From: Candidatus Aminicenantota bacterium
Lineage (GTDB): Bacteria; Acidobacteriota; Aminicenantia; UBA2199
Length of the DNA: 47,636 bases
Reading direction: 5' to 3'
NCBI GenBank assembly: GCA_018262835.1
Contig: JADFDP010000011.1
Span: forward strand, 1 to 47,636
Shown here: positions 1 through 47,636 of the stretch, piece after piece
How positions within the stretch are numbered: position 1 is the stretch's first letter
Layout of the letters: the number at the start of each line of letters is the position of its first letter
Program-made: the position numbers and the translations under genes
Notes under the pieces: generated by a model
Told to the model about the DNA's origin: nothing
Seen by the model: the letters and a program-made list of their open reading frames with translations, nothing else
Database searches by the model: none

Positions 1-541
1 TCATCAGCACGCTCTTGAGGCCCACATTGACCCCCAGGCCGATCAGGGTTTCGATTCCCCGGCGGGCGCGGTCAAAGGAGCCGGGCACGCCGGTGATACG
101 GTCATGCGCCTCAGCACTTGCGCCATAAAGGCTGATCTCGACCAGCTTCGGCGGAAATTCCCGGAAAAGCCCGGCGATCTTGTCCGTCACCAGGGTGCCA
201 TTGGTGAAGACCGTAACCAAAAACCCGTTTTGCTTGGCAAATCGATAAATTTCAGAGAAATCCCCGCGCAGCATGGGCTCCCCGCCGGTCAGCAGCAAAA
301 ACAAACAGCCCGCGTCCTTGGCTTCAGTGATGATTTTTTTCCATTGAGCGGTATTCAATTCGAACTCGGCAAGGTCCGGATGATCCTCCCGGGCATAGCA
401 GTGGATGCAGCCGAGGTTGCAGCGGTGGGTCAGCGCCAGGCCGCCCAGAAAAGGGATGCGCTGGCTGTGGATTTTCATGGAGAGCTGCTTCCAGAATTCG
501 CCGTCATTCGGTCCGATTTGCTGCCCGCACGGAAGGCTCAT
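1..541 (-). CDS. Radical SAM protein (possibly SPASM-type), C-terminus cut by window edge
   Basis: Hand translation of the reverse complement from ATG at 541: MSLPCGQQIGPNDGEFWKQLSMKIHSQRIPFLGGLALTHRCNLGCIHCYAREDHPDL...LLLTGGEPMLRGDF...EISLYGASAEAHDRITG. CNLGCIHC is the CxxxCxxC 4Fe-4S motif; GGEP motif present. Start overlaps the PqqD-like stop (ATGA). Not in the ORF track because it runs off the edge. Confidence 0.93.
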   Translation of the reverse strand, partial: MSLPCGQQIGPNDGEFWKQLSMKIHSQRIPFLGGLALTHRCNLGCIHCYAREDHPDLAEFELNTAQWKKIITEAKDAGCLFLLLTGGEPMLRGDFSEIYRFAKQNGFLVTVFTNGTLVTDKIAGLFREFPPKLVEISLYGASAEAHDRITGVPGSFDRARRGIETLIGLGVNVGLKSVLM

Positions 542-834
542 GCCACCTCTTCGACCAGTTCCTTTTTCAGCAATTCGCCGAGGAAATCGCCCGCGTCCAT
601 GCGGGCTTGTTCATACTCGACATCAAAGTTCTCGATGACGTCAGCCAGGATGGCATCCACGGTATGGTCTCCGTCCAGGCGCTGCCAGATGAAATCGGCC
701 AACGGGTTCAAAATAAAAATGCTATCCATGTCGACAGGCCGGCCGCAGACCGGGATCAGAAAAGACTCGCCGGCGATGTGCCGGCCGGCGATCTTGTCCT
801 TTTTCCTGTACTTGGCGGTCAATTTCATTTGCAT
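538..834 (-). CDS. PqqD-like (RRE-type) peptide chaperone family protein
   Basis: 98 aa; ...FILNPLADFIWQRLDGDHTVDAILADVIENFDVEYEQARMDAGDFLGELLKKELVEEV resembles the PqqD winged-helix fold; sits directly before a radical SAM gene. Confidence 0.82.
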   Translation of the reverse strand: MQMKLTAKYRKKDKIAGRHIAGESFLIPVCGRPVDMDSIFILNPLADFIWQRLDGDHTVDAILADVIENFDVEYEQARMDAGDFLGELLKKELVEEVA

Positions 835-3800
835 AGCAAGGCGGGGTCGCCGAGCCAGTTGTATATGTTCAGCATGTAGGGCTTTCCGCCCAGCTGCAGG
901 AAATTCTTCATGGCCGCCAGCCAGGCCTCTCCAGCGGTCGCCGCCTTGCCGCGGAAAATCGCCTTGTAAAACTCCTCTCCGAGCCGCTTGGATTGGGAAA
1001 ACAACGCCGCGCCCGAGGGAGCCAGGCCGGCCGAGATGCCGCCGTTTTCCTTAAGCAGAAGGGCCTCGGACAGGCAAACGACTCCCGGAATCTCAAAGCG
1101 CCCGCTGACGCAGGTGAGCATGACCATGACCGGCAGCTGGCTGCCGTTTTTCAGCGACGGCACGTCAGCGGTGCGAAATATTTTCTCCTTGGCCAATTGG
1201 TCGAGGCCGGCATGGCCGCAATAATTGACCAAGGCCGCGCCGGAATTGAATCCGGCGATGACCCTGGCGCGGATTTCCGCTGCCTGGGCCGCGTTGTTGA
1301 GGTAGATCCGTTCCACTTGATAACCTGTGGCCAAGCTGGCCAGTTCGTCGCTGCCGGCGGCGAAATCGCCGCCGTCGTCGGTGTTGTCGGCGATCATCAG
1401 CATCTTGTCGGTCCAGGGGCCCGTGCCGCTGTCGTAGGCCTTGATCTTATCGATCATGATCTGCAGTTCGTTGTTGGTAACCGCCGGCAGCCGGCCGATG
1501 GCGATCTCCGGGATCCCGTCATTGCCCTTGACGTCTCCAAACGCTTTGTCGGCGGCGCAAAGCCCTTCGGGCGTCTTGGCCAGTATGACCGGAAGCAGGT
1601 TGTCGCCAAGGCCGAGATAGTCCTTGTAGTCGTATGTCCCCTTGCCCATCAGGACCGCGTACTTCACCTTCTTGCCGCCCCACTTGGAATAGGCATAAGC
1701 CAGGAAATCGCGGACGGCCAGGGGGCTGGCCAGGCCGTAGTTGAACGATTCGTAGATGTCTTCCAGGGTGGCGACCAGGGTCGTCAATCCTTTGCTTTTC
1801 CGATAATCGGCCAGCTTCTGCGCCGAGGCCTTGAACTCCTCCGGAGCAATGACCACGTATTCGGCCGAATAAGCGGGCGTGTTCAGGCGCGCGGGCATAT
1901 CGCCTTTGACCGACAGGGGGCGGAGGGCGGCATTCAGGGCGATCACCAGGTAGCGGCTGTTGGCGTTGCTGGCGCCCCGGGGGACAAAGGTGATGCGGCC
2001 GCTGACGTCGGGAGAGGCGCCGGTCACCTGTTTGGGCCGCTCGGGCTTGCTGATGTCCAGGATGATGACCTGGGGCTGGGTGAAGCCGGAAACGGAAACA
2101 ACGGGATGGCCGTCACTGCGGCAAAGCAGGGTATTGTTGTCGGCTTTGTATTGCCGCTGGTAGCTCAAGTCAAAGGATTCCACGTAAAAGACGCTGTAAG
2201 CCGCCCCCATGTCCAGAAGGCCGGAAACCGAGATGGTATTGGCTCCCTCCTTGAGCATGGAGGAATTAAAAGAGATCTTGAACGTATGCGCCTTGGTGCC
2301 GTTCCACCAGGCCCCGCCGATCTCCTTGCCGTTGAGCGCCACCACGGCATGGTGGTCGTTGCTTGCCGCGGTATCGGTGGCGCCCTGCAGCGTGACCGTC
2401 AAAGCAGCCGAACCCGAAGCCGTGACGCCGGGAACATGGACCGGAAAGGACTTGCCGGCGCTTCCCCCCGCCACATAATCCCAGTACCAGATATCGCCCA
2501 GGGGATTGCTGCCGGCAACCATCAGGGCGTAGCGGTTTTCCTCAAAATGCAAGGTTTCCTTGTAAGACTGGCCCGAAGCAGCCGGACTGCTGCTGCCGGC
2601 GCCGATGCTTTCCATGGCCAGGCCGCTGCCCTGCTCCAGCCAGAAAACACTCTGGTCGGTGAAGGTGGTCGACGTGCCTTCATTGTAAAAAAAGGCCCCG
2701 GCTCCGCCGGCATCGGCCAGCCAGGCAATGTCCTTGCCCATACTGGTCATATTCAGTTTTTGCTGCGCAATGTACAGTTTGGCCTGGGCAACGGAGATTC
2801 CCATGCTGCTGGCGATCTGGGCGGCGCTGACATAGAACAATCCACGCCCCTTGACCGTGATCCTGGCGCGTTCTTTACCTTGGGAGGCAGCGGTTGCTGC
2901 ACCCGCTTGCCGAGTCAACTGGCGCGCCTGCAGCCGTTCCAGTTCATAAGCCGATCGTTCGCGGTGGAAGCGTTGGAAGCCGTAAATGTCGCTCGGCATC
3001 TCCTTGCCTGTCTTTTCCGACGGATTCTCCGTTTCCAGGGACAGGGCCGCGGCCCCGAAGGTGATCGTGAACGGCCCGTAGCTCATGGTCCGGCCCAGGG
3101 AGTCGACCTCTTCCAGCCGGTAGACCACGGGCTCGCCGAAAGGGGCGCCCGGGTCGGCCAGGCGGTAGACGCCGCCCTCGGGCGCGTTGGGCAGCGAGGG
3201 CAGGAACTGCGGATTCACCAGCTGGAATTCCCTGCTGTCGCGGTCCTGGCGCCAGAGGTTGAAGCCGACCGTGCCGATTTCGGAGGCGGTATGCCACTCG
3301 ACCGTGGGCTGGCTTTCCTCGGCGCAGGCCTCGAAGCAGGAGACGGCCACCCAGGTGGGGATAGGAGGATTGCCGCCTTCGGTTACGGCCAGGCCGCAGA
3401 GCGGGCCGTAAAGGTATTGCGCCCTGGCGGCAATGACGTTGGTTTCGTCCCTATAGGTAGTCCTTGTTCCATTCGCTGCCGTGCCGGTCACATCCAGGCG
3501 CTGACCTGCCGAAGTAGGGGTTACGTTCACTTCGTAACGCATGGTAACATCTGTGTTGGCGGCGACGATTCCCGGGTTCCCGATGACGTCGCCGGTGCCG
3601 CCGATGGCTGGCTGGGAAGCAATCGATCCTTGCGATATAGACGCGTTCCCGGCGTAAACCACGCCGCCTCCCGGCACATTGGCAATAACCCTGCGAGAGG
3701 TGGCATTGATTCTGACCGCAAAAGGCGTCGGATTGGAGAAGATGACTTCGATTCTCGCCCGGGTGGTGTTGCCGTTGCTTGGCGGATTGGGCCCGGAGAC

Positions 3801-4829
3801 ATGACTGACTTTCTGCAACAGGAATGGCTTGGCCGGCTTGCCGCCGCTGTCATTGGGCAGATAGACGCGGAAGGAATTGGCCTGGGGCTGGGCCGTTGGC
3901 GGAGGATTGGCGGCACTGGAGTTCCCGGCGTAAAAAACCCCGAAATTGGCGGTGGAACCGCCCAAGGTCGTATAAGTGCCGGTCGCGGTCCAGAGACCGG
4001 TCTCACTGTTGTCCATGTCGGTATTGTTGACCACATCGGTCTCAAAATTGGTTATCGGCCTATTCAACCAGACATCATTTGCTGCGCCGGCATAACTGCC
4101 CGTGACCGAGCCGGTGCGGCTGAGATAGGAGAACACGCTAAAGTTGGTACCGTTGTCGCCGTCAAAATCGTTCCAGTCCACGGTACAACCCGACGTGACA
4201 TAGGGGTAAAAAGTGGTGGTCATGGTCGTGGGATTGAGGCCGATCACCCCGAGCGGGATAAAGGAGTCGGCATATACATTGTACTCGGTGCCGCCTGCTC
4301 CCGCTGTGCCGTCATGGGCGCGGATGCCGTAGCCGTTGACGTCGTCGCCGGCAGTGATGGCGGAATTCATCCGCACCCGGAGTTCCCAATGGCCATCGGC
4401 CGGGGCGGCGACAGTATAAATTTGGGTCCAAGTGCTGTCCGCAGCAGCCTGGGTATTGTTGTAAGTAACATCGGCGACATTGCCGCCAGCGGGGTTGTTG
4501 AGATAGTAATTGCACGATGTGTTATAGCCGGTCCCGATCTGCCAGTCTGTATAGTTGGCCACGGCGCCGATGTCGGCATCGTAGATTTCCACGGTCAAGC
4601 GTGCTGTTCCCGGGGGAACTTCGATAAAATAGCGGTAATAGGCGTCCAAGCCGGCGCCCTGGTTGGAACCAATGTAATCGCCGGACGCGGTCTGGGCGCC
4701 GGAACCGATCTGGCGCAGCAACGTGGTCGTCGATGCGGCGAAGCCGGTATCAGTAATGCAAAAAATAAAAAGCGGGATCAAAAAAAACCAAAAAATATAG
4801 TTTTTCATAATGTTTTTTTTTGTTTTCAT
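825..4829 (-). CDS. Secreted C25 (gingipain-like) family cysteine peptidase
   Basis: Signal peptide MKNYIFWFFLIPLFIFCITDTGFA. C-terminal C25 features: YVVIAPEEFKASAQKLADYRKSKGL, ...LVNYCGHAGLD (His), ...MVMLTCVSGRFE (Cys), ...NWLGDPALLCK. Start moved to ATG 4829, behind a GAGG Shine-Dalgarno (ORF track gives 4841). Confidence 0.85.
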   Translation of the reverse strand: MKTKKNIMKNYIFWFFLIPLFIFCITDTGFAASTTTLLRQIGSGAQTASGDYIGSNQGAGLDAYYRYFIEVPPGTARLTVEIYDADIGAVANYTDWQIGTGYNTSCNYYLNNPAGGNVADVTYNNTQAAADSTWTQIYTVAAPADGHWELRVRMNSAITAGDDVNGYGIRAHDGTAGAGGTEYNVYADSFIPLGVIGLNPTTMTTTFYPYVTSGCTVDWNDFDGDNGTNFSVFSYLSRTGSVTGSYAGAANDVWLNRPITNFETDVVNNTDMDNSETGLWTATGTYTTLGGSTANFGVFYAGNSSAANPPPTAQPQANSFRVYLPNDSGGKPAKPFLLQKVSHVSGPNPPSNGNTTRARIEVIFSNPTPFAVRINATSRRVIANVPGGGVVYAGNASISQGSIASQPAIGGTGDVIGNPGIVAANTDVTMRYEVNVTPTSAGQRLDVTGTAANGTRTTYRDETNVIAARAQYLYGPLCGLAVTEGGNPPIPTWVAVSCFEACAEESQPTVEWHTASEIGTVGFNLWRQDRDSREFQLVNPQFLPSLPNAPEGGVYRLADPGAPFGEPVVYRLEEVDSLGRTMSYGPFTITFGAAALSLETENPSEKTGKEMPSDIYGFQRFHRERSAYELERLQARQLTRQAGAATAASQGKERARITVKGRGLFYVSAAQIASSMGISVAQAKLYIAQQKLNMTSMGKDIAWLADAGGAGAFFYNEGTSTTFTDQSVFWLEQGSGLAMESIGAGSSSPAASGQSYKETLHFEENRYALMVAGSNPLGDIWYWDYVAGGSAGKSFPVHVPGVTASGSAALTVTLQGATDTAASNDHHAVVALNGKEIGGAWWNGTKAHTFKISFNSSMLKEGANTISVSGLLDMGAAYSVFYVESFDLSYQRQYKADNNTLLCRSDGHPVVSVSGFTQPQVIILDISKPERPKQVTGASPDVSGRITFVPRGASNANSRYLVIALNAALRPLSVKGDMPARLNTPAYSAEYVVIAPEEFKASAQKLADYRKSKGLTTLVATLEDIYESFNYGLASPLAVRDFLAYAYSKWGGKKVKYAVLMGKGTYDYKDYLGLGDNLLPVILAKTPEGLCAADKAFGDVKGNDGIPEIAIGRLPAVTNNELQIMIDKIKAYDSGTGPWTDKMLMIADNTDDGGDFAAGSDELASLATGYQVERIYLNNAAQAAEIRARVIAGFNSGAALVNYCGHAGLDQLAKEKIFRTADVPSLKNGSQLPVMVMLTCVSGRFEIPGVVCLSEALLLKENGGISAGLAPSGAALFSQSKRLGEEFYKAIFRGKAATAGEAWLAAMKNFLQLGGKPYMLNIYNWLGDPALLCK

Positions 4830-4864
4830 TCTTTTCCTCAATATCTATATAAAAAGATAATAGT

Positions 4865-4903
4865 CACTGAAGTAAGTATATATGTAACTTCAGTGGTTGT
4901 CAA
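4865..4903 (-). promoter_or_regulatory. Promoter of the C25 operon overlapped by a 9-9 bp inverted repeat (candidate operator)
   Basis: Minus strand TTGACA (4903-4898), 17-nt spacer, TATACT (4880-4875). Perfect inverted repeat CACTGAAGT (4865-4873) / ACTTCAGTG (4887-4895) spans the spacer, the -10 and the start region. Confidence 0.7.
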
Positions 4904-5018
4904 TTAAAAAATCGCTAATAAATATTTTCTTTATATTTTAAATTACTACGGTTGTTTATCACGATTCCATGGGACAAACCACCTGTTGCCGTGCCTGAAA
5001 ACAATTCCTCAAAATTGG

Positions 5019-5047
5019 TTGAAATTGCCCGCAATACTTGCTATAAA
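5019..5047 (+). promoter_or_regulatory. Candidate promoter of the WYL regulator
   Basis: TTGAAA (5019-5024), 17-nt spacer, TATAAA (5042-5047), seven nt before ATG 5054. Confidence 0.45.
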
Positions 5048-5053
5048 TTGCCC

Positions 5054-6055
5054 ATGGCCAAAAAACTTGCCTATGAACGCTACCTGTGGTTCCACGGCCG
5101 CCTGCGGGGGGGGAAATACCCGAAGCTCATCGACCTGGCCGGACGTTTTGAGATCTCGCGCCGCCAGGCCGCCCGCGAGATTGAATTCATGCGCCTCTTC
5201 CTCGAAGCGCCGATCGAGTATTCAAGCGAACACGGCGGCTATTTCTACACCAGCGACAACTTCCAATTCCCCGGCCTGTGGGCGTCGGAAGAGGAGATCG
5301 TCTCGCTGATCGTTTCCCGGCGCCTGGCCGCGGCCATGCCCGACAGGAACCTGAAGAAAAAACTCGACTCCTTTCTGGAAAAAATCGGCCGGAACATCGA
5401 CCTGGACCTGTCCCGGCTGGAAAGCAGGATCTCCCTGAAAAATGTCCGCTATTACCGGGTCGAAGCCGCGATATTTTCCGCTGTATTGCTGGCTTTGAGC
5501 CATGACCGTCAGCTGGCCATCGTCTATTCGCCCGGCTATGCCGAGGGAACGGCGCAAAGAACGGTCCCCCAAGGGGACGCCGGTCTTACGACACGGACAG
5601 TCGATCCCCTGCACCTGCTTCTTTACATGGGCAACTGGCACCTGATCGCCTACTGCCACCGGCGGCGGGGCATCCGCGATTTCCTGCTGTCCAGGATGCG
5701 CGGGGCCGAAGTGCTCGCCGAAAAAACGGAAAACCGCGTGGCCGCTGGGGAGATAAAAGAAAAGATCGAGAAGCGCTACGGCATTTTTTTCGACGGCCCG
5801 GCCACCCAGGTGGTTTTGCGTTTTCATCCCCGCAGCGCCCGCACGGTTTGCGACCAGGTCTGGTTTCCCGGCCAGGTGAGCGAGATCCAGGACGACGGCA
5901 GCCTGGTCTTGCAATTCCCGGTGGCCGATTTTCGCGAGATCATCCGCGATCTCCTCCCCTTTGCCAGCGACGTCGAGGTTCTGGAACCCCAGGAATTGCG
6001 GCGGTTGATCGCAGAAACCATCGGCCGCATGGCGGGAATCTACCAAAAAGAATAA
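5054..6055 (+). CDS. WYL-domain transcriptional regulator (N-terminal HTH)
   Basis: MAKKLAYERYLWFHGRLRGGKYPKLIDLAGRFEISRRQAAREIEFMR (HTH) followed by a WYL-like core ...LHLLLYMGNWHLIAYCHRRRGIRDFLLSRM. ORF is open upstream to 4952 (TTG). Confidence 0.85.
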   Translation: MAKKLAYERYLWFHGRLRGGKYPKLIDLAGRFEISRRQAAREIEFMRLFLEAPIEYSSEHGGYFYTSDNFQFPGLWASEEEIVSLIVSRRLAAAMPDRNLKKKLDSFLEKIGRNIDLDLSRLESRISLKNVRYYRVEAAIFSAVLLALSHDRQLAIVYSPGYAEGTAQRTVPQGDAGLTTRTVDPLHLLLYMGNWHLIAYCHRRRGIRDFLLSRMRGAEVLAEKTENRVAAGEIKEKIEKRYGIFFDGPATQVVLRFHPRSARTVCDQVWFPGQVSEIQDDGSLVLQFPVADFREIIRDLLPFASDVEVLEPQELRRLIAETIGRMAGIYQKE

Positions 6056-6064
6056 TTGCCCTTT

Positions 6065-7378
6065 TCAGCGCGGATCGCGTAAACTCCGGGCCGGGAGGGG
6101 CAGAGGACCGGCCTTGACCGCGATCCTGGGCAGCGCCGGCCCGGCTTGGGTCCGGGAAAACGGGGCGAAGATCTGGGAACAATATTTTTGAAATTCAACG
6201 ATTTTCTCTTCGGGCAGCGGCGCCAGGCTCGGCGACTGCAGCCTGAGCGAATTGACGAAGCGGCCGTTATGGACCAATCCGTAATGCAGATGAGGCCCGG
6301 TGGAAAGGCCGGTGCTGCCGACGGTGCCGATGATCTGCCCCTGATCCACGCGCAACCCGGCCCGCAGGCCGGAGGCGAACCGGCTCAGGTGATAGTAATG
6401 GCTGGCGAAGCCGTTGGCATGGCGGATGGACACGTAATTGCCCCGGCCGCCGTCGCGGCCGCGGCCGCTGATTACGCCCGAGGCAGTGGCCCGCACCGGC
6501 GTCCCGTAGGGGGCGCCGAAATCGGTGCCGTTGTGCCGCGCCGAATACCCCAGGACCGGGTGGCGGCGCATGCCGAAGCGCGACGTGACGCGGACGAACG
6601 GCAGCGGGCTGCGCAAAAACATACGCCGGGTGGAGCGGCCGTCGGGATGGAAGTAGCCCGTGCCGCCTCCGGGGGCAGCGTAGCGCACGACGCGGATCCC
6701 CTTGCCGTTGTTGAGCAGTTCGGCCGCCAGGATGTCGCCGTAGGCGGCCAGCTTGCCGTCGAGGTATTTTTTTTCCAGCACCGCGGACAAGATGTCTCCG
6801 GGCTGGATATCGCGGTTGAAGTCCACGTCGTATTCGAACATCCTGGAGAGCGGCTCGAACAGCTCCATCATTTCGCCGCTGGCCAGGGTCGCCTCGTACA
6901 GCGAGTTTTCGATCCGGATGCGCACGGTTTCCCGGCGCGTCTCGTAGGGCACGGCGGCGACGCGGCCGCGGAACCCGCCGCCGGCCTCGCGCCAGGCCTC
7001 AAGAAAGGAGTCGCGGTCGATGGGATAAATCAGGTTGCGCAGCAGTCCGTTGGCGAAAAACAGGGTCAGGACCTGGCCGCTGCGGATCCGGGCCAGGTCG
7101 TAGGCCGGGCGAACATCGGCGACCAGCCGCGCCGCTTCGCGCGCATCCATGCCGCCCCGCTCCAGCGCCACGGCGCAGCAGTCGCCCGCAGCGATATCCA
7201 CCTGCACCTCCAGGGCTTCGGAAAGGGTCAGGTCGCGGAAAACGGGAGGAGCCGCGGCAGCGGTTTTGCGTTCGGGCAGAAACCGCCAGGCGAGCGCGGC
7301 CCCAAGGCAAATCGTCAAAAAGAGCAGCAGAACCTTGGGCGCTCTCCGGCGCAGCAGGAAACCTTGGCGCGAAGTCAT
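6065..7378 (-). CDS. M23 family metallopeptidase (LytM/peptidoglycan endopeptidase)
   Basis: RFGMRRHPVLGYSARHNGTDFGAPYGTPVRATASGVISG...YYHLSRF...GSTGLSTGPHLHYGL: M23 HxxxD and HxH motifs; N-terminal TM segment. Confidence 0.93.
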   Translation of the reverse strand: MTSRQGFLLRRRAPKVLLLFLTICLGAALAWRFLPERKTAAAAPPVFRDLTLSEALEVQVDIAAGDCCAVALERGGMDAREAARLVADVRPAYDLARIRSGQVLTLFFANGLLRNLIYPIDRDSFLEAWREAGGGFRGRVAAVPYETRRETVRIRIENSLYEATLASGEMMELFEPLSRMFEYDVDFNRDIQPGDILSAVLEKKYLDGKLAAYGDILAAELLNNGKGIRVVRYAAPGGGTGYFHPDGRSTRRMFLRSPLPFVRVTSRFGMRRHPVLGYSARHNGTDFGAPYGTPVRATASGVISGRGRDGGRGNYVSIRHANGFASHYYHLSRFASGLRAGLRVDQGQIIGTVGSTGLSTGPHLHYGLVHNGRFVNSLRLQSPSLAPLPEEKIVEFQKYCSQIFAPFSRTQAGPALPRIAVKAGPLPLPARSLRDPR

Positions 7379-7422
7379 GGGGCCATTCTATCCCAATTCG
7401 CGTCCCGAAGCAACAAAACCTG

Positions 7423-7451
7423 TTGCCTGCCGCTGCGGCCGGGTATACAAT
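7423..7451 (+). promoter_or_regulatory. Sigma70-like promoter
   Basis: TTGCCT (7423-7428), 17-nt spacer, TACAAT (7446-7451), upstream of the 7495 CDS. Confidence 0.4.
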
Positions 7452-7494
7452 TTCCATTTGTTGAATAGCTCTTTCCGATAACAGGAGGATGAAC

Positions 7495-8364
7495 ATGGCA
7501 AAAGGCAATCAGTTCGGCAGCGAATTCGAACGCATACTGGTCAGTTTGCTGGCCGTGGCCACGGGCTTGGCGCTGATCTATCTGGCCATTCAGGGCCCGC
7601 TGTTCCTGGGCCACATCCGCTACAAAACCGCGACCGTGATCAACAACCAGGTTGTGGGCCAGGATCTGGTCAACCTGTTTTTGCTGAGTATAATTTCGAT
7701 CACTGGCGGCATGGCCCTCTGGTTCAGAAAAACCATCGCCAAGTACCTGCTGATCACCACGCCGCTCTACCTCATTTACTATGTTTTGAGCTACACCATC
7801 GGCTGGGAATGGAGCTCGCCCCTGTACGCGGGCAACAGCGAGAAATACTTTTTCCATTTCCTGTTCATCCTGATCGCCGCATTGATCATCATGCTTTATT
7901 CGCTCGCGGTCTTTCCCAGGGACCGCGAGGCGCGCTTCGGCAAAAAGGGATTGGCCGTCTATTCCATGCTCTTTGTTTTCTTCCTGCTGGTCTTCGCCTC
8001 GATGTGGGTCAAGGAGGTCATGGAGGTCATGGCCAGCGGCACCACCCGCGGCTATGACATCGCCCCGGCCGCCTTCTGGCTGGTGCGCGTCTTCGACCTC
8101 GGCTTCACCATCCCGCTCGGCCTGATCAGCGTCTACCTGCTCTGGGCCAGGCCCGCCGCCTCCTACCCCATCCAGTTCATGTTCTACGGTTTTTTCCTGA
8201 CCATGATCGTGGCCGTCGATACCATGGGCATTATCATGTTCCTGAAGCGCGATCCGACTTTTCTGATGCGTGACCTGGCCGTGTTCCTGATCCTGGGCGC
8301 GATCGTCTTTGCCGGATGCTTCTATATCCTGCGCGGCTACAAGGTCAAGGGCGACCCTTCCTGA
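7495..8364 (+). CDS. Polytopic membrane protein of unknown function
   Basis: ~289 aa with several hydrophobic segments; AGGAGG Shine-Dalgarno upstream. ORF track starts at 7489. Confidence 0.75.
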   Translation: MAKGNQFGSEFERILVSLLAVATGLALIYLAIQGPLFLGHIRYKTATVINNQVVGQDLVNLFLLSIISITGGMALWFRKTIAKYLLITTPLYLIYYVLSYTIGWEWSSPLYAGNSEKYFFHFLFILIAALIIMLYSLAVFPRDREARFGKKGLAVYSMLFVFFLLVFASMWVKEVMEVMASGTTRGYDIAPAAFWLVRVFDLGFTIPLGLISVYLLWARPAASYPIQFMFYGFFLTMIVAVDTMGIIMFLKRDPTFLMRDLAVFLILGAIVFAGCFYILRGYKVKGDPS

Positions 8365-8437
8365 AAACCGCCGGTCAAAAGAGCGCTCTTTGAGATAAAA
8401 AAGAAAAACTTCTATTTCTTAGGCAAGGAGACGGAAA

Positions 8438-8848
8438 ATGAAAAAAAGCGCATGGCTTTTCGTCTTGTGCTGCCTGCTGGGTACGGCGCTGGCAGGAGCG
8501 CCGCCGAAGTTGACGCTGTTGTCCCCTCAGGACGGAGCGTACTGGAGGATCGGCTCCAGGCAAACCATCAGCTGGAGCGTCGTGCCGAACTTCGATGCCA
8601 CGGTCTACATCACCCTGTGGGGCTACAATGCCTCCCACCAGTTGATTACCTTCGGACCGATCGGCGAGCGGCCATATAAAGCTGGAAATTTCCTTTGGCA
8701 GGTCGGGAATTGCCCGTCCCGGAGGGTCACCCCCGGCAATTATTTCATCAAGATCTGGTTCTTCTATTCCGGCGTGAAAGTGGTCGCCGGAAACACGAAC
8801 CCGATCCACATCACATCCAACTGGATAAAACCAATCCCAACAAACTGA
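8438..8848 (+). CDS. Small secreted protein with Ser/Thr-rich (Kre9/Knh1-like) Ig-type fold
   Basis: Signal peptide MKKSAWLFVLCCLLGTALAGA; KLTLLSPQDGAYWRIGSRQTISWSV...VTPGNYFIKIWFFYSGVKV pattern. Confidence 0.6.
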   Translation: MKKSAWLFVLCCLLGTALAGAPPKLTLLSPQDGAYWRIGSRQTISWSVVPNFDATVYITLWGYNASHQLITFGPIGERPYKAGNFLWQVGNCPSRRVTPGNYFIKIWFFYSGVKVVAGNTNPIHITSNWIKPIPTN

Positions 8849-8994
8849 ACCGAAGGAATTCCTGCTGCATGGGCGCCAGCAAGCACGACCGTCACGCCCA
8901 AAAAAGTCACGCTAACGGTGGGGCTGGAATGAGCCCGCCTCGTTCGCAGAAACTTTCCCTTTGTGAGTCGGTCACCTGTGCAAAAAAGCATGGA

Positions 8995-9354
8995 TCAATC
9001 GATGACATAGACCCTGGCGATAAAAGGAAGCAGCATGCCCAGCCCGTGTGCGATCAGGCAGAGCAGCAGCCAGTTGGCGTGCAACACGGCCGCGTATAAA
9101 TGACCGCGGCCGTCGGCATTTTTTTTCTCGCCGTGCAGCGCCCAGAGAAAATTGAAGAACAATGAAGCGAAGGCCAGGATCTGCCAGGGGAGCTGGTGCA
9201 GGCTGAGCCAGTGGGTCGGCACCGGCAGGGCTGTGAACTTGTTCAGCGAAAGGAACAGGCGATACGCGCTGAAACCGAGATCGATCAGCCAGGAGTAGCC
9301 GATCGTCAAGAGCAGCGAAACGACGTAAAGCAGGATTTTTCTTGTCCGCGTCAT
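8995..9354 (-). CDS. Small integral membrane protein, unknown function
   Basis: 119 aa, about three hydrophobic helices; occupies otherwise empty space. Confidence 0.55.
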   Translation of the reverse strand: MTRTRKILLYVVSLLLTIGYSWLIDLGFSAYRLFLSLNKFTALPVPTHWLSLHQLPWQILAFASLFFNFLWALHGEKKNADGRGHLYAAVLHANWLLLCLIAHGLGMLLPFIARVYVID

Positions 9355-9627
9355 TTATCCCTCCCGAAGATCAAAACTTTTTGTTCGGCGCGCTGCGCAT
9401 GGCCGTTCATCTGGCTCCAGCGCACCGGGCGGCAGTCCGCTCCTTCGATCTGGCGGTTCAAAGCTTCCGCCGTCCGCACGGCCTTGCCCGGAAGCACTCC
9501 CCTCTCCTTGCCCGAGGCTCACGATAGCAGAATCGCTTCATTTCCGCAACAGCCAGCAAATCCCATCAAAAAAATCTTGCATTTTATTTCCAGTACACAG
9601 ATAATCCAGGCAGCAAGGGAGACGCAC

Positions 9628-11220
9628 ATGAAATTCTATCGGCAAAAAAAATCGACTGCTTTGACCATTCTTTTTACGGCGGCATTGTTTTTACCAAACT
9701 TGGGGACGGCGGAGGCCAGGCCGCGCGGTTCGCTCCCCCCCGGTTTGGACGCCTATGTGGCGCGGACGATGAAGGTTTTCGAAGTCCCTGGCATCGCCCT
9801 GGCCGTGGTCAAGGACGGCCGGGTGGTTTCGGCTCGAGGCTTCGGCTTGAAAAGGCTGGGCCGCGCGGAGAAAACGGACGCGCGAACACTGTTCGTCATC
9901 GCCTCCAACACGAAGTTGTTCACGGCCGCCGCCCTCGGCCTGCTGGTGGAGCAGGGACGCCTCGCCTGGGACGCGCCGGTCATGGACTATATGCCCGGCT
10001 TCTGCATGTGGGACCCTTTCGTCACCCGCGAGCTGACCGTGCGCGACTTGCTCGTGCACCGCAGCGGACTCGGACTGGGAGCCGGCGACCTCCTCTGGTG
10101 GCCGCCATCCACGTACACGCGCAAGGAAATCGTCCAGCGCCTGCGCTTCATCAGGCCCGCCACCTCGTTCCGCAGCGCCTATGCCTATGACAACGTGCTG
10201 TACCTGGCGGCCGGAGAACTGATCGAGGCGGTGAGCGGAAAAACCTGGGAGGAGTTCGTCGCCGAGCGCATCCTGCGCCCTCTGGGCATGTCCGCCACGA
10301 CCGTCCATGCGTCGGTCACCGGCCGGGGCGGAAACGAAGCCTGGCCTCACGCCCGCGTGGACGGGGCCGTCCGGCCGGTGGCGCCCTTTGCCAGCGACAA
10401 CACCAATCCCGCCGGCGGCATCCGTTCCAGCGCGGAGGACATATGCCGCTGGCTGCTGGTCCTGCTGAACAAGGGCAGGCTGGCCGACGGCAAGCGATTG
10501 TTCAGCGAACAGACGGCGCATGAGCTGACCGCGCTGGTCACCCCCCAGCCCATCGCGGCGCCGGCGCCGGAACTGGCCTCGCTGAAGCCCAACTTTCGCG
10601 GCTATGCCCTGGGACTCGGCTTACAAGACTACCGCGGCCATCCCGTGTTCTCCCACACCGGCGGCATGCCCGGCTATTTGTCCAGGATCACGCTGCTGCC
10701 CGATCTGGGGCTGGGAGTGGCCGTGTTCACCAACCAGGAGTCGGGCGACGCGTTCAACGCCATTACCTGGCGCATCGTGGACCATTACCTGAAGGCCCCG
10801 GCGACCGACTGGATCGAGGCCTTTCGCCAGGTGCGCTCCCGGCAGGAAGAAGAGAATTCCGCCGCTTTGAAAAAGGCCGCCGCTGCCCGCGCCTCGGGCT
10901 CGCGGCCGTCCCTGCCCCTCGAAAAATATTGCGGCCTCTATCGCGACTCCTGGTATGGCGACATCACCATCACCATGGAGGACGGCAAGGCGGTCATGCG
11001 CTTCGCCCATACGCCCGGGATGGTCGGCGACCTGGAGCATTGGCAGTATGACACTTTCATCGCCCGCTGGCGCGACCGCGAATTGCGCGCCGACGCTTAT
11101 GTGACCTTCGCGCTCAATCCCGATGGCAGTATTAACCAGGCCAAGATGAGTCCTGTCTCCCCGGATACCGACTTCAGCTTCGACTTCGGCGACCTGCTGC
11201 TCAAGCCGGCGAAATTATAG
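9628..11220 (+). CDS. Beta-lactamase family (class C/esterase-type) serine hydrolase with C-terminal extension
   Basis: Signal peptide then ...VPGIALAVVKDGRVVSARGFG...ASNTKLFTAAALG (SxxK) ...YAYDN (YxN) ...HTGGMPGYLS. Start moved from 9196 to ATG 9628. Confidence 0.9.
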   Translation: MKFYRQKKSTALTILFTAALFLPNLGTAEARPRGSLPPGLDAYVARTMKVFEVPGIALAVVKDGRVVSARGFGLKRLGRAEKTDARTLFVIASNTKLFTAAALGLLVEQGRLAWDAPVMDYMPGFCMWDPFVTRELTVRDLLVHRSGLGLGAGDLLWWPPSTYTRKEIVQRLRFIRPATSFRSAYAYDNVLYLAAGELIEAVSGKTWEEFVAERILRPLGMSATTVHASVTGRGGNEAWPHARVDGAVRPVAPFASDNTNPAGGIRSSAEDICRWLLVLLNKGRLADGKRLFSEQTAHELTALVTPQPIAAPAPELASLKPNFRGYALGLGLQDYRGHPVFSHTGGMPGYLSRITLLPDLGLGVAVFTNQESGDAFNAITWRIVDHYLKAPATDWIEAFRQVRSRQEEENSAALKKAAAARASGSRPSLPLEKYCGLYRDSWYGDITITMEDGKAVMRFAHTPGMVGDLEHWQYDTFIARWRDRELRADAYVTFALNPDGSINQAKMSPVSPDTDFSFDFGDLLLKPAKL

Positions 11221-11288
11221 CGGAGAAAACAAATACCCCGGGGACAGGCCGCAGACAAATGAATTTGCCTCCCTGATTTCAGATGAGG

Positions 11289-11316
11289 TTCGATGTTCGA
11301 CGTTCGAAGTTCGATG
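11289..11316 (+). repeat. Heptanucleotide tandem repeat (TTCGANG)x4
   Basis: TTCGATG TTCGACG TTCGAAG TTCGATG. Confidence 0.9.
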
Positions 11317-11351
11317 TTGAAAAGCCATAGACGAAATCATCAGGTCATTCC

Positions 11352-11386
11352 TGATTCTTACTAGTCACTCATCACGAATTACGAAT
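11352..11386 (-). repeat. Degenerate heptanucleotide repeat (minus-strand ATTCGTR-like)
   Basis: Plus strand TGATTCT TACTAGT CACTCAT CACGAAT TACGAAT; minus strand ATTCGTA ATTCGTG ATGAGTG ACTAGTA AGAATCA. Confidence 0.7.
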
Positions 11387-11540
11387 CGCGACAGCTCGTT
11401 TAAGTTCCAGGAGGGGTGGGGATGAGCTCCTTTCGCTTGCAGTTCCCACCCCCGACGGTTTTTTTAATTATTGGAATCGAGGTAAAAAAAGATTATTAGG
11501 TTCTCAAAGTTTTTGGGAAAACGGAGGGGGCAGGGATGCA

Positions 11541-11656
11541 CGAGCGGCCCGCTGGGGCCCGCTCGCCAAGGGCGACCTCGCTGCGCTCGATCGTGCCAAT
11601 TCGGGCTCCATGCCCGAATTGGTCGAACCCAGTTAATGCGTGGGTTCAAATCCCAC
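11541..11656. other. Hairpin-rich intergenic element with a tRNA T-arm-like 3' end
   Basis: CGAGCGG../..CCGCTCG (11541-11565); TCGCC-AAG-GGCGA (11563-11575); CCAATTCGGGC-TCCAT-GCCCGAATTGG (11596-11622, 11 bp perfect); GAACCCA-N9-TGGGTTC (11625-11647); GTGGG-TTCAAAT-CCCAC (11640-11656). Confidence 0.6.
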
Positions 11657-11677
11657 ACTAGATCTACAAAGAAAAAA

Positions 11678-11766
11678 CGGAGGAGGTGGGATTCGAACCC
11701 ACGATGGGGATCACTCCCCATAACGATTTTCGAGACCGTCCCGTTCAACCGCTCCGGCACCCCTCC
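11678..11766 (-). tRNA. tRNA-Ser (CGA)
   Basis: Minus: GGAGGGGTGCCGGAGCGGTTGAACGGGACGGTCTCGAAAATCGTTATGGGGAGTGATCCCCATCGTGGGTTCGAATCCCACCTCCTCCG. 7-bp acceptor stem (one G-U), long variable arm, anticodon CGA, T-loop TTCGAAT; CCA not encoded. Confidence 0.95.
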
Positions 11767-12211
11767 GCGCCTGGAAAAAACCGGACAACAAGGTCGATGA
11801 GGGCAAAGCCAACAGCCCTGACTCGACCGCGATCCGGTGGTTATATATGTGTTTCACCTTGTCAAAAACGCCGCTGGCAAATATCCCGTTCTTGGGATCG
11901 CCGGCGCCATAAAACAATTTCGCGATCCGGGCCTGGACCATGGCGCTGTAGCACATCAGGCAGGGCTCGAGCGTAACATACAACTCGGCGCCGTTCAGCC
12001 GGTAGGCGCCGGCTTTTTTTCCCGCCCGCCGCAGCGCCTTGATCTCGGCATGGGCGCTGGGGTCGCAGTCCGAGATGGGGGCGTTGCCGCCGCTGCCGAT
12101 GACCCGCCCGTCGCGAACGACCACCGCGCCCACGGGCACCTCGCCGCGTCTTTCGGCGGCGACGGCCCGGGACAAGGCCATTTTCATGAAATATGCGGCG
12201 TCTTTTTTCAT
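11711..12211 (-). CDS. tadA: tRNA adenosine deaminase TadA
   Basis: MKKDAAYFMKMALSRAVAAERRGEVPVGAVVV...SAHAEIKAL (HAE) ...TLEPCLMCYSAMVQARI (PCxxC) ...DPKNGIFASGVFDKVKHIYNHRI. Frame ends inside tRNA-Ser. Confidence 0.93.
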   Translation of the reverse strand: MKKDAAYFMKMALSRAVAAERRGEVPVGAVVVRDGRVIGSGGNAPISDCDPSAHAEIKALRRAGKKAGAYRLNGAELYVTLEPCLMCYSAMVQARIAKLFYGAGDPKNGIFASGVFDKVKHIYNHRIAVESGLLALPSSTLLSGFFQARRGAGAVERDGLENRYGE

Positions 12212-12239
12212 TTTGGGAAAAACCCGGAAAAAACAAAAA

Positions 12240-12312
12240 CGCACCTGGAGGGATTCGAACCCCCAACCCTTTGATCCGTAGTCAAAAGCTCTATCCATTG
12301 AGCTACAGGTGC
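12240..12312 (-). tRNA. tRNA-Arg (ACG)
   Basis: Minus: GCACCTGTAGCTCAATGGATAGAGCTTTTGACTACGGATCAAAGGGTTGGGGGTTCGAATCCCTCCAGGTGCG; complete cloverleaf, anticodon loop CTACGGA. Confidence 0.96.
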
Positions 12313-12324
12313 ATTCAGGAAAAT

Positions 12325-12353
12325 ATTTTACCACAAAACTCGGCATACGGCAA
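12325..12353 (-). promoter_or_regulatory. Candidate promoter of tRNA-Arg/tadA/tRNA-Ser
   Basis: Minus TTGCCG (12353-12348), 17-nt spacer, TAAAAT (12330-12325). Confidence 0.45.
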
Positions 12354-12368
12354 ACGGGAGAGGGTATG

Positions 12369-12508
12369 AGGGAAAGGCAAGGGAAGAGAGAGGGAGGAAT
12401 GAGGGAAGATAGAGTGAGAAAAAGAAAAAGCACTCCATAAAATTCGCTTCATTTTTTCTCTCACTGTATTTCCCTTTCTCTTCCCTCTGTTTTCCCTCAC
12501 TCTTCCCT
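12369..12508. repeat. Inverted pair of 11-bp-period polypurine/polypyrimidine repeats
   Basis: GGG at 12370, 12381, 12392, 12403 and CCC at 12472, 12483, 12494, 12505: exact 11-nt spacing in both arms. Confidence 0.85.
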
Positions 12509-12520
12509 GATTACTCCGGC

Positions 12521-12549
12521 TTGTCAAACACGCGCTTCTAATTTACAAT
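12521..12549 (+). promoter_or_regulatory. Sigma70-like promoter of the DUF2914 gene
   Basis: TTGTCA (12521-12526), 17-nt spacer, TACAAT (12544-12549). Confidence 0.55.
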
Positions 12550-12564
12550 GCACACTAAACTCCA

Positions 12565-13584
12565 ATGGCAGCGATAAAACAATTTTTCGGCGAGTTCCTG
12601 AACCGGCACCAGGACAAACTCTGGTGGTTTCACAGTTCCTATTCCCTGCTCCTGGGCGTGGGCGTGATGTGGCTGGGGACAAAGAATTTCTCCTACCTGC
12701 GTCTGGCCGTATTCCACATCGCCTTCATCTGGCTGAGCAGCCTGGCCCTTCCCATGCTGGCCCACCTTCGGCGTCTTCCGGAACACTGGCGCCGCCGCCT
12801 GCGCCTGTTGATCAACTATTTCCAGCGTAACTTCTACCAGCAGCTGCTGTTTTTCATTCTCCCCATCTACTACTTGAGCGCCACCTGGGGAGCGGGCAAC
12901 ATGCTGTTCGTGCTGCTGCTGGCCGTTTCGGCGCTGCTGGCCACCATGGACATCATCTACGACCGCTACCTATCGGTCAACGGGCGCCTGCTGGCCGTGT
13001 TTTTCGCTTTTAACCTGTTCGCCTGCATCAACGTCATGCTGCCCGTGGTCTGGAACTTTAAAAATTCATTCTCATTGCGCTTGAGCGCCCTGCTGGCCCT
13101 GGCCGGATTCGTTACCTTCAGCTTCGCCCTGCGGGGAGTTAAAAACCGCGGCCGCCTGCGCCTCATCCTTACCGCAGCCCTGTTGCTGGCCTTGGTCAGC
13201 GAGATCGGCCGCTCTCTGATCCCGCCGGCGCCGCTGCGCCTTCTGGAATGCGGCTTCGGCCTGGGTTGGGATGAGCAGAGCAAGCAGTTCAGTGAGCGCT
13301 TGCGCGAACTCCCGGTCGGCGGCCCGCGCAAGATCTACGCCCTGACCTCCATCAGGGCTCCGCTCGGGCTGAAGGACCGTGTCAGCCACCGCTGGTATTT
13401 GGACGGAGAGCTGGTTTACGCTTCGCCGGTCATCAAGCTCAGCGGCGGCCGCAAAAGCGGGTTCCGCCTCTGGACTTTCCGCACCATCAATAAGATCGCC
13501 CCCGCTTCGACCCTGCGTATCGATGTGCGCACAGAGTCCGGCCAGTTGATCGGGCGCTGCCGCATCCGCACCGGCAGCGGTTGA
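12565..13584 (+). CDS. Membrane protein with C-terminal DUF2914-like domain
   Basis: Multiple TM segments, then KIYALTSIRAPLGLKDRVSHRWYLDGELVYASPVIKLSGGRKSGFRLWTFRTI, typical of DUF2914. Confidence 0.75.
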   Translation: MAAIKQFFGEFLNRHQDKLWWFHSSYSLLLGVGVMWLGTKNFSYLRLAVFHIAFIWLSSLALPMLAHLRRLPEHWRRRLRLLINYFQRNFYQQLLFFILPIYYLSATWGAGNMLFVLLLAVSALLATMDIIYDRYLSVNGRLLAVFFAFNLFACINVMLPVVWNFKNSFSLRLSALLALAGFVTFSFALRGVKNRGRLRLILTAALLLALVSEIGRSLIPPAPLRLLECGFGLGWDEQSKQFSERLRELPVGGPRKIYALTSIRAPLGLKDRVSHRWYLDGELVYASPVIKLSGGRKSGFRLWTFRTINKIAPASTLRIDVRTESGQLIGRCRIRTGSG

Positions 13585-13618
13585 CCGGCAGGCATTTTTT
13601 TGTTACCATGAAGACCCC

Positions 13619-15376
13619 ATGAAAAAGAAAATATCATTCGCCGCCTGCCTGCTGTTCGCCGTTCTGCACCCCGCCTGGCCCCAGTTCGGCGGACAGGAAG
13701 CGGTGCGGCCGAGGATCGCGGCCCGGGTTGTCCCGGCATCGGGATATGTTGATTTTCATCTCCAGGTCCCGGCCGGATACCACATCACCGATCTGAAAAA
13801 CAATTTTTTCGCCATCACGGCCGTTCCGAATGATTTCGCCGCCGTGGGCAGAACCATTTTCCCGACCGGTGTCCCTTTCGGAGAAGAAAGCGTCTTCAAG
13901 GGAGAATTCAGCGTCCGCGTTCTTCTCACCATCCTGAAACCCGTTAAAACTCCGGTCAAGATCGATTTTGACGTTTCCTTTCAAGTATGCCAGGAATATC
14001 CGGAAGAGCTGTGCTATCCTCCCGACCAGAGCCGGGTCCAGGTCGAAATCGGTCCCGATTTCTCCCCGGCGGGGGCGGCGACCGCCGCAGGCGCCGCCGG
14101 CCGCAGAAACGAACCGCTGCCGAGGCGGCTGGAAAACCTCATCCGCGGCCGGCTCAGCCGGGCTTCACTGCTGCTGTTTGTCCTGGTTTTCGCCGCCGGA
14201 TTTTTGGCCAGCCTGACCCCCTGCGTCTACCCGGTCATACCCATCATCATGGGCTACGTGGGCGGCCGCAGCGGCGGACGAAAGCTGAAGGGATTCACAC
14301 TCTCCCTGTTTTTCGTCCTGGGGCTCTCCCTGGTCTATTCCCTGCTGGGGGTGGTTGCCGCCAAAACCGGCTCGCTGATCGGCATCTCTTTTCAAAACCC
14401 CGTCGTGGTGGCGGCCGTCGCCGCCATCTTCATCGTCATGGGCTTGAGCCTGGCCGGGCTGTTTTCCATCCCGGTACCGGCCTGGATAACGTCCAAGATG
14501 TCCCGCAGCCGCAAAAGCGACATCGCCGGCGCCCTGGTCATCGGCGGGGTTTCCGCTGTCATCGCCGCGCCCTGCGTCGGTCCGGTGCTCATCGCTTTGC
14601 TTTCCTGGATCAGCCAGTCGGGGAATATCTTCCTCGGTTTCTGGCTGACGTTCGTATTCTCCCTGGGCATGAGCGTCATTTTTCTCGTGGCCGGAACCTT
14701 TTCCGGGGCCATCGCCGCCCTGCCCCGCGGCGGCAAATGGATGAGCACCGTGAAATATGTTTTCTCCGCCCTGCTCATCGCCGGCGGCATCTTTTTCCTG
14801 AGCAACATCCTCAACCCCTGGTTGATCCTGCTGCTTTGGGGAACGTATCTCATCGCCCTGGCAGTCGGCCTCGGCCTGTTCCGGCCCCAGGCGGAAGAAG
14901 GCGTGGCTCCGGTCCTGGCCAGGACCGCAGTGGTTCTGGTTTTTTTGTGCGGCGCCGTCTTGTTTCACCAGGGGCTTTCCCAGCGGTTCTTCCCGACGGC
15001 GGCAGCGGGCGCGGCGCCGGCAAAAGCATCCCTGCCCTGGCTCGACGACCTGCCCCTGGCCAAACAAAGAGCCCGCGCGGAAAACAAGCGGCTATTGATC
15101 GACGCCTGGGCCGAATGGTGCGCGGCCTGCCGCGAACTGGATGAAAAAACCTTCAGCCGCGGCGCTGTCCGCGCCGCCTTGCGGGAGTATATCCTGGTCA
15201 AACTCGACTTCACCCGCCAGAGCGAAAAAAACGAGATTTTAAAAAAGGAACTGGGCATTATCGGCATGCCCACGGTTATTTTTCTCGATTCCGGAGGCGT
15301 GGAAAGCGGGCGCTTTTCGGGCTTTCTCTCTGCCGAGGACTTTCTGGGACTGCTCCGCGGTTATCAGAGCTTATAG
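13619..15376 (+). CDS. dsbD: Thiol:disulfide interchange protein DsbD
   Basis: DsbD N-domain (CQEYPEELCYPPDQ), CcdA/DsbD TM core (SLTPCVYPVIPIIMGYVGG; APCVGPVLIALLS), C-terminal thioredoxin-like WAEWCAACRELDEKTF. Confidence 0.93.
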   Translation: MKKKISFAACLLFAVLHPAWPQFGGQEAVRPRIAARVVPASGYVDFHLQVPAGYHITDLKNNFFAITAVPNDFAAVGRTIFPTGVPFGEESVFKGEFSVRVLLTILKPVKTPVKIDFDVSFQVCQEYPEELCYPPDQSRVQVEIGPDFSPAGAATAAGAAGRRNEPLPRRLENLIRGRLSRASLLLFVLVFAAGFLASLTPCVYPVIPIIMGYVGGRSGGRKLKGFTLSLFFVLGLSLVYSLLGVVAAKTGSLIGISFQNPVVVAAVAAIFIVMGLSLAGLFSIPVPAWITSKMSRSRKSDIAGALVIGGVSAVIAAPCVGPVLIALLSWISQSGNIFLGFWLTFVFSLGMSVIFLVAGTFSGAIAALPRGGKWMSTVKYVFSALLIAGGIFFLSNILNPWLILLLWGTYLIALAVGLGLFRPQAEEGVAPVLARTAVVLVFLCGAVLFHQGLSQRFFPTAAAGAAPAKASLPWLDDLPLAKQRARAENKRLLIDAWAEWCAACRELDEKTFSRGAVRAALREYILVKLDFTRQSEKNEILKKELGIIGMPTVIFLDSGGVESGRFSGFLSAEDFLGLLRGYQSL

Positions 15377-15379
15377 AAT

Positions 15380-15946
15380 CTAAAAAAGGAATCCCAGCCG
15401 GCCGCCCAGGCGCACGCCGCCCAGGATGATATCCATGCTCTTTCCCGCGAAGCGGGCCGTGGTCCAGGCCCCGGCATAGGAAATAGACATTCCCAGAAAA
15501 ATCCTTTTCTGCAGAAAATAGCGCAGGCCGATTCCCGCCTCGAAACCCAACGCCGACTTGCTGGCGGTTTCACCCATGGCCTTTTCCCGGAAACCGGCCA
15601 GGAGCAGGGCAGCAAAAAGATCGGCCTGCAGACGGCGGCCGCGACCGGCCCCCCAGCCCCCCCCCAAAGCGAAGAAATCCTGTCTGGCCTTGGTCTCATC
15701 GTTTAGAATGGGCACTTTGTCCTTGGCGGCAAAAAAACTGTAGCCCAGCCAGAAATAGAAATTTTTATAAAAATTATAGCCGGCTCTGAGTTCCGGACTG
15801 ACTTGCGCACTTCCATAGATATCCTTAAAACGACTGTCTGCAGGCAATTGGACCGCGGCGCCGGCGCTGACAAAAAACCTGCTGCGGGCAGCAGGCAGGA
15901 ACAGGCAAAATGACAGGAAGACGACGGTGATGGGAAATTTCTTCAT
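15380..15946 (-). CDS. Outer-membrane beta-barrel-like protein
   Basis: Signal peptide; alternating aromatic/Gly strands (LRAGYNFYKNFYFWLGYSFFAA...GLRYFLQKRIFLGMSISYAGAWTTARF...), C-terminal F. Confidence 0.6.
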   Translation of the reverse strand: MKKFPITVVFLSFCLFLPAARSRFFVSAGAAVQLPADSRFKDIYGSAQVSPELRAGYNFYKNFYFWLGYSFFAAKDKVPILNDETKARQDFFALGGGWGAGRGRRLQADLFAALLLAGFREKAMGETASKSALGFEAGIGLRYFLQKRIFLGMSISYAGAWTTARFAGKSMDIILGGVRLGGRLGFLF

Positions 15947-15955
15947 TTTCGCACC

Positions 15956-17998
15956 TTAAATGCTCTGTTCGTTGGACAGGGCGATGACCTCGCCCAGGGC
16001 GCTCACGGCCTGGATCACGTAGGAATACGACACGGCCCGTTCAAGATATTTGTCGTAAAAGGTATAGCCGCCGTTCTGGATCTCGCTGCCGGCGATTTCC
16101 TTGACGGCCTGAAAGCTGCCGCCGGCAATTTTGCGGTACACCGTGTAGGTTTCGCCGCGGATCGTTGATCCGGGATCCTTTTCCACGCTGAAGTACACTT
16201 CCGCGAAATCCTTGTTCACCACCCAGACGCTGGCCTGCTGGCGTGAAACCGTCATGGACAGGATCAAGCTCTGTGAAAGCGCCCGAGCCAAATTCAGACG
16301 CGCCCCGGTTTTCATCCTGTTTTCCAGCGCTGTCAGGCGGTCGGCGCCGGAATAGAGCCGGCTGATGCGTTTGGAAAGATCGTCACCGGGAAATTGGGCG
16401 GCCAGCAGCCCCAGGGCTGCGCATACGTGCGGGGCGGCCATTGAGGTGCCGTCCTTGATCTCGTAATTCCCCGGGCGAATGACCAGGGTGGCTTGATGAA
16501 TACCACGGGCCTTGATCTGCAAGCCGTCTTCCCTGGCCAGGGAAATGACCGGGATCCAGCTCCCGGCATTGCCCAGAGTTCCGGAAAAATTTCCCGGTTC
16601 ATTGTTATAGATCGCCACAGCCGCGGCCCCTGCGTTTTGGGCGTGGATGGTTTTTTCGTTGAAAGTGATGTCGCCGCGCTCGATCAGGGCGATATTGCCC
16701 CTGACCCCGGCCGGGAAAGAACTCGCGCTCAAGCCGCCTCCGCAATCATAGACAGCGCGGGTCAGGCCGGTGGCGGGGGTCGTTCCCGAAAACTCCAGGG
16801 GGTTGGCGTCAAAAACATCACCTGCCGATTTCAGCCACGCTTCCAATCCCTTGCCGGACAGGACCGTCGAGAGAATGCCCGCCCCCGGGGCGGCCATGTC
16901 GACCCCCTTGGCGCCGTAATTCGAAAAAGACGCGAGCTGGTCATTGCCGTCAGTCGCGGCCACGGCGATGATATTGGGCAGATCGTAGCTGGCCGGATAA
17001 AAGGGGTTGCTATCGTTGTCCGTTCCTTCGTTGCCGGCGGCACAGACCACGGCGATGCCCTGGCTGCCGGCTGCGGCGATGGCATCATTCTGCAGCTGGT
17101 TTTCGCCGCCGCCGCCAAAGGAAGCGTTGATGGCCACCAGGTTGACGCCGTAATCCCGCTTCAGCAAAACGGCGTACTCGATGGCTTCGGTGCTGTCGGA
17201 ATCGTAAATATACATGTCGGGCCGGAAGCCCTTCAAGGCCATGATGCGGGCATTCCAGTTAATGCCGCAGACGCCGGTGCCGTTGTTGCCGACCGCGGCC
17301 ATGGTCCCGGCAACATGCGTTCCGTGGGTGTCGATGTCCATGGGGTCGCTGTCGTTGCGTCCCGAGTTGTCGGAGGCGAAGTCGTAGCCGTATACATCAT
17401 CGCGAAAACCGTTGCCGTCGTCATCGATGCCGTTGCCCGGAACTTCGCCGGGGTTGCGCCACATGTTGGCCGCCAGGTCTTCATGGCGGTAATCGACCCC
17501 GGTATCCAGGACGGCAAGCACCACTCCGGTCGAACCCACGGTTTTTTCCCAGGCCGCCGGAGCGTTGATCTTGCGCATGGCCCAGAGCTTGGCGAATTTG
17601 GGGTCATTGGGCAAACGCTGCAGACGGCGGCGGTAGTTGGGAGAAACGGCCTCCACTTGCGGGCTGGACTGCAGGGCGGCCAGCAATTCACGGGTGGAAT
17701 GGCGTGCCGAACGCATGAGCAAAAACGGGCGCTGGCGCATCTGCGACAGGATACGGAATTCGCGCATGTCGTCCACGGCCAGGTCGGCGGCCAGGACGGC
17801 AGCGGCGTCCAGGGTGGTCCCGGACTTGAATGCCACCATCACCTCCCCTTCCGCATATTGCGGCCCATTGCCCGGGATGCCAGCCGACGCTTGCCGGGCG
17901 CTTTTTTCAGATGCCGGGCCGAGACGGATCCCCAGGACGCCAAATATCAGCACCAAAATTAAAATAAACGGCCAATGGCGGTTTCCGCGTCCGCTCAT
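15956..17998 (-). CDS. Exported S8 (subtilisin-like) serine protease with inserted PA-like segment
   Basis: VLAVLDTGVDYRHEDL (Asp), DTHGTHVAGTMAA (His), DGTSMAAPHVCAALG (Ser); inserted VRGNIALIERGDITFNEKTIHAQNAGAAAVAIYNN looks like a PA domain. Start at ATG 17998 behind AAGGAGG. Confidence 0.93.
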   Translation of the reverse strand: MSGRGNRHWPFILILVLIFGVLGIRLGPASEKSARQASAGIPGNGPQYAEGEVMVAFKSGTTLDAAAVLAADLAVDDMREFRILSQMRQRPFLLMRSARHSTRELLAALQSSPQVEAVSPNYRRRLQRLPNDPKFAKLWAMRKINAPAAWEKTVGSTGVVLAVLDTGVDYRHEDLAANMWRNPGEVPGNGIDDDGNGFRDDVYGYDFASDNSGRNDSDPMDIDTHGTHVAGTMAAVGNNGTGVCGINWNARIMALKGFRPDMYIYDSDSTEAIEYAVLLKRDYGVNLVAINASFGGGGENQLQNDAIAAAGSQGIAVVCAAGNEGTDNDSNPFYPASYDLPNIIAVAATDGNDQLASFSNYGAKGVDMAAPGAGILSTVLSGKGLEAWLKSAGDVFDANPLEFSGTTPATGLTRAVYDCGGGLSASSFPAGVRGNIALIERGDITFNEKTIHAQNAGAAAVAIYNNEPGNFSGTLGNAGSWIPVISLAREDGLQIKARGIHQATLVIRPGNYEIKDGTSMAAPHVCAALGLLAAQFPGDDLSKRISRLYSGADRLTALENRMKTGARLNLARALSQSLILSMTVSRQQASVWVVNKDFAEVYFSVEKDPGSTIRGETYTVYRKIAGGSFQAVKEIAGSEIQNGGYTFYDKYLERAVSYSYVIQAVSALGEVIALSNEQSI

Positions 17999-18135
17999 GC
18001 GCGCCTCCTTGATGGACCTTCCGAAAATTACAACAAAGCCTAACAATCTTTGGCCGCAATGTCAACCAACAAGGAAACAGATCTCCTCCGGCTGCAGGCT
18101 GCTGGAAAAGTCGGGTCTTGGGCTTCCGGGGTTGT

Positions 18136-19455
18136 TTATTTGCAAATGACGGACGAGTTGTTCACCACCTGGATAACGGCCGCGCTGGCGTCTCCCGGCA
18201 AGGTAAAAATGATCCTGTGGCGGAGCGTGAGCGTGACTTCCCCGGAACCAGAAGCAATGCTGTATTCCTTGCCACCGGCCGGGCTGGCGCAGAAATCAGT
18301 GATGTTGCCGCCGCAGGTCCTATCAAAGCTGTTGGTCACGTCGATCCTCTGGGCGCCGTTGACATAGACGATGTCGCGGCGGGTCAGCCCTCTGCAGGCG
18401 GTGACGGTCAGCTTGATGCTCCAGGAGTTGATCTGCGGGCCGGTAATGGAAACCGTGGTCTCGTTGTCGTAGCCATTGGCATGGGTCGGATTGGGCGCCC
18501 AAGTATCACGGGGGGTGATGGTCGGCAAAGTGGCGCTGGTCGAATGGGCGGAGGCGAACCAGCAGTTCCAGGCCTGGTATTCATTTTCATAATAGATATT
18601 CCCGTTGTCCTCTTCGGTTTTTTTCTTGATGACCTTGGTATACAGAAAATAACCGCCTACGGCAAGGACGGCCAGGCCGACCAGGGTTCCCAGAAATCTG
18701 CCGATGCCCCCTTTTTTCTTCCCCACTTTGACGTAGACAGCATCTTGCGGGCAGTCGTGTTTGTAATATTTGAATTTTTTCAGTTCCAGTCCTGCAAAAG
18801 TTTTACCCCTGCCCAAAATTTTCTTGGCCAGGCAGAAATACTTGATGGCCAACTCCTTGAATTTCAACTTTTCGTAGGTGGCGCCGCTCAATAAATAAAT
18901 TTCTCCTTTTAATGTGTCGCGGCCTTCGGTCGGGGCGATCTCGGTTACGAGCTTCTCCAGGATCTCCCTGGCCGCTTCGTAGTTTTCGGCAAAAAAAGCG
19001 TTCCGGGCATCATCCAAACGAACGGCATAGACATCCACGGTCACCACGGCCGGTTGAGGAGGAGGCGGCTCACAGGATTCCGCATAATACTGCAGCATGC
19101 TCAAGTCCAGCCCTTCACTGCCCTGGTTTTCTCCCAGCAGGGTTTTGGCCAGGCAAAAATGGCTGACCGCCGCTTCCCTGTCGAGCATTTTTTCGCAAAC
19201 CGCTCCCAGGAAAAGATGGGCTTCGCCCTTGAGCGGATCACGGTCGGTAATGCTTTCCAGTTGGCCGAGCAGGGTTTCCAGCAGGGCCCGCGCCTCCGGA
19301 TATTCGCCGGCGGCGTACGCCGAGCGTGCGGCAGCGAATTGATCGGCCAGGGCATCGCCGCTTTGGGCGAGCAGGAATTCCGACTGGAAGGCCAGCAGCC
19401 CGACCAGGATTAGGGCAGCGGCTTTGCACCCAAACGACTTGGGAAATTGGCTCAT
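18136..19455 (-). CDS. Exported/anchored protein with duplicated TPR-like module, TM helix and C-terminal extracytoplasmic domain
   Basis: Start MSQFPKSFG at 19455. Two ~85-aa copies: ARSAYAAGEYPEARALLETLL...KTLLGENQ...YYAESC and ARNAFFAENYEAAREILEKLV...KKILGRGK...YYKHDC; then FLGTLVGLAVLAVGGYFLYTKV. Confidence 0.7.
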   Translation of the reverse strand: MSQFPKSFGCKAAALILVGLLAFQSEFLLAQSGDALADQFAAARSAYAAGEYPEARALLETLLGQLESITDRDPLKGEAHLFLGAVCEKMLDREAAVSHFCLAKTLLGENQGSEGLDLSMLQYYAESCEPPPPQPAVVTVDVYAVRLDDARNAFFAENYEAAREILEKLVTEIAPTEGRDTLKGEIYLLSGATYEKLKFKELAIKYFCLAKKILGRGKTFAGLELKKFKYYKHDCPQDAVYVKVGKKKGGIGRFLGTLVGLAVLAVGGYFLYTKVIKKKTEEDNGNIYYENEYQAWNCWFASAHSTSATLPTITPRDTWAPNPTHANGYDNETTVSITGPQINSWSIKLTVTACRGLTRRDIVYVNGAQRIDVTNSFDRTCGGNITDFCASPAGGKEYSIASGSGEVTLTLRHRIIFTLPGDASAAVIQVVNNSSVICK

Positions 19456-19578
19456 GAGATTCCTCCTTGAATTCAATGGTGAAATAATAAAAATTGGCAA
19501 ATCAATTGTCAAGTCGCAGCGGACCATTGCTTTGCTTTTTTAAGGCCTGCTCCCCGGTACTGTCGGAAGCCGCGGCCG

Positions 19579-19607
19579 TTGACTTTTTTTTAACGCTTGA
19601 TTATAGT
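19579..19607 (+). promoter_or_regulatory. Promoter of the SpoIIE/VIT/TPR operon
   Basis: TTGACT (19579-19584), 17-nt spacer, TATAGT (19602-19607). Confidence 0.6.
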
Positions 19608-19624
19608 GGGCTCCGGGAGGAATT

Positions 19625-19684
19625 ATGGCCGGAAACAATCCCGCAAACAACGGCAGCAATCCAGGCTGCTTCAAGCAGGGGTGA
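19625..19684 (+). CDS. Upstream ORF / putative leader peptide, 19 aa
   Basis: GGGAGGAATT-ATG; MAGNNPANNGSNPGCFKQG-TGA, in frame with the downstream phosphatase. Confidence 0.4.
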   Translation: MAGNNPANNGSNPGCFKQG

Positions 19685-19690
19685 TGGGCT

Positions 19691-20932
19691 GTGGACCGCA
19701 TCAGCCGTTTTAAAAGCGAAATGCTCGACCTCTATTCCGAGGTCAATCTCGGCCTGCTGCTGAAAAAGATCACCGCCGGCATCCGCGGCTATCTGGCTAG
19801 CGAAGAAGCCTCCATATTCATTTTCGATCCTGAAAAGGAAGAACTGACCTTTGAAACGGCCACCGGAGCCAACGAAAAGGAATTAAAGCGGATCATTTTG
19901 AAAAAAGGCCAGGGAGCAGCCGGTTGGATTGCTGAAAAACGCCGGGGGGTGATCATCGACGACTGCAGCCGCGATCCGCGCCACACGGCCTTGACCGACC
20001 GGAAAACCCATTTCCAGACCCGCTCCCTTCTCGGCGTGCCGGTGCTCATGGGAGAGCGTTTGCTCGGCGTGCTGGAGGCGGTGAACAAGAAAAAAGGCAA
20101 ATTCAGCCAGGCCGACCTGCGGCTGATGACGCGCATGGCATCCTTCCTGGCCATCCCTTTGCAGAACGCCGTGCTCATTCGCCAGATGCTGGAAAAGGAA
20201 AAGATTGAAAAGGAATTGCAGATCGCCCGCTCCATTCAGCAGTCGTTTCTGCAGCAGGATCCCGTTGTTTTTCCGGGACTGGACATTTCTTTCCTGAATA
20301 TCGCTTCTTCCAAAGTGGGCGGCGACTATTATGAGATCATGCCCCTGGGAGCTCGGCAGATCGTTTTCAGCATCAACGACGTCTCCGGGCATGGCATTCC
20401 CGCCTCCCTGCTGATGGCCGTGTTTCGCAGCAATTTCGTCTTCAACCTGAGCCATGGCGGCGACATTGCCGCGACCATCGGCTATCTGAACCGACTGCTT
20501 GCCGAGACCACCGCAGCCAACTTGTATGTCACCTCTTTCACCTGCAAGCTCGACATGGCCAGCGGCGACCTCGACTACATCAATGCCGGCCACCCGCCCC
20601 CCCTGGTGGTGCGCGCCAACGCCACGCTGCTTTTGGACGTGGGCGGTTTGGCCGTAGGCATGTTCGCCGCCGCCGAGCATCCCGTCTCACGCTTTCATCT
20701 GGAGCCCGGCGATATTTTGGTCTTTTACACCGACGGCGTGATCGAAACCGCCAATGAAAAGGATGAGGAATATTCCCGGGAGCGCCTCGCGACCGCGGTG
20801 ACGACGCGGCGCTCCCTGCCGGCTGCCGCCCTGCAGGCGGCCCTGATCGAAGATCTCACGAATTTTTCCCGCCGCGGCGGATTTGCCGATGACGTCACCC
20901 TGATGGTTGTCAAATACCTGGGAGGTAAGTGA
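19691..20932 (+). CDS. GAF domain + SpoIIE/PP2C-type Ser/Thr phosphatase (RsbU-like)
   Basis: GAF (LASEEASIFIFDPEKEELTFETATG...SLLGVPVLMGERLLGVLEAVNKK) and PP2C (ARSIQQSFLQQDPVVFPGLDISF...GGDYYEIMPL...INDVSGHGIPASLLMAVFRSNF...YTDGVIETANEKDEEY). GTG start. Confidence 0.92.
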   Translation: MDRISRFKSEMLDLYSEVNLGLLLKKITAGIRGYLASEEASIFIFDPEKEELTFETATGANEKELKRIILKKGQGAAGWIAEKRRGVIIDDCSRDPRHTALTDRKTHFQTRSLLGVPVLMGERLLGVLEAVNKKKGKFSQADLRLMTRMASFLAIPLQNAVLIRQMLEKEKIEKELQIARSIQQSFLQQDPVVFPGLDISFLNIASSKVGGDYYEIMPLGARQIVFSINDVSGHGIPASLLMAVFRSNFVFNLSHGGDIAATIGYLNRLLAETTAANLYVTSFTCKLDMASGDLDYINAGHPPPLVVRANATLLLDVGGLAVGMFAAAEHPVSRFHLEPGDILVFYTDGVIETANEKDEEYSRERLATAVTTRRSLPAAALQAALIEDLTNFSRRGGFADDVTLMVVKYLGGK

Positions 20933-20934
20933 CC

Positions 20935-23235
20935 ATGAAACGCATTGCCCTGTTTTGCATCCTGATCTTGACCGTCGCCTGGGCCTGGGCCCAGACCGCT
21001 CAACTGATCCCGGCCGCGCCATTTTATGACCGCCAGGTTAAAAAAGGAGCGCTGGAAATGGACGGCATGGACATCGACATCCGCTTCTCCGGCCATTTCG
21101 CCCGGGTAAAGATCACCCAGGTCTACTACAACAACAGTCCCGAGATCTTTGAGGGGCAATACAAGATATTCATCCGCAGCAACGGCCTGTTCGACGATTT
21201 TGCCATCTGGGAGAACGGCGAGCGCATCCCCGGGGTCATCCTCGAGAAAAAGCGGGCACGCAGCCTGTATGAGGAAATCAAGTACCTGCAGATCGATCCC
21301 GGGCTGGCGGCCCGGCCCGAAGGCGAGGAGGCCCACCAGACCGGGATGATCAGCATCAAAGTGGCCCCCATCCAGCCCTACGCTTACAAGCGCATCGAGT
21401 TTTCCTATGTCGATCTGCCGCCGCTGCTTGATTTCAGCCAGCATTTCACCCTGTACATCGCGCCCGACAGTGGCCAGAAGCAAAAGGTCCGGCGCCTGAA
21501 CATCTCCCTGTCCGGTCGTTCGGGACTGGAGCTCGAAACGGTCCGCGAAGAATCCCTGCTGAACGCGGACGCCCGTGTCAAGGACAACGGCTTCACCCTG
21601 GAAAAAAGCTTGCACGACGTCCTGCTGGACAAGAACATCCGCCTGCGCTGGAACCTGCAGCGCCAGGAAAATTTGTTTTTCCAGTTTTACCGCCAGGATG
21701 AAGCCCGCACCGATTATTACGCGGTGTCACCTGAACTGCAGACCATCCGCGACCCCGACGGCTATTTTTTAATCACCGCCGTGCTCAAGGGTGAGACCGA
21801 GGACCTGGCCCCCGGCCGCTACCATTTTGTCATGGATCTGTCGACATCGATCACGCCGGAGAACCTGCAGCTGGAGATCGAAGGCCTGAGCACCCTGCTC
21901 AAGCGCCTGCCGCGCGGTTCGCAATACCAGGTCTACGGCTTCAACCAGGATATTTTCCCCATCGACGGCGGCTGGCAGCAGCCGGAAGCGGCCTCCATCC
22001 AGGCCACTTTCGCCAAGATCTACGGCCTGAAGCTCGCTTCGGGCTCGAACCTGTCCCGGGTATTGGGCCATTTCACGCTGGCCGGCGAACGTCCGGTCAT
22101 CTTCAGCGACGGTTTTCCCACCATGGGCGAAATCCGCTTCTCCGAACTCAGCCAGTTGAAGCCCGCGGCCAGTTTTTTCCTCATCGGGCTGGGCAAGAAC
22201 CAGAACAGCCAGATGCTGGCCAAGCTCGCTGAAATCAGCTCCGGCTACTACCAGCCCCTGGAGGAAGGGGCCGGGCTGGCGGAAAAGCTGGAAATATTCG
22301 CCAGTTTTCTGGCCAGCCGTTTTTTCTCCGGGCTGCGCTTCCTGTTTTCCTCTCCCGACGTCAGCGCCGTTTATCCTGAAAAATTCTCCGGCGTTTTTCC
22401 GGGCAACGGCATACGGATCAGCGGCAAATACAGCCAGCCCGGCGCCAAGGAGTGCAAGCTGCTCTACCGCTCGCAGGGAAAAGAAATGGTGAAAAAAGAG
22501 CGGGTCACGTTCCCGGAAAAGGAGGGCCGTGATCCCGAAGTGGCCAAGATCTGGGCCAGCCAGCGCATTCAATTTCTGCTGGAGCAGATCGCCGCTGCGG
22601 GCGAGAGACCCGAATGGGTGACCGAGATCATCCGACTCTCCAAGCGCTTCAAGATCATCACCCCATACACCTCCATGCTGGCCGCCCACCGCAGCTACCT
22701 GCTGCCCGACGCCATGCGTCCGGCCGATCCGCTGCTGATCGTCAAGGCTCACCCCGACATCGTGGCCGTGGAAGCCGAACTGCCCTTCGGCGAAACCAAA
22801 AAACTGGCCTACAACCCCGGCGCGGATCACTGGCGCACGCGCTTCCTTGTCCCCGCCAATACCGCTGACGGCGAATACGGGTGCCAGGTCATCCTGCGCG
22901 ACCGGCAGGGCCATGTCTACATGGAAAAAAAGAAATTCCGCGTCGACGCCAGCGCCCCGGTTTTCCGCGGCGCCGGGCTGGAACGCAGGAGAGTCAGTCC
23001 CGGCGATGTGCTGCGTTTCGAGGTGCGGGCTCCGCGCGACACGCGCCGCATCACCGCCTTCAACCCGGTGCTGGGCAAGGTCGAGCTGAGATACGATCCG
23101 CTCTCGGCCTCCTCGCGCGGCCACCTGAAGATCGGGCCGGGGGTCTCGCCCGGGTCGTACGCCTTCGTGGTCGAGGCGGTGGATTTCGCCCAGAACCAGT
23201 TCAGCAAAACCGTTACCGTCGAGGTGAGCCAATGA
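20935..23235 (+). CDS. Exported VIT domain + von Willebrand factor A-type protein
   Basis: Signal peptide MKRIALFCILILTVAWAWAQ; VIT-like ALEMDGMDIDIRFSGHFARVKITQVYYNNSPEIFEGQYKIFI; VWA MIDAS DLSTS; C-terminal Ig-like strands. Confidence 0.82.
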   Translation: MKRIALFCILILTVAWAWAQTAQLIPAAPFYDRQVKKGALEMDGMDIDIRFSGHFARVKITQVYYNNSPEIFEGQYKIFIRSNGLFDDFAIWENGERIPGVILEKKRARSLYEEIKYLQIDPGLAARPEGEEAHQTGMISIKVAPIQPYAYKRIEFSYVDLPPLLDFSQHFTLYIAPDSGQKQKVRRLNISLSGRSGLELETVREESLLNADARVKDNGFTLEKSLHDVLLDKNIRLRWNLQRQENLFFQFYRQDEARTDYYAVSPELQTIRDPDGYFLITAVLKGETEDLAPGRYHFVMDLSTSITPENLQLEIEGLSTLLKRLPRGSQYQVYGFNQDIFPIDGGWQQPEAASIQATFAKIYGLKLASGSNLSRVLGHFTLAGERPVIFSDGFPTMGEIRFSELSQLKPAASFFLIGLGKNQNSQMLAKLAEISSGYYQPLEEGAGLAEKLEIFASFLASRFFSGLRFLFSSPDVSAVYPEKFSGVFPGNGIRISGKYSQPGAKECKLLYRSQGKEMVKKERVTFPEKEGRDPEVAKIWASQRIQFLLEQIAAAGERPEWVTEIIRLSKRFKIITPYTSMLAAHRSYLLPDAMRPADPLLIVKAHPDIVAVEAELPFGETKKLAYNPGADHWRTRFLVPANTADGEYGCQVILRDRQGHVYMEKKKFRVDASAPVFRGAGLERRRVSPGDVLRFEVRAPRDTRRITAFNPVLGKVELRYDPLSASSRGHLKIGPGVSPGSYAFVVEAVDFAQNQFSKTVTVEVSQ

Positions 23236-26200
23236 AAAGGATCCTGTTTCTGATTCTGCTCGGCTTGGAGTTCCTGGCGCCGGCGCAGGGCGACAATCTG
23301 GATTCCCTGTATTTCCGCCCCGTCACCATCGACGGCCAGGAAATGGCCTTCCCCTATCCCGGCATGCAGGTCATGGAGAACCTGCGCAATTTCCTGTCCG
23401 CTGGCTTCAACCGCGACGTTTACCAGGATTATATCCGCCTGCGGGCGATCCGTTCCGGGAGCGAGGCGGTACGCAGCGATTTGCAGCAGCTGCTGGAAAA
23501 AAGCGGCACCGATGAAAAAGCGCTGCGTTTCGCCATCGACCTGATGCTTTCCTACCGGCAGATCCCGGAATTCATCGCCTATTACCAGCTGCTTTTCCGG
23601 AAAATTCCCGCCTGCTTGCCCGAATACGAGACCATGATCAACGTATTGAAAAATCATTCCTGGCCGGCAGCGGAATTGCAAAAGGAGATCGCGGCTTTTT
23701 ACGAAATGGCCGGGAACAACTACGTGCTGAAGCTGCGGGCGACGGAAATGTTCTTCGCCAATTCCTCTCCGGGCCTGGGCTGGCAGCACCTGGAAAAGAT
23801 GGCCGCCGCCTACCCCGAGCGGCTCGGCGAAATTTTTCGCTCGAGCAAGGAAACGCTGCAAAAATACTGCAGCGCCGATGAGATCACAGGTTTCTGGCTG
23901 CCGCGCCTCGATCCCTTCCGCCACACCCGGGCCCTGGCCGATGTCTTTGCCTATATGCAGACCGAGCACCGTTTGGAAGGCTTTCTGGAAAAAACAGCGG
24001 GCCGCCCCGACCGCAAGGCGCTCCTGATGATCCAGGCCCACATCAGCGGCCAGAGCGAACGGATCGACGACCTGCTGGAGGGGCTGCAGGGAGAAAAGGA
24101 CAAAAAGTCCTGGGCCCTGCTGCTGGACGCCCTTAACCAGCCGCGCCGCAGCCTGGTGCTTTACCTGCGCGCCCTCAATGACCGTCCCGAGGCCGAAGTC
24201 ATCGCCGCCATCGTCGACCTGCTGGCCCGCGGCGAATACCTCCGGCAGCGCCATGAGGTCTCCAACCTGAAGATCATTTTCAGTTTCGATGCCAACATCT
24301 CTTTTTTGAACGGCCTCATTTCCCTGGTGGCCAATTCCAATCCCCTGGCTCCGGCGGCCAGTTCTTTGGAAAGCCAATACCACCTGCTGCTGAACTATTC
24401 CTATATCGACCGGCTGCTGGCGCTGCTGCAGGAAAAATTCCCCACTTATCCGGGCATGAACGACCTGAAGCTGAAGCTGGCCTCGCGCTACCACTCCCAG
24501 CACCAGAATAAAATCGCCTTGCAGCTGCTGGACGCACTCCCCGGGAACCGCCCGGAAGTACTGAAAATGAAGCTGCAATGCTATGAAAGCCTGAAAATGG
24601 TTGGCCCCCAGGAAGCCCTGTTGCGCAAACTGCTGGCCGTTGACCGCGGCAACGCCCTCTATTGGCTTTCACGCACGGCTGATTTCCTGAAAAACCACGG
24701 CGGCTTTTTGCCGCTACTGGCCCTGTTCAAGGAGCAGATTGCAGCCCATCCCGCCGACAAAGGCATCTACCTGAAATACATTTCCTATCTTGAGGATTCC
24801 CGGGAACTCGCCGAGCTGGAGCAAGCCTACCGCCTGACCGCCCGCCAGTTCTCCGACGCGTCCTTCTACCACCACCTGGCCCGCTTTTTCCTGCAACACA
24901 AGAAATGGCTGCAGTTCCAGGAATTGTGCCTGCAACTGGCCGATACGCTGGAAAAGGAAGAATGGAACGATTTCGGCTCCGCCTTTTTGACCGGCGCCGC
25001 CATAAATTTCAAGAATATGGAAAGTGAATTCCTGCTGGGCGTTTACCGCAGGTCCTTGAAGCGTTTCCCGACCGACACGCTGCTGGCCGGGAGGCTGCTG
25101 CAGCTTTTGGAGAAGGATCCGCTGAAACATGAAGGAGAGCTAAAGAAGCTGTACCTGAAGTATTTTCTCCTCGACGCGGGCATCCGCCAGAAGATGTTCG
25201 CCTATTTCAACCGCATCGGGTATAGCCAGGCCCTTTCCGAGAGCGCGGCCGGCGGCGATGAATTCTTTAAAAACTGCTACCTGTCCTTTTACCATTTCGA
25301 CCGCACCGATTACCGGCGCAGTTTGGGCTATCTGGACATCATCAAGGAAGGGTGTTTCGCCAATGAAGGCGTGTGGAGAACGCTGGCGCAACTGAACGCG
25401 TCGTTTTCCGGCAGCGCCCCGAGCTTTCTCTCCGGGCTCACGGCCGCCTTCTCCCAACTGCGGCAGATCGCCCCGCTCAATTCCACCTATTACGAAGAAC
25501 CGGGCAACCACCTGGCCTATGCCGGCGATTACGCCGCTGCCGAGAAGTTGTGGGAGCGCCTGCTGGAAATGGAACCCGGCAGTGTTTCCGGCTATTCCAA
25601 GCTGGCCTTTCTGCACAAGTCGTTTTTTCAGATCGACAAGGCCCTGGCCGTGGTGGAGCGGGGTGAAAAGGCCCTGGGACCGCAGCAGGACCTGCTGCTT
25701 CTCAAAGCACTGTTCCTGGAAGAAAAAAAGGAGTGGCGCCGCTCGCTGCTGGCGTTCTTCGATTGCATCGCGACGCTCGAACCCTATGCCGAAAGCGAGT
25801 ACAATATCCGGAACCATTTGCGCAAACTGGCCCAAAACCATGGCCCCCTGTTCGAAAGCACGCTGGCCGAGTACGGCCGCGGCCAACGGCCGGAAAGCCT
25901 GGCGCTGTTCATGTTCCGCTTTTACGCCGATGAAGGCCGCCTGGACCGGGCCCGGCGGTTCCTGCTGGACACCCTGCCCGCCATGACCGACATCAACGCC
26001 CTGGAAACGATCCAACAGGAAATGGAAAACCGCGAAAGCGAAGGCGAAACCAGCCAGGCCGTCATGAAACGGCTGCTGGCCATCGACCCGCTTTTTCTTA
26101 ATTACTACAGCCGCCTGGCCGGTCTCTACGAAAACCAGGGCCAGAAACAGCAAGCCGAGGCCGTTTACAAGGATGCATTGACGCGATTCCGCGGCACGTA

Positions 26201-29200
26201 CAAATTCGCGGCCCTTTTCCGTGAATACCTCGATTTTCTCTGGCGCAGCCGCCAGTTCGCCAGCGGTTTTGCGGTCATCAACCAGAGGCTGGAACAGGCC
26301 GACGAAAAGCAGCGCCTCCTGCTGCTGAACGAACTGGCCGACAAATATCTGGAAATTGAAGCGTACGCTGAGGCCAGAGAGGTTCTGGGCCGCCTGATCA
26401 AGATGCGCCCGGCCGATGAAGCCGTCCAGTTCAAGTACCTGCGGGCGCTGGAATCCGGCCGGGACGAAACCGAACTGCTCAAAGCGGTCCAGTCGTTTGC
26501 CGACGGCATCCGCGCCGGCCTGGAGAGTTCCGCGGTCAAGAACAGCAGGCTGTTCGCCCTGTATCACAAAACGGCCAAGATCCTGCTCGGCATGGGAAAA
26601 AACGAAAAGGGGGTCGACTACCTGATCGAAGCCGTCAACCGCGACCCCTTGAACATCGAGAACCTGAAATGGTCGTTCTTTGCCGCCCGGTCCCTTAAGC
26701 TGGACGACCGTTTTCGCGATTATTACCTGCGCCTGGCCGACAAATCGACCAGCGACTACCGCTGGCCGGTCGTGCTGGCGCGCCTGCACCGCTGGCAGGG
26801 AGACGACGAAAAGGCGCTGGCGGCCATGCGCCAGGCCCTGAAGATCGAGCCGCACCAGGAATTCCTCTATGGCGAGATATTCCGCATCGCGGCCGGGCTC
26901 AAGCGTCACGATCAAGCCCTGGACATCCTGAAGAAACAATTGGCCATCACCGACAACAAGCGCGACGTGCTGCTGGCTTTGGCCGAGGAACTTTCCCTGC
27001 TCGGCCGCGACCAGGAGCTGGGCGAGATGATCGCGCGGCTGATCAAGGTTTCGCCCTATGATTCGACATACGCCGCGGTCCTGGACCTGCTGCTCAAGCA
27101 AAAGAAGGCCCTCCAGGCATTGCCCCTGGCCGGCCAGTTCTATGACGGCATGCTGAACAAGATCGGCCGCGACTACCTGGAACCCGACCTGCTTTCGGGC
27201 ATCGCCCGGACCTTTTTCGCCAACCACCAGCCGCTGGCCGTCTTTGAAAAATTCAAGTCGCTGCGCCAGCAGCTGAAAAACATGAAAGGAAGCCAGGGCG
27301 GCGCGATTATCGCAGCCAACTTTGAGCGGGTGGTGGATTTCCTCAAGTTTCGCTGGAGCGAAAACATGCTGCGGGAGGCCGATACGGCGGACATCGGTGT
27401 TTTTCGCGAAGCGGTCAAAAACGACCTCCTGGCCCTGAGCAACCTGGAATTCACCGAGGATATGCTGAAAGGACTGAATTTCAACCTGGAGGTCATGCTG
27501 GTCAAAACCTATTATCTCAACTATTATTTGAACGATCTGCCCCGTTCACTTGGCCAGGTCAATGAATATGTGGATTTTTTCAGGAAATGGCATCTGGGCC
27601 GGGGCGATTTCGAGTTCTACCGCGATCACATGGTCAATTACCCGCACTTCAAGCTGCGCGCCCCCAGGGAATTTTACCAGACCGCCATCCTGGCCTTGAA
27701 ACTTTCCGGCAATCGTGAACTCTATTTTGAATACCTGAAGCATTACGTCAACGCGTTTGTACTGACCCTCAAGGTCTCGGCTGAAAACAGCGCTTTCGCC
27801 GCCGAAGACACCTACCTCGCCGATTTGCTGGCCTACCTGGCCGAAAACAGGCTGAACACCGAGGTCCAGGAGCTGTGCCAAAAGCCGTTCTATTTCCGCG
27901 GCCAACTGCTCAACGAACTGCTCCGCCGCGGCCTGTTCGAGCCGGCCCGCCAGGCCGTGCGCCTGGCCTTTTCCGACAAGCCCCCCATCTGGCGCCAAAG
28001 CAAACTGTTTTTGATCGGGCTGTACCAGAAACAGCCCGACGAAACCCTGCGCCGTGAGATCCTCAACGACCGCAGCGTCGGCGAACTGCTGCAGTCCCCG
28101 GGTTCGGATCTGGAGGAAGCCGACCGGCTCAAGCTGGCTTTCACCTACTTCCGTTTCAGCCGCGACGGCCGCTTCATGTATTCCCTGACCGAAAAGTCAC
28201 CATTGACGGCGGCGGCCTACGAAAAGACCGCCGACCAGTTGCGCGAAAACAGCGAGTTCCAAAAAGCCGAGATCTACTACCAAAACGCCCTGGCCCTGGA
28301 GAAGAGCAACGCCGTTCTGGCCAAGCTGGCGCGCCTGCAGTTTGCCGGCGGCCGCAGGGACGAAGCCGAGCGGACCGCAAACCGCATGGCGCTGGTCGCT
28401 TACGCCGACTGCAAGACGTACCTGGAGCTTTGGCGGGACTGGGGCACCTTGGACCGCGCATGGCCGGTGCTGAAAAAATACCTGTTGAAAGGGGAAAACC
28501 AGAAGCGCGGCGACTATTTCGCGCTGTTGCAGTTCATCTATGAAGCCGATCGGTCCGGTGCCATGGAAATTCTGTCCGGCATCGCCGCCGCATCGGACCC
28601 GATCCTGGACCGCCTGCTCTCTGAAAGCTGGGTCGATGAAAAAGAAGGCCTCTACTCCCTGGCTGAGAGCCGTCTGGGCCGCTTCGGCCTGAAAAGGCGC
28701 CAGGAGATCCTGAGCGGCATGTGCTCCCACTACCTGGCCAAAAATCAATTGGCAAAAGCTGAGGTCCTGCTCCACCAAGCCCTGGCCCTGGAAAAATCGC
28801 CGGACGAAAACCTTTGGCGCCTGAAGCTCGCCTTGATCCTGAAAAAAAACAGCGCTCCGGAACTGACGGCATTCGCCGCGGAAATTCTTGACAAGTTCAG
28901 CGAAGGGAATTTCAATGAGAGCCTGGTTGACCTGTTCAAAGCCCATGGCCGGGAGAACGATTACTTCAACCTGCAAGTAAAAACATACGCCCGGCGGGTC
29001 GCCGCCGACGCCCCCGACAAGGACCTCAATTACAAGCAGTGGATCTTTTTCCTGCTGAAGAGCGGCGGCGCAGGCAAAGCCCTGGAAGCGTACAATGATC
29101 TGAGCGCCGAGTTCGGCTACAACAACGCGCTCATGCTGGAAGCCATCGAGATCTTTCTCAGGGGCGACCCCCAGCCCGACGCGGCATTTTTCGCCAACGA

Positions 29201-29966
29201 GCTGAAGCTGCTGGCCAACAGCCTCAACCGCTCCGGCATTGCCTACCTGCAGGCCTTGCTGGGCATCCGCTCCGGCAACCGTTCCGACGTCGTGCTGCGG
29301 GCGCTGCTGGGCGTGGCCACGGACCAAGCCGAACCGGCGCTCGCCGAAAAAGCCCAGGGACTGCTGGCCAAGTATTTCGCCGACCGCGAAGCCTCCCTGA
29401 GCCAGGAAAAGCGCCGGCATGCCGGCATGTACGCGCTGCTGTTCCGCTTGAAGCAGCGCCGGAACGATGCGGCCGGGGTTCGCGGCCTGTTCCGCGAATA
29501 CGTCGCGGCCGGCTTCGTCCAGCCTCCGCCGCCTGAGATCATCGAAGTCCTGGAAGCGGACGAGATCCGCCTCTGGCCCGGGTTCGTACAGCCGGACGAG
29601 ATCACGGCCCGGCTCTTCTGTTGGTTCATGCAGCAGAAGCGGCCCGACCTGGCCGCGGCCGCCATCGACCGCTCCGCTTTGCAGATCGAAAGCTACTACT
29701 ACTCGGATTACGACCTCGGGGAATACGCCGGACGGCTGGACGAGCTGAAAATGACGGCGGCGGCCTTGGAGAATTTCCTCAGGCAATACTTTGCCTTTCT
29801 GGAAAGCCGGAACGACGCCGATGCCGGCCGCGAGCTGGTGCGCGTCATGAAAAAGCGAAAATTGAAAAACCTTGCCGATTATGAAAAGCGGCTGGCCCGC
29901 TTCCCGGCCCGCCCGGCCAAGACATTCATCAGCGAGGACCTGGCCAATGCCGGAGGTGAATCATGA
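23232..29966 (+). CDS. Giant exported tetratricopeptide-repeat protein (2244 aa)
   Basis: Start ATG 23232 overlaps the previous stop (ATGA). Signal peptide MKRILFLILLGLEFLAPAQG; many TPR-like helical pairs (e.g. NYYSRLAGLYENQGQKQQAEAVYKDALTRF). The track's 22881 start is upstream read-through. Confidence 0.85.
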   Translation: MKRILFLILLGLEFLAPAQGDNLDSLYFRPVTIDGQEMAFPYPGMQVMENLRNFLSAGFNRDVYQDYIRLRAIRSGSEAVRSDLQQLLEKSGTDEKALRFAIDLMLSYRQIPEFIAYYQLLFRKIPACLPEYETMINVLKNHSWPAAELQKEIAAFYEMAGNNYVLKLRATEMFFANSSPGLGWQHLEKMAAAYPERLGEIFRSSKETLQKYCSADEITGFWLPRLDPFRHTRALADVFAYMQTEHRLEGFLEKTAGRPDRKALLMIQAHISGQSERIDDLLEGLQGEKDKKSWALLLDALNQPRRSLVLYLRALNDRPEAEVIAAIVDLLARGEYLRQRHEVSNLKIIFSFDANISFLNGLISLVANSNPLAPAASSLESQYHLLLNYSYIDRLLALLQEKFPTYPGMNDLKLKLASRYHSQHQNKIALQLLDALPGNRPEVLKMKLQCYESLKMVGPQEALLRKLLAVDRGNALYWLSRTADFLKNHGGFLPLLALFKEQIAAHPADKGIYLKYISYLEDSRELAELEQAYRLTARQFSDASFYHHLARFFLQHKKWLQFQELCLQLADTLEKEEWNDFGSAFLTGAAINFKNMESEFLLGVYRRSLKRFPTDTLLAGRLLQLLEKDPLKHEGELKKLYLKYFLLDAGIRQKMFAYFNRIGYSQALSESAAGGDEFFKNCYLSFYHFDRTDYRRSLGYLDIIKEGCFANEGVWRTLAQLNASFSGSAPSFLSGLTAAFSQLRQIAPLNSTYYEEPGNHLAYAGDYAAAEKLWERLLEMEPGSVSGYSKLAFLHKSFFQIDKALAVVERGEKALGPQQDLLLLKALFLEEKKEWRRSLLAFFDCIATLEPYAESEYNIRNHLRKLAQNHGPLFESTLAEYGRGQRPESLALFMFRFYADEGRLDRARRFLLDTLPAMTDINALETIQQEMENRESEGETSQAVMKRLLAIDPLFLNYYSRLAGLYENQGQKQQAEAVYKDALTRFRGTYKFAALFREYLDFLWRSRQFASGFAVINQRLEQADEKQRLLLLNELADKYLEIEAYAEAREVLGRLIKMRPADEAVQFKYLRALESGRDETELLKAVQSFADGIRAGLESSAVKNSRLFALYHKTAKILLGMGKNEKGVDYLIEAVNRDPLNIENLKWSFFAARSLKLDDRFRDYYLRLADKSTSDYRWPVVLARLHRWQGDDEKALAAMRQALKIEPHQEFLYGEIFRIAAGLKRHDQALDILKKQLAITDNKRDVLLALAEELSLLGRDQELGEMIARLIKVSPYDSTYAAVLDLLLKQKKALQALPLAGQFYDGMLNKIGRDYLEPDLLSGIARTFFANHQPLAVFEKFKSLRQQLKNMKGSQGGAIIAANFERVVDFLKFRWSENMLREADTADIGVFREAVKNDLLALSNLEFTEDMLKGLNFNLEVMLVKTYYLNYYLNDLPRSLGQVNEYVDFFRKWHLGRGDFEFYRDHMVNYPHFKLRAPREFYQTAILALKLSGNRELYFEYLKHYVNAFVLTLKVSAENSAFAAEDTYLADLLAYLAENRLNTEVQELCQKPFYFRGQLLNELLRRGLFEPARQAVRLAFSDKPPIWRQSKLFLIGLYQKQPDETLRREILNDRSVGELLQSPGSDLEEADRLKLAFTYFRFSRDGRFMYSLTEKSPLTAAAYEKTADQLRENSEFQKAEIYYQNALALEKSNAVLAKLARLQFAGGRRDEAERTANRMALVAYADCKTYLELWRDWGTLDRAWPVLKKYLLKGENQKRGDYFALLQFIYEADRSGAMEILSGIAAASDPILDRLLSESWVDEKEGLYSLAESRLGRFGLKRRQEILSGMCSHYLAKNQLAKAEVLLHQALALEKSPDENLWRLKLALILKKNSAPELTAFAAEILDKFSEGNFNESLVDLFKAHGRENDYFNLQVKTYARRVAADAPDKDLNYKQWIFFLLKSGGAGKALEAYNDLSAEFGYNNALMLEAIEIFLRGDPQPDAAFFANELKLLANSLNRSGIAYLQALLGIRSGNRSDVVLRALLGVATDQAEPALAEKAQGLLAKYFADREASLSQEKRRHAGMYALLFRLKQRRNDAAGVRGLFREYVAAGFVQPPPPEIIEVLEADEIRLWPGFVQPDEITARLFCWFMQQKRPDLAAAAIDRSALQIESYYYSDYDLGEYAGRLDELKMTAAALENFLRQYFAFLESRNDADAGRELVRVMKKRKLKNLADYEKRLARFPARPAKTFISEDLANAGGES

Positions 29967-31330
29967 AAAAAGTCCTGTGGCTTTTGCTGGGGGGACTGGC
30001 TGCGCTGCTGAAAGCCGAAGAACCGCTGCTGACCGTGCAGATGAACCACGCGGCCGGGCTGCTGGGAGATTTCCAACAGTCGCTGTACCGCGATTTCGTC
30101 GCCTCCAAGGCCGAGGAGACCTTCAGCCGCAGCAAACTATACCTGAAATTCACCGAGGCGGCGGCCGTTTACCGGGGGCTCTCCTCCACCGTATTCCGCC
30201 TGGACCAGTTGCGCAAGCTGGCCAGGCAGAGGGCGCTCCTCCATTTGTACAACGTGCGCGAATTGCAGTTCTTCGCCGCCCTGGAGATGGAGGAAAAGGA
30301 TTATCAGTTGAGCCGTTTTTACCTGGATCGCTCCAAATTCAAGACCTTTTCCTACGCCGGCCTCGATTATTTCCTGCGAACCGACAACGAAGGCAAAAAA
30401 TACTTCTGCTTTTACTTTGCCAACCGGCTGCTGCTGTTGTCCAACTCGCCCCGGGCCATGGAAAGCCAGCTGGAAAAGATCAAGGCGGGCGGGAAAATAT
30501 TCTGCAGCGACAGCGAAATTTTGGCCGAGAAAACATTTGACCTGTTCATGCGTTTCACCCCCGCCATCCTCGATTCGCCCTATTTCCAGTCTTATTGGTA
30601 TCATCCCGACATCCTGCGTCTGAAAAAGGAGTGGCAGTCGGTCGATGTTTTCCTGACGGCGGCGCCGAAAAAGATCAGCGAGATCCGTTATTACCGGCTG
30701 AAAAAAATCCCGGAGAAAATACTTTCCCTGGGCGGGGAGTCGATCCCCGAGGGCGACCTGATCCTGATGAGCTCCGATCCCGGCGAGATCGACCTGCTGC
30801 TGCGCGACTTCGTCGCTGCCGACAGGCCGGCCGGGCTGAATCGCCCCCAAAAATTGCTGCTGGTCAAAAAGCTGGACATGGACGCGCGCCTGGTGCTGCA
30901 CAACCGTCACTGGCTGAAACTCGCCTGTGCGGGTGCGGATGAGGCCAAGCGCTGGCGCGAAGCCCTGGCCGGGCGCCTGGAATTGACCTCCCGCTACCTG
31001 GAGCAGGTGGAAATCACGCATAACGGCAACGACGTCATCCTGCGCTCAACGGAAAATCCGGTCTATCACGTCAAGCCCCTGGCGGAAAACACCATCGCCT
31101 ATGGTTTTTTGAAACTGGACAAGATCATCGCCAATTCCTTGAGCGAAATTTCCGCCGCCCAGGCCAGCCCCGAATTTTATCTCGACGACCGGGGAATATT
31201 CAACAACCTGCTCAAGCCGCTGCTGGATATATTGCGCCGCGTGGCCAGCATCGAAAAATACTCGTTTTGCGACAAGCAGCTGCTCAAGCAAACGGTGATC
31301 TACCAGTTGAAAGGCCCCGGCGGCGGATGA
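29963..31330 (+). CDS. Exported protein of unknown function
   Basis: Signal peptide MKKVLWLLLGGLAALLKA; 455 aa; ATGA overlaps with both neighbours. Confidence 0.7.
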   Translation: MKKVLWLLLGGLAALLKAEEPLLTVQMNHAAGLLGDFQQSLYRDFVASKAEETFSRSKLYLKFTEAAAVYRGLSSTVFRLDQLRKLARQRALLHLYNVRELQFFAALEMEEKDYQLSRFYLDRSKFKTFSYAGLDYFLRTDNEGKKYFCFYFANRLLLLSNSPRAMESQLEKIKAGGKIFCSDSEILAEKTFDLFMRFTPAILDSPYFQSYWYHPDILRLKKEWQSVDVFLTAAPKKISEIRYYRLKKIPEKILSLGGESIPEGDLILMSSDPGEIDLLLRDFVAADRPAGLNRPQKLLLVKKLDMDARLVLHNRHWLKLACAGADEAKRWREALAGRLELTSRYLEQVEITHNGNDVILRSTENPVYHVKPLAENTIAYGFLKLDKIIANSLSEISAAQASPEFYLDDRGIFNNLLKPLLDILRRVASIEKYSFCDKQLLKQTVIYQLKGPGGG

Positions 31331-32178
31331 AGCGCCTGCTACCGCTGCTGCTGGCCGGTTCCCTGTCCGCCCAGAGCCTGCAGCTGGTCGTGAACCTGCG
31401 GAGCGGCGCCATCGTGTTCCAGGAAGACTGTGGACAACTCCTTGACCGCTCCATTCCAGCCGGATCGCTGTTCAAGATTTTTCTGGCCTATGCCGCCCTG
31501 GCGGAGGGAAGCGATCCGGCCCGAACTGTTTTTTGCCCGCCATCCTCACCCACCCTGCCGGTGCGCGACAACTGCTGGTTTCGCGCCGGTCACCGCAACC
31601 AGGATCTGGTCCAGGCCCTGGCCAATTCCTGCGACCGCTATTTTATGACCTTGGCCGAGCGCGTCCCCATCGACGCGTTCGTAGCTTTCCTGGACTCCCT
31701 GGACCTGGTAGTGCAGATCCCGGATACCGATCACAACCATGAATACACCGCCGGGGAGAGCATGGTCGGCCTGAATCCGCACTGGCGCTTTCCGCCCTTA
31801 AAATTGCTGGCGGCAGTGGCCTGGCTGGTTTATGGCCGCTGCGTTCCAGGCGGGAATTCCCTGCCGATCCTGGAGGAGAAATTCCGCGCCCCGCTCCGCC
31901 GGGGCTTGCGCGAAGCGGCCGTATACGGCACGGCTCAGGGATTTCAAGAGGGCATGGACTTCAAAGTTTCAGGAAAAACCGGCACATTTGTCCGCGTCAT
32001 TCCGCAACTGGAGCGCAGCAAGTTGTCGGGGATCTTCGTCGGTTTTTTCCCTGATCCCGAGCCCGAATACTGCGTTCTGGTTTTCAACGCCGCCGGCAAC
32101 GGCCGGGAACAGGCACGCGCCGCGGGAGTGCGGGTACGAAAACTACTGGCCGCGGGAAAGATCCATATTAGGCGTTGA
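31327..32178 (+). CDS. Small exported penicillin-binding-type transpeptidase
   Basis: Signal peptide MKRLLPLLLAGSLSAQ; SLFK (SxxK), NSCDRYF (SxN-position), KVSGKTGT (KTG). 283 aa. Confidence 0.75.
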   Translation: MKRLLPLLLAGSLSAQSLQLVVNLRSGAIVFQEDCGQLLDRSIPAGSLFKIFLAYAALAEGSDPARTVFCPPSSPTLPVRDNCWFRAGHRNQDLVQALANSCDRYFMTLAERVPIDAFVAFLDSLDLVVQIPDTDHNHEYTAGESMVGLNPHWRFPPLKLLAAVAWLVYGRCVPGGNSLPILEEKFRAPLRRGLREAAVYGTAQGFQEGMDFKVSGKTGTFVRVIPQLERSKLSGIFVGFFPDPEPEYCVLVFNAAGNGREQARAAGVRVRKLLAAGKIHIRR

Positions 32179-33235
32179 AACGGAAATGGACGATCTCCCC
32201 GTCCTGGACGACGTACTCCTTTCCCTCCAGGCGCAGCAGCCCCTTTTCCTTGGCTTTGGCAAAGCCGTCGCACTCGAGGAATTCCCGCCAGGGGATGACT
32301 TCGGCGCGGATGAACCCTTTCTGAATGTCGCTGTGGATCTTGCCGGAAGCGACAAAAGCGCTGGAGCCCTTTTCGATGGTCCAGGCCTTGGTCTCGTCCT
32401 TGCCCACGGTGAAAAAGGATATCAGGTTCATCAGGGCGTAGCTGGTCTTGATGAAATCATCGCGCAGGTAGCGGTAGTCGGCCAGGCCGTATTCCTGCTG
32501 GAACGGCGGCCTTTCCTCCGGAGCCAGTTCGAGCAGCTCCTGCTCGATCTTGCCGGCGAACAGCGCGATGCACTTTTTATGCTGCACCGGGGCGGCCAGA
32601 GCGGCGTAGGTCTTCATGGTGTTCTCATCGGCGTTGATCAGGTGGAGCAGGGGCTTGGCCGACAGGAACTTGAAACCGCGCACCAGCAGGTCCTCCTTTT
32701 CCGTGAAGGGGTATTCGCGCAACGGTTTTCCCGTTTCCAAAAAAACTTTCAGCTTCTGCAGCAGGTCGAATTCTTCCTGCAGTTCCTTGGACTTCATTTT
32801 CCGGATATCCACGGCCAGTTTTTCCAGCCTCTTTTCGACCGTCAGAAAATCGGTGGTTTTCAGCTCGTCCTCCATGGCGGCCATGTCGCGGGCCGGGTCG
32901 AGGCTCCCTTGGGCATGGACGATCTCGGCGTCATGGAAGGCCCGCACCAGATGCACCAGGCCGTCGGCCCGGCGCAGCAGGTCGATAAAGGTCGGGTTTT
33001 TCACTTCGCCGAGGGAGATGGCGCCGGCATCCAAAAATTCTATCTTGGCGTACACCGGCGGCGTGGCAAAAAAATCGGCCAGTTTCTTCAGCCGCGGATC
33101 GGGGACATCGACGATGGCCTTGTGAAACTCGTTGCTGGCCGTGGAAAACTTGGAGATCTTTTCCTTCTTCTCGGTGAGCAAGTTGAAGAGCAGGGTCTTG
33201 CCGGTCTTGGCATAGCCGAATATGGTAAGGATCAT
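32168..33235 (-). CDS. YchF/Obg-like ATPase family protein with divergent G domain
   Basis: P-loop GYAKTGKTLL; C-terminal TGS region SFFTVGKDETKAWTIEKGSSAFVASGKIHSDIQKGFIRAEVIPW...LEGKEYVVQDGEIVHFRFNA is YchF-like. Start at ATG 33235. Confidence 0.8.
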   Translation of the reverse strand: MILTIFGYAKTGKTLLFNLLTEKKEKISKFSTASNEFHKAIVDVPDPRLKKLADFFATPPVYAKIEFLDAGAISLGEVKNPTFIDLLRRADGLVHLVRAFHDAEIVHAQGSLDPARDMAAMEDELKTTDFLTVEKRLEKLAVDIRKMKSKELQEEFDLLQKLKVFLETGKPLREYPFTEKEDLLVRGFKFLSAKPLLHLINADENTMKTYAALAAPVQHKKCIALFAGKIEQELLELAPEERPPFQQEYGLADYRYLRDDFIKTSYALMNLISFFTVGKDETKAWTIEKGSSAFVASGKIHSDIQKGFIRAEVIPWREFLECDGFAKAKEKGLLRLEGKEYVVQDGEIVHFRFNA

Positions 33236-33370
33236 GGTTCGATTATATCGTAGAAAGCCGCCGCGGTAAAGATTGAAATCGGTTTGCGGCAGACGGTTGA
33301 CGGCGTGCAACTTATGATATAGGGTAATGCGTCTAAGCAGAAGGAATACAATATAGGTCCAGCCGCAAAA

Positions 33371-34162
33371 ATGAAGAAGTTTTGCTATTTCCTGTCCATC
33401 GCCGGCCACGCTCTCTTGATCATCATCGCCCTGAACGCCGACTTCCCGATAGTCTTTATGCCTCAACAGGAAAGGGTGATCGCCATCGAGGTATCGTCCC
33501 CGCCGCCGCGGTTTTTCGCCCCCAGCCCTTTGACAGAACCGTTGGGCATCGGTCGGGCCCAAGCCGTGATGCCGGGCGGCGCTGGCGGGGAAAATATCGC
33601 GGCAACCCCGGCGAACGGGACCGGTGGAACGGCCGGCAAAGGCGACTACGGTTCCCCATTCATGGCTCCAGTCAAATTCAGCTTGAAGGAACCGCTCGCG
33701 GGAATGTTCTCCTTATCGCCGACAAGCAAAGGACCGGGGCTGCCCGCTGGCCTTGCCGGGCCGGGCGGATCATCGCGCATGGGGAAATATTCGGCCTCCG
33801 CCTTCAACCCGGGAACCATGGCGGGCGGAGCCGCCATTCCAGGCGGCGTCACGCTCGTTCCGTTCAACATCAGGGAGAAAGCGGTCGCTGCCTGGACGGA
33901 AGCCGTACTGGCCCGGATCGAGCGCAACTGGATCATCCCGGTTTCAGCCCGCCTGGCCTTTTCCGGCCAGGTGCAGATCACCCTGACCATCGAAAAAAAC
34001 GGCACCCAGCGGGCGCTGGTCATGGATGATTCTTCGCTGCCGGAAGCCATCGCCCAATCGGCGCGGCAAGCCGTCAATGCCAGCCTGCCGCTGCCACCGC
34101 TGCCGGCAAATATTGCCGGGACAATCTTCGCCTTCACTTTTATTTTCGACTACAATGGCTGA
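33371..34162 (+). CDS. TonB-like energy transducer
   Basis: N-terminal TM, Pro/Gly-rich linker, C-terminal ARIERNWIIPVSARLAFSGQVQITLTIEKNGTQRALVMDDSSLPEAIAQSARQAV. Confidence 0.7.
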   Translation: MKKFCYFLSIAGHALLIIIALNADFPIVFMPQQERVIAIEVSSPPPRFFAPSPLTEPLGIGRAQAVMPGGAGGENIAATPANGTGGTAGKGDYGSPFMAPVKFSLKEPLAGMFSLSPTSKGPGLPAGLAGPGGSSRMGKYSASAFNPGTMAGGAAIPGGVTLVPFNIREKAVAAWTEAVLARIERNWIIPVSARLAFSGQVQITLTIEKNGTQRALVMDDSSLPEAIAQSARQAVNASLPLPPLPANIAGTIFAFTFIFDYNG

Positions 34163-34886
34163 ATGGCTGCTGGCGCTCCTCTTGCTCCAATCCCCGGCCA
34201 CCATCCCAGGCTCAGTCGAGATTTCCATGCCACCCATTGGGGCCGTTGACCTGAACGCCGGCATGCTGCTCAAAAGACCCGATCTGGCGGCAGCCGATAC
34301 CATTGTCTTGCGGGTGGAAGCGAACCGGGAAGCCTACTACAAATTGAGCGAGGGTGGCGAAGTTCTGGCAGCCGGTCAGCTGCTCCGGGGGGACAATTCC
34401 CTGCTGTTCGTCCGGCCGGGGCTGCTCACAAGAAGCCAGTCGCTGTTTTTTTTGCTAGACCTGCTGGAAAACGGCGCGCATTGGCAAAAAAAAATCAACA
34501 TCGCCGTTACGGTCGATGCGCAAGCGGAAATGGAACGGAAGGAAAAACCGGGGCTCTCCGGATCCTTCACGCTGGGGATGTACCATGCCGGCCGCCTGAT
34601 CGGCTTCAGGAAAAAAAGCATGCTCGATCTCCTGAACCTGAAGACAGGCCTGGTGATCCCGGTGGAAGATCCCGGGCTGAGCGGTTCCGCCAGCCGCAAC
34701 CGGGCTGCCAGCCAGTCGGTTTCCCTGCTGGGGCTGGGCATGGCGCTGGCCAAGCACCTGGCAGCCAAAAAGGCGCGCGCCAGGATGGAAGCGCAGGCGA
34801 TCGAGAAGCAGAAGAAAAGGCTGGCCCTGAGCATTCACCGTGACAGACAGGAGATCCGGATCGTGATCGAGTTGCGGGTGGAATGA
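34155..34886 (+). CDS. Exported protein of unknown function
   Basis: MAEWLLALLLLQSPATIPGSVEISMPPIGAVDLN...; starts 8 nt inside the TonB-like gene. Confidence 0.6.
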   Translation: MAEWLLALLLLQSPATIPGSVEISMPPIGAVDLNAGMLLKRPDLAAADTIVLRVEANREAYYKLSEGGEVLAAGQLLRGDNSLLFVRPGLLTRSQSLFFLLDLLENGAHWQKKINIAVTVDAQAEMERKEKPGLSGSFTLGMYHAGRLIGFRKKSMLDLLNLKTGLVIPVEDPGLSGSASRNRAASQSVSLLGLGMALAKHLAAKKARARMEAQAIEKQKKRLALSIHRDRQEIRIVIELRVE

Positions 34887-34902
34887 TAAGAAAAACCTGG
34901 GG

Positions 34903-34916
34903 TTCGGAGTTCGATG
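34903..34916 (+). repeat. Heptanucleotide repeat TTCGGAG TTCGATG
   Basis: Two TTCGNNG units, same family as 11289..11316. Confidence 0.65.
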
Positions 34917-34994
34917 TTCACAGGCGCTGAAACGAATTAACAAATCACCATGGGGTCGGTTTATCCGGATCTTGTTCCGGATCTTTTCTTGCAA

Positions 34995-35022
34995 CTTCGA
35001 ACCTCGAACATCGAACTTCGAA
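34995..35022 (-). repeat. Heptanucleotide tandem repeat (TTCGANG)x4
   Basis: Plus strand CTTCGAA CCTCGAA CATCGAA CTTCGAA. Confidence 0.9.
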
Positions 35023-35159
35023 CCTTACTTTTTTTTGTTCTACGGCCTGATCGAAAGAGACAGTTTGAAAACTCCCCGCTCTTCCAAAGGAAAGAAGCGG
35101 CGGGCAGGTGCTCCCCTTTCGCTTTTGACAAAAGGCGCAAAAATCAATATAGTTCAACA

Positions 35160-38027
35160 ATGAAAAAGCGGATCTTTTTTATTTTGACCCTGGCGGTGCT
35201 CGCCCTGTTCGTGCCACTGAAGTCCCAGGTACTGCCGTTCGAGATCCTGGGCCTGAAGCAAGGCATTCCCCAATCGCAGGTCTCGGCCCTGGCCCAGGAC
35301 CACGAAGGCTATCTGTGGATAGGGACTTGGGGCGGGCTGGCCCGCTTCAACGGCAGCGAGTTCAGGAGCTTTTTCATGGAACACGGCCTGCACAGCACCC
35401 GCATCCAGGAACTGCTGACCGCCGACGACGGCACTCTGTGGGTGGCCACCGTGGGCGGCGTTTCGCGCTGGCGACAACACCGACTGGAAAAGCTCGATGA
35501 CCCGGCCGTCCGCTCGGTTCGCTGTCGCGCCCTGGCCGAGGATGCCCGCGGCCGGATCTGGATCGGCAGCGAAAACGGCGTGGCCGTCTTCAGCGAAGGG
35601 AAATTCTCCGTTTTTCATCCCGGCGGCGGCAGAAGCGGGCCGCGGGTCTACGACATCCTGGCCGACCGCGATGGCATCCTGGTAGCCGCCGACAACGGCA
35701 TGTGGCGCTTCCCCTGGGGCGGGGCGCCGTCGGCCGTTTCCGGGCCGCCCGGGATCGACCCGGCCGATTACCGCGCCCTGGCCGTCACCGCCGAGGGGCT
35801 TTGGCTGGGAACCGGCAGCGAGGGCGCCTGGCTGCGCAACGACGCCGGCTGGAGCAAGGTCACCGGCGGCGCCATCATTCCCCGCTCGATCTACAGCATG
35901 ACGGTCGAGCCATCCGGCACCCTGTACATCACGACACTCGACAACGGCGTGTTCCTGAAGCGGCCCGGGCATGCTTCGTTCGAGCACTGGGGCGTCGAGA
36001 ACGGCCTGCCATCGAGCCTCGTCAGCGTCGTCATGGAAGACAATGAGAACAATGTCTGGGTGGGCACCGATATCGGCGGGCTGGCCCGCTTAAGCAACCT
36101 GGCCGTTATCAACCACAATGAAAAGCAGGGGCTGCCCAGCGCCTGCGTTTTCGGCATCTCCCCGGGCGACGGACCCGATTCGCTCTGGCTGGGGACCCTG
36201 CGCGGCGCCGTCCACTACCAGGTGCGGCCTCTGTCGAGAGTCATCGAGGTCGTCGGCGCCCGGGACGGACTGGACAACGAGTTGGTCTGGAAGGTCCTGC
36301 GCACGGCTGATGGCACACGCTGGTTCCTGACCGACACCGCCCTGCTCTTTCGCCTGCCGGGGGAGAAGTCCGTTCGCCCGCTTCCGGCCTCAGTCCCCTT
36401 CCCGCGCACCAATCCCTATGACATGGCCCTCGACAACCAGGGCAACCTTTGGGGCTGCGGCGAATGGAGCGGCGGCGGGCTGTCCCGCCGCGACGCCGCC
36501 GGCCGCTGGCGCGTCTGGAACAAGTCCGCGGCCGGGGAGCCGCTGACGGCGGTCCACCACCTGACTCCCAGCCTGCGCGGCGGTGTCTATGCCGTCGCCA
36601 AAAGCAGCTTCCATTACTGTGACGGCGAGAAGGTCACGCTTCTGGAAACCCGCTCCCGCTGCCCCCTGGAGGCGAGCGTCAACATCACCGCCGTCATGGA
36701 GGACAGCAGCGGCCGCCTCTGGGCCGGCAACGACGCCGGCCTGGCCGTTCTCGAGACCGACGGCCGCTGGCGGCTGCTCAACGACCGTCCCGGGTTCGCA
36801 AATCACCACGTCTTCTGCATCGGCGAGGACTGGAAGGGAACGGTCTGGGTCAACACGGCGCGAGGCGTCTTTCGCTTCACGGACGGCTACAAGGTGGAGC
36901 AGTTCAACCCCGATGACGGGCTGGCTGATTGGGAGACCAACGCCAACGGCTTCTACAGCGACCCGCGCGGCAACATCTGGTTCGGAACCGTCAGCGGCCT
37001 GTCGCAGTACACCCCAGCCGGCCGCAGCCCCAACACCGAACCGCCCCGGCTGGTGGTGGAGAATGTCCGCCTGCCCGGACGGTTGCTGGAGCACCCCAAG
37101 CGGCTCGACCTCTCCTGGCGGGAACGGACACTGACCTTCAACATAGCCGTTCTCTCCTACCGCAACCGCAATCGCACCGCTTACCGGGCACGCATGGAAG
37201 GCCTGGAGAGCGATTGGCTCCCCTTGAGCCGGCTGGGAGAACTGCGCTACACCAACCTGCCGGCCGGCGACCTGAAGCTTCTGCTGAAGCCGGTCAACGA
37301 ATCGGGCGTCTGGGGCGAGACCGTTGCCCTGCCCATCCATGTGCGCCCGCCCTTCTGGATGACCCTGTGGTTCCGCATCGGCGCTCTGATCATCCTGCTG
37401 GCAGCAGCCAGCGGCGTCTACCGCTGGCGCACCCTGCTGCTGCGCCGACGCAACCGCGAACTGGAAAAAGAGGTGGGCAAGCGCACCGCCGAACTGGAAT
37501 ACCTGGCCACATATGACCCGCTGACCACCCTGCTCAACCGCCGCGCCATCCTTTCTTTCCTGGAGAAGGAACTGCATCCCGAGCGCGGAGGCAACCGCCA
37601 GTTGGGCTGCATCATGGTCGACCTGAACCGCTTTAAGATGGTCAACGATACCCTGGGCCATGCCGCCGGCGACAAGGTGCTCAGGGAAATGGCCGCCAGG
37701 ATCCAGGAGTGCCTGCGCCAGGACGACGCCCTCGGCCGTTTGGGTGGCGACGAATTCCTGGTGGTCTTGCCAGGCGCCGACCGCGAGGCATTGCAGGCAG
37801 TATACCGCCGCATCTGCGAGCTGGCCTGCCAAGCGGGTGAGGGTGCCGCGGCCGTCACCGTCACCGCCTCCTGCGGCGCCGTGACCGTGCCTTCCGGAAG
37901 CATTGCCGCTGCCGCCGCGGTACTGGCCCGGACCGATGACCTGCTCTACCAGGTCAAGCGCGGCGGCCGCCAAGGCCTCGCGGTGGAGGCCTTCGATCCC
38001 GAAAAGGCTACCGTGCCGGGAAAATAG
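35160..38027 (+). CDS. Two-component-regulator propeller + Y_Y_Y + GGDEF diguanylate cyclase
   Basis: Signal peptide; repeated propeller motifs (EGYLWIGTWGGLARFNG, NNVWVGTDIGGLARLSN, GNIWFGTVSGLSQY); Y_Y_Y; TM FWMTLWFRIGALIILLAAASG; RQDD-ALGRL-GGDEF with RxxD I-site. Confidence 0.93.
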   Translation: MKKRIFFILTLAVLALFVPLKSQVLPFEILGLKQGIPQSQVSALAQDHEGYLWIGTWGGLARFNGSEFRSFFMEHGLHSTRIQELLTADDGTLWVATVGGVSRWRQHRLEKLDDPAVRSVRCRALAEDARGRIWIGSENGVAVFSEGKFSVFHPGGGRSGPRVYDILADRDGILVAADNGMWRFPWGGAPSAVSGPPGIDPADYRALAVTAEGLWLGTGSEGAWLRNDAGWSKVTGGAIIPRSIYSMTVEPSGTLYITTLDNGVFLKRPGHASFEHWGVENGLPSSLVSVVMEDNENNVWVGTDIGGLARLSNLAVINHNEKQGLPSACVFGISPGDGPDSLWLGTLRGAVHYQVRPLSRVIEVVGARDGLDNELVWKVLRTADGTRWFLTDTALLFRLPGEKSVRPLPASVPFPRTNPYDMALDNQGNLWGCGEWSGGGLSRRDAAGRWRVWNKSAAGEPLTAVHHLTPSLRGGVYAVAKSSFHYCDGEKVTLLETRSRCPLEASVNITAVMEDSSGRLWAGNDAGLAVLETDGRWRLLNDRPGFANHHVFCIGEDWKGTVWVNTARGVFRFTDGYKVEQFNPDDGLADWETNANGFYSDPRGNIWFGTVSGLSQYTPAGRSPNTEPPRLVVENVRLPGRLLEHPKRLDLSWRERTLTFNIAVLSYRNRNRTAYRARMEGLESDWLPLSRLGELRYTNLPAGDLKLLLKPVNESGVWGETVALPIHVRPPFWMTLWFRIGALIILLAAASGVYRWRTLLLRRRNRELEKEVGKRTAELEYLATYDPLTTLLNRRAILSFLEKELHPERGGNRQLGCIMVDLNRFKMVNDTLGHAAGDKVLREMAARIQECLRQDDALGRLGGDEFLVVLPGADREALQAVYRRICELACQAGEGAAAVTVTASCGAVTVPSGSIAAAAAVLARTDDLLYQVKRGGRQGLAVEAFDPEKATVPGK

Positions 38028-38057
38028 CGGCAGAAGCATGCAGGCGACGATACGGAT

Positions 38058-38717
38058 ATGAGCGACGAAATACCGCGGCCGCAAACCCATGGGCCAATCC
38101 GCGAAAGCTCATTTGCAGCCAGGCTGCGTGCCTCGGTCCTGGCCCTGATCGCAGCCAACCTGATGCCGCTGCTCGGCGTACTGGCCCTGGACTGGGACGT
38201 GGCGCCGATCATGATCTTCTATTGGGCCGAAAACCTGGTGATCGGATTTTACAATGTTTTAAAAATGCGCCGGGCCCGGGGCTCGGTCGCGTCGTCGAAC
38301 ACGACCCTGAACGGCCGGCCGGTCACGGAGACCGACCGCGGGGCCATGGTGCTTTTTTTCATCATACACTACGGCATATTCACCCTGGTGCACGGCATCT
38401 TTGTCATGGTCATGTTCGGCCCCCATTTCCGCAGCGCCTTTTCCGACCTGGGCCTGGCCCTGCTGTTCCTGGCGGTCAGCCACGGCGTCTCCTACCGGCG
38501 CAACTTTATCGGCCGCGGCGAATTCCAAAGGGTCTCCTTCACCCGATTGTTCTGGCAGCCTTACCAGAGGGTGATCGTCATGCATGTGACCATCCTGCTG
38601 GGCGGCACCTGGGCCCAGGCCAAGGGCTCCCCGGTATATGCCCTGCTGGTGCTGGTGACGCTGAAAACCGCGATCGACCTGGCCCTGCACCTGTGGGAAC
38701 GCCGGAAGTTCCGCTGA
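38058..38717 (+). CDS. DUF6498-like membrane protein
   Basis: LDWDVAPIMIFYWAENLVIGFYNVLKM and several TM helices. Confidence 0.7.
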   Translation: MSDEIPRPQTHGPIRESSFAARLRASVLALIAANLMPLLGVLALDWDVAPIMIFYWAENLVIGFYNVLKMRRARGSVASSNTTLNGRPVTETDRGAMVLFFIIHYGIFTLVHGIFVMVMFGPHFRSAFSDLGLALLFLAVSHGVSYRRNFIGRGEFQRVSFTRLFWQPYQRVIVMHVTILLGGTWAQAKGSPVYALLVLVTLKTAIDLALHLWERRKFR

Positions 38718-38785
38718 GCCAGCAGCCGCCGGGGCCAGTGTCTTGCTTTCTGGCTTAGTGAACCGGCAGGTGCCCGCCGCGCACC

Positions 38786-40057
38786 CTACTTTTCCCCGAA
38801 AGCCGCCTGCCAGCGCATGGCCATCAGGATGCGGCTGCGGCCGCTGGGGTGATCGTAGAAAATCCACTCTTCCAGGGGGGAAGGATCGAGCTTGCGGTAC
38901 TCGGCAAGCTTCAGGACCACGGTAGCCCAGGCCTCGGGCTGCCGGGCGGCGTTCAGGCTGAACAGGTCGGCCTCGACTTCATTGCTGCGGATGATGGTGT
39001 TGACGACCGGCGTGGCGGCGAACAGGAAAAAGACGAACAGGAAGATGAGCAGGGGCAGCCCGGCCGGATCGCCGGCGTCGCGTACTCCCCAGCGGCTTCC
39101 CCAGCGGCGAAGCAGGCGGCTGGACGCCCAGTGCAAAAAGGCGAAACCGGCCAGCATGACCAGCGCGAAATAGAACAAGGCCTCATAAACATGATTGAGC
39201 GAGTAGTGGGCCATCTCGTGGGCCATCACCGCCGCCACCTCCTCGGGAGTGCAGCGTGTAATCAGGTTGTCGTTGAGGGCGATGCGCATGGTGCCGAAGA
39301 GGCCGCTGACGTTGGCGCTGACGCGCGTGGTCTGGCGCGAGGCGTTGAACTGGAGAACGTCGGCAGCCGGGATGCCGTTGCCGCGGGCCAGGTTGAGGAT
39401 GCGCGCCTTCAGGGGGCCCTCGTCCATGGGCTTGTAGGTGTTGAACAGCGGGTCGATGAACACCGGGCCGATCAGCAGGACGAAAGCCAGGAAGAGGATG
39501 AAAACGCCGCTGCCCCACAGCCACCAGGTCCTCGCTTTTTTGCGGATCAGGCCGTACAGGGCAACCAGGAGCAGGGATAACAGGACGGCTGAAACCGCGA
39601 GATCGAGGAACTGCTCCACCAGCCATTGGCCGAAGGGCTGCCGGGAGAGGCCGTAGCGATGTTCGCGCAGGAACTCGATCCAGTAGGCCGCGGGGAACGA
39701 AAGGACGAAAACGGCCGCGAAATATTGCAGGGAAAAGAAAAAGGTCTGCAGCGGCTTGCGCGTGGACAGGCGCTCGGCCAGTTCGCGCATGCGCCGCGAA
39801 AGCCCGCCGGCCAGCAGCAGCCAGGCGGCGGCCAGGGCCACTCCCAGGTCGAGCAGCTTGATCCAGTAGCCGCCGTTCCAGTAGGCGTCCGATTTGGCCT
39901 TGGCCGCGGGCGACATTCTCGCCAGGTAAGCGTCGGTCGCCTTTTCCGGGTCGAAGCTCCGCGCGCCGCCGCTTGCCTGCGGCTGCGCCGCCAGCGTCCA
40001 GGACGCCGCGACCGCCAGAACTACGATCAATCCAGCCAGAAGAAAGTGTCTCTTCAT
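38786..40057 (-). CDS. M48 family metallopeptidase (Ste24-like)
   Basis: HEMAHYSLNH (HExxH) with flanking TM helices; ...FIDPLFNTYKPMDEGPLKARILNLARGNGIPAADVLQFNASRQTTRVSANVSGLFGTMRIALNDNLI. Start at 40057, downstream of the TTG start in the track. Confidence 0.92.
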   Translation of the reverse strand: MKRHFLLAGLIVVLAVAASWTLAAQPQASGGARSFDPEKATDAYLARMSPAAKAKSDAYWNGGYWIKLLDLGVALAAAWLLLAGGLSRRMRELAERLSTRKPLQTFFFSLQYFAAVFVLSFPAAYWIEFLREHRYGLSRQPFGQWLVEQFLDLAVSAVLLSLLLVALYGLIRKKARTWWLWGSGVFILFLAFVLLIGPVFIDPLFNTYKPMDEGPLKARILNLARGNGIPAADVLQFNASRQTTRVSANVSGLFGTMRIALNDNLITRCTPEEVAAVMAHEMAHYSLNHVYEALFYFALVMLAGFAFLHWASSRLLRRWGSRWGVRDAGDPAGLPLLIFLFVFFLFAATPVVNTIIRSNEVEADLFSLNAARQPEAWATVVLKLAEYRKLDPSPLEEWIFYDHPSGRSRILMAMRWQAAFGEK

Positions 40058-40249
40058 TGCCAACCTCCAGGACAGGCTTTGCCCGCCATCAAGCCCGAAT
40101 GGACCGGCAGAAACGCTTTTCGCCGCTCGGGTCCATCCGATCCGTAATACGCAAAACAGCCGGCAAAAGATCAAAGATCGCTAAGAATGAATCAAAAAAA
40201 CCTTGAATCATTGGATTCTAAATTGAATGAATTATCTGCTTATTTCCGT

Positions 40250-40879
40250 TCATTCCATGGCCTGTTCCCCCCGCGACCAGGAAGCCTCGGTATCGCGCAA
40301 TTCGCCGAGCAAGGATCCGGTTTTGCGCCGGAAAAGGGCACGGCGGTACAACCATCCGGCTGCGCCGACGGCGCCCAAGCCAAGAGAGATTTTCACATGC
40401 AGCCACAGCAGGAATCCCAACGGGCGGAGCGGCCACATGCCCATGGCCATCAGGTTGACCGCCAGGATCAACGCCAGCAGAAAGATCGGGAAATGAACCC
40501 GGAAAATCCGGCGCTCCCGTTCCAGGGAGGCGATGATCCGGCGCACGAATTCCAGCGCCGGCGCACCGAAATCGACGGCCGCCAGCCGAAATTGCCCGCG
40601 CATATATGATGTGAGAAAGGCCGCGGTGCTCAAAACAACAAGGCCCAGCCCGGCGAACAGGGGCCAAGGGTACCGGGGCAATGGCCGCAGCCAAAGTTGG
40701 AGCAGCATGCCGGCAAAGATCAGGGCGACGGCCGCCATTTTGGCCCGGTTGCGCCGCTTCATATGGTCTTCATACCCGATGAGGCGGAGCAGGAGATCCG
40801 GCAACGGCCCGGCATCGGCCGGCAATGCGGATCCCTGCCAGCTCTCCTGCCAGGTTTTGTATGATTCAGATGGATTCAT
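40250..40879 (-). CDS. Membrane protein, putative anti-sigma factor
   Basis: Four hydrophobic segments; overlaps the end of the ECF sigma gene by 14 nt. Confidence 0.5.
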   Translation of the reverse strand: MNPSESYKTWQESWQGSALPADAGPLPDLLLRLIGYEDHMKRRNRAKMAAVALIFAGMLLQLWLRPLPRYPWPLFAGLGLVVLSTAAFLTSYMRGQFRLAAVDFGAPALEFVRRIIASLERERRIFRVHFPIFLLALILAVNLMAMGMWPLRPLGFLLWLHVKISLGLGAVGAAGWLYRRALFRRKTGSLLGELRDTEASWSRGEQAME

Positions 40880-41393
40880 TGTTTTCTCCTTTGACGCAGG
40901 CGGCCAAAACCGGTTTCAGCCGATGCAAAAGCACCGCGGTGTGGCCGGCCGTGACGCCGACGACGGCAGCGATCGCGTCATGGTCCAGACCCTCCAGATG
41001 CAGGGAAACCACCAGGCGGTCACGGGGCTTGAGCAGCGAAACACAGTGATACAATTTCCGGCGCAGGCTCTCGGAAACGCTTTGTTCCGGGCATGCGGCA
41101 TCATCCTCACGGGCCAGGATTTCCACATCCCGCCCGGGCTCGATCCAGCGCTGCCGGCGCCCGCTGCCGCGGCGAAACATCATCGCCGTGTTGACCGCCA
41201 CCCGGTAGACCCAGGTGTCAATATGGGCCGCGCCGCGGAAACCGTCCAGACTGTTCCAGATGTTGATCCAGATATCCTGAAGCAGGTCGGCTCCCTCGCC
41301 GCCGGCTGCAACCACGCGGCAGATGCGGGCCAGTCGCCAGCGGTTGCGCCGGTAGATATCCTGAAAAATCGTGTCCCGGTCCACTGGGGTCAT
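40866..41393 (-). CDS. ECF-family RNA polymerase sigma factor
   Basis: GADLLQDIWINIWNSLDGFRGAAHIDTWVYRVAVNTAMMFRR (region 2) and ...LLKPRDRLVVSLHLEGLDHDAIAAVVGVTAGHTAVLLHRLKPVL (region 4). Confidence 0.93.
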   Translation of the reverse strand: MTPVDRDTIFQDIYRRNRWRLARICRVVAAGGEGADLLQDIWINIWNSLDGFRGAAHIDTWVYRVAVNTAMMFRRGSGRRQRWIEPGRDVEILAREDDAACPEQSVSESLRRKLYHCVSLLKPRDRLVVSLHLEGLDHDAIAAVVGVTAGHTAVLLHRLKPVLAACVKGENNESI

Positions 41394-42256
41394 TTTTGTT
41401 CCAGGAATTGAAGCACTTCCCGCTCCAGCCAGCCGGGTTCATCCAGCATGATAAAGTGTCCCGCTCGATCGGCCATGTGAATCACGCATCCACCCAAAGC
41501 ATTATACTGCCCCTGCAGGCGCTTTTCCACCCCGGCCCGGTCCAGGCCGAACAGCCGTCCCATGGTCCACGAACCCAGCACCAGCGTGGCGGCCTTGATT
41601 TTGGGCAGCAACGGCCGCAGGTCCGATCCGGCCATGGCGGCGCTTAAGACCGCCAGCAAGGAGCGCGGGGTGGCGCACTGCCATTCCAGCACCCGTTTGG
41701 CGCCGGCCGGGTCGGCCACCATCATGGTTAGGCGCTGGGCTTCGAAAGCACGGTACTGCTCGACACTCATACTTAAGAACAGGCCAGACAATTGGGCGGC
41801 CTGCTGGGCGGCCAGCTGCGGGTCAACATCCTGAAAAAGCCCGGCGGCGAATGGCGCCGCATCGATGACGATCAGCCGGGATACTGCCCGCGTATGCGCC
41901 GCCGCCTGCAGGGCCAGCCAGCCGCCGAAGCTGTGGCCGATCAAGGTGACGGCGGACAGTTTATTTTCTTTCAAGTATCCTTCCACTTCCCCCAGCCAAT
42001 CGCCGGCGGACTCGCTTCCGGCAATACCCAGGCCGGCAAAACCCGGTATCTGCAGCACATGGCAGCGGCGGGCCGGCGACAAGGCGGCCACCAGATCCGC
42101 ATAAACCGCCGCCGGGCAGCCAAGTCCGGTCAGCAATACCACGTCCGGGCCGTTTCCCGATTGCGTGACGATCAAGCGGGATCGTCCGTTCTCCGTAGCG
42201 CCGACTTCCCAATTCAGAAAAAACAGCATCAACAGCAGAAAAAGAATCTTTTTCAT
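41390..42256 (-). CDS. Exported alpha/beta-hydrolase
   Basis: VVLLTGLGCPAAVYADLVAAL...LIGHSFGGWLALQAAAH (GxSxG) ...MADRAGHFIMLDEP (His). ATGA overlap with the sigma gene; start at 42256. Confidence 0.88.
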   Translation of the reverse strand: MKKILFLLLMLFFLNWEVGATENGRSRLIVTQSGNGPDVVLLTGLGCPAAVYADLVAALSPARRCHVLQIPGFAGLGIAGSESAGDWLGEVEGYLKENKLSAVTLIGHSFGGWLALQAAAHTRAVSRLIVIDAAPFAAGLFQDVDPQLAAQQAAQLSGLFLSMSVEQYRAFEAQRLTMMVADPAGAKRVLEWQCATPRSLLAVLSAAMAGSDLRPLLPKIKAATLVLGSWTMGRLFGLDRAGVEKRLQGQYNALGGCVIHMADRAGHFIMLDEPGWLEREVLQFLEQK

Positions 42257-42699
42257 TTTTTTCGGCTCCTCAAGTGATTTCATTCTATTGGTTGCCGCCG
42301 GCTGGAAAGTATTACAAATTTTCATATATTCCTGCCTCAAAAAAAAATTTAACCGCGGTTCCACAAAGCATTCACAACCGCTTGTTGCAATTTTAATCTA
42401 TTCACCATGAAATCCAAACTTGGGGAAAATTGACTTTGCTGTCAATCAGGATTGCCCGCGAGAATCCGGGGCAGATAAAAAAATTATATTTTAAGTTGAA
42501 ATTATTCCGTTTTTGAATATATAAGGTTTATTATTGGAGAAATAGAAGGGGGAGCGGATCATTGCCAAACCATGAGATGAACCGATCAATTCCCCGTCGG
42601 TAAGCGGAAGACGATAAAAAAAACGGGCGGCACGGACAGTTTGAGCACAAAGCAAGCAAAACAAAACAAGTGAAATACCAAAATCTATTTATAAAAGAG

Positions 42700-42715
42700 G
42701 GCCGGCGAGCCGGCC
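42700..42715 (+). promoter_or_regulatory. 5'-UTR hairpin before the M29-like gene
   Basis: Perfect GGCCGGC-GA-GCCGGCC just upstream of the GGGAGG Shine-Dalgarno and ATG 42736. Confidence 0.5.
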
Positions 42716-42735
42716 GCTAAAAAAGGGAGGGAGAA

Positions 42736-43932
42736 ATGAAAGGAAAAAAGGTTTTTTGGGCTCTGGGGAGTTTGGTGCTGGTCTTGTCCGCGGTTTGGTT
42801 GCTGGCGCAACCAGACCCGCAGGCGAAGGTCGACTGCGAGGCCATCGCCCGGAAGCTGGTCACGCAGTGCGCCGCCGTCCAGGAAGGAGAGATGATCTAC
42901 ATCGAGGGCGGAAGCAAGGATTTTCAACTCCTCGAAGACATCGTTGTCAATGTCCGCAAGGTGGGCGGGTACCCGCTGGTGAGCTTTGGCAGCGACCGGC
43001 TGACGCGCCGCTGGTGGACGGAAGTTCCTGAAAAATACGACACGCAAAGCCGTGAGCCCTGGGTGAAGCTTTGGAACCTCTTCTCAGCCGGAATTTTTGT
43101 GAGTTACAACGAGGACGAGGCCGTGCTGGCCGATATCCCGGCGCAGCGGTTTGCAGCTGTCGGAAAAGCCAATGCCGTCATCGACGAGACTCTTCAGAAA
43201 AGCAATTTCCGGGCCATCAACCTCGGTAATGGTCTATATCCCACGGTTCAGCTTGCCCAGCGATACGGGCTGAGCAAGGACGAGCTCGCGCGCATCTTCT
43301 GGGATTGCGTCAACATCGATTATGCCGAGCTGCAGAAGACTTGCGAAGCGGTGAAAAGCGTGATAGCCGCGGGCAACGAGGTCCGCATCACCCATGCCAA
43401 CGGCACCGACTTCAAGGTACGCATCGCCGGGCGGCCCGTCCTTTTCAGCGACGGCGTGATCTCGGCCGAGGATATTAAGAAAGGCTATGCCGCCTGCCAG
43501 GTCTGGCTCCCGGCCGGAGAAGTCTACGTCACCCCCATTGCGGGGACGGCGGAGGGCAAGATCGTCATCGATCGCAATTTCCTCCAGGGCGAGGAGATCA
43601 CCGGCATGACCATGGTCTTTAAAGCGGGCAAGCTCGTGTCCATGTCAGCGAAATCCGGCTTGGAGCGTGTCAAGGCCTTCTATGATGCCGCCGGGGAGGG
43701 GAAGGACGAATTCGCCTTCGTGGATATCGGCGTCAATCCGAAACTCGGCGAGGGCCCGGGAAGCCGGATACTGAACTACGTCATGGCCGGGATGATCACC
43801 ATCGGCATCGGCAACAATGTCTGGGCCGGAGGGAGCATCGCCATGCCGTATGCTTTCCAGGGGTATCTGCCCGGCGGCACGCTGACCGTGGACAAAAAGC
43901 CACTGATCAAGAACGGCAAACTGATCCGCTGA
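42736..43932 (+). CDS. Exported M29-like aminopeptidase family protein
   Basis: Signal peptide; GNEVRITHANGTDFKVRIAGRPVLFSDG, WLPAGEVYVTPIAGTAEGKIVID, FAFVDIGVNPKLGEGPGSRI. Confidence 0.75.
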   Translation: MKGKKVFWALGSLVLVLSAVWLLAQPDPQAKVDCEAIARKLVTQCAAVQEGEMIYIEGGSKDFQLLEDIVVNVRKVGGYPLVSFGSDRLTRRWWTEVPEKYDTQSREPWVKLWNLFSAGIFVSYNEDEAVLADIPAQRFAAVGKANAVIDETLQKSNFRAINLGNGLYPTVQLAQRYGLSKDELARIFWDCVNIDYAELQKTCEAVKSVIAAGNEVRITHANGTDFKVRIAGRPVLFSDGVISAEDIKKGYAACQVWLPAGEVYVTPIAGTAEGKIVIDRNFLQGEEITGMTMVFKAGKLVSMSAKSGLERVKAFYDAAGEGKDEFAFVDIGVNPKLGEGPGSRILNYVMAGMITIGIGNNVWAGGSIAMPYAFQGYLPGGTLTVDKKPLIKNGKLIR

Positions 43933-44208
43933 GTCGCTGCCAATACCAGGAAGCTATCGGGGGTCGGATCTCCGGATTCCATTACTCCAGCCGATGGGGT
44001 CGCCTGGGCAAGAATGGCAGCGGCAGTTTGGAATTTTTTCAGAACCTGGAGACCCGGCCCCGGCACCAGGTCAAATGATTCACGATTGTCTGTTGCGCTC
44101 CCGCAGAATTTCCATTAAAATACCATTGGCGCCAAACGGAAGCCATTATTCATGACCTGATGGGAAAGATCGATTATTCCCCAGCAAAGTCCAAGCAGGA
44201 GATACGCC

Positions 44209-44739
44209 ATGAAACGAAACGTCATTCCGCTCAATGATCTTGCGCTCAAAATCTACGATTTATGGTCCGAGCATTGGATCCTCTTGACCGCCGGCGACTT
44301 CGCCTCCGGCAAGTTCAACACCATGGCCATAGGCTGGGGCGGGCTGGGGAACATGTGGGGCATGCCCTTCGCGCACGTCGTGGTTCGTCCCGGCCGCTAT
44401 ACCCATGAATTCATGGAAAAATACGACACCTTCACCCTCTGCGTCTTTGCGGAAAAGTACGCCAAGGCGGTCCAGCTCCTTGGAAAAAGGTCCGGCCGCC
44501 AGGGCGACAAGATCGCCGCATCGGGCCTCACCCCCGTCGCTTCCGCGAAGATCGCGGCGCCGGGCTTCGCCGAGGCCGAGCTGATCCTTGAATGCCGCAA
44601 GATGTACCGGGGCGTGCTGGATCCGCGCGGGTTTTTGGACAAAAAAATCGACAAGCACTATCCCCTGAAGGACTACCACAGCATCTTCTACGGCGAGGTC
44701 CTGGCGGTATCCGGCAGCAGATTCTTTCTCCGGAAATAA
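44209..44739 (+). CDS. Flavin reductase family protein (FMN-binding split barrel)
   Basis: WILLTAGDFASGKFNTMAIGWGGLGNMWGMPFAHVVVRPGRYTHEFMEKYDTFTLCVF. Confidence 0.85.
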   Translation: MKRNVIPLNDLALKIYDLWSEHWILLTAGDFASGKFNTMAIGWGGLGNMWGMPFAHVVVRPGRYTHEFMEKYDTFTLCVFAEKYAKAVQLLGKRSGRQGDKIAASGLTPVASAKIAAPGFAEAELILECRKMYRGVLDPRGFLDKKIDKHYPLKDYHSIFYGEVLAVSGSRFFLRK

Positions 44740-44869
44740 AGACAAGTTTGTTTTTTCGACCCGGCTCCGACAGCGGCCTCAGATGCCGCCGCTCTCGCGC
44801 GTGCCCTGGATGTACGACCAGTGGGTATGGACGATTTTCCGCTTGCCACGAAATCCTTTGCCCATGTTT

Positions 44870-45172
44870 TTATTTCGCTGCACAGAAAGGGGCCACCTGG
44901 ACCCGCTGGACATCGACCTGCTGCCACACCATGCCGACAAGGTAAGGTTCCTTTTTCAGCCATTGCCGCTCCAGCTCTTCCCGGGAGGGGAAATCGCAGA
45001 CGATCATGGAGCCGACAAGCGTTCCCGCCTCGTTTAGAATGCCGGCCGCGAAGAGCCACTTGCCGGCGGCGTGCAGTTCCTTGCCCAGCTTTAAATGGGC
45101 CTCGCGCGCAGCCATCCTCCTGGCCAAAGCGCCAGGATCGCTGCCGTCATGACCGATCACCATGAATTGCAT
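44870..45172 (-). CDS. YciI family protein
   Basis: MQFMVIGHDG...REAHLKLGKELHAAGKWLFAAGILNEAGTLVGSMIVCDFPSREELERQWLKKEPYLVGMVWQQVDVQRVQ. Confidence 0.82.
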   Translation of the reverse strand: MQFMVIGHDGSDPGALARRMAAREAHLKLGKELHAAGKWLFAAGILNEAGTLVGSMIVCDFPSREELERQWLKKEPYLVGMVWQQVDVQRVQVAPFCAAK

Positions 45173-45243
45173 GTTTACCTCGCATTGAAGTCGTATTTCG
45201 AAAAAGCGATTCCAACGTTATCAGAAAGAGGCTCAACACTGAA

Positions 45244-45274
45244 CAATAAGCATTATAAAGCAAAAAGCATAAAA
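45244..45274 (+). repeat. Degenerate heptanucleotide repeat (NNWAAAG)
   Basis: CAATAAG CAT TATAAAG CAAAAAG CATAAAA. Confidence 0.65.
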
Positions 45275-45332
45275 TAAAAAAAACCCTTTCCGAATAATCC
45301 CCATTCCCGAGAAGCGAGCTTCTTTACTCTTA

Positions 45333-45373
45333 CTTTTTCCTTTATCCTTTAAACTTTATACTTGATCTTTGAG
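45333..45373 (-). repeat. Heptanucleotide tandem repeat (CTTTANN on plus)
   Basis: CTTTTTC CTTTATC CTTTAAA CTTTATA CTTGATC TTTGAG; runs across the stop of the flavodoxin-like gene. Confidence 0.8.
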
Positions 45374-45868
45374 CTTGGCGGCGATCGCCCCGGCCCAGAC
45401 GGTGATGGCGTTCCAGTCGCGGAAGTCCCCGACCGGCGCCTTGACGTTCTTGATCATCCAGCGGCCGACGGCGCTCAGCTTCTCGGCAAATACCGCCCCC
45501 CGGAAGATGACGATCTCCACGGGCTTGACGCGGTCGGCGATATGCTGCAGCGCCTTGGGGAAGCGCCAGCCCTTGACCAGCTCGATGGGATCGCCCCGGC
45601 CCGTGGGCCCGCTGGAAAACAGCCACAGCGGCCGCTCGGCCAGCGCCTTCTCGTTGGTTCTCAAGAACCTGGCCGCCGCCTTGCGCCAGCCGCCGATATA
45701 GACCGCGCTGCCCAGCACCACCGCTTGGTAGAGGCCCACGTCGGCGACGCGGTCCGCCGGCAACACGTCGACGGCGAAGCCCGCATCCGTCAGCACCTGG
45801 CCGATCTTTTGGGCTATCTCCTCCGTTGCGCCGTATTTGCTGGCATAAGCCACCAGGATTTTGGCGTT
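45356..45868 (-). CDS. Flavodoxin-domain protein (HemG-like family)
   Basis: MNAKILVAYASKYGATEEIAQKIGQVLTDAGFAVDVLPA...YQAVVLGSAVYIGGWRKAAARFL. Start moved from 45898 to 45868 (Shine-Dalgarno AGGAGGG). Confidence 0.88.
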   Translation of the reverse strand, partial: NAKILVAYASKYGATEEIAQKIGQVLTDAGFAVDVLPADRVADVGLYQAVVLGSAVYIGGWRKAAARFLRTNEKALAERPLWLFSSGPTGRGDPIELVKGWRFPKALQHIADRVKPVEIVIFRGAVFAEKLSAVGRWMIKNVKAPVGDFRDWNAITVWAGAIAAKLKDQV

Positions 45869-46020
45869 CATTTCACCCTCCTTTCTTCTTGAAACCAATG
45901 GATTGTTCCATCCCTGATTTTATCATAGTAGCCGTTTTTTTATTCGCTGCCATGCAAACGGAACTTGATTTTTTTCAAATAAAAATATATTTTGCTGGCA
46001 GGCGATTCAGAAGTGAGCCC

Positions 46021-46473
46021 ATGCCAGGAAATATTTTAAAAAACTTTTTGCTGGGATCGATCATTCTATCGGTCGCGATCCTGCCGCAGCTTTCCTGCAA
46101 AAAAAACAGCCTTGAATTGTCCGACCTGGTCGGCACCTGGGAATTTCAGAATGCGATCAGCCAGGAAAATTTAAAGGAAACGTTCGACGGGCAAATGACC
46201 TTCACGCTAAACTCCGACCTCACCATCACCATCCCCGGCTTGAATTACCTGAACGCCCACGGATTCGCCTTCGGCGCGGAAACATTCAGGATGGTCGTCC
46301 ATTACGGATTTCCCATGACGCATATCATCTGCCATGTTCTATGGGAAGGGGAAATGACGGGCGACGGGCTGTTGTCCGGGAAAATGTATTTTTCCAATCC
46401 TTCGCCGGGCAACGATATCATGGAATACGAAAAAGAGTCCGAGATCGGCGGCTTCAGCGCCCGGCGCCTTTGA
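46021..46473 (+). CDS. Small exported protein, possible lipoprotein
   Basis: MPGNILKNFLLGSIILSVAILPQLSCKKNSLELSDLVGTWEFQ...; weak lipobox before C. Confidence 0.55.
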   Translation: MPGNILKNFLLGSIILSVAILPQLSCKKNSLELSDLVGTWEFQNAISQENLKETFDGQMTFTLNSDLTITIPGLNYLNAHGFAFGAETFRMVVHYGFPMTHIICHVLWEGEMTGDGLLSGKMYFSNPSPGNDIMEYEKESEIGGFSARRL

Positions 46474-46515
46474 AAAACCGGCCATGATTTCTGACCCTCG
46501 AACTTTATCAGCCGA

Positions 46516-46980
46516 TCACGTCCCTTTCCGCAACTCCTCAAGCACTTTCCTTGCCTCCGGAACCTGGGCCAGGAATTCGTCCAGCTTCTTGCAGGAGTAT
46601 TCGGGGCAGGCGGCGCAGTTGGCCACTTTCTTTTCACCGGCGCACTTGCGGATCTCGCAAACGGCGCAGTAGCTGAACAGGCGCGGCGAGTTGCTGGTGC
46701 AGCCGTCGCAGTTGATGTCGGCCGCCTTGATGTCGGCCTTGAACATCTCCGACCATTTTTTTGCCGTCTCGGCGCGCAGGGCGTCGTCATTCTTCTGCGT
46801 GGCGATATAAGCCGGGCATTCGCTGCAGGTGATCCCGCAAGCGGCAATGATCTTCCTTTCTTTTTCCTTGCCCTCTTCTTTTTTCACTTCGTCCCCCTTC
46901 TTCCCGAACAGCAGCGGCGCGCCCAGCCCGGCCAAGACCATGGCCAGGCAGCTCTGGCAGAATTGTTTCCTGGTTGACAT
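46516..46980 (-). CDS. Cysteine-rich DUF3795 family protein
   Basis: IIAACGITCSECPAYIATQKND...INCDGCTSNSPRLFSYCAVCEIRKCAGEKKVANCAACPEYSCKKLDEF; start MSTRKQFC at 46980. Confidence 0.82.
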   Translation of the reverse strand: MSTRKQFCQSCLAMVLAGLGAPLLFGKKGDEVKKEEGKEKERKIIAACGITCSECPAYIATQKNDDALRAETAKKWSEMFKADIKAADINCDGCTSNSPRLFSYCAVCEIRKCAGEKKVANCAACPEYSCKKLDEFLAQVPEARKVLEELRKGT

Positions 46981-47136
46981 GTTTTTCTCCTCTAAAAAAC
47001 AATTATAGCAAAGCGGACGGGGCAAAGGAAGCGGAAAAGCGGTTCTCATTTTTGGCGAATGGCCAAACCGTTCCCGTCCCGATTGCGTATAAAAAAACGA
47101 TATAAACGGGCAAAGAATAAAAAAAGGAGTAATGAT

Positions 47137-47636
47137 ATGAAAAAACAACTTTTATTGAGCGCCTTTGTTTTGCTGTTCTCCATCTTTGTTGCGGGAGGGA
47201 CGGCTTCCGCGGCGGACGCGTCTCCCGATTATGAAGCGGTGAAAAAAAGCATCGAGCAGTCGATCGGCTGGGCCATCGAGAAGGACTTCGACGCCATGTT
47301 CCGCCTGTGGGCCGACAACATGTTCCATTTCTGGCTGTTCTCCGACAGCACGGTGGTGGGCCTGGAAAACTTCAAGAAGTATGCCGAACAGTGGAAGGAT
47401 CCCGATTTTCGGGGCACCCGCTGCGAATTCAGGGACTTGCGCATCGTGTTTTCGCGCTCCGCCGACGTGGCCTGGTATTCCTGCTACCTGGATGACTGCG
47501 GCGCCTACAAAGGCAAGGAATACTGCCTGAAAGACGTCTTCCAGACCGGGGTCCTGGAAAAAAGGGACGGCCGCTGGGTCCACGTCCTGATGCACGGGTC
47601 GTATCCGGTCGACAAGATACCCGAGAACTACGTAAG
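47137..47636 (+). CDS. Secreted NTF2/SnoaL-like protein, C-terminus cut by window edge
   Basis: Hand translation MKKQLLLSAFVLLFSIFVAGGTASAADASPDYEAVKKSIEQSIGWAIEKDFDAMFRLWADNMFHFWLFSDSTVVGLENFKKYAEQW...GVLEKRDGRWVHVLMHGS; GGAGT Shine-Dalgarno. Not in the ORF track because it runs off the edge. Confidence 0.85.
   Translation, partial: MKKQLLLSAFVLLFSIFVAGGTASAADASPDYEAVKKSIEQSIGWAIEKDFDAMFRLWADNMFHFWLFSDSTVVGLENFKKYAEQWKDPDFRGTRCEFRDLRIVFSRSADVAWYSCYLDDCGAYKGKEYCLKDVFQTGVLEKRDGRWVHVLMHGSYPVDKIPENYV

Follow-up and report, generated by a model that had tools for sequence, protein, structure and literature searches.

The window, a stretch of 47,636 nt from an Aminicenantia bacterium (Acidobacteriota), begins where contig 22 begins. 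The genome has 2.7 Mb, is distributed over 160 contigs and is 81% complete. At this contig edge we have found genes for a C25 peptidase, a PqqD-like protein and a radical-SAM enzyme, all on the minus strand and with overlapping ends (Table 1). A first-pass annotation had already described these three overlapping minus-strand genes, and the Pfam matches and the sequence agree with its coordinates and domain calls. The partial radical-SAM product matches PF04055 (E=2.8e-22) and is 63% identical over 181 aa to the radical-SAM protein of a related locus (L062). The PqqD-like and radical-SAM genes overlap in an ATGA, as previously annotated. Two starts are available for the PqqD-like gene, an ATG at 834 and another at 828 (ATGA); the first gives an overlap of 10 nt with the C25 gene, the value annotated earlier, and the second one of 4 nt. 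The relatives L062, L065 and L068, in which only the second ATG is present, favor the 4-nt ATGA overlap as the probable one. A WYL regulator gene (WYL/WCX domains), starting at 4952, is divergent from the C25 gene, which probably opens the operon. The arrangement is not a product of chance, since it recurs in related genomes and in other phyla, with C25 on either side.

Table 1. Features of the window and of related loci (window positions unless a locus is named).
Feature	Position	Strand	Evidence or remark
Radical-SAM peptide maturase	2..541	-	first 180 codons; truncated at the contig edge
Radical-SAM CxxxCxxC (CNLGCIHC)	398-421	-	sequence
PqqD-like RiPP recognition element (RRE)	538..834	-	PF05402 E=4.6e-14
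Secreted C25 (gingipain/PorU-type) cysteine peptidase	825..4829	-	1,334 aa, ATG at 4829
C25 signal peptide	about 4737-4829	-	sequence
C25 domain, C-terminal in protein	about 837-1859	-	PF01364 E=2.3e-82, 277.6 bits, cut-off 23
C25 catalytic His1206	1212-1214	-	aligned with gingipain R
C25 catalytic Cys1240	1110-1112	-	aligned with gingipain R
Shine-Dalgarno GAGG of C25 gene	4836..4839	-	sequence; 7-10 nt upstream of ATG
Broken radical-SAM gene (G013)	L066:5857-6806		
Site of missing radical-SAM gene (G014)	L067:8980-9338		
Other YxxP peptides, C25-linked radical-SAM loci	L226:11975-12157, L238:11835-11948, L240:14532-14699, L234:14241-14411, L237:4980-5144		

The window protein belongs to peptidase family C25, with a Pfam match above the cut-off and an intact His/Cys dyad that aligns with that of gingipain R (E=2e-18). 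Of 74 C25 proteins, all have the catalytic His and 73 the catalytic Cys. The PorU sortase model NF033707 gave 269.5 bits with the window C25, under its cut-off of 420, and the structure model obtained for the protein is poor (pLDDT 60). The N-terminal part that follows the signal peptide has no domain assignment. An export signal was recognized by a simple heuristic in 40 of 45 C25 genes, and their sequences indicate that C25 is probably secreted in most cases. The linked C25 proteins are large and have varied N-termini (S8 subtilase, SdrD_B, DUF11) with a constant C-terminal C25 domain. The C25 protein of L062 has an S8 region as an N-terminal fusion, and a subtilase-like protein encoded apart in the window (15956-18046, minus strand) is 45% identical to this region over 372 aa, so that a fission or fusion of two proteases is possible.

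The remainder of the cassette was found in relatives. C25 is followed by PqqD in 8 related genomes, and an intact radical-SAM gene comes next in 6 of them. It is broken in G013 and missing in G014 (Table 1), where C25, PqqD, precursor and kinase are still there; since these are draft assemblies, the losses could be either real decay or assembly errors. A second copy in G003 consists of C25, precursor and kinase without PqqD and radical SAM. The full-length radical-SAM proteins of relatives end in a seven-cysteine SPASM-type region (C..GX4C..CX2CX5CX2C..C, invariant in 22 relatives), which corresponds to the SPASM domain that the first-pass annotation had proposed to look for to the left, although the Pfam SPASM model gave them 15.2 bits for a cut-off of 21.5. 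Of the signatures of radical SAM/SPASM enzymes, the CxxxCxxC is therefore present in the window and the SPASM cysteines in the relatives, this part of the window gene being missing.

Directly after the radical-SAM or PqqD gene, relatives have a gene for a small precursor, in agreement with the earlier suggestion that one lies beyond the left edge, and then a kinase-like gene. The Aminicenantia precursors are 57 to 62 aa long with 15 invariant positions in an alignment of 9, including YxKP, R, Q, LG, GCK, two more Cys and a terminal GS. For the family as a whole, precursors have about 60 residues, a [Y/W]xxP leader, an invariant Cys-Lys (CK), two more Cys and a C-terminal Ser. The protein of about 300 aa encoded next has weak matches to TIGR04249 (ScmC) and HprK-related kinases, while its AlphaFold model (pLDDT 92) has HPr kinase/phosphatase (HprK/P) and PEP carboxykinase (PEPCK) as best PDB matches; it is a predicted HprK-fold kinase. 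Neither the precursor and kinase of the window genome nor the rest of its radical-SAM gene was found in its own, incomplete assembly. Its precursor lies in an assembly gap, and the three genes at the window's left edge are the torn end of an operon that continues into precursor and kinase in relatives. Leaving aside the role of C25, we are nearly certain of the cassette itself. The same genome has a second, larger cluster (L072; G000:C71:1-15000) with three radical-SAM genes, two PqqD, two kinase homologues and two S24-type peptidases, containing a precursor-like ORF at 3648-3848 (KWSKPQL...VLAACK...S) and, at 1410-1640, a further YxKP peptide.

Using the kinase alignment as query on one genome per GTDB species, we recovered 80 loci, most of them with PqqD, radical SAM, precursor and kinase. 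They come from Acidobacteriota (several classes), Nitrospirota, Desulfobacterota, Chloroflexota, Omnitrophota, Myxococcota and others, the family being widespread in the first of these. Across phyla, 92 distinct precursors were found, with CK in 92/92, a terminal Ser in 91/92 and exactly three Cys in 71/92, frequencies that are biased because the search profile favors such sequences. None of 45 representative precursors was matched by any NCBIfam or Pfam model. The cassette is also present in Chloracidobacterium (L192). This genus has a member in culture, which makes the modification and the protease substrate open to direct test. One locus, L157, is in a record titled as a Bordetella parapertussis MAG; its C25 groups with those of Nitrospirae and Bryobacterales, and the title is probably that of a mislabelled bin. 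ABC exporters were found in several Nitrospirota loci, and no exporter was recognized among the few genes scanned near the Aminicenantia cassettes.

We then counted one locus per distinct precursor, provided that C25 was seen or that the flanks were long enough to judge its absence. C25 is beside the cassette in 46 of 61 judgeable loci, a fraction somewhat inflated since loci with short flanks enter the count only when C25 is seen. This co-occurrence, which the first-pass annotation had proposed to check, involves two positions, upstream as in the window (15 loci) and downstream (31 loci), the downstream frame usually beginning 0.3 to 1.7 kb from the precursor. Among 60 relatives, all 9 genomes with the precursor have a high-scoring C25 and 49 have neither (P=4e-9), and in a phylum sample C25 occurs in 27 of 34 precursor genomes and in 109 of 362 others (P=2e-8); the genomes being related, the P values for linkage are indicative only. 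It could be argued that C25 is an incidental neighbor carried with the cassette, as the 15 of 61 loci with adequate flanks and no C25 would allow. Against this, C25 is on the cassette strand in 45 of the 46 loci (P=1e-12), in both positions and in several phyla. Besides, the stop/start overlaps are kept in relatives, and the window C25 falls, in a maximum-likelihood tree, in a clade of 20 rows (support 100/96) with 18 linked members, two with cut flanks and no unlinked one. We consider incidental carriage highly improbable: a precursor does exist downstream, as foreseen in the alternative that the first-pass annotation had raised against its own proposal, but the accompanying idea of a fortuitous C25 does not hold. 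Considering the locus counts, the phylum sample, the clade and the kept dyad, C25 is a conserved partner of the cassette. Elsewhere in the tree linked and unlinked C25s are mixed, which indicates several gains or losses of the linkage.

C25 loci that were fetched for lying away from any seen precursor are mostly without cassette. A few of them adjoin radical-SAM/PqqD genes and other small YxxP-type peptides (e.g. ...YEKPMIVYRQPLEARASICNPG...; Table 1), which suggests that C25 is associated with several precursor families.

The first-pass annotation had proposed the C25 protein itself, perhaps its C-terminal end, as the substrate of the radical-SAM enzyme, and the position of C25 directly upstream of PqqD, with overlapping genes, would fit this. 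However, the radical-SAM gene is followed by that of a separate, strongly conserved precursor, rich in Cys and with a leader of RRE type, and C25 is found on either side of the cassette and is still linked to the precursor where radical SAM is missing (L067, and L073, which is also without PqqD). The comparison of C-termini gave the same result: the tail, (L)GDPA(L/M)xxK/R, is shared by C25s with and without a cassette, and nothing in it resembles a leader motif. In loci of the window type, moreover, the likely PqqD start overlaps the final C25 codon. The tail was rejected as substrate or precursor core, being an ordinary C25 tail, and there is hardly any chance that C25 or its tail is what the radical-SAM enzyme modifies.

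An S24/S26 signal-peptidase-like gene is present in most cassettes, usually directly after the kinase. None was found beside the Aminicenantia (window-type) cassettes in flanks of up to about 10 kb, C25 being the sole peptidase recognized there, whereas most other loci have an extra one. In the clusters for linear polyphosphorylated peptides (LPP), a protease of S24/S26 type removes the leader with the help of the RRE (PMC13381572). A straight replacement of this enzyme by C25 was rejected in a mutual exclusion test, both being present in 33 of 47 C25 loci, and is possible in Aminicenantia only. Given the S24/S26 gene in most C25 loci outside Aminicenantia, the leader peptidase may be an enzyme other than C25. 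The idea of CK as the cleavage signal of C25 was weakened as well, CK being kept in loci without C25. In some loci the S24-type domain is fused to a GNAT acetyltransferase (L143:4285-5178, L155:4989-5828) or to an NTP_transf_5 nucleotidyltransferase (L144:4836-6464).

We suggest a RiPP-type cassette with the order C25 peptidase, PqqD-like RRE, radical SAM, precursor of about 60 aa and HprK-fold kinase. The PqqD-like protein would bind the leader and present the precursor to the radical-SAM/SPASM enzyme, given that the precursors carry [Y/W]xxP, a motif bound by discrete RREs in lasso and LPP systems (PMC13381572). From the gene content, this enzyme would modify the Cys-rich C-terminal part of the precursor. 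The kinase may phosphorylate the near-invariant C-terminal Ser, judging from its HprK fold and from lasso peptides, in which HprK homologues act on a C-terminal Ser (PMC8498205). The exported product would meet the co-encoded secreted C25, most likely for an extracytoplasmic cleavage, which could be leader removal in Aminicenantia loci and a second cleavage elsewhere. The whole statement, including extracytoplasmic processing by C25, seems to us somewhat more probable than its negation.

C25 could also be an effector, the modified peptide being its ligand, inhibitor or activator, or being coupled to the surface by a PorU-like sortase reaction. This would agree with the leader-peptidase candidate (S24/S26) already present in most C25 loci, with the large, secreted C25 partners in which only the C25 domain is constant, and with its scores, below cut-off, with PorU sortase models. 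On the other hand, many C25 homologues in the phylum are without cassette, and precursors in loci devoid of C25 keep the same motifs. We regard an effector role as a serious alternative, with the odds against it. It is unlikely that C25 works as a cell-surface acceptor or sortase that would cut the leader off the exported peptide, modified by radical SAM and phosphorylated, and attach this peptide to the surface or to the C25 protein; if so, it would represent gingipain/PorU-type peptide coupling outside the type IX secretion system. With the cassette, C25 peptidases outside Bacteroidota gain a definite peptide partner.

The closest published system is LPP, with RRE, HprK and a signal-peptidase-like leader peptidase (PMC13381572, Nat Commun 2026). 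Both have a discrete PqqD-type RRE (PF05402 here), a short precursor whose leader contains [Y/W]xxP and an HprK-like kinase, recognized here by its HprK/P fold match in relatives, the window copy being beyond the contig edge. A signal-peptidase-I-like leader peptidase is missing beside the Aminicenantia cassettes and occurs in most other members. The LPP leader consensus YxxPxVLxHQxIxFETxxS (PMC13381572) is not followed by the present precursors, and only [Y/W]xxP is common to both. The LPP paper names no radical SAM (PMC13381572), while the present cassette has radical SAM/SPASM in most loci and a secreted C25, and its precursors have a three-Cys C-terminal part with CK and a C-terminal Ser. 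An NTP transferase and an ABC exporter are found in only some loci, unlike in LPP. Cassettes are also found near Wzz-type and O-antigen-ligase (Wzy_C) genes (L068:17157-18998, L069:11391-15007), a situation similar to that of LPP clusters, which are reported from capsule loci.

SynChlorMet (NCBIfam TIGR04248-TIGR04251) supplies the nearest named models, ScmC and ScmD being the best ones for the kinase and PqqD, with ScmE/ScmF among the radical-SAM matches. The scores are all far under the cut-offs (ScmD, TIGR04248, 42.6 of 100 bits; ScmC 25-35 of 125; ScmE 102 of 400), and the present cassette differs by a single radical SAM, an identified precursor and C25. That it is merely of SynChlorMet or LPP type is very unlikely, despite these models and the RRE, HprK and signal-peptidase-like protease in common with LPP, considering the Scm scores, the single radical SAM of the window type, the reported LPP core without radical SAM or C25, the different leader and the precursors that match no curated model.

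In open-licence papers we found no relevant work on C25 or gingipains with RiPPs or radical SAM, and C25 is absent from a review on the leader proteases of RiPPs. Neither the combination of radical SAM and C25 nor the precursor family was found in the curated libraries and open-licence papers searched, which supports the earlier view of a peptide-modification system outside the established classes. A RiPP-type family with RRE, radical SAM, HprK-like kinase and C25 is apparently undescribed, although an earlier description outside open-licence papers is possible.

An export signal and a catalytic domain in which His and Cys are conserved are common to the C25 protein, gingipains and PorU. Unlike them, C25 is here genetically tied to a RiPP-type cassette, and since the catalytic domain reaches the end of the protein, a C-terminal type IX sorting domain would have no place. 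With the paeninodin-type lasso peptides, the cassette shares an RRE with a [Y/W]xxP leader and an HprK homologue of the kind that phosphorylates a C-terminal Ser; no macrolactam synthetase (asparagine-synthetase-like cyclase) or B2 transglutaminase-like peptidase was recognized in the few flanking genes scanned. In its components and logic the cassette resembles RiPP systems, the nearest being LPP and the lasso peptides of paeninodin type.
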